From Nitrospirales bacterium (GTDB lineage: Bacteria > Nitrospirota > Nitrospiria > Nitrospirales > UBA8639), in assembly GCA_029261355.1 (NCBI GenBank), contig JAJDBM010000024.1, positions 186,001 through 250,000 on the forward strand: a stretch of 64,000 bases of DNA, given 5' to 3'. A program made the position numbers and the translations under genes. The notes under the pieces are model-generated. The model searched no databases, was not told where the DNA came from, and saw nothing but the letters and a program-made list of their open reading frames with translations. Below are positions 1-64,000 of this stretch, piece by piece (position 1 is the first letter of the stretch; each line of letters starts with the position of its first letter).

Positions 1-897
1 AATCAACGGATTCAGCCCAATTTCTATCGGAAATTCAGTGGCGTTCTTTCGAAGACCTGCCAAATTTCCGCCAGACCACATCGCTCGAGATTTCGGGTCC
101 ATGAAAAACCCGGCTCGATAAATCTGATGATGCCGACGAAATCGTTTAGGAATGAGGATTTCCACTGCCTGGCCTAGTAATTCCTCTCGGGAATATCCAA
201 AAAATGTTTCAATCAGTTGATTAACGAGAACAATTGTCCCCTTGCAATCAGTCATCAGCATGCCACTGGGAGCAGACTCAACAACAAGTTGAAATTGTTG
301 ATTCGCTCTTTTCCGTTCAGTAATATCACGAATAAATCCATAAAATAACGAGAGACCTTCCCTGTAGACGGTAATAAGAGCAATCTCAATGGGGAAGGTA
401 TGTCCGTGTCTATGAAGAGCCGACAGTTCAAATCGTTTATTCAGCATATGGGCTTCGCCCGTTTGGAAGAATCGATTTATCCCTTCATTATGCGCGGCTC
501 GATATTTCTCAGGAATAATGACCTCGGATAACATCCGCCCGAGAACTTCCTCGTCAGTCCAGCCAAACGTCTGTGATGCTTGGGGGTTCCATTCAATAAT
601 TTTCCCGTCCTGACTCATGCCCACAATGGCGTCAAGCGCCGAATCAATGATCGTACGCGTTTGGGCTTGCTCGCCTTTTATTCGAATTTCACTCGTTGCT
701 TTGGTTTCCTGAAGAACTTTCTGCATTTCCTGAGAAGAGATTGTCAAGGACTGCTCGAGCAGAACCCGCTCTTGCTCAAATTCCAAATACCCCTGACTCA
801 CTCTAACGAGGAATTCTTCCCAGGCTTCTGGACTCGGAGGGTTAGGCTGATCAGCCAGACCAAGTCGCTTCAATTGTCGCTGAAGAAGTTTATGCAT
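1..897 (-). CDS. PAS-domain signalling protein, 3' end cut by window edge
   Basis: The frame is open for 299 codons from ATG at 897 to the window edge, so the C-terminus, probably a kinase or other output domain, is missing. Residues 1-75 are a helical, Glu/Gln-rich lead-in. PAS 1 (about 80-195) has the typical D-A-I-V-G start, a NPQA core and ends in RDITERK. PAS 2 (about 200-299) begins QFQLVVESAPSGMLMTD and is roughly four fifths identical to the last PAS of the hybrid kinase at 52827-56936. The start lies 7 bases after the stop of the FIST gene, so the two are almost certainly co-transcribed. FIST sensors are known to occur beside kinases and chemoreceptors, which suggests a FIST-PAS signalling pair attached to the pilus locus. 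The output domain is not visible. Confidence 0.85.
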   Translation of the reverse strand, partial: MHKLLQRQLKRLGLADQPNPPSPEAWEEFLVRVSQGYLEFEQERVLLEQSLTISSQEMQKVLQETKATSEIRIKGEQAQTRTIIDSALDAIVGMSQDGKIIEWNPQASQTFGWTDEEVLGRMLSEVIIPEKYRAAHNEGINRFFQTGEAHMLNKRFELSALHRHGHTFPIEIALITVYREGLSLFYGFIRDITERKRANQQFQLVVESAPSGMLMTDCKGTIVLVNQLIETFFGYSREELLGQAVEILIPKRFRRHHQIYRAGFFMDPKSRAMWSGGNLAGLRKNATEFPIEIGLNPLI

Positions 898-904
898 CGA
901 CACA

Positions 905-2044
905 TTATTTTTCTGAGATTGTGGTAAGTGTCATGGTTTGATTATGGAGCTCACAGCGGCCAGTCGTGTACGGTGATAATTCCCCATAGGAATAAAATCC
1001 TATTTGCGTAGTTCCTTGTGGAAGAACATCCAATGTCGCTTCAATTTCTTCTTCGGTACGCTCTCCCAATACCATGCGACGTCCCACACAACTAATGGCA
1101 ATCGCCAATATGGCCCCTGACTCATGGCTCTCTCCGTTCGTGAGGGTCGCGGCCTGTGAAGCCCCTTCAACAAGGCGATCAAAATTGGCACGCATTAATT
1201 GAGCCATCGCATGTTGTGGAATATCACCAGCAAACGTCATGGATTGTTGCTCTTCATCAATCGCCAATATCGTACGAACGAGCGTATGTTCTGGTGACTC
1301 ATCCGTTCGAATAGCTAACGGGAAAAATAGGCATGAAGCCGGGAGTTCGGCAGCACGATCCCCAAGGTATTGCTTATATAGTTCCAGGGCAGGCTTCCCA
1401 TCCAATTCAAACAGAACATTTCTCTCAGATCGAGTCACGCGTCGCTCCAGCCCCAGCATATCCCAACCGCCTTTTGACCCATGTCCAATCTGAACAGCAT
1501 CACCATACAGGCCAACAGCCGTCACATATCCACTTTTTGGCTGCCCATCCTGAATCACCCATGTTCGTTGAAAACGACTCCCATCACCAGCTAACCCTCC
1601 AGTCACGACGACATTATTCGACACCACAGCATTCAATCCTTGAGCGAGTTCACTGCCATTGACCATGAGTCCATCAGACAAGACAAATATTCCACGCAAA
1701 TCAGGGCTCGAGAGTTTCCGGCCCAACATCTCTCCTGCTTCATACGAACCTGTAGAATCTCGAATCTCAGTGGAAACCAACTGCACCATCGTTCGTTCAA
1801 ACTCTACAACCGTCACAGTCACTGTTTCATCATAGATTTCTGGGCCCATGATCTCTCCATACGTCGAACATCCGACTACGGCGACACCTGGATAATCTTT
1901 ACAGACATGCTGAATAATTTCTGATGCAGCATCCATTTTCGAGTCACCAAACATGATGACAAGGGCTTTTGATGGATCTTGAATAGGATGAGGAGGTATC
2001 TTCTCGTATTGACCACTTGTGATGGTAAAGGTCTGGATAATCAC
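905..2044 (-). CDS. FIST N and C domain sensory protein
   Basis: This 379-residue protein has the FIST layout. An N-terminal domain (about 25-215) carries the conserved VVGCSTYGEI segment and a later GGLAGDGSRF segment. A FIST_C-type domain (about 220-360) carries the ELDGKPALELYKQYLG segment and a Cys-containing ISCVGRR strand. FIST proteins are intracellular sensor modules thought to bind small ligands, possibly amino acids, and are linked genetically to signal transduction. No signal peptide or membrane segment is seen. It lies 86 bases after mshN and 7 bases before the PAS protein, at the downstream end of the pilus gene run. A role in coupling a signal to pilus behaviour is inference from position. 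Confidence 0.88.
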   Translation of the reverse strand: MIIQTFTITSGQYEKIPPHPIQDPSKALVIMFGDSKMDAASEIIQHVCKDYPGVAVVGCSTYGEIMGPEIYDETVTVTVVEFERTMVQLVSTEIRDSTGSYEAGEMLGRKLSSPDLRGIFVLSDGLMVNGSELAQGLNAVVSNNVVVTGGLAGDGSRFQRTWVIQDGQPKSGYVTAVGLYGDAVQIGHGSKGGWDMLGLERRVTRSERNVLFELDGKPALELYKQYLGDRAAELPASCLFFPLAIRTDESPEHTLVRTILAIDEEQQSMTFAGDIPQHAMAQLMRANFDRLVEGASQAATLTNGESHESGAILAIAISCVGRRMVLGERTEEEIEATLDVLPQGTTQIGFYSYGELSPYTTGRCELHNQTMTLTTISEK

Positions 2045-2130
2045 TCGTTGCCTTCTCCTTGGTTAAAAACGATGATCTCGCTCACATTGCGGTTGACTGA
2101 AGTTGAAAAGATTCGAGTCTACCTGGGCCC

Positions 2131-3546
2131 TTAAGAATTGCCTCTTCGAATAACACGCTCCAACACTTTCCGTCTGACTCTATGATAGGAGGCCTTTCCT
2201 TCCGTCAAAGAAAGGTACTGCTTGTAATGTCGAAGTGCGAGCGTCGTATTACCTTCATGATCAAAGTTATACGCAAGGTTTAATTGGACTTCTGGAAGAT
2301 CAGGGGCCAGAAACTCAGCTTGTCGGAGTGCATCCATGGCGGATTTGTGCTGACCACGTTGCTGGGCAATCACCGCTCGCTGTACCCACAAATGGGGAAC
2401 AGTCTCATCGCGAACCAACCCTTCCATGAAGGCATTTTCCGCCTTATCTAAATCACCAACACCCAATTGCGCTGTCCCCAGCCAAAACCACGGCTCCCAA
2501 GTAGTAGGCAATGTTGCAAAAAGCGGATTTAGCACCTGAAGGGCCTCTGCATGAAACTGTTGAGCAATTAATGTCTGCGCCCTAGCCAGACGTTGTTCTG
2601 GAGAAAGTCGAATTGGAGCTTTCCTCGCCTCATCTTCGACCCGACGTCCTAATAACTGCTCCGAAGAGACGTTTGTTCGGCTCAAGGGTTGTGCCGTCTT
2701 TACCTCTAAATCTTGAGAAGAATGCTGAGGTCGGAGATCACTGATTTCTGGCGACCGGTCAAAAAGTTGCTTGCCCGAATGTTCGAGAGACAACAAATTC
2801 AGAGAAGCACCAGATCGCTGCGTTTCTTCTGAATCTGCTATCGATAATGAAGCCACGTGGCTGGGCCTATCCTTGTCGGCTATGGCCAAGGACAAACTGA
2901 TGACCCCTTCTGAGTTCGTCAGTTTTGAACGATTATCAATTTGCTTCGATAATGACTCATCGACTTCTTGTGCGTCATTATTTATAAGAAATTCAGATTC
3001 TTCTGGAATATTAGACGTCACGGCATTCTCCGTCTCTTCCACTTCCAAATGAGACACCTTCAATTCTTGAGGGACTACACTGGCAACTTGATCAAAGGTC
3101 TGCTCTTCTCCCTCTTGCGAGGTACTCATAATGCCTTCTTGTTCCATTTCCTCTGAAACCAAATCCCGTACGTCAGCTGTGAATTCATCCGGATTCAACT
3201 CCGTGAGGTTCGAGACTTGTTGATCGGATGGGAGCACGTCATTTGGGCTCTCAATAAATGGTATTGGCGGTTCATCTGCGTAAGAAGGCATAGAAAATGT
3301 CAGCTGAGGTACCCCAACAACAAGAGATTCACCCCACCAATAGGCTCCCATCGCCATAGTGGAAATGACTAAAAAACTTCCAATTGATACCGTCAAAAAC
3401 TTCGTATGGCCTCTCGACTCATACGGCGCGTCATGAGAATCGGTCTCGTTCGACGGTGAAGGTTGTGGATCGTGATCGACAGGCGAACGTTCCACATGGG
3501 CCCGCATAGACTGAAGACGATTCAATGCATCAGTGACGATACTCAT
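2131..3546 (-). CDS. mshN: MSHA biogenesis protein MshN-like, TPR protein
   Basis: This 471-residue bitopic protein has a short cytoplasmic N-terminus starting MSIVTDALNRLQ (typical of MshN and other pilus or exporter-associated proteins). One membrane helix lies at about 48-70, followed by a long acidic, low-complexity periplasmic linker (about 95-330). At least three TPR-type helical repeats follow (about 335-460: QALIAQQFHAEAL-like, WFWLGTAQLGVGD, LWVQRAVIAQQRG, LNLAYNFDHEGN). MshN is part of the MSHA pilus machine in Vibrio, where its TPRs are thought to act in assembly. Here it follows mshM with a gap of about 100 bases. The linker has little conserved sequence, so the name rests on the N-terminal motif, TPR end and gene order. 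Confidence 0.8.
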   Translation of the reverse strand: MSIVTDALNRLQSMRAHVERSPVDHDPQPSPSNETDSHDAPYESRGHTKFLTVSIGSFLVISTMAMGAYWWGESLVVGVPQLTFSMPSYADEPPIPFIESPNDVLPSDQQVSNLTELNPDEFTADVRDLVSEEMEQEGIMSTSQEGEEQTFDQVASVVPQELKVSHLEVEETENAVTSNIPEESEFLINNDAQEVDESLSKQIDNRSKLTNSEGVISLSLAIADKDRPSHVASLSIADSEETQRSGASLNLLSLEHSGKQLFDRSPEISDLRPQHSSQDLEVKTAQPLSRTNVSSEQLLGRRVEDEARKAPIRLSPEQRLARAQTLIAQQFHAEALQVLNPLFATLPTTWEPWFWLGTAQLGVGDLDKAENAFMEGLVRDETVPHLWVQRAVIAQQRGQHKSAMDALRQAEFLAPDLPEVQLNLAYNFDHEGNTTLALRHYKQYLSLTEGKASYHRVRRKVLERVIRRGNS

Positions 3547-3645
3547 AGTGATCTACCATAAGAAGTGGTTAGTAAATTGAAAGACAGACGTACTCTCATG
3601 ACAATTGTTGATGGATACAATCTTGAATTCAAAAAAAATTCGGAT

Positions 3646-4467
3646 TTAGGTTATTTCCCGTGCAGCCTGACGGACCATCCATGGTCTGACCACCTGTTCA
3701 CCCTTGGCATACGCTGCAAGCAATGATCGGTCACATAATTGATTGATCCGTCTGGGGACGCCACCACTGATCATATGAATAAGGACAAGTATCGCTCGAT
3801 TCAAATGAACACGATCATCTTTTGTGGCTACTTGGAGACGATGCCGGACATAGTTCATTGTATCTTTCAGTGAAAAGGGCTGCAGGCGATAACGGACACT
3901 GATCCGTTGATCCAAAGGACGAAGCGCTCGAGTCGCGAGTTTCTGTTCAAGCTCCGGTTGTCCCACGAGCAACAAACACATGAGTTTTTCTTTTTCAGTA
4001 TCCAAATTTGAGAGCAATCGCAGTCCCTCCAAGACCTTCCCACTTAATCGATGCGCTTCGTCGACGAGGACGGCAACTTGCTCCCCACCTTCAGCCAATC
4101 GAAGCAGTAATTTGGGCAATTCACGTTGAAGAGATCCCAAGGAGGCATCCTTGGGAACCTGACCTGCCAAATCTTCATATATTGAAGCCAGCAGGCCTCC
4201 GTATGATTGATCTGGATTCAATAAATAGGCGAAGCGAGTGTTCTCAGGAGGATGTCGAAGTAAGTGTCGACAGAGCAGGGTCTTGCCTAAGCCCACCTCA
4301 CCAGTCAACATCGTCAGATTCCCACTAGCAATACCAAACTGAAGATGCGACAACGCCTCCAGGTGTCGGCTACCAGGGAAGAAAAAATCTGTGTCTGGGG
4401 TAATACGAAATGGAGGCTCAATAAAGCCCAGTTCTTCATAACACATTGCTAAATTACCTGCGATCAT
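3646..4467 (-). CDS. mshM: MshM/ExeA-like AAA ATPase
   Basis: This 273-residue AAA-type ATPase belongs to the GspA/ExeA/MshM family. It opens with the family signature (YEELGFIEPPFRITPD followed by FFFPGSRHLEAL). Walker A is GEVGLGKT (about residue 57) and Walker B is VAVLVDEAH (about 132). A sensor segment follows (LLSNL, LLVGQPEL) and then the C-terminal helical lid with GGVPRRINQLCDRSLLAAY. Family members supply ATP-dependent help for secretin or pilus assembly, often in contact with peptidoglycan. The ATG at 4467 overlaps the mshL stop in an ATGA junction and is preceded by a GGGGGA ribosome site, which favours this start over the internal Met 8. Confidence 0.92.
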   Translation of the reverse strand: MIAGNLAMCYEELGFIEPPFRITPDTDFFFPGSRHLEALSHLQFGIASGNLTMLTGEVGLGKTLLCRHLLRHPPENTRFAYLLNPDQSYGGLLASIYEDLAGQVPKDASLGSLQRELPKLLLRLAEGGEQVAVLVDEAHRLSGKVLEGLRLLSNLDTEKEKLMCLLLVGQPELEQKLATRALRPLDQRISVRYRLQPFSLKDTMNYVRHRLQVATKDDRVHLNRAILVLIHMISGGVPRRINQLCDRSLLAAYAKGEQVVRPWMVRQAAREIT

Positions 4468-6008
4468 AATGTATCCCCCACGATTCGAGGTTGGAGAAAA
4501 ATAACGAGTTCACTTTTCGTCGTCACTTTATACGTACCTTTAAAGAGTCGACCTAACCAGGGAATATCTCCCAAAAATGGAATTTTACGCTCGGTTTCAG
4601 ACACGTTATCTTGAATCAATCCGCCAATGATCACCATCTCACCATCCTTTAATCGAACCAGTCCTGATGATTGCTTCACATCAAGGACTGGAGCAGTCGC
4701 GGTCTGCTGAGGTGATTGACGAATTTCCCGAAGACGAGAAATGATCGGCGTGACATCCAACATAATCCACCCATCCTCTGAAATTTGTGGGGTCACCGAT
4801 AAGACAAGACCCACAGTCACGGACTGGGCTTGTTCAGTGACAATATTCCCTGTTCCACCAGTGCCTTGCACTACGGTTTGGGTAAAGAAAGCTTCGTCCG
4901 TAGCGACCTTGATTAATGCGGGCTGATTATTCAATGTCATGAGGCGGGGTTGTGATACCACCCGCAACTCTCCTTGTTCTTGCAACGCTTCCACCACCGC
5001 ATCAATACTATTCTTTGCATAGGTGCTTGTCGCTGTCGCGGCTTTAGCCACAAACCCGCCAAAGGGAGCCGTGATAATATTTGAGAGAACCAGGTTCCCC
5101 GCAACTCCATCAAAATTAATCTTATTCCAATTAATTCCAAGACTGTAGTTGTCATTGAGATTCACCTCATATATACGGGCTTGGATCTCCACCTGCCGAT
5201 GCAGTGCCCCTCGAACCTTCGCGAGAAAACCAGAAATTTCGACAACTCGTTGATGCCGATCAGTCACTTGAATCGTTCCTGATAATCGATTAAATACGAG
5301 TCGGCCTTCCAGGGACATCAAGGACTTCACTTGTGTTTCCAATTCTTCCCAAAACTTGATCTCATCCTGTTGATTCACGGTAATTTCACCCGTTCCCTGT
5401 CCTGCACCACCGCCACCACTTGAAGAAATATTAGCCTTATTTTCTCCCGTGCCCCCACGAACCAATCGTATATAGTCCAGTTCAAATATGCGTGTTTCAA
5501 ATTTTCGTATACGAATAAGCTCACCATCTTGCTGCCAGAAATATCCATGCGCATCCAAAAGCGCTGACATGGCCTGGTGCAAGGGCAATGCATGGAAATT
5601 CACTGTGATATTCCCCGTGATATCGGGACCTGCCACAAGGTTCAGTTCATTGGCATGGGCAAAAAGAGTCAAAGCATCGACAAGAGGCATGTCCTGAGCT
5701 CGAAAACTAAACAAGGGGCCCAGATCTGGCTCTAACGCCGTTGACAGACTGGGGTTCAACGACATTAAGTCCGCCACAGACAGGGAGTGAGGATTCAAAA
5801 CATTTTGCACAGGGTCTGCTTGTGCAGCTTCGCTCTTCTGATCAACCAGCCCTTGGGTATTGCTCTGATCTGTTTGATTGGTGGCCACTGAATGAGAGAC
5901 AGGACTACAGCTCCCCCCTGAAAGGAGAACAGTCACGAAGGACAGGAATACAACATGGCTAGACCACGATATTCTGTGTTTCTTAAAAGTCATAGCCGAA
6001 TACAACAT
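4464..6008 (-). CDS. mshL: MshL-type secretin, outer-membrane pore
   Basis: This 514-residue secretin starts with a signal sequence and a possible lipoprotein site (LLSGGSC at about 27-33, a weak lipobox). An STN-type domain follows (about 100-170, with FRAQDMPLVDALTLFA). A Gly-rich, threading-prone linker (SSSGGGGAG) lies at about 195. The secretin core (about 265-510) includes VVSQPRLMTLNNQPA and the hallmark GGLIQDN...IPFLGDIPWLGRLF segment near the end. In MSHA systems this ring lets the pilus cross the outer membrane. It lies between mshK and mshM. The start may be Met 6 (MTFKKHR) rather than Met 1. Confidence 0.95.
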   Translation of the reverse strand: MLYSAMTFKKHRISWSSHVVFLSFVTVLLSGGSCSPVSHSVATNQTDQSNTQGLVDQKSEAAQADPVQNVLNPHSLSVADLMSLNPSLSTALEPDLGPLFSFRAQDMPLVDALTLFAHANELNLVAGPDITGNITVNFHALPLHQAMSALLDAHGYFWQQDGELIRIRKFETRIFELDYIRLVRGGTGENKANISSSGGGGAGQGTGEITVNQQDEIKFWEELETQVKSLMSLEGRLVFNRLSGTIQVTDRHQRVVEISGFLAKVRGALHRQVEIQARIYEVNLNDNYSLGINWNKINFDGVAGNLVLSNIITAPFGGFVAKAATATSTYAKNSIDAVVEALQEQGELRVVSQPRLMTLNNQPALIKVATDEAFFTQTVVQGTGGTGNIVTEQAQSVTVGLVLSVTPQISEDGWIMLDVTPIISRLREIRQSPQQTATAPVLDVKQSSGLVRLKDGEMVIIGGLIQDNVSETERKIPFLGDIPWLGRLFKGTYKVTTKSELVIFLQPRIVGDTL

Positions 6009-6026
6009 CGATACAATAATCTTCCT

Positions 6027-6665
6027 TCATGAACATGTGGAATTGAGCAAACAGTCTCGGCTCTCAATTGCAGAAGCCCTTGACTCTCTCTCTGTGACTG
6101 TAGGTAATATGGTTTGCCGAGGAATTCTGACTTCCTCTCTTCTCTCACCCGTACGACCCGCTCCAATCGTCAATTCAAACTCAAGGTGATGAGGACCTTC
6201 CGGACCATTGATCCATACTCCATCAGATTCAATTCGTGTCACTCGCAATCCTTCAATGTGATCACCCTCGGCCACAACCTTTCGATTGATCATGGCAATT
6301 TTCGGCACTGGATTGAGCGCCACCGCCGTCAATTGCAATGGGGGAAGCTGGTCTATGACAGGATCATCATCTGCCATCGATTGTCCCCGCTCTCCATTAA
6401 ACGGCTGAGCATCAGCCCTACGAAGAGAGAATGGGGCAAAGGGATCACGTAACACTGTGGTGGGCCAACCCAATGATGTGGAGTCAATCGTCGCCGATTC
6501 AATCGGGACAGAATCCAGCTGAGAAATCAATGAATGATCCCCAGAATGAACGGATTGAGGCGTGGCAGGTTGGATCGCAATCGTATCCGCACTGAAATAC
6601 ACAATGACAAGTGCGACGCTACAGAGTCCTAGCACGACCCACGGATTATTCAACAATTTTCTCAT
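6027..6665 (-). CDS. mshK: MshK/PilP-like pilus assembly protein
   Basis: This 212-residue protein has one N-terminal membrane helix (about 8-25). A linker then leads to the motif LRDPFAPFS (about 70), typical of PilP/GspC-like proteins that bridge the inner-membrane platform and the secretin. A small beta domain (about 108-165) follows, with LQLTAVALNPVPKIAMINRKVVAEGD and ESDGVWINGPEG. The C-terminal tail is Arg/Ser-rich and less ordered. It overlaps the mshJ stop by four bases (ATGA) and lies just upstream of mshL, matching MSHA gene order. Sequence conservation in this family is low, so the name rests on the domain pattern and position. Confidence 0.85.
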   Translation of the reverse strand: MRKLLNNPWVVLGLCSVALVIVYFSADTIAIQPATPQSVHSGDHSLISQLDSVPIESATIDSTSLGWPTTVLRDPFAPFSLRRADAQPFNGERGQSMADDDPVIDQLPPLQLTAVALNPVPKIAMINRKVVAEGDHIEGLRVTRIESDGVWINGPEGPHHLEFELTIGAGRTGERREEVRIPRQTILPTVTERESRASAIESRDCLLNSTCS

Positions 6666-7240
6666 GTTGTCGCTTTGACCCAGACATGAATCAGGACATT
6701 CATTTTGTCAGCCCCCGCACTACCACGGACTTGAACTTCCTGGAGATCAACCCGTACTTGAGCTTCCGTTAAAAATCGAAGAAAATACACATATTGTTCA
6801 TAGGCTCCAACAAGAGCCTCTGGCTGATCAGGGGAAATTTCTAAGTCTACTGGAATGGCCTCGACATCATTCAGTTCTGTAATGGGGATGCGTGTAGGAC
6901 GAACTCGATATGTAGAGTGAAGTCCCATGACTGATGCTTGTGATTCTATTTCTTGTAGCCACAGGGTCAGATGGTCAAAGTCTCGAAGTAACATATGCTC
7001 GGCTTCTTGAGCTTGCCTGCTCACATCCTGAACATCTAACTGCGACCATTGTGTACGCAAAGCTGTAATATCATGAGAAAGAAAATAGCTTGATTGACTA
7101 CTCGAATGAGCCCGCTCAATCAGTGATATTTGAGTCAGTACTATCAACGCAATAAACCCGATGGTCGCACTGATGGCCAACACCATGATCGATCGTGAGT
7201 ATTCGTGCATCCATCTAGGTATGTCATTGAATGTCATCAT
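6662..7240 (-). CDS. mshJ: MshJ/PilO-like inner-membrane pilus protein
   Basis: This bitopic protein has one membrane helix near the N-terminus (about 16-38 from the chosen start), a helical segment, and a ferredoxin-like periplasmic domain ending in VQVRGSAGADKMNVLIHVWVKA. It matches the PilO/MshJ/GspM group, which pairs with the PilN-like part of MshI. The frame is open further upstream to 7348, but that would put over 100 bases inside mshI. The start at 7240 follows AAGGGTAAGATC, which includes the mshI stop and a ribosome site, so the short form (about 192 residues) is preferred. The first codons are ATGATG, so 7237 is also possible. Confidence 0.85.
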   Translation of the reverse strand: MMTFNDIPRWMHEYSRSIMVLAISATIGFIALIVLTQISLIERAHSSSQSSYFLSHDITALRTQWSQLDVQDVSRQAQEAEHMLLRDFDHLTLWLQEIESQASVMGLHSTYRVRPTRIPITELNDVEAIPVDLEISPDQPEALVGAYEQYVYFLRFLTEAQVRVDLQEVQVRGSAGADKMNVLIHVWVKATT

Positions 7241-7244
7241 GATC

Positions 7245-8687
7245 TTACCCTTGAATTCGCCCATGCATGGAGAATTGACGCGGCCGTGGACTGTCATCTT
7301 GTTGCCGTTGCCTTGAGACTTCTTCCAGCCATGCGTCTCGCCAATCACTGGTCATCTCGACATGATACGGTCCTTCCCTCAAATGCTCCTCGAATGACGA
7401 AAGCGTTTGAGATCCAATAACTAAATCACCAGGTGCCATACCCGTTAACTCGACGTTCCACTCATTGGTTTTGCGAGTAATCAAAGCTTTATTCAATGTA
7501 AGCTCCTGAGGTAGCACATTTCCCAAATACCCCAGCATCAAACCAGGAAGAGGATGCAACCGTTGCTCCTTGATGTAACGAATTCTTGACTGCTGACGAG
7601 TCAATTTTTGCAACCGTGTTTGCCATTCCTCTTTTTCTTTGAACAACTCCATTGATTGTGCAGCAAGAGCCAAGGATTGTCCTTGTTCTCCGGCCAAACG
7701 TCCCTGAAGAAAACTCGAGAGTCCAACTCCCAGTAAAAGAAATCCCAAGACCGCAGCGGCGGTAACTTTCAACAACAGCTTTCGTAATGGTGCAAGGCGA
7801 ACTTCGGTAGAAGTAAAATTGCAAGGGTTTTTCACGGGCAATGACAAACTGACCCAAATCCAATAGGTTGGATCTGGACGCATCGGGCTCTGCATGATGG
7901 GCAATCCAACAAATGGTTGAATGCTAGCCACAGTGGCGCTTGACGATTCTCCAAACATCCAAACTTTCGAGACGTTAATCGCAAATTGCTGTGCACAAAA
8001 AAGAATTGATCGTGTAATCTCACGGCCAATACGCTCCGATGGTTCGACTCCCTCACATGTCGGCCCCAGAAACCTTTCAAACAGAGGTGTCCCATCACCC
8101 TTCGCCACAAGTAAGGCAATATTGTCCGACATCAGCGTCACTAGCAAAACAATATCGTCATTTTCCAATGGCAACGAACGAACCTGCTCTACGAATGTCG
8201 CAGACAATGGAACGATCTGAACTGGCATGAGCTCTAACTCTTGACAATTTTTGATTAATTCATCAACAAACTCTTGTGGCCAGATATCCAGCAGGACTCC
8301 CATCTTTCCCCGCGCTTCTTGTGTCGTCCGAAACCGCCAAACCGCGGGACCATTCCATGTCTTCATCTCATCAATGATATTGGTGAGATAGAGACGAAGA
8401 TCAGCCAACTTCATCGCAGGAACTTGAATATATTGATGGACAAATCGTTTCTCATCTATGAGAAAGCTGACTTTTTGACCGGGATACTGAGTGTCTTTCA
8501 TAGCTAAAGCAAGAGCGGCTTGTAATTGCTCTGACGTTTCAATCGTTTCCTGGCTTTCCCAATGGCCAATCACTTGATCTTTGACCACTGCTAGAGCTCG
8601 CATACGACCGTGAATCAAGCTCACTCCGAGCATGGTCTTTTTCAGTGGCTTAATAATATTTGGGAACTGGATAGTAAAATCACGCAT
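7245..8687 (-). CDS. mshI: MshI-like protein, PilM-PilN type fusion
   Basis: This 480-residue protein has a cytoplasmic actin-like PilM-type domain at about 1-290 (MLGVSLIHGRMRALAVV near the start). A membrane helix lies at about 305-325 (AAAVLGFLLLGVGLSSFL). A PilN-like periplasmic part follows at about 330-480, starting with a coiled-coil stretch. Joining PilM-like and PilN-like parts in one chain is characteristic of MshI and differs from type IVa systems, where they are two proteins. It begins the I-J-K-L-M-N block. Nearly 230 bases separate it from the upstream pilin gene, so it may have its own promoter. Confidence 0.88.
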   Translation of the reverse strand: MRDFTIQFPNIIKPLKKTMLGVSLIHGRMRALAVVKDQVIGHWESQETIETSEQLQAALALAMKDTQYPGQKVSFLIDEKRFVHQYIQVPAMKLADLRLYLTNIIDEMKTWNGPAVWRFRTTQEARGKMGVLLDIWPQEFVDELIKNCQELELMPVQIVPLSATFVEQVRSLPLENDDIVLLVTLMSDNIALLVAKGDGTPLFERFLGPTCEGVEPSERIGREITRSILFCAQQFAINVSKVWMFGESSSATVASIQPFVGLPIMQSPMRPDPTYWIWVSLSLPVKNPCNFTSTEVRLAPLRKLLLKVTAAAVLGFLLLGVGLSSFLQGRLAGEQGQSLALAAQSMELFKEKEEWQTRLQKLTRQQSRIRYIKEQRLHPLPGLMLGYLGNVLPQELTLNKALITRKTNEWNVELTGMAPGDLVIGSQTLSSFEEHLREGPYHVEMTSDWRDAWLEEVSRQRQQDDSPRPRQFSMHGRIQG

Positions 8688-8913
8688 TCTTCTATGAACT
8701 CAACACGTTAGAAGAGAATACACAGAGTCCTACATAAACTCTCATATAGGATTTCGGTGTTTTATGAATGATTCTTGATAGTTAGAAGAAATTGGTTGAG
8801 GGAGAGGGAAAACGGAGAAGAAAACACATATCTCGTGATTTCGCACATGCTCGAGAATAATCTCGCTAATATATGGGCATGCCCAGCACGTACGCGTTAC
8901 AGGTCAATGGAAG

Positions 8914-11667
8914 CTATGGTGTAAACGACAGCACAGCACTAATATCATCGACGCCTCCATCATTATTGACACCTCCATCAACTTTCAACGCCAAGGCCAT
9001 GATCTCCACACTGAGCGTCCCCGCAGGAACGACAGTGGAAATTGTGAGTAAATCCCAGGAATCAGACTCGGTCGCAAGCGTACTTTCGACAAGACTCCCA
9101 ACTTGGCCCCCTCCACTCACGGCATCATAAAAGATGATCCGAAACTTAGTGTCATCTTGAATCGTCTCACCCCGGCCAAAACTATACAGATGAATCGTGG
9201 CTTTTTCAGAATTGATTTCAGCGGACTTTGTACTTAAATCTATACGTTGATAGATACCCGTTGTATGGACTCCCGCACCAGTTTCACCTGCAGCAGAGGC
9301 ATCTGCCCAATAGGTCCCACTATGCGCATTCACTGGAATGTAGGTTTGAGGAACATCGTCCGCCGCCCAAGTATTGATACCCCCAGTGCCTTCTAAGTCT
9401 CCGGTGAGGCTCCATCCAGTCAGATCGCCCGTTTCAAAATCGCCATTGACAATGGGTAAGAACCATCCCTCATATATAATCCCTCCAATAGAATCAACCC
9501 CTGCGTCCATGTATGTACTTTCCGCATTTTTAGTTCCAAGAATGAGGACTTCAATACTTCGTGTATCCGCCGGAATAGAAGTGAAAGGCACAGTCATCTC
9601 TGTCCAACTATAGGTTGTGGTTTGGTTACTTTCTATCGTGTTCCCTAGCTGACTCCCTCCTGAAACAGCGTCGTAAAAGACTATTTGGAATTTCGCATCA
9701 TCGTATCGTGGGTCATCGGATTGTCCATGACCAGCTCCTGTCAGAGTCACGACCAAATCTCCATTATCAATGTCCGTGGCACATGCACTGAGATCGATAC
9801 GTTGGTAGATCCCAGTCTGATGTGAACTAGCACCCGTTGCACCATTCGCTTCAGAACTCGCGAAATAGGTACCACTTGAAGGACTTGCCAAATAGGACGA
9901 CGATGTCACAGCATTCCATCGATTCAGGCCTCCGTTTCCAAAGAGATCACCTGTTGTGGTCCACCCGGTCAAGTCGCCCGTCTCAAACCCTGGGTTGATA
10001 ATTGGCAACAACCAATTGGTACAGGTTCCACTGAGCGTAATACCGACCACTGAATCAGAAGAGGAACTTGGCGTGAGACCTGCGTCGCTGCCATCAAACA
10101 GCATAGTGGCATCGCCAGCCGAAGATCCCCCCGTCCCTGTAAGCTCTAATACAAACACATCTTCGCTATTGACGGACAAGTTATTATCCCCAACTAAAAC
10201 TCCATCACCCACCGTCGTCGCAAGAATCTGACCGGCTGCAAGCGTCGTATCTCCAATGCTTCTGGCTGTTTCAACAAGTTCAAACGAGTAGAGTGAGTCT
10301 TGATTATAGAAAGTTGAAAGCGACCCAGCTGTAGTCTCACCCGCAGCAGTCGGGACAAATAGCTTGATCCCATTGGCGACAACCGTTCGCATGAGAAACG
10401 ATCCCGCTTGAACCGTCGTCCCACCAACTTCAGTCGCAGTTTCAACTAATGTCAGACCACTGACACGACTCCAGCCCACATCCGAGCCATCAAATAACAC
10501 TAAGAACGTTCCGGATGAATAATCTCCTGGCTTCACAGGCCTAAACACATACACATCTTTTTCTTCCACGAACAACGAGTTATTGCTTTCCATCGTCACA
10601 TCATGGATATCAGATGCCAAGATATCGCCTGCTTGCAAATCTACGGTATTCCCTCCCGAGCCAATCGTGATGTCCTGAGAAACAAAATGAAGCGACTCAA
10701 CATACGAGGCCCCAAACACATGAAAATCAACGAGTGGGCCACGAAATGTTCCACCTGTCGTGCTAGCTGGACCAGACTCATATGTGAGACTGGGCTCTCC
10801 ATACGCAATCACCATATCTTCATTCCAACTTCCCACCCCTGACTTGCCTGTTGTGTCATTCCAGGTTGTTAGCCACAACTGTGCAGGTTCTCCGCTACAC
10901 ACTAATCCAGGCACATGCCATTTCCTCCCGGCTTCACAGTTAGGGTCGAACTCAAACGATGCATTCGAGGTCAATGTAAATTGAATACTTGAGGTTCCAT
11001 ACGTATTGGCTTCATCGAAAGCCAGAACTGTTCCTGGAAGATGGTAGCGAGTGTAGTCGGCAAGAGTTCCGCTTCCTGAGTGCGTGGATGTCCCTGCTAT
11101 CTGATAACTGCCTCCGTCTCCCTCAGCCGTTATGCTGACCTTGAGAAACCTATCTGCAAGGTTGCCACGATACATATGCAGGTCAGGGGTTGAACTCTCA
11201 TCCCTTGTCCACCAGGTATTGAATTCCGAGGCATTGGTGATTGTGGGTGCCGCATCTGTTGTTCGATTCGAGATCAAAAGAAACCGCGCATCAGACACTT
11301 CCGTTTCCGTCAGCCCTGTGCCATTACTAAATCCACTCATATTCGGATGAAGTGCGTAGTACCGGGGAAACAGCCGATCATTTTGTGTAATTTGCGTAGA
11401 GTCTAAGGGGGAGTACCCTGTACTGTGGGATACAAGTGTTGGCGCCCATGTATGGGTACTCCGAAGATAGGTCTCAGAACTCTCCCCAATGGCTTGGAGC
11501 GATTCCTTTTCTGTTTCGTTGGCTTTCGTATTCAGACTGGTGATCATGTTCGGCACCATCACCGTGGCCATGATGACCACAATTGCCAGCACACCCATCA
11601 GTGCGATAAGAGCAAAGCCTTTTTCATTTTGCTCACTGCCTTTTATGTGGACTCTATTCTTCATCAT
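8914..11667 (-). CDS. Giant prepilin-type protein with galactose-binding-like C-terminal repeats
   Basis: This 917-residue protein begins with a class III leader and cleavage site (NEKG then FALIALMGVLAIV), but the conserved Glu at mature position 5 is Ala. Residues about 35-310 are the same core found in the pilins at 12544 and 14262 (YLRSTHTW, LTQNDRLFPRYYALHPNM, RFLLISN, FNTWW). Residues about 365-548 carry a module with DVFVFRP, LFDGSDVG and LVETA signatures, repeated in part. Two tandem domains follow (about 549-735 and 737-917). Each begins with a LPI-N-FETGDLTGW signature and contains GIYQRIDLS and IIFYDAVSGG, resembling beta-sandwich carbohydrate-binding folds. It is probably a minor pilin or tip adhesin of the MSHA-like pilus. 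Ligand specificity cannot be read from the sequence. Confidence 0.88.
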   Translation of the reverse strand: MMKNRVHIKGSEQNEKGFALIALMGVLAIVVIMATVMVPNMITSLNTKANETEKESLQAIGESSETYLRSTHTWAPTLVSHSTGYSPLDSTQITQNDRLFPRYYALHPNMSGFSNGTGLTETEVSDARFLLISNRTTDAAPTITNASEFNTWWTRDESSTPDLHMYRGNLADRFLKVSITAEGDGGSYQIAGTSTHSGSGTLADYTRYHLPGTVLAFDEANTYGTSSIQFTLTSNASFEFDPNCEAGRKWHVPGLVCSGEPAQLWLTTWNDTTGKSGVGSWNEDMVIAYGEPSLTYESGPASTTGGTFRGPLVDFHVFGASYVESLHFVSQDITIGSGGNTVDLQAGDILASDIHDVTMESNNSLFVEEKDVYVFRPVKPGDYSSGTFLVLFDGSDVGWSRVSGLTLVETATEVGGTTVQAGSFLMRTVVANGIKLFVPTAAGETTAGSLSTFYNQDSLYSFELVETARSIGDTTLAAGQILATTVGDGVLVGDNNLSVNSEDVFVLELTGTGGSSAGDATMLFDGSDAGLTPSSSSDSVVGITLSGTCTNWLLPIINPGFETGDLTGWTTTGDLFGNGGLNRWNAVTSSSYLASPSSGTYFASSEANGATGASSHQTGIYQRIDLSACATDIDNGDLVVTLTGAGHGQSDDPRYDDAKFQIVFYDAVSGGSQLGNTIESNQTTTYSWTEMTVPFTSIPADTRSIEVLILGTKNAESTYMDAGVDSIGGIIYEGWFLPIVNGDFETGDLTGWSLTGDLEGTGGINTWAADDVPQTYIPVNAHSGTYWADASAAGETGAGVHTTGIYQRIDLSTKSAEINSEKATIHLYSFGRGETIQDDTKFRIIFYDAVSGGGQVGSLVESTLATESDSWDLLTISTVVPAGTLSVEIMALALKVDGGVNNDGGVDDISAVLSFTP

Positions 11668-11730
11668 TTAGAAACGGTGAAGTGTCGTTTGTGAAGCGTA
11701 AGAAAAAAACTAGGGGATCTTCGTACTAAA

Positions 11731-11755
11731 TACGAGATACGCTTCACGAGATACG
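11731..11755 (+). repeat. Short repeat, two ACGAGATACG units around CTTC
   Basis: Two copies of ACGAGATACG are separated by CTTC. It lies just downstream of the pilin gene at 11767-12453. A nearly identical copy in inverted orientation lies at 12472-12495 on the other side of that gene (22 of 24 bases match). A segment GTGAAGCGTA at 11691-11700 is also complementary to the middle of this repeat. Confidence 0.75.
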
Positions 11756-11766
11756 TTTGTTTCTTT

Positions 11767-12453
11767 TCATCCATGTATCAAATAGATCATCATCTCACTC
11801 GTACTCGTGTCGTACTTCACACGCCCACGAAAATGTCGTTCGGTAGCAGTAGTCCCTATGCCAGAGTCGAGTACCGCATCAATCTTCTCAAAGTCCTGAT
11901 TGCCGATACCTGTGAAATACACATACACCACATTCGCATTGGTGGGCATATCACTATTGCCATCGTTGTTCAAATCCCATCCTCTATTGGTTGCAGTGGT
12001 AGCCGTCCCATATGCCACAGGTGGTCTTGCAGGCATGTAGATACTCGTTCCAAACCCTGGGGGAGTATCGGTTGAAAATTTAGCCAGATACGGCCCCTTA
12101 AACTTTGCCCAACTGTTATTTCCTGTGTTCAAAGGATCAGATTGCTCCAAAGTCAATCGCGCAGGAAGGGATCGCGCATTGTTACTATTGCCACTTGCCT
12201 GGGTAGATGGATTGCCCCCATTATTTAACGGTAAAATTGACCCAATATCGGCATAGTAATCCACGACCGCTGTTTCGTAGGTCCTCACTGCCCCGACCAG
12301 AGAGTTCGCCTTGGACTCCGCCATGATTTCAAACACTTTTGGCAGCAAGAGCGCGACCAATATGGCAATCACGGCTAACACCCCGATCATTTCAATCAGT
12401 GTGAAGCCAGCGTCAGAATGCTCATTGCCTATCGTGTTGATTTCATCTTTCAT
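11767..12453 (-). CDS. MshA-like type IV pilin
   Basis: This pilin has a leader ending in DAG and the mature start FTLIEMIGVLAVIAILVALL, with the conserved Glu 5. The globular part contains LPLNNGG, LPARLTLEQ, FKGPYLAKF, WDLNNDGNSD, VYVYFTGIG and RGRVKYD. All of these also occur in the pilin at 18442-19107, so the two are clear paralogues (the segment from IEMIG to ESKAN is identical). The longest frame starts at 12489, but its first codons lie in the repeat at 12472. The ATG at 12453 gives a normal 16-residue leader and is preferred. It is bracketed by inverted 24-bp repeats. It could be the major subunit or an alternative pilin. Confidence 0.9.
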   Translation of the reverse strand: MKDEINTIGNEHSDAGFTLIEMIGVLAVIAILVALLLPKVFEIMAESKANSLVGAVRTYETAVVDYYADIGSILPLNNGGNPSTQASGNSNNARSLPARLTLEQSDPLNTGNNSWAKFKGPYLAKFSTDTPPGFGTSIYMPARPPVAYGTATTATNRGWDLNNDGNSDMPTNANVVYVYFTGIGNQDFEKIDAVLDSGIGTTATERHFRGRVKYDTSTSEMMIYLIHG

Positions 12454-12471
12454 TATTAAATAAACCATTCT

Positions 12472-12495
12472 TCGTATCTCATGAAGCATATCTCG
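12472..12495 (-). repeat. Inverted partner of the repeat at 11731
   Basis: Read on the minus strand this is two ACGAGATA-type units around CTTC. It differs from the copy at 11732-11755 at two bases, both ACG to ATG, which create in-frame ATG codons at the 5' edge of the pilin frame. The two copies bracket the pilin gene in opposite orientation. Confidence 0.75.
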
Positions 12496-12543
12496 TTAAA
12501 GAGAAATGAGGACGCTTCCCCCGTGATTCACGCTTCACGGTCT

Positions 12544-14274
12544 TCAAAGAGTTGGTGCAAGCGAGAGTCCATGAACAGCTTCGTCTTTCGAATCAAGATT
12601 CACGTCTGCACCCTCGAGGAGCAACGTTGCCGTCGCCACCGACGACCCAGATCCAATCTCCGTACTTGTGACGGTTAAATAAAAAATATCCTCCTCCAGG
12701 GTGGCGATACGATTGGTTCCTACCCCGGGGTTATCGTCTTTAAGTGTGACTAATATTGTTCCTGAGTCTAGAGTAATACCCCCAATCATGAGACTCGTTT
12801 CAATCAAATCCAAGCCTGTGACTTCCTTCGTCATCCCGATTGATGCGCCATCTATAAGGATGGACGTGGTCCCGCTAGTCGTTGATCCCACCTCCGTTGG
12901 TGTGAACAATTGGATATCATTCTTTCCTCCTCCTGATGTCCCAAATAAAAAAGACCCAGCTGAAAGTGTCGTATCCCCTACAACTGTGGCCGTTTCGACC
13001 AATGAGATAGCATGAGCATGACCGGAAAAATCATTGAGAAGCATAGAGACAGTTCCAGACCCATAGTCGCCGGCTGTGTTGGGACGAAATACAAACACAT
13101 CTTCTTTCCCTGTCCACACCGCGCCCACAAGCTCTAGACCTCCATGATGAGCTAACAACAAGTCTCCAGCCAATAGATCAAAAGTCGTCGTACTTCCCAC
13201 GGTAATATTCCTCGTCACATAATGAATGGCATGAAGCGATGCGAGTCCGAGGAGTGACTGATTCTCCATATTAGCCGGTGACGAAAACGTTCCTGCCGAC
13301 GTGCCAGGTTCCAAGGAAAAATACGCTTGCCCCACTTGGACAATTTCGGCATCGTCCCATGTGTCTAAACATGGATCACCACTGCCAGACACATCCTTGT
13401 CCGTCGTGATCCACAAGGACCAGCATTCTGGATTCGCGGATGGGACGGTTCGCCATCGCGACCCTGTGGCATGACAGGGATCAAATCGATAGCTGAGGTC
13501 CTTGGCTAACGAGAATTGTACTTCTGGGATCGCATACTGCGAGATTTCATCGAAAGCGACTGTGGTTCCGGTGAGGTGATATTTATTGTGATCGAGCTCT
13601 GGCTTCGTCTGACAATCCCAATTCGTCGTCGTACCATCAATCTGATACCCTCCTCGCGAACCCGTGGCATTCAACGTGAGTAAGCTAAATAAGTCACTGA
13701 CCTGTCCTCGATGGATCTTGAGATCAGGTGTGGAGGATTCGTCTGTATTCCACCACGCATCAAACTCTGCCGCATTGGTAATGGTCGGAACCGCATCAGC
13801 TTTGAGATTTGAAATCAGGAGAAACTGGGCATCATCGATCTCACTGCTCGATAGGCCCGTCGCATTAGTAATCGCGCTGATATCCGGATGCACGAAGAAA
13901 TAACGTGGAAAACCTCTGTCATTCTGCGTCAACTGGACGGTGTTGGTTGAAAGATAGTTAGGACTGAGGGAAACAAGGGTCGGCGGCCAGGTGTGATTTT
14001 CTCGAAGATACACTTCAATCGCATGTGCGATCCCATCAAGCGTTTCCAATTCTGCATCCCTAGCAGCCGCATTGAGATGATTGATGACATTAGGTGTAAT
14101 CACAGACCCGAGAATGGCAATTATTGCGATGACGCCAATGAGTTCAAGGAGGGAAAACCCATTGCTCGTTATTGGTATCTCGTATCTCGTATCTCGTAAA
14201 AGAAGGATCCGAACTATTGTCTGACGAGCAACAAGTAACGAAGAACAAACGACGTCTTTGCTTAGGACGTACAT
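12544..14274 (-). CDS. Large prepilin-type protein, mid-size member of a series
   Basis: About 576 residues from the chosen start. The leader ends in SNG and the mature part starts FSLLELIGVIAIIAILGSVI, with Glu 5 present. The core (about 40-300) matches the other two large pilins (YLRENHTWPP, LTQNDRGFPRYFFVHPD, DAQFLLISN, EFDAWWNTDESSTPD). The C-terminal third has the DVFVFRPNTAGDY and LVETATVVGDTTL module seen in the 917-residue protein but lacks its two terminal domains. The frame is open to 14313. The ATG at 14274 overlaps the previous stop by 13 bases and gives a leader of about 39 residues, part of it encoded by tandem CGAGATA repeats. Role inferred: minor pilin of the MSHA-like fibre. 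Confidence 0.85.
   Translation of the reverse strand: MYVLSKDVVCSSLLVARQTIVRILLLRDTRYEIPITSNGFSLLELIGVIAIIAILGSVITPNVINHLNAAARDAELETLDGIAHAIEVYLRENHTWPPTLVSLSPNYLSTNTVQLTQNDRGFPRYFFVHPDISAITNATGLSSSEIDDAQFLLISNLKADAVPTITNAAEFDAWWNTDESSTPDLKIHRGQVSDLFSLLTLNATGSRGGYQIDGTTTNWDCQTKPELDHNKYHLTGTTVAFDEISQYAIPEVQFSLAKDLSYRFDPCHATGSRWRTVPSANPECWSLWITTDKDVSGSGDPCLDTWDDAEIVQVGQAYFSLEPGTSAGTFSSPANMENQSLLGLASLHAIHYVTRNITVGSTTTFDLLAGDLLLAHHGGLELVGAVWTGKEDVFVFRPNTAGDYGSGTVSMLLNDFSGHAHAISLVETATVVGDTTLSAGSFLFGTSGGGKNDIQLFTPTEVGSTTSGTTSILIDGASIGMTKEVTGLDLIETSLMIGGITLDSGTILVTLKDDNPGVGTNRIATLEEDIFYLTVTSTEIGSGSSVATATLLLEGADVNLDSKDEAVHGLSLAPTL
14164..14242. repeat. Tandem TATCTCG repeats plus ACGAGCAACAAGT element
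   Basis: TATCTCG occurs three times in tandem at about 14177-14197. The element ACGAGCAACAAGTAACGAA at 14224-14242 matches 24605-24623 at 18 of 19 bases. The segment lies at the junction of two pilin genes and is read through as the leader peptide of the 12544 pilin. Confidence 0.7.
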
Positions 14275-15029
14275 GTCGATCCAAGGGCATTCCACTGCGA
14301 ACCAGTGGTGCACTCAGGGTCAAACTGGTAGCCCGCATCAGAGGTGAGAGTGAAGTTCACTTCAGAGTTTCCTACAGAAAATGTGCCAGCTTCGTCCAAC
14401 TCCAGGGGTGTCCCAACGAGATGATAATTCCCCTGGGATGTAATCCTTCCGCCTCCTGAGCTTGTTGGGGTTCCATCAATTCGAAAGCTCCCGCCATCAC
14501 CTAGGGCACTCACACTCACCAAGTGAAACATCTTACTCATGTGTCCACGATAGATTTTGACATTTGGTGTCGTCGTTGTATCTGTATTCCACCAGGCATC
14601 AAACTGCGTCCCATTCGTAATCGTCGGACCGGCGTCAGCTGCAAGGTTGGAAATTAGGAGAAATCGAGCATCGGGCAAGTCACTTCCCGTAATACCGGTA
14701 GCGTTGTTAAAACTCCCCATATCAGGATGGGTAAAATAATATCGTGGAAAGTCCCTTTCATTTTGACCAATTTGCGCACTCCCAATCGGCACATAATCTG
14801 GACTCAAGGCCGCCAGGTTTGCTGGCCATGATCGGTTTTCTCGCAAGTACACATCGACCCCTTGCGCAATATCTTGCAAATACATCGCCTCCTTATCTCG
14901 TGCAGAAATATCCAATTGCTTGACCACTTGCGGCGCAAGTAGGCCACCGAGAATCGCCAACACCGCTAACACACCAAGCATTTCGATCAATGTAAAACCA
15001 CAATTCCTCGCTCGTCGCTCGTCGTTCAT
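14262..15029 (-). CDS. Prepilin-type protein, smallest member of the series
   Basis: About 255 residues. The leader is MNDERRARNCG and the mature start is FTLIEMLGVLAVLAILGGLL, with Glu 5 present. The body is the core shared with the two larger neighbours: YLRENRSWPANL, IGQNERDFPRYYFTHPDMG, DARFLLISNLAADAGPTITNG, FDAWWNTD, YRGHMSKMF, YHLVGTPLELDEAG and FDPECTTGSQW. It stops just where the others continue into further modules, so it is either a core-only pilin or a shortened copy. The frame runs up to 15134, but the ATG at 15029 gives a normal leader. The leader codons are themselves made of GACGAGC repeats. Confidence 0.88.
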   Translation of the reverse strand: MNDERRARNCGFTLIEMLGVLAVLAILGGLLAPQVVKQLDISARDKEAMYLQDIAQGVDVYLRENRSWPANLAALSPDYVPIGSAQIGQNERDFPRYYFTHPDMGSFNNATGITGSDLPDARFLLISNLAADAGPTITNGTQFDAWWNTDTTTTPNVKIYRGHMSKMFHLVSVSALGDGGSFRIDGTPTSSGGGRITSQGNYHLVGTPLELDEAGTFSVGNSEVNFTLTSDAGYQFDPECTTGSQWNALGSTCTS

Positions 15030-15092
15030 CGCTCGGGTAAAAAACTGAAAAGCTCTTCTCACGAGACACGAGATAAAAGATACGAGCAACGG
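15006..15092. repeat. GCTCGTC tandem units and CACGAGAYACGAG element
   Basis: Plus-strand CGCTCGT-type units recur at 15006-15035, and CACGAGACACGAGAT followed by GATACGAGCAACGG lies at about 15059-15092. The first part codes the leader peptide of the pilin ending at 14262. A further copy, CGTATCTCGTCACTCG, lies near 15348. They belong to the same short repeat family as 11731 and 14164. Confidence 0.65.
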
Positions 15093-15180
15093 ATTAGATT
15101 TTATTGATGAAGTTTTGACGCATTTTCGATTCATGGTCCAACTGCTCTAAGATGATCTGTTTTTTTACATGACAGATACT

Positions 15181-15335
15181 TTAGGTCGCCGCTAACTTCC
15201 ATTGCATTTGTGCGGCCAAACCATAAAGCTCTTCTTTGGGATACGATTTCGTTATTTTGTACGTATTACTAGCGCAATCTGTTGCCCTAACTCCCATCCA
15301 TCTAAACCCTTGATATTTTTGACTCTTGATTCCAT
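15181..15335 (-). pseudogene. Remnant of a four-helix-bundle protein (23S rRNA IVP-like family)
   Basis: From ATG at 15335 the frame reads MESRVKNIKGLDGWELGQQI and ends at 15252. Shifting by one base continues as ITKSYPKEELYGLAAQMQ and stops at 15181. Together this matches the first half of the small four-helix-bundle family (pattern W..G..L...IY..TK.FP.EE.YGL..QM..A). One frameshift and loss of the second helix pair (the usual RAAVSIPSNIAEG part is absent) make it a decayed gene. It lies between mshG and the first large pilin, next to the short repeats. Confidence 0.6.
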
Positions 15336-15403
15336 ATGAAAAACTAACGTATCTCGTCACTCGTCTAAAGAATCTTTCTGGTCTTTTACGAACGACGCAC
15401 TTC

Positions 15404-16609
15404 TTAGCGCATTCCTCCCATGAGACTCATCATGGGAAGGAAGATAGAGACGGCGACAATACCGACGGTTCCAATCAACCCGACGGTGATCATGGGCTCC
15501 ATGACTCCAAATATCTTCTTCACTCGCCTTGGTATTTCTTCGTTGTAATAATGCGCTACATGCATGAGGGTTTGATCGAGTTGGCCAGCGGCTTCTCCCA
15601 CTGACACCATTTGAATGAGAATGGAGGGAAATACTGGATGTTGCCGGAGCGCATTACTAATCGTGGCGCCTTCCGACACATCTTGTTCAACTCGCCTCAA
15701 CGCACGCTCGATGACCTGATTCCCGACCAACCGCTGACACAAACTTAATCCTTGCAACACCGGAATTCCCGCTTTGTACAATACCCCAAAATTATGGGTA
15801 AAGCGTGAAAGCGCCAATAGTCTTTTCAGTGGTCCGAAGATTGGGACTTTCAGCATCCAAGCATCCCATGCCAGAGAAAAACCAGGTAAGCGCGTTTTGC
15901 ATAACCAGACGCCAATCGGCACAACGATGAGCACTAAAGCACACATCCACCAGGCACTCTCCAGGAATTTACTCAATGCCAAAACAGCGACGGTAATAAA
16001 TGGTAACGGCACATTCAAGCTTTCAAGAATTGGGGTGAACCGTGGAATAACAAAAGTAAACATAAGAATAAAGAGACACAGGACCGCAGACAAAATCGTA
16101 GTGGGATAGATCATGGCTTGGCGTACTTCGCCTTTCATTCGTTCCATCCATTCCAAGTATCGCTGCAATTCCACGAACGTTTCAGGCAGCGTTCCACTTT
16201 CTTCTCCAGCTTGCACGAGATTCACCACAAGCTGAGGAAAGACTCGTGGGAATTGACTCATGGCCGCATGCATCGGGACCCCGGTTTCCACTGTGCGCCA
16301 GACTTTATCTAACACAGTTTCAAAGGCTGGATTCGAGGACTCCTGAGCCAAGGTAATGAGTGATGAGAGGGTTGGCACACCAGCTTGAGAGAGACTCGAC
16401 ATATGTGTGACAAATTCGAGAATGACCTGCGGCTTGATCTTAATATCTCCATGGGAACCTTTAACTGCCTCTCGTGTCACCTTAGCATCGAGCAACAACT
16501 TTCCCGCGTCTTTCAACCGAGTTCGAAGGTCATCAAGGTTTTCTGCGCTCAGAATACTGCTCTGAGTTTGACCACTTTGATCTATAGCCCGATATTTATA
16601 GTTAGCCAT
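15404..16609 (-). CDS. mshG: MshG/PilC/GspF-type inner-membrane platform protein
   Basis: This 401-residue protein has two GspF domains (about 65-190 and 270-390), each with the typical FPRVFPQLVVNLVQAGEESG or HPVFPSILIQMVSVGEAAG motif. Three membrane helices lie at about 165-190, 210-240 and 370-395. The N-terminal MANYKYRAIDQSG is characteristic of the family. It forms the rotor or platform on which the cytoplasmic ATPase acts. It overlaps the mshE stop by eight bases, so the two are translated together. Confidence 0.96.
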   Translation of the reverse strand: MANYKYRAIDQSGQTQSSILSAENLDDLRTRLKDAGKLLLDAKVTREAVKGSHGDIKIKPQVILEFVTHMSSLSQAGVPTLSSLITLAQESSNPAFETVLDKVWRTVETGVPMHAAMSQFPRVFPQLVVNLVQAGEESGTLPETFVELQRYLEWMERMKGEVRQAMIYPTTILSAVLCLFILMFTFVIPRFTPILESLNVPLPFITVAVLALSKFLESAWWMCALVLIVVPIGVWLCKTRLPGFSLAWDAWMLKVPIFGPLKRLLALSRFTHNFGVLYKAGIPVLQGLSLCQRLVGNQVIERALRRVEQDVSEGATISNALRQHPVFPSILIQMVSVGEAAGQLDQTLMHVAHYYNEEIPRRVKKIFGVMEPMITVGLIGTVGIVAVSIFLPMMSLMGGMR

Positions 16610-18293
16610 CCACCACCCGTAAGACTTCTTCGATCGTTGTCATACCTTGAAAGGCTTTCGCCAAACCATCTTCTTTCATTGACAACATGCCTTCCTTACG
16701 AGCGATGCCTCGTATAGCTGGAAGGTCGGGCCCTTGCACGATAGGAAGATGGATTCGTTCATTCATAAGCAAGACTTCAAAAATACCCTGACGACCACGA
16801 AACCCTGTATTCCCACAGGCTCGACAGCCTTTCCCTATCCACAAACGAGGTGTATGACCTTGAGGAGATTGAATTTTCAAGGCTGACAATACTTGCTCCA
16901 CATCGTGACGCTCCTCTTTACAACCAGCACAAATGAGGCGGACAAGACGTTGAGCAACCACCCCAGAAAGTGCTGAAGCCAATAGATAAGGCTCCACCCC
17001 CATGTCAATGAGTCTAGGAATCGCACCCACGGCATCGTTGGTATGAAGCGTTGAAAAGACGAGATGTCCGGTCATCGCGGCCCGCATTGCCAGATCAGCC
17101 GTCTCGAGATCTCGGATTTCTCCCACCATGATGACGTCGGGATCTTGCCGTAACAAGGCACGCAACCCTGCCGCAAAGGTCATTCCTATTCCAGGATTGA
17201 CCTGGGTTTGTCGAACCATGGGCATTTGATATTCCACAGGATCTTCTAACGTAAAGACGCTCTTCTCTTGAGCATTGACCTCGCGCAAACTTGTATACAG
17301 GGTCGTAGTCTTTCCACTTCCCGTTGGACCAGTGACGAGCAAAATGCCATAGGGACGTTGCACGACCGTTCGCACTCGTTCCTGATTCTTCTCCGTAAAG
17401 CCGAGGGAACTAAACTCAAGATTGACGGCAGACTTATCTAAGATCCGCATAACCAAACTTTCACCAAAATTCGTTGGCAAAGTTGACACACGAAGATCGA
17501 CACGACGTGTACCAGATGTAAATGGAATCCGGCCATCTTGGGGCAACCGTTTTTCCGTCACATTAAGAGTCGCCATCAACTTCAGACGTGCAATGATCGA
17601 AGCCTGCAATACTTTCGGAATGAGAATTTCTCGACCTAAGAGACCATCAACTCGTATTCGAATTCGCAAATATTGTTCGTCTGGTTCGATATGTATATCA
17701 GTGGCTCGAATTTGAATGGCAAAGGTAATGATCTGGTTACAGAGCCGAATCATCGGCGCTTCAGTCCCAGACTGTTCCCCTAATGCGCCAATACCTTGCT
17801 TCGCTAATTGATCGACAAGATTGGTAATAGTCTCGCTTTGTGCGTAGTACCGTTCAATGGCATCCGCGATGGTTTGTGGCGGAGCGGTGACCACCTCAAC
17901 ATTCAATCCTGTCGCACGCTCAATGGTGTCAACAGCCATCACGTTATACGTATCTGATAATGCAACCTTTAGGAGGTTTCCTATCCGCTCAAGGGGAAGA
18001 AGTTGAAATTGTGTAGATAATTCGTGAGGCACAAGCTCAAGCACTTCAGGAGCAATAAAGCAATCTGAAAGATCCAGGACCGTGGCTTGTGATTCTGATG
18101 CGAGATACGTCGTCAGGATTTCGGAAGTAATGAATCCGAGACTGACAAGTGTTTCCCCGAGAAATTTTCCGTGACGCTTAGATTCTTTCAGTGCAAGATC
18201 GAGTTGATCTTCAACCAACAAGCCGTCATCGACTAATCGATCGCCAAGGCGCTTAGGTTTCGTGGTCTCTTCTGCAATGAGTGAAGAACTCAT
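16602..18293 (-). CDS. mshE: MshE/PilB-type pilus extension ATPase
   Basis: This 563-residue secretion ATPase starts with an MshEN-type domain (about 14-110, with RLGDRLVDDGLLVEDQLDLAL and LGETLVSLGFITSEIL). The GspE core follows: Walker A GPTGSGKTTT (about 320), Asp box, Walker B with DPDVIMVGEIRD, and the His box GHLVFSTLHTND. A tetracysteine zinc site lies at about 455-500 (CAGC and CRACG). It powers pilus extension. The N-terminal motif resembles the one shown in MshE to bind cyclic di-GMP, with a Ser where the final Gln normally is. Neighbouring mshG overlaps it. Confidence 0.97.
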   Translation of the reverse strand: MSSSLIAEETTKPKRLGDRLVDDGLLVEDQLDLALKESKRHGKFLGETLVSLGFITSEILTTYLASESQATVLDLSDCFIAPEVLELVPHELSTQFQLLPLERIGNLLKVALSDTYNVMAVDTIERATGLNVEVVTAPPQTIADAIERYYAQSETITNLVDQLAKQGIGALGEQSGTEAPMIRLCNQIITFAIQIRATDIHIEPDEQYLRIRIRVDGLLGREILIPKVLQASIIARLKLMATLNVTEKRLPQDGRIPFTSGTRRVDLRVSTLPTNFGESLVMRILDKSAVNLEFSSLGFTEKNQERVRTVVQRPYGILLVTGPTGSGKTTTLYTSLREVNAQEKSVFTLEDPVEYQMPMVRQTQVNPGIGMTFAAGLRALLRQDPDVIMVGEIRDLETADLAMRAAMTGHLVFSTLHTNDAVGAIPRLIDMGVEPYLLASALSGVVAQRLVRLICAGCKEERHDVEQVLSALKIQSPQGHTPRLWIGKGCRACGNTGFRGRQGIFEVLLMNERIHLPIVQGPDLPAIRGIARKEGMLSMKEDGLAKAFQGMTTIEEVLRVVDG

Positions 18294-18441
18294 AGGTCTT
18301 CAACCTTGTCATGGGACTGAGAAAATTAGGAAAGTAGGATTGAGGAATGTCTGGCAGAAATCGTCGTCCGGATAAAACCTGATGGGTGTTGGTGCTGTCT
18401 AACACCTCCTTTTCTTGTATATTCCCCAGACTTCTCGAGTC

Positions 18442-19107
18442 TCATCCATGATTCAAATAAATCATCATTTCATCTGTTGCTGCATCGTATTTTACCCGAC
18501 CTCTCAAGACACGGGTGGCCGTGCTCGTGCCCATCCCTGGATCGATAATGGCATCGACTTTATCCCAATCGGAATCGCTGATTCCGGTGAAATAGACGTA
18601 CACCACATTGGCTCCGCTTGGAATATCGCTATTTCCGTCATTATTCAGGTCCCAAGCAATATTCGAAGCCGTCGTGGCGGTCGCATACGACACTGGGCTG
18701 GTTACCGGCATGTACACTGCGGTACCCAACCCAGGCGGTACAGTCGTCACAAACTTTGACAAGTATGGGCCTTTAAATCTGACCCAACTCCCAGCGCCAG
18801 TATTTAATGCATCAGATGCATCTAAAGTGAGACGTGCGGGAAGCGTGATAGCCGTGGCACTATCGCCCGTCGTTTCTGCAGTCGGAACCCCAGTCGCATT
18901 TAACGGGAGAAGGGAACTAATATCGGAATAGTAATCCACAATCGAGGTTTCATAGGTTCGAATCGCTGCAACCAAGGCGTTCGCCTTAGATTCCGCCATG
19001 ATTTCGAACACTTTCGGCAGCAACAATGCCACTAAGATAGCAATGACAGCCAAGACTCCAATCATTTCAATCAAGGTAAAGCCTTGCTCTTGTCTCATCC
19101 TTGCCAT
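18442..19107 (-). CDS. MshA-like type IV pilin
   Basis: This 221-residue pilin has the short leader MARMRQEQG and the mature start FTLIEMIGVLAVIAILVALL, with Glu 5. The globular domain contains LPLNATG, TLPARLTLDA, WVRFKGPYLSKF, WDLNNDGNSDIPSGANVVYVYFTG and LRGRVKYDAATDEM. It shares these blocks with the pilins at 11767 and 19363. It lies directly upstream of mshE with its own upstream region, so it is the best candidate for the major pilin. No Cys pair is present for the usual C-terminal disulfide of MshA. Confidence 0.92.
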   Translation of the reverse strand: MARMRQEQGFTLIEMIGVLAVIAILVALLLPKVFEIMAESKANALVAAIRTYETSIVDYYSDISSLLPLNATGVPTAETTGDSATAITLPARLTLDASDALNTGAGSWVRFKGPYLSKFVTTVPPGLGTAVYMPVTSPVSYATATTASNIAWDLNNDGNSDIPSGANVVYVYFTGISDSDWDKVDAIIDPGMGTSTATRVLRGRVKYDAATDEMMIYLNHG

Positions 19108-19233
19108 AAATTACCCTTCTTTAGCACCGTCACCTATGCGGCGATTCTGTTCTGTTTCCGCCATATCTACGAATATTTGACTATGTTCTCTGCTTTCATG
19201 CTTATTTCCTCGGACATCTTGCCTTGAGTCTTG

Positions 19234-19246
19234 AGGAAAATTTCCT
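19234..19246. promoter_or_regulatory. Palindrome AGGAAAATTTCCT upstream of pilin
   Basis: A perfect 13-base palindrome lies in the 255-base gap upstream of the pilin at 18442-19107. Related TTTCCTCGGA segments occur at about 19205 and 19290. It could be an operator, but no factor can be named. Confidence 0.3.
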
Positions 19247-19275
19247 GTAAGGAAGGGGAAAACGCCATTTATAGG

Positions 19276-19316
19276 TAAAAAAGACGCGTTTCCTCGGAAA
19301 TAGAACCTAAAGCGTC
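19276..19316 (-). terminator. Rho-independent terminator after the first pilin
   Basis: On the minus strand the arms GACGCTTT and AAACGCGTC (one bulge) enclose a loop of about 17 bases and are followed by TTTTTT. It lies about 45 bases after the stop of the pilin at 19363-20040. That pilin is therefore probably expressed separately from the next one. Confidence 0.6.
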
Positions 19317-19344
19317 AAAAAATGACCAAAAAAGGCTTCTCATG

Positions 19345-19357
19345 AAATACGAGATAC
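19345..19357 (+). repeat. AATACGAGATACG repeat copy
   Basis: One further copy of the ACGAGATACG unit, ending a few bases before the stop codon of the pilin at 19363. It continues the pattern of a copy at each pilin boundary. Confidence 0.6.
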
Positions 19358-19362
19358 GCACC

Positions 19363-20040
19363 TTATTGGTGGGCGAGATAGAGGAGAAGCGTCTGCCCTC
19401 TCGAATCAAATTTGGCTCGCCCTCTGACTTGCCGTTCGTCCGATGTCGTTCCGATATCCGGCTCAATGATCTTGTCAAACCGAAGAAATTGGTCCTGAGT
19501 AAAACCCGTCACGCGCAGCACCACCACATTGGCATCTGTGGGAATATCGCTTCGCGCATTATCTCCCTTGAGGTCCCAGGCATAATTTCTCTCTGTGACA
19601 ACGGAGCCCAACGAAAGGGCCGCAACCGTCGGCATAAACATGCGCTCCCCGAGCTCTGGCGGATGCTGGGAATCAAACTTCTCGAGGTACGGACCATGAA
19701 ACTTAGGCCAGAGATTAGAGGAACCAACTCGTGAGTCAGTTGCAACAAGAGTAAGACGCGCTGGAAACGAATCAGACCGGGCACTATCTCCCGTCTGTTC
19801 CCGATGGGGAAGGCCACGATCATCTAGCGGCAACAATGCCCCGACATCGGCGTAATAACGGCTGAGAGCATGCTGGTACACATTAATCGATGAGGCCAAA
19901 GACTCCGCTTTTGAGTTGGCGATCAAGTCATACACATGAGGAAGTGTCATCGTTGCCAACACCGCGCCAATTGAGACCACGCCAATCGTTTCTAATAAAC
20001 TCAAGCCACTTTGGCTGGAAAGACGTCGTTTGACCTGCAT
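19363..20040 (-). CDS. Type IV pilin, divergent MshA paralogue
   Basis: This 225-residue pilin has the leader MQVKRRLSSQSG and mature start LSLLETIGVVSIGAVLATM. Position 1 is Leu rather than the usual Phe, while Glu 5 is kept. The body shares YYADVGALLPLDDRG, FPARLTLVA, FHGPYLEKF, YAWDLKGDN, SDIPTDANVV and RGRAKFD with the other two small pilins but is the most divergent of the three. It is the first gene of the locus in transcription order and is followed by a terminator. It may be an independently regulated minor or alternative pilin. Confidence 0.88.
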   Translation of the reverse strand: MQVKRRLSSQSGLSLLETIGVVSIGAVLATMTLPHVYDLIANSKAESLASSINVYQHALSRYYADVGALLPLDDRGLPHREQTGDSARSDSFPARLTLVATDSRVGSSNLWPKFHGPYLEKFDSQHPPELGERMFMPTVAALSLGSVVTERNYAWDLKGDNARSDIPTDANVVVLRVTGFTQDQFLRFDKIIEPDIGTTSDERQVRGRAKFDSRGQTLLLYLAHQ

Positions 20041-20472
20041 AGGGGTTTATATCACTCGCGTTTAAACAATTTCGCTCGTGACGTTGTTTCGGCGTATTCC
20101 GGAAAGATCTATAGAGAAAGGCTAATACGTAAAACGAGGGTTGGACTGGCAGGTTTCATTAATAATAATTGATTAAAATTCGTGACTTGCATTAAATCAC
20201 AATACTTTGACCTAATGCTTTATACTTACCATCAAGCTACTCACAGCAGGCCAATTAAGAAGGACTCGATGGCTTTCACTGATTTACTTGTGTAATGAAG
20301 AGTCCCTACCATACGATGGTCCTTACCCTTTATTTTTATTCGTTCTATTGAATTCCTTTATGATCAGTCACGTTTCATCCCCCTCTAACACATATACACA
20401 TATTATAGATTTCTTGTCTTTTCTTTCATATGATTCAGTGGGTCTAAAGACAAGGAACAAAGGAGGTTGCTA
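20041..20472. other. AT-rich intergenic region between divergent genes
   Basis: No coding frame with support is seen in this gap. It must hold the promoters of the leftward pilin locus and the rightward PEP-CTERM-like gene. It is AT-rich around 20155-20235. A strong ribosome site AAAGGAGG ends at 20465, seven bases before the ATG of the rightward gene. I could not place -35/-10 boxes with confidence. Confidence 0.5.
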
Positions 20473-21150
20473 ATGATATTGAATAGGAAGAAGGCTTTAT
20501 CTACACTTTTGTGTAGTGCATTGATAATGTTTGGGTTATCGACTCAGGCAGGTGCAGCGATGGTACAGTTTAATTTGACTCCGTTTACCGGTGACCCCAC
20601 AGAAGCTACGATAACAGTAGATGATATGATCAATGCCGGTTTCTTTACAGTAACCGTAAAGGTTGATGATACAAATACCGGAAACCTTGGCGACATTACT
20701 GGGGTATTCTTTGATGCAGGGGGTGCGACAAAAGGTCAATTACTGACTACTGCTGATATTACGGGTATAACCGACCCGCATATTGGGTTTGACACTAACA
20801 CAAGCAATCTTGGTGGTGGCGTCAATTTAAATGGTGGGGGAGCTAACAACCCCGGAACCTTTGATGTCGGAGTTCGATTTGATGGGAACAATGCAGGATT
20901 TTTCTCAACCATTGAATTTAGGATAGCAGACCCGGCTGCGAACGTTAATTTAGAATTATCTGATTTCTCCAGATTTGCTCTACGACTTCAAACTGTTGGC
21001 TCTGCTCCAAATGGTGGTGATGGCAGTAGTAAGCTTGTTAGCGGTGGTCCAACGTCCGTCCCGATTCCCAATGCAGCTTTATTGTTTGGCACGGGACTTA
21101 TCGGACTCATTGGTCTTGCTAGACGAAAGAAGATTAATCAACACAAGTAG
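20473..21150 (+). CDS. Secreted protein with PEP-CTERM-like sorting tail
   Basis: About 225 residues. The signal peptide (about 1-30, ending QAGA) is followed by a beta-rich, Gly/Asn-rich domain. The C-terminal tripartite tail has a VPIPN motif, the helix LLFGTGLIGLIGLA and the basic end RRKK. This VPxP-type tail is a recognised variant of exosortase-processed PEP-CTERM signals, which direct proteins to the surface or into exopolysaccharide. No exosortase is in the window. The frame opens at TTG 20467, but the ATG at 20473 has the AAAGGAGG site at the correct distance. A strong terminator follows. The ligand or function of the main domain is not recognised. Confidence 0.85.
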   Translation: MILNRKKALSTLLCSALIMFGLSTQAGAAMVQFNLTPFTGDPTEATITVDDMINAGFFTVTVKVDDTNTGNLGDITGVFFDAGGATKGQLLTTADITGITDPHIGFDTNTSNLGGGVNLNGGGANNPGTFDVGVRFDGNNAGFFSTIEFRIADPAANVNLELSDFSRFALRLQTVGSAPNGGDGSSKLVSGGPTSVPIPNAALLFGTGLIGLIGLARRKKINQHK

Positions 21151-21184
21151 ATTTGAATTCACATATTCTAGCAGTGTAGAAATC

Positions 21185-21226
21185 AAAAGCCCCAACCGTC
21201 ATAAGACGATTGGGGCTTTTTTGCAT
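21185..21226 (+). terminator. Rho-independent terminator
   Basis: Arms AAAAGCCCCAA and TTGGGGCTTTT plus an inner CGTC/GACG pair around ATAA form a long GC-rich stem followed by T residues. It lies 35 bases after the PEP-CTERM-like gene. The A-rich left arm means it may also serve the convergent lipoprotein gene on the minus strand. Confidence 0.93.
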
Positions 21227-21267
21227 TCTGTACAATGTAGAGACAAGACAAACAGCAAATCAGATTC

Positions 21268-22029
21268 TTACTGACGAGCCTTCAGTTCTTTCAGCGCCAT
21301 CTTTGCAAATGGATCGCCTTGTTGAGACGCACGAGCATACAGTTGCTTCGCCTCCGCAACATTCCTGTGTTCCGGGTCTCCATCTGCATAAATAGAGCCT
21401 AGGTGCACCAACGCTGCAGTATAGTCGGGTTGCAAACGAAGGACATGTTGGTAGGCTTCAATGGCAGCTGGAATATGGTTTTGCATTTTCAGTGAGCTAC
21501 CTAGGCCCAGATAGGCTTCCGCTGAGTCACGATCGTGTCGAATCGCTTCGCGGTAGGCAGCCGCAGCGCCAGCATAATTTCCATCAATGAGTAATGACCA
21601 GCCTAGCTTGATGTGCCACTTCTCATCCAGGGTAGTCTCCGATGAGCTTTCTGGTGGTAAATGCACAAGTAATGGAGAGGGGTGTGCCTCTTCAGTCGAT
21701 TCTAATTGCAGCACTTTTTCTATTTCTTGCTGATCTTCTATTCTAGGTTCAGACTCGGTGCTTGAAGTAGGAGCAATGACTCCTTCCCTCTTCGTATCCG
21801 ATGTATATGCAGAATTCTGAAGACTGTCGAGAAGTGCAGCTTTCGTGAAATGTCCTTGCTGTGTAAGCGAGGCAACAGTTTGATCATGATGGTTGTTCGA
21901 GTTCTTCCCCGTTGAACACCCAGCGCTCAGTGCCAGCCCTATCAAGATATAGGCAAGGCCATAGGTCTTACATGTGTTAATTCTCCAATACACAGTGCAC
22001 CTCACAATACAGGTTACGCTCACACTCAT
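21268..22029 (-). CDS. TPR-repeat lipoprotein
   Basis: This 253-residue protein has a signal sequence and a clear lipobox, LSAGC (Cys about 38). A polar linker runs to about residue 130. Three TPR units follow (about 132-240: LGWSLLIDGNYAGAAAAYREAI, AYLGLGSSLKMQNHIPAAIEAY, ALVHLGSIYADGD). It is predicted to be lipid-anchored in the periplasm as a protein-interaction scaffold. It is a stand-alone gene, with a terminator-like hairpin separating it from grxD upstream. The C-terminal TPRs resemble those of MshN in general style, but I see no evidence for a pilus role. Confidence 0.82.
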   Translation of the reverse strand: MSVSVTCIVRCTVYWRINTCKTYGLAYILIGLALSAGCSTGKNSNNHHDQTVASLTQQGHFTKAALLDSLQNSAYTSDTKREGVIAPTSSTESEPRIEDQQEIEKVLQLESTEEAHPSPLLVHLPPESSSETTLDEKWHIKLGWSLLIDGNYAGAAAAYREAIRHDRDSAEAYLGLGSSLKMQNHIPAAIEAYQHVLRLQPDYTAALVHLGSIYADGDPEHRNVAEAKQLYARASQQGDPFAKMALKELKARQ

Positions 22030-22263
22030 TCTTTCGAGTCTGAGCCTTGTCCCTTTGATGTCTCGCGAGGGGTATCGGGTTATTGACTCATTGCCTTGAC
22101 GCCATCACGCAGCACAGATCTGCATTTCAACATGACTCGACAAAAAACGACTCAATGAGAAACCTTGAGAAGAAAGTGAGGGAAATAACTTGAAAGCGAA
22201 GGAAACAAACAGGAATGATTGAGGCCGTGACTCAAGCCTCACAAATGGCAACATGGGCCACTA

Positions 22264-22306
22264 AAGAACAAGCCCGCCATTGGGAGACGGGCTTGTTCTT
22301 TTTTAT
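22264..22306. terminator. Hairpin terminator between grxD and the TPR lipoprotein gene
   Basis: Perfect arms AAGAACAAGCCCG and CGGGCTTGTTCTT enclose an 11-base loop. The plus strand continues with a T run; the minus strand has a shorter one. It lies about 40 bases past the grxD stop and probably ends the bolA-grxD transcript. The rest of 22030-22343 holds only the upstream region of the lipoprotein gene. Confidence 0.85.
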
Positions 22307-22343
22307 TGCAAAATGACGAAACTAAATCAATGAACGAACCGGA

Positions 22344-22670
22344 CTACTCGGCCTTAAACGCTTCCTTCAAAAGCGGTTCAATTTCACCCTTCTGTTCCAT
22401 TGGTCCCAAGACGTCTGTATCGCCATAGAAGGTTCCATTGATAAACACTTTAGGGAGGGTTGGCCAACTGGTCATCTGGTTGAGAAACTCACGCTTCTCT
22501 GGGTTGGTCAGTACATTAATCAATTCATAGGGATGCCCAAATTTATCAAAAAACTCCATGGTCTCGACGGTAAACCCACATTGAGGAGCGGACTTCGTGC
22601 CTTTACCATAAATAAGGATTTTATTTTCTTTAATCTCGCGTTGGACTTCTTCTTCAATTGGATTTGACAT
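22344..22670 (-). CDS. grxD: Monothiol glutaredoxin, Grx4 family
   Basis: This 108-residue thioredoxin-fold protein has the monothiol CGFT active site (SAPQCGFTVETM) and the glutathione-binding segments SWPTLPKVFINGTFYGDTD. Family members bind a [2Fe-2S] cluster, often shared with a BolA partner, and act in iron-sulfur cluster delivery. It lies 12 bases after bolA with an AAGGAG ribosome site. The BolA-Grx4 pairing is a well-known functional unit, so the role is firm. Confidence 0.96.
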   Translation of the reverse strand: MSNPIEEEVQREIKENKILIYGKGTKSAPQCGFTVETMEFFDKFGHPYELINVLTNPEKREFLNQMTSWPTLPKVFINGTFYGDTDVLGPMEQKGEIEPLLKEAFKAE

Positions 22671-22682
22671 AATGCGTTCTCC

Positions 22683-22922
22683 TTATACCTCGTCTGTTGT
22701 TTTTGCTTGTAGTTCTACGGCATGAATTCGGCCATCTTTCATGGGGACGTCTAAGGCTTGATAAATCATTCGGTGTCGGTCCAATAAATTTTTCTCCTTA
22801 AACATATCTGACACCACATTCACATTAAAATGATCCCTCGTCCCTGTTCGATCCACGATTGAGACTTTCGCATCACTCATAGACTGTTGGATATACTTCG
22901 TCAGCTCGTCGTTACTGATCAT
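22683..22922 (-). CDS. BolA-family protein
   Basis: This 79-residue protein has the BolA fold signature, including the helix-turn with FNVNVVSDMFKEKNLLDRHRMIYQAL and an invariant late His (DGRIHAVELQAKT). It is directly followed by the monothiol glutaredoxin gene, its expected partner for sharing a [2Fe-2S] cluster. It is closest in size to the short IbaG/BolA2 group. A CAGGAG site precedes the ATG. Confidence 0.95.
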   Translation of the reverse strand: MISNDELTKYIQQSMSDAKVSIVDRTGTRDHFNVNVVSDMFKEKNLLDRHRMIYQALDVPMKDGRIHAVELQAKTTDEV

Positions 22923-23032
22923 GTATGCTCTCCTGTTTGATCATGTGTGGTCTCTCCATAATATAGCCAACCTTTCTCTCCTTGCGCAATTCCCAGCATC
23001 GCAAGGATCAAATACGGTGACAACTCACAGTC

Positions 23033-23764
23033 TTATTCAATATTTTTATATAAAACGCCCTGAATAAACTCCCCAAGCTTCGTTAACACATCCATAGGAA
23101 TTTCATGCCCCCCTCGAAATTCATGCCATTCCACGAATAGCCCCTCGGCGATAAACATGTCACGAAGCTGTTGCGCCACGACCGGGGACAGAATGGGATC
23201 ATCGGTGCCATGACTTTGAAAGACCCCCATCCCTTTGCGATTTGGCAGACATGCCGCCCATTCATCTTTCGCGATCAAGGAACCCGACAGCATGACCAGC
23301 CCCGCAAAGGACTGATTCGATCTCAATACCGTATCACAGGCCAACATCGCTCCCTGAGAAAACCCTCCAAGAACTATTTCTTCTGGGGTCACCTGGAACT
23401 CCTGTTTTACTATCTCCAGAAGGTCAGTCACCTTTTGCCGAGCCATTGACAATCCATCTGGCACTTCTTTGACCAGTTGTGTCCAATTGCCTCGTGCCCG
23501 TTCTTGAGCTAAGCGTTCCATATCTAGCATCCACCAGGCTCGTGACTCCCCAAACCCTCCATCTAATGAGAGAGGGGCCGCGGGAAAGATAAATCGCGTG
23601 CCTTCGGGCACATTTAACACACGCCAGAGGGGAACAAGATCATCCCCAGGCGCACCAAATCCGTGGAGTAATACCACGACGGGTCCATCACCGTCCCCAG
23701 TTCTATTAGGCCCTCCAGCTATCCGGACCTGGAGACCACCCATTGTTTTTTCTCTCATAGTCAT
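23033..23764 (-). CDS. Phospholipase/carboxylesterase-family hydrolase
   Basis: This 243-residue alpha/beta hydrolase has the oxyanion segment VVLLHGFGAPGDDLVPLW (about 30), the nucleophile elbow GGFSQGAMLA (Ser about 143), an Asp in HGTDDPILS (about 190) and a late His in FRGGHEIP (about 220), giving a complete catalytic triad. It belongs to the YpfH/acyl-protein thioesterase-like group and is predicted to cleave carboxyl esters in the cytosol. The true substrate is unknown. Met 1 and Met 3 are both possible starts. Confidence 0.9.
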   Translation of the reverse strand: MTMREKTMGGLQVRIAGGPNRTGDGDGPVVVLLHGFGAPGDDLVPLWRVLNVPEGTRFIFPAAPLSLDGGFGESRAWWMLDMERLAQERARGNWTQLVKEVPDGLSMARQKVTDLLEIVKQEFQVTPEEIVLGGFSQGAMLACDTVLRSNQSFAGLVMLSGSLIAKDEWAACLPNRKGMGVFQSHGTDDPILSPVVAQQLRDMFIAEGLFVEWHEFRGGHEIPMDVLTKLGEFIQGVLYKNIE

Positions 23765-23850
23765 ATTCTCAGGTGTTTGAAAAAGAAACGAGACGTGAGA
23801 CGACAGACAAAGCAGGACATGCGTTCGTCTCGTCTTATGATGCGATCCTG

Positions 23851-24030
23851 TTAATGTCCCATTTTAGGAGCTCCCGCATTCGCTCCTTGGGTAATAAGCG
23901 GAATACGGAGGGTTTGATTGCAGTGAGTGCAGTTCACTTTCATCGTGTTCGGATCAATGTATTGAATATCTTGTTCTTTAATCCAAAAGAGTAAACTACA
24001 TTTTGGGCATTTCCTGACAAGCATCGGCAT
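23851..24030 (-). CDS. Small zinc-ribbon protein, 59 residues
   Basis: The frame from ATG at 24030 begins MPMLVRKCPKC and contains a second knuckle CTHC about 25 residues later, spaced as in a four-Cys zinc ribbon. The sequence between the pairs resembles short MJ0042-type zinc-finger segments (CPKCSLLFWI, MKVNCTHCNQTLRIP). GGGAG lies eight bases before the ATG. It is divergent from the acetyltransferase gene at 24105. Function is unknown; such domains often bind nucleic acid or protein partners. Confidence 0.78.
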   Translation of the reverse strand: MPMLVRKCPKCSLLFWIKEQDIQYIDPNTMKVNCTHCNQTLRIPLITQGANAGAPKMGH

Positions 24031-24104
24031 AGGACAATCTCCCTACATCACTAGTTTTTTAGTAGTCATTTAGTGTAATACAGAGCAACCCTTAATCTCT
24101 AGTG

Positions 24105-24515
24105 ATGATTATATTTTCTGACACCAAAAACCTGACGCCCCAAGGGCTCATCCCATTATTTGAACAAGCCCAATGGTCTCGTGGTCGCTCCCTTGAGGAT
24201 CTCTCAACAATGCTTACCCACAGTGACCTTGTGATATCGGCCTGGGAGGATACCCGACTGGTTGGATTTGGGCGAGTGCTGACGGACTATGTGTTTCGTG
24301 CATCAATTTGGGATGTTATCATTGATCAAAAGTATCAAGGGCAGGATATTGGCACCAAACTCATGCGTCAAATGTTAGATCACCCCTCACTCAAAAACGT
24401 GGAACTGTTTTGGTTATGTACCAGAGATAAGCAAGCGTTTTATGCAACATTAGGATTTTCTGATCAAGAGCAAACAGGGATGGTTTGGGATCGCAGCAAA
24501 CAGAGACAAATATAA
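24105..24515 (+). CDS. GNAT-family N-acetyltransferase
   Basis: This protein of about 136 residues has the GNAT core. The strand and loop LVGFGRVLTDYVFRASIWDVIID are followed by the acetyl-CoA-binding motif YQGQDIGTKLMRQML and the C-terminal FYATLGF segment. It resembles small YjcF/aac-like acetyltransferases; the acceptor is unknown. Adjacent start codons exist: GTG at 24102 and ATG at 24105. Downstream lies a repeat-bearing gap before anmK. Confidence 0.9.
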   Translation: MIIFSDTKNLTPQGLIPLFEQAQWSRGRSLEDLSTMLTHSDLVISAWEDTRLVGFGRVLTDYVFRASIWDVIIDQKYQGQDIGTKLMRQMLDHPSLKNVELFWLCTRDKQAFYATLGFSDQEQTGMVWDRSKQRQI

Positions 24516-24604
24516 GCTCTGTTTCATTCAAGGAATTTCCATCAATTCATGTCTCACGACACAGATTCATATCTCGTGGAAAAACGTCCGCTCGGTCTCT
24601 TCTT

Positions 24605-24623
24605 ACGAGCAACAAGTGACGAA
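24605..24623 (+). repeat. ACGAGCAACAAGT repeat copy
   Basis: ACGAGCAACAAGTGACGAA matches 14224-14242 at 18 of 19 bases. It sits among other CTCGTGG and CACGAGCGAC units in the gap 24545-24660. A 12-base string GGAAAAACGTCC at about 24580 recurs at about 27129. The family is dispersed outside coding sequence. Confidence 0.65.
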
Positions 24624-24664
24624 CCACGAGCGACTTATCTTTCTACTCGTCATGGTGCTCACAT

Positions 24665-25822
24665 ATGATTGTTGTCGGGTTGATGTCTGGAACTTCGGCT
24701 GATGGTGTTGATGTCGCCATTGTGAACATTCGTGGAAAACAGCATCGACTGAAAGTGAGCTTACAACATTTTGAAGCAGTTTCGTATTCACCAGCTCTTC
24801 GGTCACGAATATTGGCCGCAGCAGAAAATGGACATGTTGCCGAAATCTGCCATTTACACGCATTACTTGGTGAAATATTTGCCAAAGCCACGCTCAAAGC
24901 CATCGCCCAGTCAGGACTGAAGCCTGAACAGATCCACCTCCTAGGCTCTCACGGCCAAACCCTTCATCATCTTCCTAAACTCAAGCGCGAAGCAGGAATC
25001 GGACCGATTCGCTCAACATTACAAATCAGTGATCCAGCCATTATTGCCGAACGCACAGGGATCACCACGATTGCTGATTTTCGTTCCAGGGATATGGCAG
25101 CTGGAGGGGAAGGCGCACCTCTGGCCCCTTACGCCCATCATTTACTCTTTCAACATCGTTCACGAACACGGCTCGTGGTCAACCTTGGCGGCATCGCAAA
25201 TGTCACAGTCTTACCAGCTGGCTCATCTCTCGAACATGTTCAAGCGTTTGATACTGGACCATGTAACATGTTGCTCGACGGAGTCACGACCCAACTGTCA
25301 AACGGTAAACACACGATGGACCGAGGAGGACGACTGGCAAAACCTGGGCAAGTGGACTCGACGATTCTCCGGTTTCTCTTGTCGCATCCCTATCTACTCA
25401 AACAGCCCCCCAAATCTACAGGAAGAGAAGAGTTTGGTCAGGCCTATGTTCAGAAATTATTACAAAGAGCTCAAAAGCGTCGCCTATCTCTTTCCGATGT
25501 CCTAGCGACCTGCTGTCGATTCCTTGCCTTGTCCATCAGCCAGTCCAATAATTGGATTAAACAGGATATTCATGAAGTGATCATCGGGGGGGGGGGAATC
25601 TACAATACATCCCTTGTCAAAGAACTGGGCAATGCATTTTCTCCAGTACCGGTTCGTACAATGGATGACTGCGGATCGTTCGGTAAAGCATTCGAAGCCA
25701 TAGCCTTTGCCATGCTGGCCTACCAATCGTTCCATGGTGTCTGTGCCAATATCCCCACAGTCACTGGGGCCCGACATCCAGTGGTCTTAGGCACGATAAC
25801 CCCAGGCCGAGTGAAAAGTTGA
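24665..25822 (+). CDS. anmK: Anhydro-N-acetylmuramic acid kinase
   Basis: This 385-residue sugar kinase-like protein has the AnmK hallmarks: GLMSGTSADGVDVA at the N-terminus, LLGSHGQTLHH, a long VVNLGGIANVT strand, FDTGPCNMLLDG and IIGGGGIYN near residue 310. It phosphorylates and hydrates 1,6-anhydro-MurNAc to MurNAc-6-phosphate in peptidoglycan recycling. The full length is kept. An 11-base G tract at 25586-25596 encodes the last glycine motif and could slip. The next gene overlaps by four bases. Confidence 0.96.
   Translation: MIVVGLMSGTSADGVDVAIVNIRGKQHRLKVSLQHFEAVSYSPALRSRILAAAENGHVAEICHLHALLGEIFAKATLKAIAQSGLKPEQIHLLGSHGQTLHHLPKLKREAGIGPIRSTLQISDPAIIAERTGITTIADFRSRDMAAGGEGAPLAPYAHHLLFQHRSRTRLVVNLGGIANVTVLPAGSSLEHVQAFDTGPCNMLLDGVTTQLSNGKHTMDRGGRLAKPGQVDSTILRFLLSHPYLLKQPPKSTGREEFGQAYVQKLLQRAQKRRLSLSDVLATCCRFLALSISQSNNWIKQDIHEVIIGGGGIYNTSLVKELGNAFSPVPVRTMDDCGSFGKAFEAIAFAMLAYQSFHGVCANIPTVTGARHPVVLGTITPGRVKS
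25586..25596 (+). repeat. Eleven-G homopolymer inside anmK
   Basis: Eleven consecutive G residues lie in the codons for the conserved IIGGGGIYN motif. Such a tract is a classical site for replication slippage; gain or loss of one base would truncate the protein. Confidence 0.9.
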
Positions 25823-26424
25823 ACGTGACTCTCAAAGTGTTCACACTCCCGCCTTCTGATCTAACAGGCTCGCTCTCTTTTCTTTCTCAATTTTCCAATA
25901 TTGGACTCCCCGCAGTTCTCATCAGCTTCTTGGTTGTCGTGATCATAATTCTTGTGTTCATGTTGAGTCGCCCGTTGAGTTCCTCCAGAATGCCAGATAT
26001 TCCAATTGATCAAGTTCTCAGCACGTTGACAACTTCAATGCGGCCACTGTTTCTTAGTACCGAAGCATCACTGTTTAATATGCTACGGTTAGCTGTTCAA
26101 GATCGCTATCTCATCTTTGCGAAGCTTCCCCTCCTCACGGTCATCACGATTGAAGAAAACGACCCGAACACACGAAAAATAATCATGAGAGCCATGCAGC
26201 ATGTCAGGATAGACATTGCGATGATTCATCCTGGCACACTTCAACTAGAAAAGATCATTCGTTTTATGACTCCGGAAACCTCTGCTACTCAACCCTCCGA
26301 CAAAGAACGACTCGTCACAGCAACCTTACAATCTGCAGAAATTGACACCTACACCCTTGACACGAGCATTGCCTACACCATTCCAGAAATCCTCACGGTT
26401 CTGAATTTAGCTGATGAGGACTGA
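25819..26424 (+). CDS. Membrane-anchored protein with DUF2726-like segment
   Basis: About 200 residues. There is one strong membrane helix at about 32-50 (AVLISFLVVVIIILVFML). A cytoplasmic domain follows, whose start (LFLSTEASLFNMLRLAVQDRYLIFAKLPLLTVI) resembles the opening of DUF2726, a restriction-endonuclease-like fold, but the later catalytic-type motifs are not obvious. The frame begins with TTG at 25819, overlapping anmK; GTG at 25825 is an alternative. It is probably co-transcribed with anmK. Function is unknown. Confidence 0.6.
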   Translation: MNVTLKVFTLPPSDLTGSLSFLSQFSNIGLPAVLISFLVVVIIILVFMLSRPLSSSRMPDIPIDQVLSTLTTSMRPLFLSTEASLFNMLRLAVQDRYLIFAKLPLLTVITIEENDPNTRKIIMRAMQHVRIDIAMIHPGTLQLEKIIRFMTPETSATQPSDKERLVTATLQSAEIDTYTLDTSIAYTIPEILTVLNLADED

Positions 26425-26501
26425 GCCACATGGCTCAACTCTCTTTCGTCCGATTCCATATGAAAATCAAGGGCATCGGCCAAAGAATATTGGGAAAATA
26501 A

Positions 26502-27122
26502 TTAGGAAAGGATAATAGGAAGCATCGAACGAAAGGTGGCATGGCCAGTTTCTATGACAAGACCCGATTGTATGATTGGATCTGTTAATGAAATAAAACG
26601 CGCCAATTTCAGCGAAGATCTATGGGCTAATACCGCAGCAGTTTGGGACTTGCGATCATTCGTCAATTCCATTGTATAGCCCGGACCATACTTCCATTCC
26701 CACAATGACGGACTAAGACACAAGTGAATGTTGTGATCAGCAATTACCGTCCAATGATTTATGAGATTTTCTTTATATCGCCGAATGTTAGGACCTTCTA
26801 AAATCAACGAAAAGACCATATGATGGCCCCACCAAAATAGGGAACGAAAAGCGAATTTTTCTTCTCGCGTGAAGTATCGTGGATAATCGAGATACTGATA
26901 GGGAAAATCTTCCAAATGCTCCCCTTTCACAAACTGCACAGCATCAGGACTAAAATTCAGTGGAGCAACGAGATTCTGTCCTGTCAATTCTGATTTGAGA
27001 TGCCCTTGAAGTTCCTCTAGAATCTTGCGAACCTGAAGAGTGACTTTTGCTTTGGTACGAAAAAAATCTGTATCAGCAATACAGGCGACTTCTTCTGGTG
27101 AAAATGAATGGATTTGATTCAT
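26502..27122 (-). CDS. Hypothetical cytoplasmic protein
   Basis: This 206-residue protein has no signal peptide and no membrane helix. The sequence is aromatic-rich in the middle (FPYQYLDYPRYFTREEKFAFRSLFWWGHHMVFSLIL) with a WxW-type segment (SPSLWEWKYGPGYTMEL). I do not recognise the family. Codon use and gene form look real, with a normal start and stop and no competing frame. It lies convergent to the anmK pair and divergent from exonuclease III. Confidence 0.7.
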   Translation of the reverse strand: MNQIHSFSPEEVACIADTDFFRTKAKVTLQVRKILEELQGHLKSELTGQNLVAPLNFSPDAVQFVKGEHLEDFPYQYLDYPRYFTREEKFAFRSLFWWGHHMVFSLILEGPNIRRYKENLINHWTVIADHNIHLCLSPSLWEWKYGPGYTMELTNDRKSQTAAVLAHRSSLKLARFISLTDPIIQSGLVIETGHATFRSMLPIILS

Positions 27123-27223
27123 GACGATGGAAAAACGTCCTTCGTGAACAGTCGATCGTGTCTCGTCAAAAAGATTAAAGCAATTTCATGCAAGTAACAA
27201 ATGACGCTTTCATTTAAGGTGTT

Positions 27224-28012
27224 ATGAAAATCGCCACATACAACGTCAATTCAATTCGTAAACGTCTTCCGATTGTCTTGCAATGGCTCACCCTCAACTC
27301 TCCAGACGTTCTCTGCCTTCAAGAAACCAAGGTACAAGATCCTGACTTCCCCTTGGAAGCCTTTGCCAATACAGGCTATCACATTACCTTTCAAGGCATG
27401 AAGTCTTATAACGGCGTGGCTATCCTAAGCCGGACTCCCCCAGAGTCAGTCTCTACTGGGTTTGGAGACGATGAAGAACACAAGGATGATCCCATGCGCC
27501 TGATGCATGTCGTCATACACGGCATCACGATTCTGAATACCTATGTCCCTCAAGGAGCCTCGCTTGATTCACCCAAATACCAATATAAACTCGACTGGTT
27601 TAGAAGGCTGATGCAGTACTTCCAATGCCATTTATCTCGAAAGAAACCAGTCATATGGTGCGGCGACATGAATGTCGCACCAGAATCAATCGATGTTCAT
27701 CACCCAGAAAAACATCTCAAACATGTCTGCTTTCATGAAACGATTCGGAAAGCGTACTATAAAACCGTGGCATGGGGATTTATTGATGTATTTCGTGCCC
27801 ACTATCCCAAAAAACAACAGTTTACCTTTTGGGACTACCGACAGCCTCCTGCGCTAGAGGCCAATCGCGGTTGGAGAATTGATCATATTCTTGCGACTCC
27901 CTGCTTGGCTGAAACCTGTACCAAAGTCGCCGTTGACCTCAGTCCCCGACAAGCAGAAACCCCCTCGGATCACACAGTGTTGTGGGCTCAGTTCTCTGGT
28001 GAGATTAAGTGA
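27224..28012 (+). CDS. xthA: Exodeoxyribonuclease III
   Basis: This 262-residue protein has the full AP-endonuclease/ExoIII signature: MKIATYNVNSIRKRLP, CLQETK, NTYVPQG, IWCGDMNVAPESIDVHHP, FTFWDYR, GWRIDHILAT and the final SDHTVLWA. These supply the metal-binding Glu, the Asp-Asn pair and the catalytic His. It removes abasic sites and 3' blocks in base-excision repair. It stands alone on the plus strand. Confidence 0.97.
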   Translation: MKIATYNVNSIRKRLPIVLQWLTLNSPDVLCLQETKVQDPDFPLEAFANTGYHITFQGMKSYNGVAILSRTPPESVSTGFGDDEEHKDDPMRLMHVVIHGITILNTYVPQGASLDSPKYQYKLDWFRRLMQYFQCHLSRKKPVIWCGDMNVAPESIDVHHPEKHLKHVCFHETIRKAYYKTVAWGFIDVFRAHYPKKQQFTFWDYRQPPALEANRGWRIDHILATPCLAETCTKVAVDLSPRQAETPSDHTVLWAQFSGEIK

Positions 28013-28263
28013 AGCCTTAGCATAGCCCGCTAAAGCATTGATGAAAGGCAACAAACTTATCCAAAGACCCTGCGATTATGTAAGTCTTTGCGTAGGTTCA
28101 TTCAATTGAAGTTCGTATAACCATGACTTGAACAAGTCTGTGGCAATATGAACCTTCTATTGGTGATCCGTCCTAAAATAGGAGACTATCCGATAGATAC
28201 GATAAGCAGAACTTCCCACGATAGAGACGGTAATTTAGGGGAGTATGGACCGACTCATTCAGA

Positions 28264-28863
28264 TTACTTTTGTGACTTTTTACGTCGAGGTTTGCTGGAC
28301 TCTTCAACTAGCACATTTTCCGGTGGAATGAACACACCACATGCAACCACGGTCGTCCAGAGATTCGGTTTCCCGATTGCTGACTGGGTGATATTTTGAG
28401 TCCGCACGATTTTGCCACCCATTTTGAAGACCTGCTCTCGTTCCTTCCACGCTGCATCTGGATCAAAATCAATTCCAAGAGTTGTTGCCAGCATCTGTGC
28501 AGCTAAATCTTCGGTATAGTCCCCAGCTTCTTCGTCAGTTTCGCCATAGGCATGATGTTCGGACAGATACCCATAATGAGATTCACGTCCCGTGGGAATG
28601 GCGAGTCCAATAGAAGCTGAGATCAGACGATTACGTTCGTTTGTTTCCGAACGGGCCATCACACAAAATGTTATTTCACCTGGATTAAGGAGTTTTTCTC
28701 CTCGTTTCCTTGGAATGATTTTGCAATCTGGAGGGAAAATCGATGAGACCGTGACTAAATTACAATAGGCAATCCCAGCGCTACGTAAGGCTTCTTCAAA
28801 GGAGGTGAGCTTTTCTCGATGCACCCCAACTCCTCGAGTTAAAAACATATGCTTTGGTACCAT
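28264..28863 (-). CDS. pdaD: Pyruvoyl-dependent arginine decarboxylase
   Basis: This 199-residue protein starts with [29 protein letters not shown], and the processing site TVSSIFPP (second Ser about 41) would self-cleave to create the pyruvoyl cofactor. Other matches are [32 protein letters not shown] and [18 protein letters not shown]. The enzyme converts arginine to agmatine for polyamine synthesis. The C-terminus has an extra basic tail ([10 protein letters not shown]). Agmatine-processing genes are not in the window, but a DHS-like gene lies 3 kb upstream on the same strand. Confidence 0.94.
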
Positions 28864-29140
28864 AGCGCCTTCCTTTCCCTCAGAAACCTAAAATATTGAC
28901 ATCCATTCAACTTCTTGACCTGCCTGACACACCCATACCCTCTTATTCAATAACACGACTGTACGCTGTTGTAGAGTCAAGAAAACGGTGATCATGAAGG
29001 AAAGGTGATAAAGCCTCAACCCGAAGTGATCATATTTACCAAGACTAGAGGGTCAGGTGCAAGATTGAAGTGATGGAAAAATGTGACGTTTCTCTCGGCG
29101 GCAGCTCTTCAGAGCAACAACCCTCACGAAATTCTACCTT

Positions 29141-30574
29141 TTACGTTGGAACATTCCAAACCAATAACTTCGGTTCTGTCATTTCTTGAATGGCATACTT
29201 GACCCCTTCTCGGCCAAGGCCAGAGTCCTTTACACCACCGTAGGGCATATGATCAGCCCGAAATGTTGGAATTTCATTAGCGAGGACTGTTCCGACCTCA
29301 AGCTGCTGAAACGCTCGAAAAACTTTAGACATATTCTGGGTAAATACGCCAGCCTGTAATCCATAGGCTGAGTCATTGAGTTGCTTAAGGGCCTCATCAA
29401 ACTGCCGATATGGAGTAACTGTGACAACTGGGCCAAATACTTCCTGACAAGAAACTTTCATCTGCGGATTCACATCGGTCAGCACAGTCGGCATCATGAT
29501 GGCTCCCTGCCGCGTTCCTCCTATGCGGATCTTGGCACCCTGGCCCATCGCATCATTGACCCATGCCTCAACTCGCTGAGCCGCAGGTTCATCGATCAGT
29601 GGACCCACAATCGTGTTCTCTTGGGAAGGATCTCCCACAACAACAGAGCGAACTCGATCAAGAATTTTCTCAACCACGTCTTCGTAAATAGACTCATGCG
29701 CATAAACACGTTGGACGGAAATGCAGGTTTGACCAGCATAGCCAAATCCACCCGCCACACAACGTTGTACCGCGACATCCAGATTAGCATCAGGTTCGAT
29801 CACGACTCCAGCATTCCCACCTAACTCTAGAAGAACTCGTTTCTTTCCGGCCTTGGCTTTTAGCATCCACCCCACCGCCGCACTTCCCGTAAAACTCAAT
29901 ACACTGAAAGATGGTGCCTGGACCAGTTTTTCTGCCATCTCATTTGAACATGGCACCACATCCATAGAACCAGCCGGTAGATCCGACTCTCGAATCAACT
30001 CACCCAAGAGCAAAGCCGTGAGCGGGGTTTGAGGAGCAGGCTTAATGACAATAGGGTTTCCCGCAGCCAAACTCGGCGCCACTTTGTGTGCCACAAGATT
30101 AAGAGGAAAGTTGAATGGGGTGATGCCGAGGACAGGCCCGATGGGGAAGCGTCGGACCATGCCAGAAAAACTCTCCATACCCGGGCTCAAGTCTAGTGGG
30201 ATCACTTCACCAGGTATACGTTTTGATTCCTCACTCGCAATCTCAAATGTTTGAATGGCACGATCCACCTCTCGGCGAGCATCAGTTATCGGTTTTCCAG
30301 ATTCGGCACAAATTGTCTGCGCAAATTCTTCTCGTCGTCGCTGAAGCGAGGAGGCAATCTGCTGCAGCGCCTTGGCCCTGACATGAATAGGAAGATCTTT
30401 AAGGGAAGAAAATGCCTGCGTGGTAGATTGAAGAACGCTCGTAATTTCGGACTCGCCTGCCTGACAAACAGATGCAACCTCCCGTTGATCATAGGGACTG
30501 AGAATGGGCTCAACCTGAGAGGTACGCACCCATTCTGAACCAATGAGAAAGGGGCGAGACATGTCTGTCGACAT
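29141..30574 (-). CDS. NAD(P)-dependent aldehyde dehydrogenase
   Basis: This 477-residue ALDH has an N-terminal Rossmann part with GITPFNFPLNLVAHKVAPSLAAGN, the NAD site FTGSAAVGW, the catalytic Glu in LELGGNAG and the catalytic Cys in GYAGQTCISVQR. The C-terminal GPVVTVTPYR and PYGGVKDSGLGREG are also present. It resembles the lactaldehyde/phosphonoacetaldehyde/SSADH-like group. A role in oxidising an amino-aldehyde from polyamine breakdown would fit the neighbourhood but is only inference. Confidence 0.93.
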   Translation of the reverse strand: MSTDMSRPFLIGSEWVRTSQVEPILSPYDQREVASVCQAGESEITSVLQSTTQAFSSLKDLPIHVRAKALQQIASSLQRRREEFAQTICAESGKPITDARREVDRAIQTFEIASEESKRIPGEVIPLDLSPGMESFSGMVRRFPIGPVLGITPFNFPLNLVAHKVAPSLAAGNPIVIKPAPQTPLTALLLGELIRESDLPAGSMDVVPCSNEMAEKLVQAPSFSVLSFTGSAAVGWMLKAKAGKKRVLLELGGNAGVVIEPDANLDVAVQRCVAGGFGYAGQTCISVQRVYAHESIYEDVVEKILDRVRSVVVGDPSQENTIVGPLIDEPAAQRVEAWVNDAMGQGAKIRIGGTRQGAIMMPTVLTDVNPQMKVSCQEVFGPVVTVTPYRQFDEALKQLNDSAYGLQAGVFTQNMSKVFRAFQQLEVGTVLANEIPTFRADHMPYGGVKDSGLGREGVKYAIQEMTEPKLLVWNVPT

Positions 30575-30588
30575 AAAAGTCTTAGAAG

Positions 30589-30873
30589 TTAGATAGAAAG
30601 AGAATCGTCAACCTTTGATATTAACTCAGCTGACGGCGTGGACGTTCCTGATTGTGCCCCGAGTGCCTGAGCCTTTTGAATCAGTTCTTCGGTGCCCCAA
30701 TCTTTGAGTGAGTCGAAGGAGAATGCCTCAAAGGATGAAACAGCTCCACAACCTGGGCACCCTTGAATTGGGACTTGTGCTCGAAACACTTCTTCGAGAC
30801 AATTCATGCACACAAAAAGATCAGGGTCGCCTACCGGACATTCAATAGACCAAAATGAAGAAGAGTCAGACAT
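30589..30873 (-). CDS. Small zinc-ribbon protein
   Basis: About 94 residues from ATG at 30873. Two CxxC knuckles, CMNC and CPGC, lie about 18 residues apart and suggest a zinc ribbon, with a Ser/Thr-rich C-terminal tail. The frame is open to 30978, but the first 35 residues are not compositionally protein-like, and AAAGGAG lies upstream of the ATG at 30873. It lies directly upstream of the aldehyde dehydrogenase with a small gap and may be co-transcribed. Function is unknown. Confidence 0.7.
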   Translation of the reverse strand: MSDSSSFWSIECPVGDPDLFVCMNCLEEVFRAQVPIQGCPGCGAVSSFEAFSFDSLKDWGTEELIQKAQALGAQSGTSTPSAELISKVDDSLSI

Positions 30874-31026
30874 AGCGCTTGAAAACTCCTTTAGGTAAGA
30901 CTGTTCAACATGCCTGTCACAGATCAAGAAGCGGACCCTTACAGGGTATAGTAATTGAAAAAAGGATAGAGGGGTCACTCAAAGAACGCAAGAGTATCCC
31001 TGTGCACTGCTAATGGAACACAAAGA

Positions 31027-31746
31027 CTACGATGCCTGATCAGGTTGAGAGGGAGCGGATTTTAAAACTTTCTCAATCTCTTCTTGAAAAGTTTCATAGG
31101 GAAACGCTCCAGGAATCATCACCATCTCCCCGTCTTTCGGAAGTGCCGTGAGAAATATGACAAAACCAGGGGTACCGCGGATACCCAATGTCCCACCCTC
31201 AATTCGATCCTGATAAATTGCCTTCACATATGTTTCGTCCGTCAAACATTGTGAAAATACGGGGACATCAAGCCCCAACTCTTTGGCATATCCCTGTATT
31301 TGCTCAACAGAAAAACGTTGTCCACTATTAAAGAGTCGATCATGCATGGGCCAATAGGCACCTTGGGCCCCGGCACATCGTGAAGCCTGCGAAGCATGGA
31401 GGCCTGGACCGCCAGGGGCACGAGGAAAGTCTCGATAGACAAAACGAACCTTTCCCGTATCGATATATTCTGACAAAAGCTTGGGGAATGTTTCATGAAA
31501 AAACTTTTCACAATAGCCGCAGGTAAAATCTGAATATTCTAACACCGTGACCGGCGCCTTCGGATTTCCTCGAACAATGTCACTATCACGAACAAGAAAA
31601 TCAGGAGACACTTCCGCAGCCATGACACTTGGGCTGAGAAATAGCAGTAGACCAAGAATCCCGACGGCAAGAATCTGAGACACCACAGCCTCTGATTGTT
31701 TCAGTCTCTGAACGAACATATTGACGTGTTGTTTGTGTTGTTTCAT
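31027..31746 (-). CDS. DsbA-family thiol-disulfide protein, membrane-anchored
   Basis: This 239-residue protein has an N-terminal membrane or signal segment (about 20-43, ending VMAAEVSPD). A DSBA-like thioredoxin fold follows: VTVLEYSDFTCGYCEKFFHETFP holds the CGYC active site and the later GIRGTPGFVIF has the cis-Pro region. The helical insert includes CAGAQG and CLTDE, so more Cys residues are present. It is predicted to act in periplasmic disulfide formation or isomerisation, BdbD/DsbA-like. The dsbB/vkor partner is not seen here. Confidence 0.92.
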   Translation of the reverse strand: MKQHKQHVNMFVQRLKQSEAVVSQILAVGILGLLLFLSPSVMAAEVSPDFLVRDSDIVRGNPKAPVTVLEYSDFTCGYCEKFFHETFPKLLSEYIDTGKVRFVYRDFPRAPGGPGLHASQASRCAGAQGAYWPMHDRLFNSGQRFSVEQIQGYAKELGLDVPVFSQCLTDETYVKAIYQDRIEGGTLGIRGTPGFVIFLTALPKDGEMVMIPGAFPYETFQEEIEKVLKSAPSQPDQAS

Positions 31747-31839
31747 AAAAACGCCCTTTAGCTGACAGAATGGGTAAGCGATATCAAGTTTTCCTTTAGA
31801 CCATCATTTTTGTTCGTCACATTCTACCACATGATGACC

Positions 31840-32949
31840 TTACGATACCCGGGACGACTTGCTTCTTCTACGCTCAAGGAGCCCCATCATCAATAAAGGC
31901 CACACAACCGTGGCATCACTCAACACTTCTGAGAACTGCCCACCCTCTTCTTGTGGGACAAACTTTCCCCACGATACGCCCTCTTGATATGTACAACCAC
32001 TCAGGCCACCCCAATAATCGGGTTCTGGACAAATCCGCACACCATATTGAAAACGTGGCGGTTTCAAGTCTGTGCCAAGTCGAAGGTTAAGAATTTCAAT
32101 ATAAGGTGGCGTCTGCTGTGCCCAATTTCTAGGAACCCCTCCTCCAATCGTGATAATTCCCAATTTCTTGGCAGAGAGCAATTGTTCCGCATAACTATTC
32201 AGATCCAAAAATGGATTGAACGTGGGCTGATATTGCCGTAATTGTTCCCACACTTCCTGATTGGACCCTTTATTAGAAGGAAGCTCATGACCCTGTCGAT
32301 AATGTTCTGCCATGGCCCAAATCGAGACGTCTAAACCCAATTCAGAATCGGTAAAGGCGGGCACATACACCGGCACCCCCTTCAAATAGGCACTTTTTAA
32401 AATAGCAGGCCCCTCAAAATTTTCAGTAAGGGTTTTTCCAAGTTCTCGATTGAGACGCTCTGATGACAAAGGTTCATTGGGCGACAACCGCTTCAAGGTT
32501 TCACCAACAACCTCCTCAACATGATTCAAATTGAGTTCCATTTCCAACGTATCATAAACCCGATTATAGCCCTTCTCGTACAATTCAGGATCGCTCATGG
32601 TCGGCTGATATTTATAATGGGTCGCTCCCACCGCTTCACTCATGCCATGCGCCATGAGTGCCCCAGTAGAAACCACGGCTTGGACCATCTCATGATCAAT
32701 CATGGCACTTATGATTTTCCCCATTTTGGCAATCGTCATCGCACCTGATAAGGTCATGACCACTTTGCAGTCGGGGTCTTCAATCATACTGGTCAACACA
32801 TCGAAGGCCTCGCCTAATCGACGCCCGCCAAATGCCGTTTTCTTCATGGCCGTTAATAAACCTGAGAAAGAATGAACAGCTTCTGGATCAAGTGACTCAA
32901 GTGCCTCGAGACCGTCTTGCTTGCCATCATGAAATTCACGAATGCTCAT
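31840..32949 (-). CDS. Bacterial deoxyhypusine-synthase-like protein, catalytic Lys position is Arg
   Basis: This 369-residue protein of the DHS fold includes the NAD-binding start (VVMTLSGAMTIAKMGKIISAMID), GYNRVYDTLEMEL, VPAFTDSELGLDVSIW and the final EGVSWGKFVPQ. Eukaryotic DHS uses a Lys in the motif GGGVVKHH to carry the butylamine group; here the matching stretch is IGGGVPRNWAQQ, with Arg at the Lys position. Bacteria lack the eIF5A substrate, so a small-molecule polyamine role is more likely. Its neighbour pdaD makes the polyamine precursor agmatine. Confidence 0.92.
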   Translation of the reverse strand: MSIREFHDGKQDGLEALESLDPEAVHSFSGLLTAMKKTAFGGRRLGEAFDVLTSMIEDPDCKVVMTLSGAMTIAKMGKIISAMIDHEMVQAVVSTGALMAHGMSEAVGATHYKYQPTMSDPELYEKGYNRVYDTLEMELNLNHVEEVVGETLKRLSPNEPLSSERLNRELGKTLTENFEGPAILKSAYLKGVPVYVPAFTDSELGLDVSIWAMAEHYRQGHELPSNKGSNQEVWEQLRQYQPTFNPFLDLNSYAEQLLSAKKLGIITIGGGVPRNWAQQTPPYIEILNLRLGTDLKPPRFQYGVRICPEPDYWGGLSGCTYQEGVSWGKFVPQEEGGQFSEVLSDATVVWPLLMMGLLERRRSKSSRVS

Positions 32950-33120
32950 ATAATACTCCGCTTTTTTTCAAACAATGAATGAGTAAAGCCGACGCGACTT
33001 TAGCACAAATTAGACAGGATTAAGGAGGGGGAATTCTGATATTTTGATGAGAAATTCAGGAGAATCAGCCTTCATCATCAGCAGCTCTTCTGATCTTCCA
33101 GCCGAAACGTCAGAAAAGGT

Positions 33121-33198
33121 TGGTGATCCCAACGGGATTTGAACCCGTGTCTGCACCTTGAGAGGGTGCCGTCCTAGGCCAAGCTAGACGATGGGATC
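33121..33198 (-). tRNA. tRNA-Glu (CUC)
   Basis: A full cloverleaf is visible. The acceptor is GATCCCA with TGGGATC, the D arm GTCTAG...CTAGGAC and the anticodon stem GCACC/GGTGC with loop CTCTCAA (anticodon CUC, glutamate). The T arm is CGGGTTCAAATCCCG. CCA is encoded at the 3' end after discriminator A. It stands alone. Confidence 0.97.
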
Positions 33199-33367
33199 AG
33201 CTAATCTATCTCGCAAAAACTTTTTATAGACAAGAATCAATACACCCCAGACTTTGCTGGATCAAGGAAAAGAACTCTACCACAGGCATATGCCCGGTGC
33301 AATTCACCTCGCACACCCACTGAAACGGTGGAGGCAACCAGACATACCAAGAGATGAAACTTACGAC

Positions 33368-33763
33368 CTAAATATCAGCAGATTCCACTCGAGAGCTCTT
33401 GCCTTTTACCGTCAGGACTCCACGCATGAACGGATGGATTCCACAATGGTAAGCATAGTCGCCTGCGGGGAGATTCGGCACAACAAACGTACCCCCCGGC
33501 TCAATCACAGGTGATTCAAAAGAACATTTCGATCTTCGCAAACAATTATCCGCAAGAATAGTATGGACTTCTCTTGTCCGATTCTCCCATTGCACCACTC
33601 CTCCAGCGACCATTGAAACTGTCTGTGGAGAGAAAAAAGGAGGCCGATGATCAATATGGATAGAAACCGTTTGTGAAGTGGCCATCGCTGACCAAGCCAT
33701 GCCAACAATTCCACTGAATAAGACAAACACGGCCAAAATCGATTTATCTGATATTTTCCTCAT
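33368..33763 (-). CDS. Plastocyanin-like cupredoxin, secreted
   Basis: This 131-residue protein has a signal peptide (about 1-28, ending AMA). The small blue-copper fold follows, with copper ligands visible as His in TREVHTI, Cys and His in YHCGIHPFM, and the following Met. A second Cys pair (DNCLRRSKC) may form a disulfide. It is probably a periplasmic electron carrier or copper protein. Its position next to the HtrA protease has no obvious functional link. In nitrite oxidisers small cupredoxins are common, which fits but does not prove the host type. Confidence 0.9.
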   Translation of the reverse strand: MRKISDKSILAVFVLFSGIVGMAWSAMATSQTVSIHIDHRPPFFSPQTVSMVAGGVVQWENRTREVHTILADNCLRRSKCSFESPVIEPGGTFVVPNLPAGDYAYHCGIHPFMRGVLTVKGKSSRVESADI

Positions 33764-33804
33764 AAATCATTTCACGCTAACGCGTACCTCTACTGAACCT
33801 GTCC

Positions 33805-35331
33805 TTAAGGAGTGATCAAGAGGTATGAGGTCCCCTTACCCCGTTTTAATAATACTAACACTGAGGATTGTTTCTTGAGTTGACTCGTAATTCTATCGAA
33901 GTCCGCGATCGTAAGTGTGGACTCTCGATTGATTTCTAGCAGAATATCACCTTGTCGTAACCCTGCCCGGCCGGCCGCTGATTCAGAGATCACACGGGTA
34001 ATTATCACACCACGTCCTTCATTCGTTTTTTCTGACGGCACAGGCTCCACAGTCAAACCAGAAAGCACATGGGTCCCTGTAGACTTCTCCTGAGTTTGAC
34101 TGGAGAGGGATGCCATATCTTTGGGCATCTCACCAATATCCACACCCAGGTTTTTCTCTGACCCGTCTCTCCAAACAGAAAGGGAAATTTCAGAGTTAGG
34201 AGGCGTTTCGGCCACTAGAGATCGTAAATGAGTGGGATCCTTGACCGGATCACCATTAAAACTTCGAACAATATCTCCTCGCTGCACACCAGCTCTCCCG
34301 GCAGGACTTTCAGCAAACACATCGCCCACTAAGGCCCCAGCCGTATCAGGGACATTGAATTGCTTTGCTAAATCATGTGTGAGTTCTTGGATAGAGACTC
34401 CTAGCCATCCTCTAATAACCTTCCCGTGACCAATCAAGCTTTCCATCACACGCTTTACCATTCGACTCGGGATGGCAAACCCTATTCCCATATACCCACC
34501 AGTCCGCGAGAAAATGGCTGTATTGATGCCAATGAGTTGCCCGGACAGATTCACCAAAGCCCCTCCTGAATTACCTGGATTGATAGCAGCATCGGTCTGT
34601 ATAAAGTTTTCATAGTCCACAATACCAACATTTGCCCGTCCCACCGCACTAATGATCCCCATGGTGACCGTTTGATTCAGTCCAAATGGATTACCCACGG
34701 CCAGTACCATTTCCCCAACTTGCAACGTACTGGAATCTCCCCAAGGTAGAGTCGGTAGCCCCGTGAGTTCGACCTTAATCACCGCAAGATCGGTTTTCGG
34801 ATCAGTCCCAATCAGCGTCGCAGGATACTTTCGCTTATCACCAAAGAGGACCGTCAGCTCATCGGCCTTTTCCACCACATGATTATTCGTGATGATGTAC
34901 CCATCAGAACTTACAATCACTCCCGAGCCTAGACCTTGCTCTTGTCGCTTACGAGGCTGCTGTTGAAAACGCTCTTCAAATTCTTCCCCAAAAAATCGAC
35001 GAAACAACGGATCATCAAAAAATGGAGACCGTTGCGATTTGTCAGATTTCACAATTTTGCGACTTGAGGCAATATTCACGACTGACGCCATGGCTTCCTT
35101 AGACACTTTGACAAACGTATCGTTGGAAGGAAGAGAAACCAAGGCTGCCTGAACTGGGCGAGGATCAGGATTTATCGCCCGAACCGTCGCCTGATCAACG
35201 GGCGCAGCAGCTCCAGGTACTTCAGAGCATTGAATAAACGCGCTCATCACGAAAAGAGCCGTAAGCAAACTCAGGCCAAAAGAACGATAATTAATAGATG
35301 AAAACATATGATGCCAAAACCACACTTTCAT
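33805..35331 (-). CDS. HtrA/Deg periplasmic serine protease
   Basis: This 508-residue protein has an N-terminal signal or anchor segment and a trypsin-like domain with the full triad (His in TNNHVVE, Asp in KTDLAVI, Ser in NPGNSGGAL). Two PDZ domains follow (about 305-385 and 420-500). This is the DegP/DegQ layout for degrading misfolded envelope proteins. The name cannot be narrowed further from sequence alone. The 247-base gap upstream has no gene. Confidence 0.95.
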   Translation of the reverse strand: MKVWFWHHMFSSINYRSFGLSLLTALFVMSAFIQCSEVPGAAAPVDQATVRAINPDPRPVQAALVSLPSNDTFVKVSKEAMASVVNIASSRKIVKSDKSQRSPFFDDPLFRRFFGEEFEERFQQQPRKRQEQGLGSGVIVSSDGYIITNNHVVEKADELTVLFGDKRKYPATLIGTDPKTDLAVIKVELTGLPTLPWGDSSTLQVGEMVLAVGNPFGLNQTVTMGIISAVGRANVGIVDYENFIQTDAAINPGNSGGALVNLSGQLIGINTAIFSRTGGYMGIGFAIPSRMVKRVMESLIGHGKVIRGWLGVSIQELTHDLAKQFNVPDTAGALVGDVFAESPAGRAGVQRGDIVRSFNGDPVKDPTHLRSLVAETPPNSEISLSVWRDGSEKNLGVDIGEMPKDMASLSSQTQEKSTGTHVLSGLTVEPVPSEKTNEGRGVIITRVISESAAGRAGLRQGDILLEINRESTLTIADFDRITSQLKKQSSVLVLLKRGKGTSYLLITP

Positions 35332-35578
35332 GAAATACTCCTTTCACCCGCAAACACCTCTTGACGATCCACTCGCCATGAGTTCAACTCATCGACCATT
35401 CTTCATCTGACTATAGCCAATTTAGTTTAAGGGAACGTTGAACGTCTCTGTTAAGCTGGAACGTACTTGGATTCGCTCTCTTTATCATACCATCTCAAAT
35501 TGGGTAAGCGGAATGCTGAATGACAATCCGTAGGAACCTTTAGGTACAACATTAAGGGAAATAAGGAGGAGAAGACAC

Positions 35579-36292
35579 TTAGGTCACGGGAGGATGGTGG
35601 TACACGATAGCCCCTTGTGGTGAACCCACGACGAGAGCAGAGGTCATGCCCACAAACAATCCAACTTCTACGACCCCTGGAAGAGCAAGTATCTGTTGGG
35701 CGACCTCAGAAGGGATATTAAATTCCTCACCTTTTAAATCAAAGATATAGTTGTGATTATCCGTCAGAAATGTCTGGTTGTTCTTTTCTCGAAGGGTGAC
35801 CTGATACCCCAATTGCTCAATCTTTCTGGCCGTGCTCGGCCAGCCAAAGGGAATCACTTCGACAGGCAGAGGAAAAGACAACCCTAATGCTGAGACCTGT
35901 TTGGCCGCATCAACAATCACCACAAACTTTTTGGCGTTTGCCGCAATGATTTTTTCACGAAGCAACGCCCCACCGCCTCCTTTAATGAGATTCCACTGAG
36001 GGTCGATCTCATCAGCTCCATCGATCGCTACATCTATCTCCCATGCTGCCTCATCATCGACAAGTGGGATATTAAGTTTCGCTGCAAGAGCAGCGGTCTC
36101 CTGCGAAGTGGGTACGCCTTGAATACGTAGCCCCTCCTGCACTCGCTGAGCAAGAGCTTCAAGTAAGTACCGGACAGTCGAACCGGTGCCCAACCCTACG
36201 GTGGTTCCGTCCTGAATGAACTCGAGCGATTTTTCTGCCGCGGCCTGTTTGAGTGAACTAGGAGAAAAGGAAGAACTTGAATCGGTAGACAT
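35579..36292 (-). CDS. rpiA: Ribose-5-phosphate isomerase A
   Basis: This 237-residue protein has the RpiA motifs: GLGTGSTV, DVAIDGADEIDPQWNLIKGGGGALLREKIIA, and a C-terminal strand. These hold the catalytic Asp and Lys residues. It interconverts ribose-5-phosphate and ribulose-5-phosphate in the pentose phosphate route. The glucokinase stop is at 36293, so the two genes abut without a gap and form an operon. Confidence 0.97.
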   Translation of the reverse strand: MSTDSSSSFSPSSLKQAAAEKSLEFIQDGTTVGLGTGSTVRYLLEALAQRVQEGLRIQGVPTSQETAALAAKLNIPLVDDEAAWEIDVAIDGADEIDPQWNLIKGGGGALLREKIIAANAKKFVVIVDAAKQVSALGLSFPLPVEVIPFGWPSTARKIEQLGYQVTLREKNNQTFLTDNHNYIFDLKGEEFNIPSEVAQQILALPGVVEVGLFVGMTSALVVGSPQGAIVYHHPPVT

Positions 36293-37381
36293 TCAGTGTT
36301 TTGACTGGTTGGATAATTCTGCCGCCATCGATGCAGCACCGAGCAGGCCCGCTTGAGGATTCAAAATCACCTGAACAGGGATGGTTGACAACAGTCGCTT
36401 GTATCGACCTTTGGATAAAAACGACTTCATAAAGGCCCCATTTCGAAGCATTGGCAAAATCTTAGGGGCAATCCCTCCGCCTAAATATACTCCTCCAAGA
36501 GAAAGGGTATTGAGAGCCATATTCGCTGATTCAGCACCATAAATGGAGACAAAAATGTTCATGGCCTGCGTACAAATCTCGGGTTTTCCGGCTAAAGCAG
36601 CTTCAGCAATAAGAGCAGATGGGTCACCAGTTGGTAACTTCTCAGCAAACCATGTTGGCTCTCTCTTCTCAGTATCCCGAAGAAATTGGTAGATGGTATG
36701 TAACCCAGGCCCTGACAGAACACGTTCATAACTCACGTGCAAATAGCTGGTACGAAGATAACGAAGCAGTTCGATTTCCCTATCACTGTTCGGAGCAAAA
36801 TCAGCATGTCCCCCCTCAGAAGGACAAATATGATGCCGCGTCCCATCCCAAAATAAAGTGGCTTCTCCTAAGCCACTTCCCGCTGCGAGAAGAGATCGTG
36901 TTCCAGCCTCTTTTACTGGAACATCAGGATTTAACGATTCAAACTCGTCAGGACGTAACACAAGAAGTCCATGTGCAGTCGCTTCTAAATCATTGATGAG
37001 CTGTACATGCTTGACATCAAGATGTTCACACAATTTCTCCCCTTTAATAACCCAGGGCAAGTTAGTGGTCTTGCATGTATTCTTCAAGACAACACCTGGG
37101 ACGCCAAAGCATGCCGCCGTCAATGATGCCCGTATCTCATCGGCAGAAAGTCCTGCTGGGGGAGCAGACTCACCTGACTCTTCCTCTTCCTCCTTTTCGT
37201 CATCTTCTTCTGATTTTGAAGCAGACAGATCTTCTTCAAGAAATTCGGTAATAATGTCTTCTAACGACTCATAGTCTTGACTCCAAAACGAGTCTTCTCG
37301 AATCGGCTCAACACGCTCATCCTTCCAGTCAAATAAGGCTAAAAGAGTTTTTGTTGCCCCAATATCTCCGGCAAGAATCAT
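36293..37381 (-). CDS. glk: Glucokinase with acidic insert
   Basis: This 362-residue protein is of the Glk family (MILAGDIGATKTLLALFDWK, WVIKGEKLC, LINDLEATAHGLL, GSGLGEATLFWDG, PSEGGHADFAP, VLSGPGLHTIYQFL, GGVYLGGGIAPK). It phosphorylates glucose with ATP. An unusual Glu/Ser-rich insert of about 35 residues lies at about 48-82, between the ATP loop strand and the next helix. It overlaps or abuts rpiA, giving a sugar-phosphate operon. Confidence 0.94.
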   Translation of the reverse strand: MILAGDIGATKTLLALFDWKDERVEPIREDSFWSQDYESLEDIITEFLEEDLSASKSEEDDEKEEEEESGESAPPAGLSADEIRASLTAACFGVPGVVLKNTCKTTNLPWVIKGEKLCEHLDVKHVQLINDLEATAHGLLVLRPDEFESLNPDVPVKEAGTRSLLAAGSGLGEATLFWDGTRHHICPSEGGHADFAPNSDREIELLRYLRTSYLHVSYERVLSGPGLHTIYQFLRDTEKREPTWFAEKLPTGDPSALIAEAALAGKPEICTQAMNIFVSIYGAESANMALNTLSLGGVYLGGGIAPKILPMLRNGAFMKSFLSKGRYKRLLSTIPVQVILNPQAGLLGAASMAAELSNQSKH

Positions 37382-37561
37382 AAAAGAATACTCACAATCA
37401 AGACTGACGTCTTACATGGAAAAATTAACGAATCTCGCACGAGTCAATTTCCTTCCACCATAGCGGATACATAAGCATGGCGCAAGAAGATATGCAGAAA
37501 ACGTTGATCGCATCTCGCCACTCGTTATTCACAAGAAATCCTTGAATTTATAGGAGAAAAT

Positions 37562-38101
37562 TCAAATATATGACCATTTTGAAAAGGTGGCCCCTTGTCC
37601 TTGCTGTACACCTTGTGCATCGACAACATTCCACACAATCGCATTTTCGACCAAAAACCGTTTACCGGTTTTGGAGATACGGATGCCTCGATAATCATCA
37701 ATGTAGCCGTGAGACTCTGCACGTCGTAACATCTCAGCACGTTCTTCTTGATTCAGCGGTTCTGCCGTGAAGCGAGATGGGGTTGCAGTGAGTTGCCCCC
37801 AATCCATTTCCCAAAGCATCAACGCCGTACGATTGCCATAATTTAAAATAGGATCATCTTGGATCCCATGGGACACGATGACAAACGGACATTCGAAGAC
37901 TCGCTGCACCTGCTCAACGAAAGTCCCGTTACGCTCGATCAGTTCGTTACCTAACCAATGCCGATAGCTGTCCAAAAGAAGTTTCGTCCATGCAACAACG
38001 TGTGGTTGTTGCCAAGCTTTACTCTCCGAACTGCCCTGACCACTTAGTAAGGAATCAACCATTATATGTCTATTATATTCGAAGAATTGCTCAGCTACCA
38101 T
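37562..38101 (-). CDS. MEKHLA-domain protein
   Basis: About 180 residues. The domain spans most of the protein: VVAWTKLLLDSYRHWLG, then a PAS-like core (ILNYGNRTALMLWEMDW, TPSRFTAEP), RIRKTGKRF-type segments (GIRISKTGKRFLVENAIVWNV) and the end QGATFSKW. MEKHLA domains are known from plant HD-ZIP proteins and from stand-alone bacterial proteins; the bacterial role is unknown. The frame is open upstream to beyond 38251, through a Cys-rich stretch that may not be translated. Met at 38101 is my choice, and 38062 is possible. Confidence 0.75.
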   Translation of the reverse strand: MVAEQFFEYNRHIMVDSLLSGQGSSESKAWQQPHVVAWTKLLLDSYRHWLGNELIERNGTFVEQVQRVFECPFVIVSHGIQDDPILNYGNRTALMLWEMDWGQLTATPSRFTAEPLNQEERAEMLRRAESHGYIDDYRGIRISKTGKRFLVENAIVWNVVDAQGVQQGQGATFSKWSYI

Positions 38102-38340
38102 ATAACTTTTTGATTTTCCCGGCGCATCTGGCACAGACGAGCAGATGCATTCGGGAAACTGGCGAGCACTGTCTAAGCGCAACGTAGTTGCGCAACGGCA
38201 GAATTCAGTGAGCATCGTAGGGCGCCCGCAATGTCCGGGACACGACACCAATGGCAGTGTGTCCTTTGCCGAAACAAAAGGGCCTCGATCCCCGAGCCGA
38301 AACCCGGTTATACAAAAAATTTTGCAAATTGCTTCGTGAG
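38102..38340. other. GC-rich segment with several inverted repeats
   Basis: This gap differs in composition from its surroundings. It holds a perfect inverted repeat GCGCAAC-GTA-GTTGCGC at 38177-38193, a GGACAC/GTGTCC pair around 38237-38265 and CTCG/CGAG arms near 38283-38300. On the minus strand it is also an open frame with a Cys-rich conceptual product (CPGHCGRP, CRC, CIC) fused to the MEKHLA gene. Whether it is a leader, a repeat element or coding is undecided. Confidence 0.4.
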
Positions 38341-38847
38341 CTAGGCTGCAATGAGAGCTAAAATCGCATCGACTACCTGCTCAGGTGAAGAATGATCGGT
38401 AGGAATAACATGATCGGCAGCCACCTGATATTTTGGGGTACGTTCTTTTAAAATTTCCTCAATTTCTTCAATAAATGTTTTTGTCCCTGACAAAGAAGGC
38501 CGCTGCGTATCGCCTCCGATTCTCGAAACAATCGTCGCAATCTCTGCCGTCAGCCAAAAAGTAACAGCATTCGTTTTCAAGGCGATTACGTTGGGTTCTT
38601 TCAAAATCGCCCCTCCACCCGTATCGATCACAAGACCATCTTGATGGCTCAATGCCTGACATATTTCAGTTTCTATTCCTCGAAAGTGATCCCAGCCATA
38701 CTTTTCAACAATTTCAGGAATCGGCAACTGCGCCTTCGCAATAACCTCAGCATCAGTTGAGACCACATTCCTACCTAATCTCTGTCCTAACAGTTTCGCC
38801 ACCGTACTTTTCCCTGTTCCACGATACCCAATGAGCACAATATTCAT
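38341..38847 (-). CDS. aroK: Shikimate kinase
   Basis: This 168-residue P-loop kinase has GYRGTGKSTVAKLL (Walker A), DAEV with the shikimate-binding Asp, GWDHFRGIETEI, and IDTGGGAI with the substrate-binding glycines. A lid Arg region is TQRPSLSG. It phosphorylates shikimate in aromatic amino acid synthesis. It overlaps aroE by four bases, so the two form an operon. Confidence 0.96.
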   Translation of the reverse strand: MNIVLIGYRGTGKSTVAKLLGQRLGRNVVSTDAEVIAKAQLPIPEIVEKYGWDHFRGIETEICQALSHQDGLVIDTGGGAILKEPNVIALKTNAVTFWLTAEIATIVSRIGGDTQRPSLSGTKTFIEEIEEILKERTPKYQVAADHVIPTDHSSPEQVVDAILALIAA

Positions 38848-39707
38848 CGAAAGTGCTCCTCAAGAACCCCCCGCATGACATCTATAGGAGCTGCCTGCCC
38901 CGTCCATCGCTCAAATTGTCCCACAGCTTGATTCACAAACATCTCTATCCCGCAAATCGTCCGACAGCCTGCCTCGCGAGCTTCGCGTAGGAGCTGGGTT
39001 TCGAGAGGATTATAGACAATGTCCATGACTGTTAAATCAGACTTGAAAAGCTTTTTATCCACGCAACTTGCGTCAATGTTTGGATGCATCCCAATTGGCG
39101 TGCAATGGATAAAAACCTGAGCCCCTGTAATCCCAGCCGCCAATGTCTCTTGAGACACAGAGGCCTCATCAACAGAAACGCTGGTACGTTCACGGAGGTC
39201 GTTGACTAATGAGGTCCGCTCATCTTCATCAATTCCCAGTATGGTTATATTCTCAATCTTCCCTTCTACGGCCAATCCAAATGCAATGGCTCGAGCAGCA
39301 CCTCCTGATCCAAGGAGCAACACTCTCTGTCCGTCGAGTTGAGGACATCCCTGGCGAAGAGCTTGTAGCGCTCCGGACGCATCCGTGTTATAGCCGGTCA
39401 GTTTATCCCCGTCTTTGACGATCGTGTTAACTGACCCAATATGTCGGGCTGTTGCCTCAATCTCATCCAAATAGGGCATGACCGCCACCTTATGCGGAAT
39501 GGTCACGCTAAACCCTCGTAGATTACCTAATGCTCGAATCCCGCGAATGGCCCCTTCAACATCAGCTTGAATCGGAAAGGCCAAGTAAACAAAATTGAGT
39601 CCAAGGTGATCAAAGGCCGCATTGTGAATGGCGGGTGATAATGAATGGTGAACGGGATAACCAAGCACCCCGCATAATTGTGTCTCAGCAGTTATATTCA
39701 TCGCCAT
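38844..39707 (-). CDS. aroE: Shikimate dehydrogenase
   Basis: This 287-residue protein has the AroE motifs: GVLGYPVHHSLSPAIHNAAF, VTIPHKVAVMPYLDE, NTIVKDGDKLTGYNTDASG, the NADP-binding LLLGSGGAARAIAFGL and the C-terminal GIEMFVNQAVGQFERWTG. It reduces 3-dehydroshikimate to shikimate. It is the upstream gene of the aroE-aroK pair. Confidence 0.97.
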   Translation of the reverse strand: MAMNITAETQLCGVLGYPVHHSLSPAIHNAAFDHLGLNFVYLAFPIQADVEGAIRGIRALGNLRGFSVTIPHKVAVMPYLDEIEATARHIGSVNTIVKDGDKLTGYNTDASGALQALRQGCPQLDGQRVLLLGSGGAARAIAFGLAVEGKIENITILGIDEDERTSLVNDLRERTSVSVDEASVSQETLAAGITGAQVFIHCTPIGMHPNIDASCVDKKLFKSDLTVMDIVYNPLETQLLREAREAGCRTICGIEMFVNQAVGQFERWTGQAAPIDVMRGVLEEHFR

Positions 39708-39862
39708 AACTTTATCAAATCGTACACAGATTAAATATGGGACCCCATGAGCAATGCAAAGTTATCACATACTTCTAAGGAGAAACTCAACTCATGTCGT
39801 CACGCGGTGAGAGGAAATGGATTACAGGGAGAACAGGAGGCAGGTCAGTTTAGAAAAAAGCA

Positions 39863-39900
39863 AAAAAAACCGGGGAGGGTATGAATACCCTTCCCCGGTT
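39863..39900 (-). terminator. Strong rho-independent terminator of the basic peptide gene
   Basis: On the minus strand AACCGGGGAAGGGTA and TACCCTCCCCGGTT form a stem (one bulge) around a four-base loop, followed by a long T run. It lies about 25 bases after the stop of the 29-residue peptide gene. Confidence 0.92.
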
Positions 39901-39925
39901 AACGTATAAAGAAGTGACTCTCGAA

Positions 39926-40015
39926 TTATCGAGAAGTCTTTTTGCGCGATGGCGCAGCTTTCTTGGCGCGTACGGCCGCTTTCTTGACCGGTTTTTTCTT
40001 GACGACTTTAGCCAT
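39926..40015 (-). CDS. 29-residue Lys/Ala-rich histone-H1-like basic peptide
   Basis: From ATG at 40015 the frame encodes 29 residues: ten Lys, three Arg, six Ala, four Val, two Pro and no acidic or aromatic residue (starts MAKVVKKKPVKKAAV). A strong AGGGGGGTGAG ribosome site lies just upstream and a strong terminator just downstream, which argues for real, high-level expression. The pattern resembles the C-terminal tail of histone H1-like or AlgP-type bacterial proteins, so DNA or RNA binding is likely. Its leader carries a small CCGAT-GGTT-ATCGG hairpin at 40045-40058. It is too short for most gene finders. Confidence 0.82.
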   Translation of the reverse strand: MAKVVKKKPVKKAAVRAKKAAPSRKKTSR

Positions 40016-40197
40016 GATCTCACCCCCCTTCTGTTAAGTACTTACCGATGGTTATCGGCAACCTTTTCAGAATCTTAAAGACTTTTTTCTAGGGAGAGAG
40101 GGTTAAAGAATGGGAGGGACAACACGCAATCTTGAGTTGGTCAGAGGCGAAAACGGGGATCAAAATCAACCATCGGCCACAAAACGTGTAAGAACAC

Positions 40198-42519
40198 CTA
40201 TCCAATCTGATGACGAGGAAATATGACAGTAAACGTCGCTCCCTTCCCGATTTCACTCTGAACGGTAATCTGTCCACCATGTAAATCAACAAGTGTTTTG
40301 ACAATCGCCAGACCAAGACCAAGCCCCTCGGTTTGTCCAGTATGCTCAGCATGCACCTGATAAAAGGAGTGAAACAATTGAGGCAAGGCTTCCGAGGGTA
40401 TCCCACAACCAGAATCTGAAATAACAAGACGTACATGATCGGAATCTGAGCTCACGTCCACTCGGATCGTTCCCTTTTCCGGTGTAAACTTGATGGCATT
40501 ATGAAGGAGATTGGTCACAATCTGATTGATTCGATCACCGTCACCCAATACTGACACCTCAGGATTAGCACACCACACAGTCACCTGCTGAAACTTTTCA
40601 GAAACCACCAATTGGAATTGTTCGACAACCTCATGAACAAGAGGATGTAACTTCACTGGCACGCGTCTCAACCGAAGAGTTCGAGATTCAATCCGTGACA
40701 GATCTAACAAGTCAGCAATCATTCTGGTTAATCGGAGTGTATTGGCCTTCAACCGTTCTAAATATACCCTCTGTTGGGTTGAAAGACCGTCCCCAACAAC
40801 CCCTTGGAGCAAATTCTCAATAAACCCTTTCATAGACGTCAACGGCGTCCGTAATTCATGAGAACAATGAGAGAGAAAGGCTGACTTGAGACTATCAACT
40901 TCCTGCAACCGAGCATTGGCTTGCTCGAGGGCAAGGTTCATTGATTCCAAATCAATCGTTCGTGCCTTGACCTTCGTCTCTAACCCAATATTCAGTAGTT
41001 CAATCTCTGCATAGGCGCTAGCATTATCTAATGCGATGGCAAGCTGACTCGCCACCGTTGCTAACAAATTCTCCTCCTGCGTCGAAAACGGTTTGTGTTC
41101 TAATCGATCAACGACAAGTGCCCCAATGATTCGTTGTTGGACCTTGACTGGAACGGCCAGAACTGACTGAGTATGCAGTTGAATCATGAGTTGTTGATGA
41201 ATCGGATGAAACCCAGAAAACATCTCTTCTGCATTTTCGATCAATAAGGAATTCCCTTTTTTAAAAACTGTGGCTTCATGGCTCCCATCTGCCACCGGGA
41301 CTTCAAATGCCTTGACAGCTTCGGCCAATTCCTGCGAAACCCCAACCAGTCGACCATGGTGCGCGAGAGAACGTTGAGGATCATACTCCAAGTACAGAGC
41401 CCGCTCATATGGCAAGTCGATGATAATGGCATCCAAGGCTGCCTGAATAATACGCTCTCGTTCTCGAGTCGAACTGAGCGTGAGACCGATATCATGAATC
41501 ATCGTCAATTCTGTGATTCGTTTCTGTAACTCCTCCACGGTCTGCTCTTTGGTCTGATAGTCTTTCTTTAACTCGCCGTGCCGAAATTCGATATCCTCAA
41601 GTTGTTCACGAATCACCCTCCGATGTGAGTTGAGTTCTTGACGATCCGTCCAAAACTTTCCAGCGAGACCAAATGCTAAAGCAGGGATAACCGCCATCCC
41701 AATCTTCAACCAGAGTGGGATCGTGGGAATCCAAACCTGAGCAATGGCCAACACCGCAATACCAAAAATAACGCCAATCGCCATCCACAACCACAGTCGG
41801 CTTTCCTGTGGCTGCCAGGTGAATATCCATTCACAATAATTAGCCCCGTCCCCCATACAGCACGATTCCCGGATATCCGCGGGTTGAATACCAACCATTC
41901 GAAAAGGCACTTCAGCGATTGCCACCTTAGTTGTCTGACAAATTCGATCGGCACAACCTCGGAGATAAGGACCAAATTGAGAGATCGTTCGTTCTGAAAA
42001 CCGAAGACGCATGACGGCCTTCCCATTCGTCACGCTCACGAGTTCTGGCAATAACGCGCCTTTGGTGAACTTCCCAACCAAAGGCAGATAGAGTCGGTAA
42101 ATTTGCATGATTGAAAAGGGTTGCCCAAGCAACTGAATCACAGGCGTCAGAAAACGTTCACGACCAAGATGTAAGGCAAACAGCGGATCTTCTGAAAGGA
42201 GCGAACAATATTCGTGAAGAAACATGACGAATTCATAGGAGTAACTATTCCTCGGACTCTTTAAAAACTGAGCAGAAACATGGAATGTCGTGTCTGGAAT
42301 GCTGGCGTTCAATAGGTCTACCAATTCATCAACTACCACCGTTCCCGCCTCATGGCCGCGGCTCCGCGTCACGAGATCCTGCAGGTAGTCAAGGTTCGCT
42401 CGCACGATCACGCCACTCACATCTTGAATCCGTTCGCCATTGAGTTCATGGCCAAATGGACGAAACTCCATCACGCCTTTTTCAATAATGGAGTGGGTTT
42501 TAGAAAGGAGCTTTGGCAT
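40198..42519 (-). CDS. Membrane-associated sensor histidine kinase with GAF domain
   Basis: This 773-residue protein has an N-terminal sensor region (about 1-240) ending in a Cys-containing CCMGDGANYCEW segment, reminiscent of V4R-like or heme/NO-type sensory folds but not firmly assigned. Two close membrane helices (about 242-290) follow, then a coiled coil (about 295-345) and a GAF domain (about 350-505). HisKA (His in SHCSHELRTPLTSMKGF, about 565) and HATPase_c (N-box NLLHNAIKFTP, G-boxes DSGCGIP and GLGLGLAIVK) complete it. No response regulator is adjacent, so the partner is unknown. Confidence 0.9.
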   Translation of the reverse strand: MPKLLSKTHSIIEKGVMEFRPFGHELNGERIQDVSGVIVRANLDYLQDLVTRSRGHEAGTVVVDELVDLLNASIPDTTFHVSAQFLKSPRNSYSYEFVMFLHEYCSLLSEDPLFALHLGRERFLTPVIQLLGQPFSIMQIYRLYLPLVGKFTKGALLPELVSVTNGKAVMRLRFSERTISQFGPYLRGCADRICQTTKVAIAEVPFRMVGIQPADIRESCCMGDGANYCEWIFTWQPQESRLWLWMAIGVIFGIAVLAIAQVWIPTIPLWLKIGMAVIPALAFGLAGKFWTDRQELNSHRRVIREQLEDIEFRHGELKKDYQTKEQTVEELQKRITELTMIHDIGLTLSSTRERERIIQAALDAIIIDLPYERALYLEYDPQRSLAHHGRLVGVSQELAEAVKAFEVPVADGSHEATVFKKGNSLLIENAEEMFSGFHPIHQQLMIQLHTQSVLAVPVKVQQRIIGALVVDRLEHKPFSTQEENLLATVASQLAIALDNASAYAEIELLNIGLETKVKARTIDLESMNLALEQANARLQEVDSLKSAFLSHCSHELRTPLTSMKGFIENLLQGVVGDGLSTQQRVYLERLKANTLRLTRMIADLLDLSRIESRTLRLRRVPVKLHPLVHEVVEQFQLVVSEKFQQVTVWCANPEVSVLGDGDRINQIVTNLLHNAIKFTPEKGTIRVDVSSDSDHVRLVISDSGCGIPSEALPQLFHSFYQVHAEHTGQTEGLGLGLAIVKTLVDLHGGQITVQSEIGKGATFTVIFPRHQIG

Positions 42520-42642
42520 ACGTGTTCATAACCTCAATTCACAGAGCATTCTAGCAAGGACTAGAATACCAATTTATGAAGTGAGAAAGTAGTACACCGA
42601 AACGAATGGGAGAGAGCGGAATAGGGTGGGGAAGGGAAACGG

Positions 42643-44037
42643 TTAGAAATTCATCCGAAAGGTCAGCGCGCCAACATGAATGGTTGTATCCCACTTTCCA
42701 TTGACCAATGTCGGATTAATATTATTGTTCACGCCTCGGGTCTGAAACAATAACACCTGATAAGCCAAGTCCAACCCAATGGCTTTTACACCAAACCCCT
42801 CGCAGGGGAATATACCTAGAAAACTACCACCGGTGGTACACGTCAGACCCAAACCAACTGATGGAGCACTATAGGCGGAGTCAGGAACGGACGGCTCAAA
42901 AGATGAGCTGGGAATAGGACTCTCTGAATACACATATCCTGCTCGAGCTGCCACTTGCCAATGAGGAAGAATGTCTGGCTGAAGCCAGGTATATTCAGTT
43001 CCAATCATCACGACAAACGCATCACCGTAATTGCGTGCAAACGGCACCGTCACACCGTTTGAAAGATTCAGGTTCAGATCTTCAAACTCACTCCAATCCT
43101 CATAGTCAACATCCACCTCAATCTTCCATTCCTGATAGGAATCACGTATCGGCCACACTGCGAGCCCCCAGGAAAAGACATGCGGTAATTCAATGGTCGT
43201 TGATGCATCAGCCACCAATGTGCCGTTGGCACGGAACTGTCCATCAAGCTTCAGGTCGGCGCCACTTCGATACACAAACGCCAGATTTACGAGTGGATTC
43301 CCATCATCATTTCTCCATGGCGTCCAGAGCACACTTGCATTGAATCCCAAGGCCGTGTCAGTCCCATTGGCTTCAAGAGAGGTACCTACAGGCAGACCAA
43401 ATGGATTGCCTGGAGCGGCCGTTTGCTCAATTTCAGCTTGCCCCTCACCTAAAAAACTTGCGAAGGTATAGATATCTACCCCTCCACCAATGGAAATATA
43501 GTCATTCACTTTTAGAGCCGCCGTTGGCTTAATATCAATGAGAGGGAGCGAAACCTTCTTCGCCAAAAACGTTAAAGAACTATCGTCGGGATACTCAACA
43601 CTAATCCCATACGGACTCATAAGACCCAGGCCGATAGTCCAATCCTTTAGAAACTCACTACCAAGATCCTGTAAATTCGCAGTCAAATAGAGATGACTTG
43701 GGAGCGGCGTAGAAATAGTGCCGCCAAAATTCCCTTTTGTCCGTGTGCCATTGGCACTTTTAAACTTTGTGCGTGCGCCAAGCAGCAAGGTGCCCACCGA
43801 AAGTTGGACTCCCCGTAACTGGGTCATTCCGGCTGGATTAAAGTACAGTGCCGATGCATCATTGGCTTGAGCAGCAAAGGCCGTTCCTTGCCCAGTTGCC
43901 GAAGCGCTCTGATCTAGGATTCGAAAAGCTGATCCGTGAACACTTGTAGTGAAGAAGAATAGTGCGAAAATAGCGAAGGCGGCAGAATAGATGAATCGAG
44001 AATACAGTGATGGCAGATTGCCCATAGCTACTCCCAA
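42643..44037 (-). CDS. FadL/OMPP1-type outer-membrane transport protein
   Basis: This 464-residue protein has a signal peptide (about 1-35), then the FadL N-terminal hatch motif (ATGQGTAFAAQANDASALYFNPAGMTQL). A beta-barrel with many alternating strands follows, ending in an aromatic residue (ALTFRMNF). FadL-family barrels carry long-chain fatty acids or other hydrophobic compounds across the outer membrane. The substrate is unknown here. It is divergently transcribed from the glyoxalase-like gene. Confidence 0.92.
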   Translation of the reverse strand: MGVAMGNLPSLYSRFIYSAAFAIFALFFFTTSVHGSAFRILDQSASATGQGTAFAAQANDASALYFNPAGMTQLRGVQLSVGTLLLGARTKFKSANGTRTKGNFGGTISTPLPSHLYLTANLQDLGSEFLKDWTIGLGLMSPYGISVEYPDDSSLTFLAKKVSLPLIDIKPTAALKVNDYISIGGGVDIYTFASFLGEGQAEIEQTAAPGNPFGLPVGTSLEANGTDTALGFNASVLWTPWRNDDGNPLVNLAFVYRSGADLKLDGQFRANGTLVADASTTIELPHVFSWGLAVWPIRDSYQEWKIEVDVDYEDWSEFEDLNLNLSNGVTVPFARNYGDAFVVMIGTEYTWLQPDILPHWQVAARAGYVYSESPIPSSSFEPSVPDSAYSAPSVGLGLTCTTGGSFLGIFPCEGFGVKAIGLDLAYQVLLFQTRGVNNNINPTLVNGKWDTTIHVGALTFRMNF

Positions 44038-44263
44038 GAATAGTCAGTCACTGGTCTGCAGTTGTTCATTGAGGGGCACAGTGTACGAGAAAACCCTATT
44101 GATAGCAATCCCGTGTCATAATGTGAATGAGCCTAGACACTATCACACTTGGTGTAGGCGATCATCTGGCATGAATTCGCCTTCTGGCCCTCAATTAGTA
44201 TTTCTTGTTGGATACCTTCGTCCCAAGTACAATAACGCGACGACATTGAAAAGGAGACCAGGC

Positions 44264-44662
44264 ATGAATATTACAAAATTACTCCATACTCGTATGCGCG
44301 TCAGTGATATGGAACAGACCATCGCCTTCTATCGCGATACACTCGGCCTTGAAGTGGTTGACCAAAAAGTCTCACCCCGAGGATCACACCTGGCATTTTT
44401 GGCCGTACCAAATAGTGAAGAACTCATTGAACTGTGTAGCTTCCCCGCAAGCGGCCCCGTCACCGTTCAGGAGGATCTGGTTCATCTCGCCTTTCAAGTC
44501 GAGGACTTAGACACCACGATCAAAGAGCTACATGAGAAGAACGTCACGGTTACCGATGGCCCAACACAATCTTCGTCAGGCAGTCGCTTTATTTTCATTG
44601 ACGCCCCCGACGGATATGAAGTTGAACTCATCGAACGTCCCCCAGGAGCCATGATTGTCTAA
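44264..44662 (+). CDS. Glyoxalase I-family protein
   Basis: About 132 residues. The vicinal-oxygen-chelate fold has MRVSDMEQTIAFYRDTLGL at the start, LVHLAFQVEDLD in the middle and FIDAPDGYEVELIE at the end. Visible metal-ligand candidates are the His in LLHTRM (H-x-R), a Glu in EELIELCSF, the His of VHLAF and the Glu of YEVELIE. It fits lactoylglutathione lyase or a close VOC enzyme. The frame is open upstream to 43991, but AAGGAGACCAGGC gives the start at 44264. Confidence 0.9.
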   Translation: MNITKLLHTRMRVSDMEQTIAFYRDTLGLEVVDQKVSPRGSHLAFLAVPNSEELIELCSFPASGPVTVQEDLVHLAFQVEDLDTTIKELHEKNVTVTDGPTQSSSGSRFIFIDAPDGYEVELIERPPGAMIV

Positions 44663-44690
44663 GTAAAAAACCCGATTCCATTCATATTAC

Positions 44691-46418
44691 ATGAAACATA
44701 CCGCACAACATAACTCCACGCAATCTCCCATGAAATCCATGACTCTTGGAACGAAGCTGGTGAGCCTTCCTAACCAACCAGGTGTCTATATTTTCAAAAA
44801 TGCGCAGGGTGACATGATCTACATTGGAAAAGCGGCGATCTTATCCGATCGCGTCCGTTCATACTTTCAAAACAGCGCCGATCTCTCGCCCAAAGTTATC
44901 GTCTTGGTTTCACTCATTCACGATCTAGAAACGATCGTCACCAACTCAGAGTTAGAAGCCTTATTGCTTGAGAGTAATCTCATCAAACGACATCGCCCAC
45001 AATTTAACGTCGTGCTACGAGATGACAAACAGTATCCCTATCTTCGCTTTCCCATCAAAGAAAAGTTCCCACGCCTCTCTATTGTCCGCAGAGTGAAAAA
45101 GGATAAAGCTTTATATTTCGGCCCGTATGTTCCCACCGGAGCCATGCGAGAAACGATTAAGGTTATTCGAAAAGTATTTCCCCTAGCCACCTGTACGATC
45201 GATATCGATGGCACAGCTGATAGAGCCTGTCTGGAATATGAAATCAAGCGATGCATGGCTCCATGTACAGGAAACCAGAGCCAGGAAGACTATCACCATA
45301 TCGTTAGACAAGTTCGCATGTTTTTGGAAGGACGCGATCAGGAATTAGTGGAATCACTACGCCAAGAAATGATGACAGCCGCCGATCAGGAAAACTTTGA
45401 GGAAGCGGCTCGCTTACGTGACCGTATTGCCAAAATCGAAAAGACTCTAGAGAAACAACGTATTACCCAAATCAATACTATTGACCAAGATGTACTAGGA
45501 ATTGCCCGCGCAGGCTCAGCCGCAGACCTCCAAATACTCTTCGTTCGAGGAGGGTTGCTTATTGGTCGGAAAGACTTTTATTGGAATGACGCAGAAGGAA
45601 ATTCTGACCCTGAATTGATCCGTTCAACCATCGAACAATTTTACAACAAAGATATCCTCCCCCCCAAGGAACTGTTAGTCCCTTCAGATTTCCCTGATAA
45701 GGACTTAGTCAAAACCTGGCTCAGTGAAAAAAAAGGGGCAGCGGTACGAATTCTTGTTCCCGAGCGAGGCGGAAAACACCACTTACTCAAACTTGCAGAG
45801 GAAAATGCTGCCGCCGCCTTGGAGAATCACCGACAACGACACAACAGGGAACAGGAAGCACGGAAGGAGCTACAACACGTACTTCAGTTAGCTCAACCTC
45901 CAAATCGCATTGAAGGATTTGATATTTCCAACACAATGGGGACAGATTCAGTGGCATCAATGGTCGTGTGGGACAATGGGAGAATGAAAAAGTCAGACTA
46001 TCGCCGATTCAAAATCAAAACTGTTGAGGGAGCCAACGACTTTGCGAGCATGGAGGAAGTCATCTCTCGTCGATACGGAGGAACTTTGGCAACGGAAGAG
46101 CACAAGGCGCTTCCCTTTCCAGATGTCATTTTGATTGATGGAGGAGCCGGTCAATTGGGAGCGGCATTGGCCGCCCTCAAACAATTACCCATACCACCTA
46201 TTTCTGTATTTGGGTTAGCCAAAGCAAAAAGAGAGAAAGAAGAGCGAATATTTTTACCAGGCGAATCATCACCGATAATTCTACCTCCAACCTCTCCCAT
46301 CAGTCATCTCGTGCAAATGATTCGCGATGAAGCCCATCGCTTTGCCCTTCGATATCATCGTCGGCTTCGAACCCAATCGACGATTCCCATTCAGCCACAG
46401 CGAAAAAGGAAATTCTAA
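44691..46418 (+). CDS. uvrC: Excinuclease subunit UvrC, without C-terminal HhH domain
   Basis: This 575-residue protein has the GIY-YIG nuclease (PGVYIFKNAQGDMIYIGKA, about 27-105), the Cys cluster region, a UVR motif (about 210-245, RQEMMTAADQENFEEAARLRDRI) and the RNase H-like second nuclease (IEGFDISNTMGTDSVASMV, VILIDGGAGQLGAAL). It ends at RDEAHRFALRYHRRLR plus a short basic tail. The two helix-hairpin-helix motifs that normally complete UvrC are absent. No frameshift continuing them is seen in the other frames after the stop. Met 17 may be the true start. Confidence 0.93.
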   Translation: MKHTAQHNSTQSPMKSMTLGTKLVSLPNQPGVYIFKNAQGDMIYIGKAAILSDRVRSYFQNSADLSPKVIVLVSLIHDLETIVTNSELEALLLESNLIKRHRPQFNVVLRDDKQYPYLRFPIKEKFPRLSIVRRVKKDKALYFGPYVPTGAMRETIKVIRKVFPLATCTIDIDGTADRACLEYEIKRCMAPCTGNQSQEDYHHIVRQVRMFLEGRDQELVESLRQEMMTAADQENFEEAARLRDRIAKIEKTLEKQRITQINTIDQDVLGIARAGSAADLQILFVRGGLLIGRKDFYWNDAEGNSDPELIRSTIEQFYNKDILPPKELLVPSDFPDKDLVKTWLSEKKGAAVRILVPERGGKHHLLKLAEENAAAALENHRQRHNREQEARKELQHVLQLAQPPNRIEGFDISNTMGTDSVASMVVWDNGRMKKSDYRRFKIKTVEGANDFASMEEVISRRYGGTLATEEHKALPFPDVILIDGGAGQLGAALAALKQLPIPPISVFGLAKAKREKEERIFLPGESSPIILPPTSPISHLVQMIRDEAHRFALRYHRRLRTQSTIPIQPQRKRKF

Positions 46419-46446
46419 CTTAGACATACAACGGCGGATAATTCAC

Positions 46447-46671
46447 ATGATAAATAAACGTACAATTTTAGCCTGGACTCTCAGCATTTTGTTTGCGCTC
46501 TTGGCCATATCCTTTGTCATTCAACTGGTGGGTGATGCAGGTACACCTATATTATTGGACCCCAACCACAAGCTGGAAATGCCGCCCCCGCCGAAATCGA
46601 TATACCAAATTGGCAAAGATGCGGCAAATCAATCATCAAGCCCAACTAACTCTCCAACCGAAAAACAATAA
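46447..46671 (+). CDS. Small single-pass membrane protein
   Basis: 74 residues: MINKRT, then one membrane helix (about 7-28, ILAWTLSILFALLAISFVIQLV), then a Pro-rich, polar tail (MPPPPKS, SSSPTNSPT). It follows uvrC by 28 bases and may be translated with it. The family is not recognised. The frame extends a little upstream, but the ATG at 46447 puts the helix at the usual place. Confidence 0.65.
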   Translation: MINKRTILAWTLSILFALLAISFVIQLVGDAGTPILLDPNHKLEMPPPPKSIYQIGKDAANQSSSPTNSPTEKQ

Positions 46672-46881
46672 CGATCCTGTTATTCCCTCTTTCTCTGGCA
46701 ACCGAAACATCAAAAACTTCGATGGTTCATCGAGTCTGCCAGCATTGCCCACAGTCACGCACCTAAGAAAAAACGCTCTCTACGACAGATTCTGTTCATT
46801 AGCCTCAACGCAGACAAGTCCATCTTGTAGAGGAGGGTAAAACAGCCCCCATCCAGCCGCCAAGAACAAGGAATTGAATCA

Positions 46882-47037
46882 ATGGGCAAAGGCAGAATCA
46901 TTAAGAACATCAAGGGAAATCCCGATAAAGTAAATGAAGTTTTCCATTTTCAAGATGAATGTGAACAACGGGGTTCACATTCAAGTGTTTTTAAGCAATG
47001 GCAGGGGGTCGAATTCCGAGACGGACCCTGTACCTGA
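46882..47037 (+). CDS. Possible small protein, 51 residues
   Basis: The frame MGKGRIIKNIKGNPDKVNEV runs to TGA at 47037 and has AAGGA nine bases before the ATG. Composition is plausible for a small cytoplasmic protein, with a late W and C. No family is recognised. The rest of 46672-46881 shows nothing. It sits just before the large hybrid kinase. Confidence 0.4.
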   Translation: MGKGRIIKNIKGNPDKVNEVFHFQDECEQRGSHSSVFKQWQGVEFRDGPCT

Positions 47038-47067
47038 GGCAACAATGGCATAACGTATCGCGACGTC

Positions 47068-50000
47068 ATGATCCCTGATACCCCGCATTCTTCTCAATCA
47101 CCTCGTTGGCTCACCTATCCAGTCGGCTTAGCCCTGACGATTGTTATCGGTCTCGGTCTGCCGGTCTTAGGCAGTCTCGCATTTGAATTCACCAGTCCCG
47201 AATGGCGGTGGCCAGATCATTCATATCATATGTTAATAGAAGTACTGGGAGGCTTCTTAGCCATCACGCTAGGCCTACTAGTTACCCGTTACCCACATTC
47301 CAATTCACCAGGACTTTATTTTTGGGTGGGATGTGGCCTTTTCGGCATGGGAATATTGGACATTTTTCATGCCATGGTCGATGTTGGAAAAGCCTTTGTC
47401 TGGTTTCATAGCACAGCCATATTTGTAGGAGGCATGTTGTTTATGGCCGGCTGGTGGTTACGAGATACATTTCCAAAATCTGGATCACTAACGCCTCCAT
47501 TCATCATCACTATAGGCTCACTTCTCTTCGGTACAACATTTCTAATCTTTCAAGACTTGATTCCTCCCATGGTAATAGACGGAGAGTTTTCCGTTCTGGC
47601 AAGGGGGTTAAACATTCTTGGGGGGGTCGGATTTTTGGTGGCGTCCACCCAATTCCTGCACGTCTTTCGAACACACCACGCGGTTGATGATTGGCTCTTT
47701 GCGGTGCATTGCACATTGTTTGGTGTAGCAGGCCTACTCTTTGAGACGTCAACTCTCTGGGATGCAGGGTGGTGGTGGTGGCATCTCTTACGCCTCATCG
47801 CTTACGGTACTGGCTTGCAATGTATTCTCTCATTTTCCAAAAAAATCCCTCACCCTGCACGAACCAATAAGGCCCCAGATCAGGGGCTACTCCCTATCAA
47901 CACTCGCATAACAGGCACATGGCTACCCTTGGTCATTATGGTGGTCAGTGTCATTGGAATCACCATCGGGGGCTTAACGCTACATCTCATTCACAAGCAT
48001 CTCATCAAAAAAGAAGGGGAATCGCTAGGGATCATTGCCTCTGCCATTAGTGAACAAATAGAACGAACTATTTTTGAACGCAAAGGCGATATTGAACTGT
48101 TAGTGAAAGATTCAGTCTTCCAGCAACCCAACACCCAAGACATGTCAGCATATTTACAGATGGTCGCGCGCACGTACGATGCCTATCATGCAATAAGTTT
48201 TATTAACCGGGAAGGCGCAGTTGTCGCTTCGAGTCTCTCTAGCTTCATAGGTCAACATGTTGATGATGGGATGGTGACAGTCATGACGCAGTCCCCTCAA
48301 CTACACTTTAAAGATGCCCAGCACTCGTCTTTTTGTCCTCAAATCTTGTGTCTTTCCTTCGCGATGCCAGTCATGACAGTAGACGGTCAGCTCCAAGGGA
48401 TGATCCTTAGCCATGTACCCGTTCCTCAGTTCAACCAAATCTTTGTGCGGACAGCCTCCCTCACCAACCGCCATCAACATGGTCTTTCGACATTTGAATG
48501 GCAACTATTGAATATAGACGGCACCGTCATTATCGATTCAATGCTGAAAGAAGAAGGAACAGTTAGGCTTCACGACTTGGATCTACCATCTGCTCAATTA
48601 GTAAAGAACGGGCACTCTGGGTACATAGAAGAAATACACAAACGACGAAAAGTTCCTGTAGTCACTGGCTATGCAAGCACTCAGAAAATTCAAGACCTGC
48701 CGGAGTTTCATTGGGGGATTCTTATACGAAAAGATCAGAGCCAGGTCTTATCAGCCATTTCCACAATTGAAACAAACTTGAGTTTGATCGGTATCGCCAC
48801 CATCTTCCCGTTAATCGGACTTCTCTTGTTCCTGACCCGTCGTCTGCAAACAGCAAATTTCGTAACGGCTCAAGCCTTGAAAGAGGTCCAAGCAAGCGAG
48901 GTGCAAAATCGCCTCATTGTACAGAACTCACTCGATGCCCATATTGTGATCGACAATCATGGGAGTATCACCAACTGGAACGCACAGGCTGAAATAATCT
49001 TTGGATGGTCACAGGATGAAATTCTTGGGAAACCTCTGATCTCTACAATTATTCCTAAGCAACATCAAGAAGGTCACATTCAAGGGATGAAAAGGTTTTT
49101 TGAATCCGGCGATGGTCCCATTTTAAATACACGGATTGAGACCTCGGCCTTACGGCGCAGTGGAGAGGAGTTCCTCATTGAATTAGCCGTAACCGCAGTC
49201 CATTCGAGAAATGAGACTCAGTTTAGTGCCTTTGTTCGTGACATCAGCATAAGAAAATCGATTGAATGTCGCATTGCCGCCGAACACGACGTGGCTTCTG
49301 TACTCACAGAATCGTCGTCTTTGGAGGAAGCTGCTCCCCGCATCCTAGAAGCGATTTGTACAAACCTTCACTGGCAAGTTGGAGCATTTTGGCAACCAGG
49401 TCGCAATGCAGCTGAAATTACTTGCATTGAGACATTTGCAGACAATCCTGGTGCCTACCCTCGTTTTATCGCAGCCACTTACGAGTCACGATTTACTCCA
49501 GGGCAAGGGCTCCCTGGACGTGTGTGGGATAGTGGAAATCCAGGATGGATCACTGATGTCGTGAACGATAAAAATTTCCCACGAGCTCCCTTTGCTCAAG
49601 AGGAAAATCTGCATGCCGGCCTTGCCTTTCCGATTTGGATAGAAGAACAAGTTTACGGGGTTATGGAATTCTTTTCCCGAGAACCTCAAAACCTTGATTC
49701 CGCTTTGCTCGCCATGATGGAGACGATCGGAAGTCACATTGGTCAATTTGCAGAACGAAAAGAAGCAGAGGCAGCAGTGGTACGTGGGACCTTGGCATTG
49801 GAGGGACAGAATCACGATCTGGCTCTTGCCCGAGATCAAGCCCTTATCGCCGTTCAATCGAAATCTGAATTTTTGGCCACCATGAGCCACGAGATACGGA
49901 CTCCAATGAATGGCGTCCTTGGCATGGCCCAACTTCTGATTGAAACCGACCTCAACGATAGTCAACTTGAAATTGCTGAAACCATTCAAACCAGCGGACG

Positions 50001-51915
50001 GAGTTTGCTCACAATCATTAACGACATTTTGGATTTCTCTAAAATCGAAGCAGGGAAATTAATCTTAGAAACCATTTCTTTTGATCTTCGAATAACCATC
50101 GAAGAAGTTCTTGATACCTTTGCAGAAGAGGCCAGAATAAAAAACATTGAATTGATCGGACTCATCCATGCTTCGACACCAACCGCTCTCCAAGGAGATC
50201 CAGGACGGCTCCGTCAAGTCCTCTTGAATCTCATAGGAAATGCCATCAAATTCACCTCAAGAGGTGACGTCTTCATTCAGGTCACTGCATCTGAAGTGAC
50301 ACAGACAGAGGCGTGTCTTCGGCTGGAAATTAACGATACAGGTATTGGCATTAGTCCAGAAAATCAAGGACATCTATTTCAGGCCTTCAAGCAAGCCGAC
50401 AGTAGTACGACAAGAAAATATGGTGGAACAGGATTAGGGCTCGCAATTTCTTCCCACCTAGTCCATCTCATGGGCGGAGAAATTAAACTAGAGAGTTGTG
50501 TTGGAGAGGGAAGTCAATTCTGGTTCACGACTCGATTGCTCTTGCAGCCAGAATCAGCCAAAACCTTGGTTCCACTTCCGTCCCTTAAAGACGTGAAAAT
50601 CCTTTTCGTCAATGACAATCTAAAGAATCAAGCCACACTCGAACATTATGCCACGGCTTGGGGAGTTCGTTCTTCCAGTGCGTCAAGTAGCCATCAGACC
50701 CTTGAAGCGTTACATGCAGCAGCGAAAGACAATCAGTCTTATGACCTCGCCATCATCGATCAACAACTACCTGACCTAGACGGGTATACCCTCGCTCATC
50801 GAATTAAAACTGACCCTCTTTTGTCCAACACTCGACTCATTCTTCTCACGTCACTCGGGCACCGCGGAGATGCGCAACAGGCGCATCAAGTAGGATTCAT
50901 AGGATATTTATCAAAACCCATTCACCAATCTCAGTTGTGGCAATGCATCGCAATGGCCATGGGGCATACCACAGCTCACGAAAAACCATCAACATTCCCC
51001 AATCCAAACATTATTACGAAACACACAATCAATGAACAAGATTCTCTCGCACGGATGCGAATTTTAGTAGCCGAGGACAATCTTGTGAATCAGAAAGTTA
51101 TCGTCAAAATGTTAGGAAAATTCGGGTGCCAAGTCGATGTTGTCAATAATGGACAAGAGGCACTCGAAGCCTTTTCTCAACATTCCTATTCTTTAATATT
51201 GATGGATTGCCAAATGCCAGAAATGGACGGGTATCAAGCGACACGGGAAATTCGAAAATATGAAATAGAAGGCCAAAGTCAGCAACGAGATACATGCAGC
51301 GAGGTACGGGACACCCACCACATACCGATCATTGCGGTAACAGCCAATACGCTAAAGGGAGATCGTGAAAAATGTCTTGAATCTGGAATGGATGATTTTC
51401 TATCAAAACCACTTACGGTGGAGGCATTAAAAGAAACATTGTATCGTTGGACAACACAAGAACAGACGGAGTCCGTTGTATCGAGTTCCTCAATTCAGAG
51501 GGATGGATCCAACTCAACCATCTCAATACCAACGACCTCAGATGTCGACGAACAACCTCATTTGGACATGCACATTCTCAATGAGCTTCGCGAGTTAGGA
51601 GGAGACGAGGACCCCAACTTCCTTGCTTCGGTCATTGATCAATTTGTGCAAGATATTCCAAGGCACCTTGAAAACATTGGACGAGCGATTGAACAACAAA
51701 ATGCTGATAACCTGATGAAAGCTGCCCATGCTTTTAAGGGAAGTTGTCGAAACATTGGCGCCACAGTATTGGCCGATGTGTGCTTTGCTCTTGAACAATT
51801 GGGCCGAAAAGGAACAACTGATGGCGCTACCCAAATCCTTGAACAAATCATGGCGGAGCAAAGTCGAACTCAAGTCGCGCTAGAACAGGCATTTCCCTCA
51901 CAAATTCCATCCTAG
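47068..51915 (+). CDS. Membrane hybrid sensor histidine kinase with two REC and one HPt domain
   Basis: This 1615-residue protein has an N-terminal block of about 7-8 membrane helices (about 15-265) and a further helix (about 287-310). A periplasmic Cache-like region (about 315-565) is followed by a helix (about 570-592). Then come PAS (about 605-730), GAF (about 735-895), HisKA (His in [13 protein letters not shown], about 940), HATPase_c (about 1040-1160), REC 1 (about 1175-1295, with [11 protein letters not shown]), REC 2 (about 1330-1460, [11 protein letters not shown] and [13 protein letters not shown]) and HPt (about 1500-1605, His in [13 protein letters not shown]). This is a full internal phosphorelay. 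A Gln/Arg/Thr-rich insert in REC 2 is encoded by a GCAACGAGATAC-type repeat. Confidence 0.92.
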
Positions 51916-52213
51916 GGTTTTTATGCCATTGAATTTGTCAAAAAATTATGCCCGTAGAATCCATTTCCTTAAGAATTTCAAAGCGATCCCCGACACAGAC
52001 AAAAACTTCATAGGAAACGATGTTGTTGGTCAATAGTCAACAACGTTTAATATGGCATGATATTCATCAATAACATACCAAAACAGAAATATATATCGAT
52101 AACTTGAACATAGGAATAGGAAGCAGACAGTAATAAGCCAAGTCGACCCGTAACACGAACTTCCATCCCATGGAATAACAATTTATCACCCAAATCATTT
52201 CTCTAGAGGTCAC
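51916..52213 (+). other. Gap upstream of cheC with hairpin
   Basis: No coding frame is supported. A hairpin at 52016-52047 has outer arms AACG/CGTT and inner TTGTTG/CAACAA around a nine-base loop. It could be a terminator for the upstream kinase (without a clear T run) or an operator for cheC. Confidence 0.4.
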
Positions 52214-52834
52214 ATGGAACTTACATCTGAACAAACCGACGCACTTCAAGAACTGCTCAATATTGGAGTCGGACGGGCCGCTGGCTCCCTGAATCAAATG
52301 CTTCAGAAGCCTATCAAGCTTCATATACCCTTTATCACCTTCGGTCGATCTCATGAACTACAGCAGCAAATTCAGGAAGCTGGGCACAATGCAATTTCGG
52401 CCGTCCAACTACCATTTCACGGTTCATTCGAAGGGTCTGTTGCTCTTATGTTTCCTCGGGAAAGTTCTCCCAAACTCGTGTCAGCACTGACTGGAGAGGA
52501 AAGCGAATCAGATGAATTCGATAGTCTCAAGGAATCGACATTGACTGAAATCGGAAACATTGTACTCAATAGCGTCATGGGATCACTCGGGAATATGCTG
52601 AATCAACAGATTAACTATTCTGTCCCTTTCTACAATGAGAATACCATTATGGGCATACTCGGGAATGCTGTAAAAGAAGCTGACCCATATATCCTATGGG
52701 CCCAAACTCGATTTACCATTCAAGACTTTGACCTCTCCGGAGATATCTTACTTATGTTTGAAGGGAAAAACCTTGAACAATTCTTAGAGTCCATTATGAG
52801 TCTTACGAACAGTGCCACATTAACTCATGGCTAA
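52214..52834 (+). CDS. cheC: CheC-family phosphatase
   Basis: This 206-residue protein has two CheC active-site repeats of the form [D/S]xxxExxN: TDALQELLNIG (about 8-18, followed by Pro 22 residues after the Asn) and STLTEIGNIVLNSV (about 112-125). CheC-type proteins remove phosphate from CheY-like receiver domains. No chemotaxis gene is near. Instead it sits between two hybrid kinases and overlaps the second by eight bases, so a role in dephosphorylating their receiver domains is likely. Confidence 0.93.
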   Translation: MELTSEQTDALQELLNIGVGRAAGSLNQMLQKPIKLHIPFITFGRSHELQQQIQEAGHNAISAVQLPFHGSFEGSVALMFPRESSPKLVSALTGEESESDEFDSLKESTLTEIGNIVLNSVMGSLGNMLNQQINYSVPFYNENTIMGILGNAVKEADPYILWAQTRFTIQDFDLSGDILLMFEGKNLEQFLESIMSLTNSATLTHG

Positions 52835-55800
52835 CAACGATTTCTCTCAGGAGCAAGGTGATTTACTCGATCACGTCCCGAATGGCATCTGCATTATTTG
52901 CCAAGATTGGACTGTCAATTTTTGGAATCAAACACTTCAAGAATGGACAGATCTACCGAAGGCGTCCGTTGAAGGGAAGCTACTTGGAGAGTTGTTTCCT
53001 CATTTAGCAAAAACACAATATACAACTCGCCTTCAACCTTTGTTTGAAGGAGGACCTCCAGTCGTATTTGCCCCACAATTCCATGCACAATTTTTCCCCG
53101 CACTTCTTTCCGGAGGTTCTCCTCGCATTCAACACACCATCGCTCGACCTATTCACTCATCAGAGAACAATTCATGGCACATCATGATTGTCGTGCAGGA
53201 TGTCTCGAGCCTTTATGGGCAAGTCCGCAAATCAGAAATGCTTCAAAGACAAGCTCAAGAAGAAATTCGAGAACGTAAACAGATAGAACAGCAAACCATC
53301 CACGTGCATCGTCAGAATCAATTACTCCTGAATTCTGTTGCAGAAGGCATCTTTGGGATAGATTTAAATGGCCTAACAACATTCGTTAATCCAGCGGGAG
53401 CCAACATGCTCGGATATGAGGTAAACGAACTCATAGGATCTCCCATGCATGCCACTATACACCATAGCTGGCCAGATGGATCCTCCTTTCCTCGTGAAGA
53501 ATGCTCAATGTATGCCACCTTCATGGATGGGACTATCCGCTATCGAGACAATGAAGTGTTGTGGCGAAAGGATGGAACAAGTTTCTCAGTCGCCTACACC
53601 AGCAATCCGATTCGAAACGACAATGGTGAACTCGAGGGAGCCGTTATCACATTTCGAGACATTACCGAACATCAGCAAAAAGAACAAACACTCAACCAGC
53701 TATCCGAACGCCTACTCCTCGCTACGTATGCGGCCAAAATGGGAATTTGGGATTGGGACATTACGAGAAATGCTTTGACATGGGACGACCAAATGCTGGC
53801 TCTGCATGGTCTGACGCGCGACCAGTTTGAAGGACAACAAGGAGGATATACAGCTTGGATGAAAACGATTCACCCTGAGGATCGACAACAAGCACAAGAA
53901 GACTCACGACAAGCCCTTCAGGAGGGAAAAGAGTACCACCCTCAATTCAGAGTCGTATGGTCGGATCAATCCATTCACACCATTCAAGCCCATGCCATAG
54001 TGCAACGAGACTCAGAGGGAAAACCAGTTCGAATGACGGGAGTGAATTGGGACATCACAAAGGAAACAGAAGCCGCGGCATCAAGAGAACTCCTCGAAAA
54101 AGCGATCAATCGAGGAACTGAGGGAATGGCGCTGTTAAACGTACAAGGGCAATTCACTTATTTGAACCCTGCCCATGCCAATATGTACGGCTTCAAGACG
54201 AATGACTTACTTGGGAAAACATGGAAAACCCTCTATGAACCCAACGAAATTGCCAAAATCCAAGAAGAAGCCTTTCCAACCCTCAATGAGACCGGACATT
54301 GGACTGGAGAAGCAGTAGGCCGGAAACGTACAGGGGATTCTTTCCCGTTAGCAATCTCACTCAGTACATTATTGAACCAACATGGTGACGTAATCGGGCT
54401 TGTCTGTGCATGCCGAGACATCACTGAGCAAAAACAAGCAGACCAACAATTTCAACTTGTTGTTGAATCAGCCCCGAGCGGAATGCTCATGACTGACTGT
54501 GAAGGCACTATCGTTCTGGTCAATCAACTCATTGAAACTCTATTCGGTTATTCCCGTGAGGAACTGATTGGGCAGACAGTTGAAATGCTCATACCGAAAC
54601 ATTTCCGGCAGCATCATAAGACCTATCGGGCTGAATTTTTCATGCAACCTGAGGCTCGGAACATGCGGTCTGGTGCAAGTTTACTCGGACTTCGCAAGAA
54701 TGAAACAGAATTTCCTATAGAAGTTGGATTAAATCCGTTGGTCACCGACCAAGGAACCTTCGTCCTCGCCACGATTATGGACATATCCGAACGGCGAAAG
54801 GCTGAGGAACAAATGGCTTTGGGCGCAAAAGATCTGGAACGAAACAACCATGAACTTGAGATAGCTCGAGATGAAGCACTTGCTGCAGTCAAAGCAAAAT
54901 CTGAATTCCTCGCAACAATGAGCCATGAAATCCGCACTCCAATGAATGGGGTCATAGGCATGACCGGCTTACTATTAGACACCTCATTGACAGATGAACA
55001 GCACGACCTTGCAGAAACCGTGAAACATTCAGGGGAATTATTACTCGAACTCATTAATGATATTCTTGACTTCTCGAAAAATGAAGCAGGAAAACTCGAT
55101 CTCGAAATTATTGAATTTGATTTGCGCAACGCAGTCGAAGAAGTACTCGAATTATTAGCTGAACGAGCATCGAATAAAGGGCTTGAATTGGTTGGCTTGA
55201 TATACGCCACCACGCCTGTCACGCTCAAGGGCGACCCAGGTCGTATTCGTCAAGTGCTCATGAATCTCATAGGGAATGCGATCAAATTCACAGAGACGGG
55301 TGAAATTGTCGTTCAAATTTCAGTTGAGAAGGAGCAAGACGAAGAAGTCATCATTCGCTTTGCCGTGACTGATACTGGCATAGGGCTGTCAGAAGAAGCA
55401 CAAGGGCGACTCTTCCAAGCATTTACCCAAGCTGATAATTCGACCACTCGAAGGTTCGGAGGCACGGGGCTTGGGCTTGCCATTTGTAAACAAATTGTTA
55501 CCTGTATGGGAGGAGATATCGGGATTATAAGTACAAAAGGAGAAGGCAGTGAATTTTGGTTTACAGTCCCCCTTCAGTGGGAGAAAAATCAGGCCCCTCC
55601 GCCTCAAGCATACATGAATCTGCAAGGAGTCCATGCCTGCTTGGTCGAAAGTAATGACACTGTTCGATTCTTGATTCACCACTATGCACAAAGTTGGGGA
55701 ATGCAATGCACCGTCGCCGCGAACGGAGCCGATGCGCTTAAACTCTTACGGACGGCTGCAACGAATAAGACACCGTGTGACCTAATCATCGTCGACCAAC

Positions 55801-56936
55801 AACTCTCGGAAATGAGTGGAGTAGACTTTGCTAAAATGGTTAAAGCAGACCTCGCGCTCTCCAATAGTCGATTGATCATGTTGTCCTCCTTCGCCCAACG
55901 CGGCGAAGCCCGGAAAGCCCAAGAAGCCGGGTTCATGGCCTATCTGACCAAACCAGTACGACAAGAGCAGCTATATCGATGCTTGACTACTGCCTTGGGC
56001 ACTTCCTCTCAAAGCACGATCAAGGATCATGAAAACTCCCCGACATTAATTACACGACACACACTTGAGGAAGCAGAAAAACGATCGCGAACCCGCATCT
56101 TGCTAGCAGAAGATAACATCGTCAATCAAAAAGTTGCCACGAAGATGCTTGACAAACTAGGCTACCGGGTTGACGTGGTCGCGAATGGAGAGGAAGCTAC
56201 CGAAGCAGTCACTCGAATCGCCTATGATGTTATTCTGATGGACTGTCAGATGCCAGAAATGGATGGGCATGAAGCGACCCGCGCGATACGCGCACGAGAA
56301 TCCTTAGAAGCAAAGGGGGAAGGAGACAAAAAAGACTCACATAACTCCGCACGCCTCAGGCCTCACATCCCTATCATAGCCCTGACTGCAAACGCTATGA
56401 AAGGGGATCGTGAACGATGCATGGAATCCGGCATGGATGATTTTCTTTCTAAACCCATCAATATGGAACAGTTGAACGAGATATTGCAGCGATGGGTCCC
56501 TCAAGAAATGTCTCCACAGCAAGATACGAATGACGTGACCCCCATTAACACTGAATGCTCACAAACAAATTCCAGAAAAGACAATCAGACTACCCCACTA
56601 GACATGCACATACTCGATGAACTTCGGGCATTAGGAGGAGACGATGATCCAGATTTCTTAGCCTCTGTCATTGATCAATTCCTTAACGATATCCCTCGAC
56701 ACCTCGATGGCATTCGACAGGCTATTGAGCATCATGACGCTGAAAGCCTCATGAAAATCGCCCATGGCCTTAAAGGAAGTTGTCGCAACATTGGTGCCAA
56801 ACCATTGGCCGATGTGTGTTTTGCTTTGGAGCAGTTGGGACGAGGGGGAAGCACTGAGGGTGCGGCCCCAATCCTCGCGCAATTAGAGGCTGAAGAATCA
56901 CGCGTGCGATCGGCCTTCCAAGCCACAACTCAATAA
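52827..56936 (+). CDS. Multi-PAS hybrid histidine kinase with REC and HPt domains
   Basis: This 1369-residue soluble protein has five PAS domains (about 12-130, 160-290, 292-410, 420-540, 545-660). HisKA (His in [13 protein letters not shown], about 700), HATPase_c (about 790-910) and REC 1 (about 925-1050) follow. REC 1 has LVESND in place of the acidic pair and may be inactive. REC 2 (about 1090-1220, [23 protein letters not shown]) and HPt (about 1255-1360, His in [13 protein letters not shown]) complete it. The C-terminal half parallels the kinase at 47068. It is translationally coupled to cheC. No membrane helix is present, so the signal is cytoplasmic. Confidence 0.93.
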   Translation: MANNDFSQEQGDLLDHVPNGICIICQDWTVNFWNQTLQEWTDLPKASVEGKLLGELFPHLAKTQYTTRLQPLFEGGPPVVFAPQFHAQFFPALLSGGSPRIQHTIARPIHSSENNSWHIMIVVQDVSSLYGQVRKSEMLQRQAQEEIRERKQIEQQTIHVHRQNQLLLNSVAEGIFGIDLNGLTTFVNPAGANMLGYEVNELIGSPMHATIHHSWPDGSSFPREECSMYATFMDGTIRYRDNEVLWRKDGTSFSVAYTSNPIRNDNGELEGAVITFRDITEHQQKEQTLNQLSERLLLATYAAKMGIWDWDITRNALTWDDQMLALHGLTRDQFEGQQGGYTAWMKTIHPEDRQQAQEDSRQALQEGKEYHPQFRVVWSDQSIHTIQAHAIVQRDSEGKPVRMTGVNWDITKETEAAASRELLEKAINRGTEGMALLNVQGQFTYLNPAHANMYGFKTNDLLGKTWKTLYEPNEIAKIQEEAFPTLNETGHWTGEAVGRKRTGDSFPLAISLSTLLNQHGDVIGLVCACRDITEQKQADQQFQLVVESAPSGMLMTDCEGTIVLVNQLIETLFGYSREELIGQTVEMLIPKHFRQHHKTYRAEFFMQPEARNMRSGASLLGLRKNETEFPIEVGLNPLVTDQGTFVLATIMDISERRKAEEQMALGAKDLERNNHELEIARDEALAAVKAKSEFLATMSHEIRTPMNGVIGMTGLLLDTSLTDEQHDLAETVKHSGELLLELINDILDFSKNEAGKLDLEIIEFDLRNAVEEVLELLAERASNKGLELVGLIYATTPVTLKGDPGRIRQVLMNLIGNAIKFTETGEIVVQISVEKEQDEEVIIRFAVTDTGIGLSEEAQGRLFQAFTQADNSTTRRFGGTGLGLAICKQIVTCMGGDIGIISTKGEGSEFWFTVPLQWEKNQAPPPQAYMNLQGVHACLVESNDTVRFLIHHYAQSWGMQCTVAANGADALKLLRTAATNKTPCDLIIVDQQLSEMSGVDFAKMVKADLALSNSRLIMLSSFAQRGEARKAQEAGFMAYLTKPVRQEQLYRCLTTALGTSSQSTIKDHENSPTLITRHTLEEAEKRSRTRILLAEDNIVNQKVATKMLDKLGYRVDVVANGEEATEAVTRIAYDVILMDCQMPEMDGHEATRAIRARESLEAKGEGDKKDSHNSARLRPHIPIIALTANAMKGDRERCMESGMDDFLSKPINMEQLNEILQRWVPQEMSPQQDTNDVTPINTECSQTNSRKDNQTTPLDMHILDELRALGGDDDPDFLASVIDQFLNDIPRHLDGIRQAIEHHDAESLMKIAHGLKGSCRNIGAKPLADVCFALEQLGRGGSTEGAAPILAQLEAEESRVRSAFQATTQ

Positions 56937-56997
56937 CAGACTTCTTCTTAAATCCACCTGACCTCTTCTATTTGAAAGAACTCAAGAGATAGGTCAC

Positions 56998-57849
56998 TCA
57001 GGCGGGAACCTTCACGAGTAGGTTATCAAGCAGCCGAACCTTGCCAAGACGAATCGCACCAAGCAAGACTACGGTTTTACGAACGTCTTGGCTCGGTAAA
57101 AGAGTTTCTGAATCACACACATTCAGATAATCAATCTTGATCTTTGAGTCGTTTTGTACGTGCGCACACATCACTTTTTCTATTTTCGAAATGGACTTTT
57201 CGCCATCCCGAATCACTCGACTGCCATCACGCAAGGCTTGATACAATAGAGGAGCTCGTCTTCGTGCGAATGATGATAGGTATCCATTCCTCGAACTTAA
57301 CGCCAATCCATCCGCCTCCCGCACTGTTGGACACATAACGATACGTGTGCCCTGATTCAGATCTCTTGCCATTTGTTTAATAATACAAAATTGCTGGTAA
57401 TCTTTCTGACCAAAGTAAGCCTGATGAGGGGTCACAAGGTTCAATAATTTTGTGACGACAGTCGTGACACCTTGAAAATGTGTACTACGCTTGGCGCCTT
57501 CCCAGCGATTAGCTAGATGACTTACCTTTACAGATGTTTGGAAGTCAGAAGGATACAATTCTTTGCGTGATGGGATGAACACCACATCAACACCTTCTTT
57601 TCGGCAGAGTGCAATATCAGATTCTAGAGGGCGAGGATATTCATCTAAATCCTCGGTTGGCCCAAATTGAAGGGGATTAACAAATATACTTACGACCACA
57701 ATCTGACATGATCGTCGAGCACGCTGCATGAGGGACTGATGGCCAGGATGAAACGCACCCATCGTTGGCACAAAGCCAATCACCACCTGCCTTGAAATCT
57801 GATTACGTCTCCAGCGTTGAAGACCATTGATGGATCGAATAATCTTCAT
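56998..57849 (-). CDS. panC: Pantothenate synthetase
   Basis: This 283-residue protein has the PanC motifs: FVPTMGAFHPGHQSLMQRAR (the HxGH adenylate site), VSIFVNPLQFGPTEDLDEYPR, FQGVTTVVTKLLNLV, YFGQKDYQQFCIIK and SSRNGYLS. It joins pantoate and beta-alanine. A slightly extended C-terminus is seen. It is separate from folK. Confidence 0.96.
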   Translation of the reverse strand: MKIIRSINGLQRWRRNQISRQVVIGFVPTMGAFHPGHQSLMQRARRSCQIVVVSIFVNPLQFGPTEDLDEYPRPLESDIALCRKEGVDVVFIPSRKELYPSDFQTSVKVSHLANRWEGAKRSTHFQGVTTVVTKLLNLVTPHQAYFGQKDYQQFCIIKQMARDLNQGTRIVMCPTVREADGLALSSRNGYLSSFARRRAPLLYQALRDGSRVIRDGEKSISKIEKVMCAHVQNDSKIKIDYLNVCDSETLLPSQDVRKTVVLLGAIRLGKVRLLDNLLVKVPA

Positions 57850-57965
57850 CTACTTATGCCTGTAAAAAAATTGAAACTATCACCGTCAAGAATCTGTTGG
57901 ACACCACCAATTCAATCATTCCACTGACAGTGACCTCATTACATAGACTCTCGTACCGTGACACA

Positions 57966-58523
57966 TTACTCGCCAGGAGGCGGGGCACATGTTGGTCGAT
58001 TACCAAAACGTGTGCCTGGAACCACATCTAGCTTGCGAACTTCGTGCGAGTCCTCAAGCTCATGATAGATTTCTGTGACGGATCGATTGTAGACAGGATG
58101 CTGCCACTGCGGATCGAGTTCTATCAATGGTTCAAGGACAAATCGTCGAAGATGTAGGCGAGGGTGTGGCACCGTGAGATCAGGTTCATGAATGATCTGT
58201 TGTCCATAGAATAAAATGTCGAAATCCATGGTCCGGGGTCCACTTCGATGCTCCTCATCTCTCCCTAAGGCCTTCTCCGTTTCTTGACAAATCTCAAAAA
58301 GCTTTCGAATCTGAAGTGTCGTTTCGATTTTCACCACACCATTATAAAACCAGGTGTCTCCCAATACCCCTTGCGGGTCTATCGGTCGTGTTTCATAATA
58401 GGATGAAACCCCACGGACCTGTGAATGAGGTATCAAGCCCATCAGCGTCACCGCACGATCACATAACTCATGTCGGTCACCAACATTTGAACCGAATCCA
58501 ACAAAGACAATTTCTGGATGCAT
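57966..58523 (-). CDS. folK: HPPK, 6-hydroxymethyl-dihydropterin pyrophosphokinase
   Basis: This 185-residue protein has VGFGSNVGDR at the start, SSYYETRPID, FYNGVVKIETTL, LGRDEEHRSGPRTMDFDILFYG and VPHPRLHLRRFVLEPLIELDPQWQHP. It acts in folate synthesis. The C-terminal tail is longer than average by about 25 residues. It follows the dapL gene on the same strand. Confidence 0.96.
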   Translation of the reverse strand: MHPEIVFVGFGSNVGDRHELCDRAVTLMGLIPHSQVRGVSSYYETRPIDPQGVLGDTWFYNGVVKIETTLQIRKLFEICQETEKALGRDEEHRSGPRTMDFDILFYGQQIIHEPDLTVPHPRLHLRRFVLEPLIELDPQWQHPVYNRSVTEIYHELEDSHEVRKLDVVPGTRFGNRPTCAPPPGE

Positions 58524-58565
58524 ACGTGCGTTTCCTCAGGAGAGGAGTCGTGGTCAATGGATCAA

Positions 58566-59741
58566 TTACCAACCAATCTTTTTCATTCGTTCAACAGCCT
58601 CTGCTAGCCGTTCCTTTGACGTTGTCACCGTCATACGAATATACCCTTCGCCTGGATCGCCAAATCCATTACCTGGAGTCGTGACAATACCAGCCTTCTC
58701 AATCAAATGGGCTGTAAAAGAAGCTGAGGTATATCCTTTGGGAACTTCAATCCATACATAAAATGCTGCGGCAGGGTTATCTAGTTCCAACCCAAGGCTT
58801 TTTAAACCTGGAACTAACACATCTCGTCGCTCTTGGTAGATAGTACGCAGTCCGTCGGTCAGTTGATCGTCAGATTCCAAGGCAGTAATCCCCGCTTCTT
58901 GAATGGCTTGAAAGACTCCCGAATCAATATTGGTTTTCACTTTGCCTAACCCGCCAATCACATCTTTATTCCCCACCGCAAATCCGATTCGCCAGCCGGT
59001 CATATTGAACGTTTTGGAAAGGGAATGAAATTCAATGCCCACGTCTTTTGCCCCATCGACTTCTAGAAAGCTCGGGGGACGTTTCCCATCGTAGTAAATC
59101 TCGGTGTAGGCCGCATCATGACAGACGATGATCTGGTGCTCTTGGGCAAAATCTACCACCCGCTTAAAAAATTCTTTATCCGCCACAACTGAAGTGGGAT
59201 TATTGGGTGAATTTAAAAACATGAGTTTGGCTTTTTGAGCGACGTCTTTCGGAATGGCATCAAGGTCAGGCAGAAACCCATTCTGCTTGGTTAATGGCAT
59301 GAAATACGGAGTTCCTCCCGCAAAGCTTGTCGCAACAGGGTACACGGGATACCCAGGACTGGGAATCAACACAACATCCCCAGTATTAATAAAGGCGAGA
59401 GGCACATGGCCAATCCCTTCTTTTGATCCAATTAAGGTGACAATTTCTGTTTTGGGATCGGCCTCTACCCCAAAGCGCCGCTTGTACCATTGAGCGACAG
59501 CCGTACGAAAAGACAGCATGCCGTCATAGGATGGATATTGGTGATGTTTAGGGTCACCTGCAACCTGCTTCAGACGTTCGATAATACATTCAGGCGTCGG
59601 GAGGTCAGGATCCCCCACTCCAAGATTAATGATGTCCATGCCCTTATCTATGGCTTTTCGTTTCATCTCATCAATCGCCGCAAACAAATATGGCGGCAGC
59701 GTTCGAATACGGTCAGCATATGTAATAGGAAACCCACCCAT
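58566..59741 (-). CDS. dapL: LL-diaminopimelate aminotransferase
   Basis: This 391-residue class I/II aminotransferase begins [28 protein letters not shown] and [14 protein letters not shown], which are typical of the DapL group. The PLP Lys is in [15 protein letters not shown] (about 236), with an [10 protein letters not shown] loop and an Arg near the end in GEGYIRMTV. It makes LL-DAP directly from tetrahydrodipicolinate for lysine and peptidoglycan synthesis. This route is used by Nitrospirota, among others. Confidence 0.9.
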
Positions 59742-59940
59742 AAATCCTTACTCCTTTTTTACCTTTAACAATGACTCACGTGAAGCCAAGTTCACATGGT
59801 CTTATTCGTGAACCAATGCTCATCGTTCTAGACGAGGAACATTCTGCGATTAACATTCTATTCCGATGCACGTTACTTCAGGCCAAGGGAAGTAATCAAG
59901 AATAGCGTACCAGGGACCCACGATGTGCCCGCCGTCGAAC

Positions 59941-60627
59941 CTATTGAGTATCTGCGGTGAGATGGGCTATGAGTCGAGCAGCACAAGCATGCATGTGGGG
60001 AAGTGCGGGAATGGTTTTTGACAGGATCAAATCAGGAGAGGTGCCACATCGAACCACATCCTGTGAACATTGCTGAGACAACACCTGAACCCCCGCTTCT
60101 TCTATTTCAAGATGAAATAAAAGTGCGTACACATTGGTGCCGTATCTGTAGGCTTGAACCGGGTACTGCTCTGAACTGGCAAGGAGAACAGTTTTCTCTG
60201 GCAGCTCAAATCCTTCGCCATGCCATTGAAACACATCAAATGAACGCGGCATCGCTTCAAACACAGGATCCTGTTGGCCCTCTTTAGTCAGTTCAATTGG
60301 CACCATCCCAATCTCAAATTCGACACTTGGGGTAACAGACGTTCCGAGAGCTCGCGTAATCATTTGCGAACCGAAACAAACACCAATCACAGGTATATTT
60401 TTTGAAAGCGCGGCTTGAATAAATACCAACTCCTCCTCAATCCATGGGTCTGAGTCATTTACAGACATCGGGCCACCCATAATAAGTAACAATTCGCCAA
60501 GCGCGGTGGGTAGCCCTTGCTCAGGAATGAGCTGTGTGCACACCTCGTACCCATGCTGCTCAAGACAAGGTCGGAAGAACCCTGGCCCTTCAAACTCGAC
60601 ATGTTGTAAACAATGAGCAATTCTCAT
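59941..60627 (-). CDS. Class I glutamine amidotransferase-like protein
   Basis: This 228-residue protein has the GATase fold: IMGGPMSVNDSDPW, the nucleophile Cys in VIGVCFGSQMITRALG (about 83), a His in LLFHLEIEE (about 172) and the following Glu. It resembles the GMP-synthase-like GATases used as stand-alone proteins. No synthetase partner lies adjacent, so the acceptor is unknown. About 200 bases separate it from dapL. Confidence 0.88.
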   Translation of the reverse strand: MRIAHCLQHVEFEGPGFFRPCLEQHGYEVCTQLIPEQGLPTALGELLLIMGGPMSVNDSDPWIEEELVFIQAALSKNIPVIGVCFGSQMITRALGTSVTPSVEFEIGMVPIELTKEGQQDPVFEAMPRSFDVFQWHGEGFELPEKTVLLASSEQYPVQAYRYGTNVYALLFHLEIEEAGVQVLSQQCSQDVVRCGTSPDLILSKTIPALPHMHACAARLIAHLTADTQ

Positions 60628-60736
60628 CAGTATGTGTATGACGTAATGTCAGTTCCCTCGTTATAGGATGCTGTCGACGTCATAAACGAAACAGAAGGAT
60701 AATCGAAGGTCGACAAGGAAGGGGAGAAACAGTTTA

Positions 60737-61438
60737 CTAGGCAGAGACAACCGGGATCACGTGTCCGTTTTTTTGATTGACGCATTCGACGAGATGCCAG
60801 AATCTGAGAGGATTCACCTTTTTCTTCCGTTCAACGACGAGAGTGGTGCCCTCCAATACGGTATTCAGCGACAAGTCTGTCCGAAACCCAATATGCTTGC
60901 AGAGAGGTGAAATCATCTTTTCAACAGCCGCAATCATTTTATTGCCATTACTAAAGTGATTGAGCATGATAATACGTCCGCCTGGCTTGCAAACACGAAT
61001 CATTTCGCTGACCACTTTTCTATAATCTGGTACAGCCGTCACCACGTATGCTGCCATGACGATATCAAATGAATCATTCTCTAATTCCATCTGAGCTGCA
61101 TCCATATGTCGTAATGTCACATGATCAAGCTGATGCACTTCCATCCGTTTACGTGCTTTCTTTAACATACCTTCTGCGAAGTCAATACCTAGGACCTCAC
61201 AGTTTTTTGGATACAATGGCAGCGCCTCACCTGTTCCGACACCTACTTCTAATACTCGATCTCCTGGCTGAATACGCAAACCACGGACCGCTGATTCACG
61301 TGATTGTTGCACCATTCGTCCGAATGTTTGATCATACATGATGGCATAGTTCGTATAGACTTTTTCGACTTTTTCACTATCCATATACCCTCCAAGAGAC
61401 GCTTTCGCTGCTTCGTTCACACTCATAGGATGACTCAA
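60737..61438 (-). CDS. SAM-dependent methyltransferase, PmtA-like
   Basis: This 233-residue Rossmann methyltransferase has VLEVGVGTGEALPLYP (motif I), VLGIDFAEGMLKKARKR, MAAYVVTAVPD and CKPGGRIIMLNHF. The sequence resembles the PmtA type of phosphatidylethanolamine N-methyltransferase, with SPLCKHIGFRTDL near the C-terminus. Substrate cannot be proven. Met 19 (MDSEKVEKVY) is an alternative start. Confidence 0.85.
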   Translation of the reverse strand: MSHPMSVNEAAKASLGGYMDSEKVEKVYTNYAIMYDQTFGRMVQQSRESAVRGLRIQPGDRVLEVGVGTGEALPLYPKNCEVLGIDFAEGMLKKARKRMEVHQLDHVTLRHMDAAQMELENDSFDIVMAAYVVTAVPDYRKVVSEMIRVCKPGGRIIMLNHFSNGNKMIAAVEKMISPLCKHIGFRTDLSLNTVLEGTTLVVERKKKVNPLRFWHLVECVNQKNGHVIPVVSA

Positions 61439-61494
61439 TTATGAATAAGGTTAAAAATATGAATAAGGGGGTTTGAGCTGGGGATATTTAGTTA

Positions 61495-61543
61495 GGCGGG
61501 ATACCCGGATGTTGGCGCCGTAGTCGGGACGGCCCACCTCCGC
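61495..61543 (-). other. GC-rich structured leader candidate upstream of the methyltransferase
   Basis: On the minus strand this 49-base GC-rich block can form GCCGT/ACGGC (loop CCCGACT) and CGGG-TAT-CCCG hairpins. The loop CCCG can pair with the CGGG segment, which would make a pseudoknot. It lies about 60-105 bases upstream of the methyltransferase start inside an otherwise AT-rich 362-base gap (61439-61800). No known riboswitch class is recognised. The rest of the gap holds a hairpin ACGAGA-TGCT-TCTCGT at 61716-61731 but no other gene. Confidence 0.35.
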
Positions 61544-61800
61544 ATGACGTAAGTGTAACTTACCCAACTTTTCAAGGAGAGTCAACTATATCTTCCTCCT
61601 CTCGTGAACCTTCATTGGGGACAACTCGTCTGTCCCTATCCCTGTAATCGTGATGTGACATTCAGCAATTTCGCCAAAAGGATTGCATTGCTCCATGTGG
61701 TTTTCTACAATTCATACGAGATGCTTCTCGTGTGACCTTTGATAATATTTTGCACTCATTGAAATTGAAAAAATAGATCGAGACTTCAGGAGGATCAAAC

Positions 61801-62469
61801 ATGCGGACTCAACATTTTCACTTCATTCAACTTTTTCTACTGACACTGCTGGCATGCGGATTCCTCAATTGGGGCATCAATCCCAATCAGGCACTGGCGA
61901 TTGATATTCAACTCAGCATGGAGCAAGCCAATCAAGCATTAGCTGACGGACGCGGTTCAATGGAAAAAGCGGTAAAGGTCGAAGATGTGGCTGTGATTAT
62001 GAAAGCTGCTGAACATGCCATCCGCGTAGGTGCCAATCCAGAAAAAGAACCTTGTGGAGCTCACGCCATTCTACGAACACGCTATTACTGGCTAGAGTAT
62101 TTTGGGCGCAGAGAAGCCGCTGAGTCCAAACGGCAGAAAAAACCAGTTCGCATGCCCGAAAGCAAAATTCAGGAAATTTTGCAGATGCCGTATCTCGAAG
62201 TGGAAATTCGAATGTGTGGAGAAGAAGAATTCTTTGCTGAAGGCGTGGATGTAGCCCTGCAACAAGGATCCCTTATGGCTCGCCCGGTTGATGTTGGGGC
62301 CGCTGAACGTGGCAAGAAAAACCCGGGAGACATTCCCAGCTATCGTTCTCGATTTACTGCACGGTTTGCCTATGCCGACTTTGACCCCCAAGCTGAGAGC
62401 ACCTTAGCTGTTTTTTTTCCCGATGGGAAATTATTCAACATCGAAACGGACCTTTCTAAAATACGGTAA
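61801..62469 (+). CDS. Secreted hypothetical protein
   Basis: 222 residues. A signal peptide runs to about 32 (NQALA then IDIQL), followed by a helical N-terminal part (MEQANQALADGRGSMEKAVKVEDVAVIMKAAEHAI) and a C-terminal beta domain ending FARFAYADFDP-like and AVFFPDGKLFNIETD. Two Cys (PCGAHA and RMCGEEE) may pair. CAGGAGG precedes the ATG. The family is not recognised. It is probably periplasmic. Confidence 0.75.
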   Translation: MRTQHFHFIQLFLLTLLACGFLNWGINPNQALAIDIQLSMEQANQALADGRGSMEKAVKVEDVAVIMKAAEHAIRVGANPEKEPCGAHAILRTRYYWLEYFGRREAAESKRQKKPVRMPESKIQEILQMPYLEVEIRMCGEEEFFAEGVDVALQQGSLMARPVDVGAAERGKKNPGDIPSYRSRFTARFAYADFDPQAESTLAVFFPDGKLFNIETDLSKIR

Positions 62470-62533
62470 TTGCTTAACGCATCCACCCCATATTTTCGTT
62501 TCTTGCGAAAAATGCCTGCTCAGGGTAGTTCCC

Positions 62534-64000
62534 TCAAGAGTCTACGCCAGACTCACTGTTCCATTCAGCCATTCTCAGTGTATAAAGCTGATGATAGAGA
62601 CCTTGACGTTCAAGTAATACAGCATGGTTTCCTTCTTCAACAATACGCCCCTGATGGAGCACAAGAATCCGATCAGCCGTTTGAATCGTCGTGAATCGAT
62701 GAGCAATTATTAATGTGGTCCGACCAGCCATTAGATTATTGAGAGCGGACTGCACAAGTGTTTCCGACTGACTATCTAAGGCTGAAGTTGCCTCATCCAT
62801 AATGAGAATCCGTGGGTTTTTCAAAAAGGCCCGAGCAATCGTAATGCGTTGTCGTTGCCCTCCAGAAAGGTTAATACCTTTTTCCCCTACCAACGTCTGA
62901 TAGCCATCAGGGAACGATAAAATAAACTCATGCGCATTGGCACCTTGACTTGCTGCGTAGACTTCCTCATCACTTGCCCCAGAACTTCCATACCGAATAT
63001 TTTCAAAAATAGTTTCTCCAAATAAGATCGTCTCCTGAGGAACCAAGCCAATTTGATGATATAAACTATCTAGCTGAACGGTACGAAGATCGTAGCCATC
63101 TACAGAAATGACTCCTGATGTCGGATCATAGAATCGATGCAATAGATTCACGATAGTGGACTTCCCTGCCCCAGTAGGGCCAACAAGAGCCACACGTTCG
63201 CCAGCTTGAATGTCAAATGATACAGACGACAGCACCTCCTGCCGCGCATCATAGGCAAATTGCACCTTGTCAAACTTAACTTGCCCTTGAATAGCTGGAA
63301 GGGGCTTCGCATCAGGAGAGTCGTAAATTTCTGGATGCGCATCGAGAATCTCAAACACGCGGGCTGTCGCACCTTGTGTTTCCTTGATTTGCCCAAAAAC
63401 TCGAGCCACCGATCCAAAAGGTCCGATTAATATTCCCGCAAATAGGACAAAGGCAAATAGATCTCCTGGCGACATCGCTCCCTCAATCACTTGCTTCCCC
63501 CCATACCAAAGAACAGCAATGGCCGCCGTAAAGGTCAGCAAGGTAATCACCGGTATGAAAATAGCTAAAATTGCGGTACGTCGTAACGACGTTTCGACAA
63601 GGCGATCCATGACTGAACGAAACCGCTCTTCTTCCCTACCCGTTTGTACAAATGATTTCACGATGCGAATGCCAGACACCACCTCTTCAATGAGTGTAGT
63701 GAGATCAGCCGTATGATCTTGAATCAACGTTGAAAGGGACTTAAGACTCCGGCCAAACAAACGCGCCACAAGGGCCAACAATGGCAGCAGGAGAAGAATC
63801 AGCACACAGAGCTGCCAATTCATCACCACCAAGAATCCCACTCCACCAATCACCGTCACCAGATGTTTGGCTGAATCAATGGGCGCTTCCGTCAAGGTTG
63901 TTTGAATAACGCCCACATCATTCATCAACCGTGACACAACTTCGCCAGTCCGACGCTTAGAGAAAAAGTTGAGTGACAAACGCTGAAAATGCCTGAATAG
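62534..64000 (-). CDS. MsbA-like ABC exporter, 5' part outside the window
   Basis: The frame is open to the window edge (at least 489 residues). The visible sequence begins LFRHFQRLSLNFFSKRRTGEVVSRLMND, which is the usual mid-membrane-domain start of MsbA-type half exporters, so about 80-100 residues are missing. Four or so membrane helices follow. The nucleotide-binding domain has Walker A GPTGAGKST, Q-loop LVPQETILFG, signature LSGGQRQRI and Walker B ILIMDEATSALD with the switch His in IIAHRFTTI. It is predicted to export lipid A, other lipids or drugs. Confidence 0.93.
   Translation of the reverse strand, partial: LFRHFQRLSLNFFSKRRTGEVVSRLMNDVGVIQTTLTEAPIDSAKHLVTVIGGVGFLVVMNWQLCVLILLLLPLLALVARLFGRSLKSLSTLIQDHTADLTTLIEEVVSGIRIVKSFVQTGREEERFRSVMDRLVETSLRRTAILAIFIPVITLLTFTAAIAVLWYGGKQVIEGAMSPGDLFAFVLFAGILIGPFGSVARVFGQIKETQGATARVFEILDAHPEIYDSPDAKPLPAIQGQVKFDKVQFAYDARQEVLSSVSFDIQAGERVALVGPTGAGKSTIVNLLHRFYDPTSGVISVDGYDLRTVQLDSLYHQIGLVPQETILFGETIFENIRYGSSGASDEEVYAASQGANAHEFILSFPDGYQTLVGEKGINLSGGQRQRITIARAFLKNPRILIMDEATSALDSQSETLVQSALNNLMAGRTTLIIAHRFTTIQTADRILVLHQGRIVEEGNHAVLLERQGLYHQLYTLRMAEWNSESGVDS

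Follow-up and report, generated by a model that had tools for sequence, protein, structure and literature searches.

The 64-kb window of a Nitrospirales genome analyzed here (64,000 nucleotides in total) carries, between a gene for a GAF histidine kinase and the shikimate dehydrogenase gene aroE, a very small open reading frame that raises the question of whether it is a gene at all and, if so, when its product would be made and what it might act on. This ORF (positions 39926 to 40015, minus strand) starts with ATG and encodes the peptide MAKVVKKKPVKKAAVRAKKAAPSRKKTSR, in which 10 lysines and 3 arginines add up to 13 basic among 29 residues while aspartate and glutamate are missing entirely, just as the original prediction had stated. 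It is Lys/Ala-rich, contains no aromatic residue, and reaches a net charge of around +13 in the version found in the window, where no other ATG-initiated ORF of 20 to 40 residues combines at least 40% K/R with the absence of acidic residues.

A profile search across 197 genomes of the order detected homologues of 27 to 30 residues in 28 of the 49 genomes of a single GTDB family, distributed over six genera (g1, g3, g5, g7, g8, and g9) and including the Nitrospirales MAGs NPIRA01-04, NPIRA06, OFTM313, OFTM334, Dino_bin26, SZUA-312, and J017. When 98 related genomes were searched at the DNA level, the region was likewise recovered: it is present in the genus to which the window belongs, and weaker matches come from further genera of the family. 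The reading frame is kept in all 28 homologues, which share a fixed arrangement of K/R, A, P, and S/T over 28 to 30 residues, and the 26 distinct sequences among them have a mean pS of 0.62 and a mean pN of 0.16 (mean pN/pS about 0.26). Because pN is lower than pS in 324 of 325 sequence pairs and positions including M1, K7, K11, K12, R16, K18, K19, K25, and R29 are invariant, the ORF is, judged by its substitutions, a genuine gene whose protein product is under purifying selection along its whole length including the C-terminus. What had been proposed as a real and probably well-expressed gene for a small basic protein is thus supported as a real gene by conservation, synteny, and coding-type substitution, while the abundance of the peptide is something that we infer. 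Loss of the frame in relatives, which the original prediction had named as grounds for refuting it, was checked for and is not what the homologues show.

The same positions bear on what kind of protein this is. Its composition of lysine, alanine, and proline without acidic residues matches the KPAA-type tails of AlgP (PMC9239181) and could suggest a small histone-H1-like nucleoid or granule peptide, i.e., a single module of the lysine-rich tails of AlgP, PhaF, or Hc-type proteins that coats DNA or polyphosphate. We consider this possible yet rather doubtful, given that a single module has no helical domain for granule attachment, that the invariant lysines and arginines suggest a defined site over bulk charge, and that no sequence family matches: searches of Pfam, NCBIfam, and PHROGs returned at best a chance match (E = 5.2) in 1 of 15 members. 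The position-specific conservation of K and R argues for a defined target, which, going by the composition of the peptide, is probably a nucleic acid or another polyanion, and the peptide itself is probably a disordered polycation. The earlier suggestion of a nucleoid, ribosome, or RNA-binding peptide or a partner of some polyanion seems plausible.

Beyond this one family, nothing rose above noise or reached a useful E-value, neither in the Nitrospiraceae-type family f3 and the order's remaining families (197 genomes of the order searched) nor elsewhere in the phylum (396 genomes sampled); weak matches outside the family turned out to be Lys-rich stretches of other frames. Within the family, the peptide was not found in genera g4, g2, g10, and g6, and it is absent even from complete genomes of its own family and order. 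The g4, g2, and g10 genomes that we read carry aroE, mostly with the promoter motif described below, and have nothing peptide-like upstream of it. Similarly, no diverged copy precedes aroE among the loci listed from 20 genomes without a match, and the 700 bp upstream of aroE at 80 named loci hold no peptide outside the family. In an aroE tree whose deep branches are weakly supported, and in which one scored absence (L081) is merely a contig edge, the large peptide-less clade g4 appears as the sister of peptide-bearing g3/g7, and the history of the peptide fits one gain with later losses. As far as these searches reach, it is a new orphan family of microproteins known only from one family of Nitrospirales.

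The neighborhood of the gene is stable on one side only. Its downstream neighbor is aroE (38844 to 39707, minus strand) in every locus that extends far enough, and the GAF histidine kinase gene (40198 to 42519, minus strand) lies upstream, between a fadL-type gene and the peptide gene. In four congeners from genus g1, the kinase is absent from the locus and the peptide is kept beside the fadL-type porin gene, so the kinase is not an obligate partner and the idea of a peptide that serves the adjacent histidine kinase is ruled out.

The signals for translation and for the end of the transcript are strong in the window. The region in front of the start codon reads AAGGGGGGTGAGATC-ATG and includes the Shine-Dalgarno sequence AAGGGGGGTGA (40020 to 40030, minus strand), which is separated from the ATG by GATC (4 nt) and, as read from the sequence, pairs with the canonical 16S anti-Shine-Dalgarno at 11 positions if two G-U pairs are allowed. 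Together with the perfect Shine-Dalgarno AAGGAGGTGATC at the peptide locus of several relatives, this upholds the original prediction of a near-ideal ribosome site. The terminator, which had been called perfect-looking, deserves that description in the window, where AACCGGGGAAGGGTATTCATACCCTCCCCGGTTTTTTTT (about 39862 to 39901, minus strand) folds into a single strong GC-rich hairpin followed by U8 in the manner of an intrinsic terminator, though not across the family: the hairpin is kept in all relatives, but a clear U-tract is restricted to the genus of the window and genus g7. In genus g9 and some other genera, where the hairpin lacks a U-tract, termination may differ or the hairpin may form the 3' end of the RNA. 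A further small hairpin spanning the stop codon (TTCTCGATAATTCGAGAG; 39918 to 39935, minus strand) is kept in genera g1 and g5. At g9 loci (e.g., L037, L039, and L040), the segment CCCCGGAC behind the stop codon could pair with the 5' arm GTCCGGGG of the conserved hairpin, which would create two mutually exclusive structures.

The order of the elements, with the ORF first, then a terminator-like hairpin, and then a biosynthetic gene, is also that of an attenuator, in which a lysine-rich leader peptide would sense charged tRNA-Lys and control aroE through the hairpin as terminator, and the alternative pairing in g9 would suit such a mechanism. However, aroE serves the synthesis of aromatic amino acids, whereas the ORF, rich in lysine and alanine, has no aromatic residue, and the whole protein including its C-terminus is under purifying selection. 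Moreover, a conserved element, TTGAGTTT...TATGTGATAAC (39761 to 39790, minus strand), lies between the terminator and aroE and is probably aroE's own promoter, as suggested by the strong conservation of TTGAGT...TATGTGATAAC upstream of aroE in g1, g9, g4, g2, and g10 genomes and by the presence of the element in most of the genomes read that have no peptide. On the strength of the residue content and this separate, probable promoter motif, we rejected a leader of aroE and give that reading hardly any credence. Instead, a promoter directly 5' of the ORF, the hairpin directly 3' of it, and the separate promoter-like element before aroE together imply that the peptide would be made from a short, monocistronic mRNA.

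The promoter in question is of the FliA/WhiG (sigma-28) type. It comprises the -10 element GCCGATAA (40052 to 40059, minus strand) and, at a spacing of N11, the -35 element TTAAGATT (40071 to 40078, minus strand), which matches TAAAGTTT at 6 of 8 positions, so that TTAAGATT-N11-GCCGATAA agrees at 14 of 16 positions with the published sigma-28 consensus TAAAGTTT-n11-GCCGATAA (PMC2859248). WhiG has the same flagellar promoter specificity, with TAAA at -35 and GCCGATAA at -10 (PMC8325347). Upstream regions of the peptide gene align poorly between genera apart from this element: every one of the 28 homologues has CCGATA 43 to 56 bp ahead of its start codon, and in 27 of them CCGATA is preceded, 15 or 16 bp further 5', by T-N-A-N-G, i.e., T-(T/C/A)-A-(A/G/T)-G, with a weaker -35 match in genus g9 (TCAKG). 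The full T-N-A-N-G N15/16 CCGATA motif occurs in only 0.03% of shuffled upstream regions, and a scan for sigma-70 promoters found nothing at this site. We therefore regard the gene and the promoter class, both as predicted from sequence, as well supported, and we infer transcription by a FliA/WhiG-type sigma factor. The original prediction had missed this promoter, which by its type ties the peptide to the motility/c-di-GMP programme and not to housekeeping chromatin.

The promoter bears on two further readings. Sigma-28-dependent small RNAs are known, e.g., MotR and FliX of E. coli (PMC10578931), and a sigma-28-type promoter, a short transcript, and a conserved 3' hairpin would also fit an RNA that acts as a regulator itself, with the ORF as a secondary or incidental feature. 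We consider this very unlikely in light of coding-type substitution throughout the ORF, a conserved ribosome site, and a conserved protein C-terminus, whereas the sequence of the untranslated regions is mostly not conserved between genera. A lineage-specific accessory ribosomal protein like bS22, bL37, or THX, i.e., a basic element wedged into a pocket of the rRNA without any regulatory role, would be compatible with the size and charge of the peptide, which match bS22-type proteins (PMC10618245), and with the high expression for which its strong ribosome site and terminator seem made. Yet one would not usually expect a ribosomal protein behind a sigma-28-type promoter, the gene is missing from the complete genomes mentioned above, and neither phmmer nor profile searches of the PDB found any chain matching at a useful E-value, so this reading appears unlikely to us.

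The peptide gene is not alone in carrying the promoter motif. It precedes flagellin in five genomes of the window's genus and a FlgM-like gene in three genomes, and it is also found before CheY-like and STAS-like ORFs (all these gene names were assigned by reading sequences); in the window genome, TCAAGTCC-N11-TCCGATAA lies 124 bp ahead of the flagellin start (MALVVNTN...). A strict pattern search of the same genome returned 11 motif sites, 10 of them intergenic and including those at flagellin, flgF-like, cpaB-like, and STAS-like genes, the peptide gene, and four c-di-GMP-I riboswitches, whereas all four sites of a control pattern were inside ORFs (this hand-made control carried GDADT for GDAHT, one degenerate letter different). 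The separate reversed control is unaffected by that slip; with 8 sites for it against 11 for the motif, the count in one genome is no evidence by itself, but the intergenic placement is. Across the 49 genomes of the family, the motif and its reversed control gave 369 versus 245 sites where a FliA/WhiG sigma scores above the curated cut-off and 28 versus 42 where none does (Fisher p = 0.002), i.e., a modest genome-wide excess. Four of the 11 strict sites (L196, L198, L199, and L204, on contigs C5, C24, C24, and C52 of the window genome) run into the c-di-GMP-I riboswitches, identified as Rfam RF01051 and RF03167, within about 30 to 90 nt, suggesting a combined layer of control by sigma factor and c-di-GMP.

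The distribution of the matching sigma factors follows that of the peptide. All 28 carriers encode a FliA/WhiG-family sigma that scores above the TIGR02479 cut-off, and none of the 15 family genomes without such a sigma has the peptide; six genomes have the sigma and no peptide, four of which are 64% to 84% complete. Flagellin shows nearly the same split. Since this co-occurrence is clumped on the tree, with one large clade having neither, its nominal p overstates the case, and we treat it as consistent with, though no independent proof of, a regulatory link. Members of g4 including G007, G014, and G020, with genomes of 2 to 3 Mb, jointly lack flagellin, an over-cut-off FliA/WhiG sigma, and the peptide.

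Most carriers encode two FliA/WhiG-type sigmas, one in a cluster resembling flhA-flhF-flhG-fliA and a second beside recN and lptF/G-like genes (minus strand; positions 4129 to 5007 of L210, on contig C61 of the window genome, and 4849 to 5691 of L211). In genome G010, which is 99% complete, neither a flagellin match nor a flagellar FliA with a high score turned up; of the two sigmas it has the second alone, and it still keeps the peptide with the promoter TTAAGTAG...GCCGATAA. The peptide is thus not strictly a flagellar accessory, which weakens the case for a purely flagellar role, and its regulator may be the second sigma or both.

Taken together, we find it fairly probable that the locus encodes a microprotein from a monocistronic gene of the motility/surface regulon that binds nucleic acid electrostatically. 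A promoter of the FliA/WhiG family would drive a short mRNA of its own, alongside genes for flagella and pili and genes under c-di-GMP control; the strong ribosome site would drive translation, and the transcript would end at the hairpin terminator before aroE. The polycation would then bind nucleic acid, either rRNA on the ribosome or DNA, and might thereby tune translation or the state of the nucleoid in a motile or surface-responsive phase. More tentatively, these peptides could form a new family of polycationic microproteins under sigma-28/WhiG control that couple the motility/c-di-GMP programme of Nitrospirales to ribosomes, nucleoid, or polyphosphate. Very small basic proteins are often missed and their functions are hard to guess, so that the regulatory context offers a testable handle here, and the conserved FliA/WhiG-type promoter is the first clue to the timing and possible role of this one. 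The control of motility and attachment in Nitrospirales has been little studied, and the promoter is shared with genes of the flagellum and the pilus and with c-di-GMP riboswitches; should ribosomes or the nucleoid prove to be the target of the peptide, a protein of 29 residues would tie translation or the state of the chromosome directly to a motility-type sigma factor.

Among known systems, bTHX is a short, very basic accessory ribosomal peptide that is often unannotated and restricted to certain lineages. The same features are common to our peptide and the accessory ribosomal peptides bS22 and bL37, and bS22 of Borrelia is indeed a non-annotated, very basic short ribosomal protein with 61% K/R (PMC10618245). 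Our peptide differs from all three in its lack of similarity to PDB chains, its sigma-28-type promoter, and its patchy distribution within one family. With AlgP/PhaF and Hc2 of Chlamydia it has in common the character of a Lys/Ala/Pro-rich, acid-poor polycation predicted to be disordered (PMC9239181, PMC2848022), and peptides of the KPAA-type tails of AlgP bind DNA while AlgP itself localizes to polyphosphate granules (PMC9239181). However, the repeat region of AlgP spans 154 residues and Hc2 has 165 to 237, compared with one module of 28 to 30 residues here; AlgP and PhaF have a separate helical domain that the peptide lacks, and it is set apart from histone-H1-like proteins by position-specific conservation and the absence of a sequence match. 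No polycationic microprotein of a FliA/WhiG regulon was found in the literature searched. Control of pili and a tie to c-di-GMP are both on record for WhiG-type regulons (PMC8325347, PMC2859248), and it is with FliA/WhiG regulons that the peptide gene shares its type of promoter, a match to TAAAGTTT-n11-GCCGATAA, in common with flagellin, FlgM-like, and CheY-like genes.
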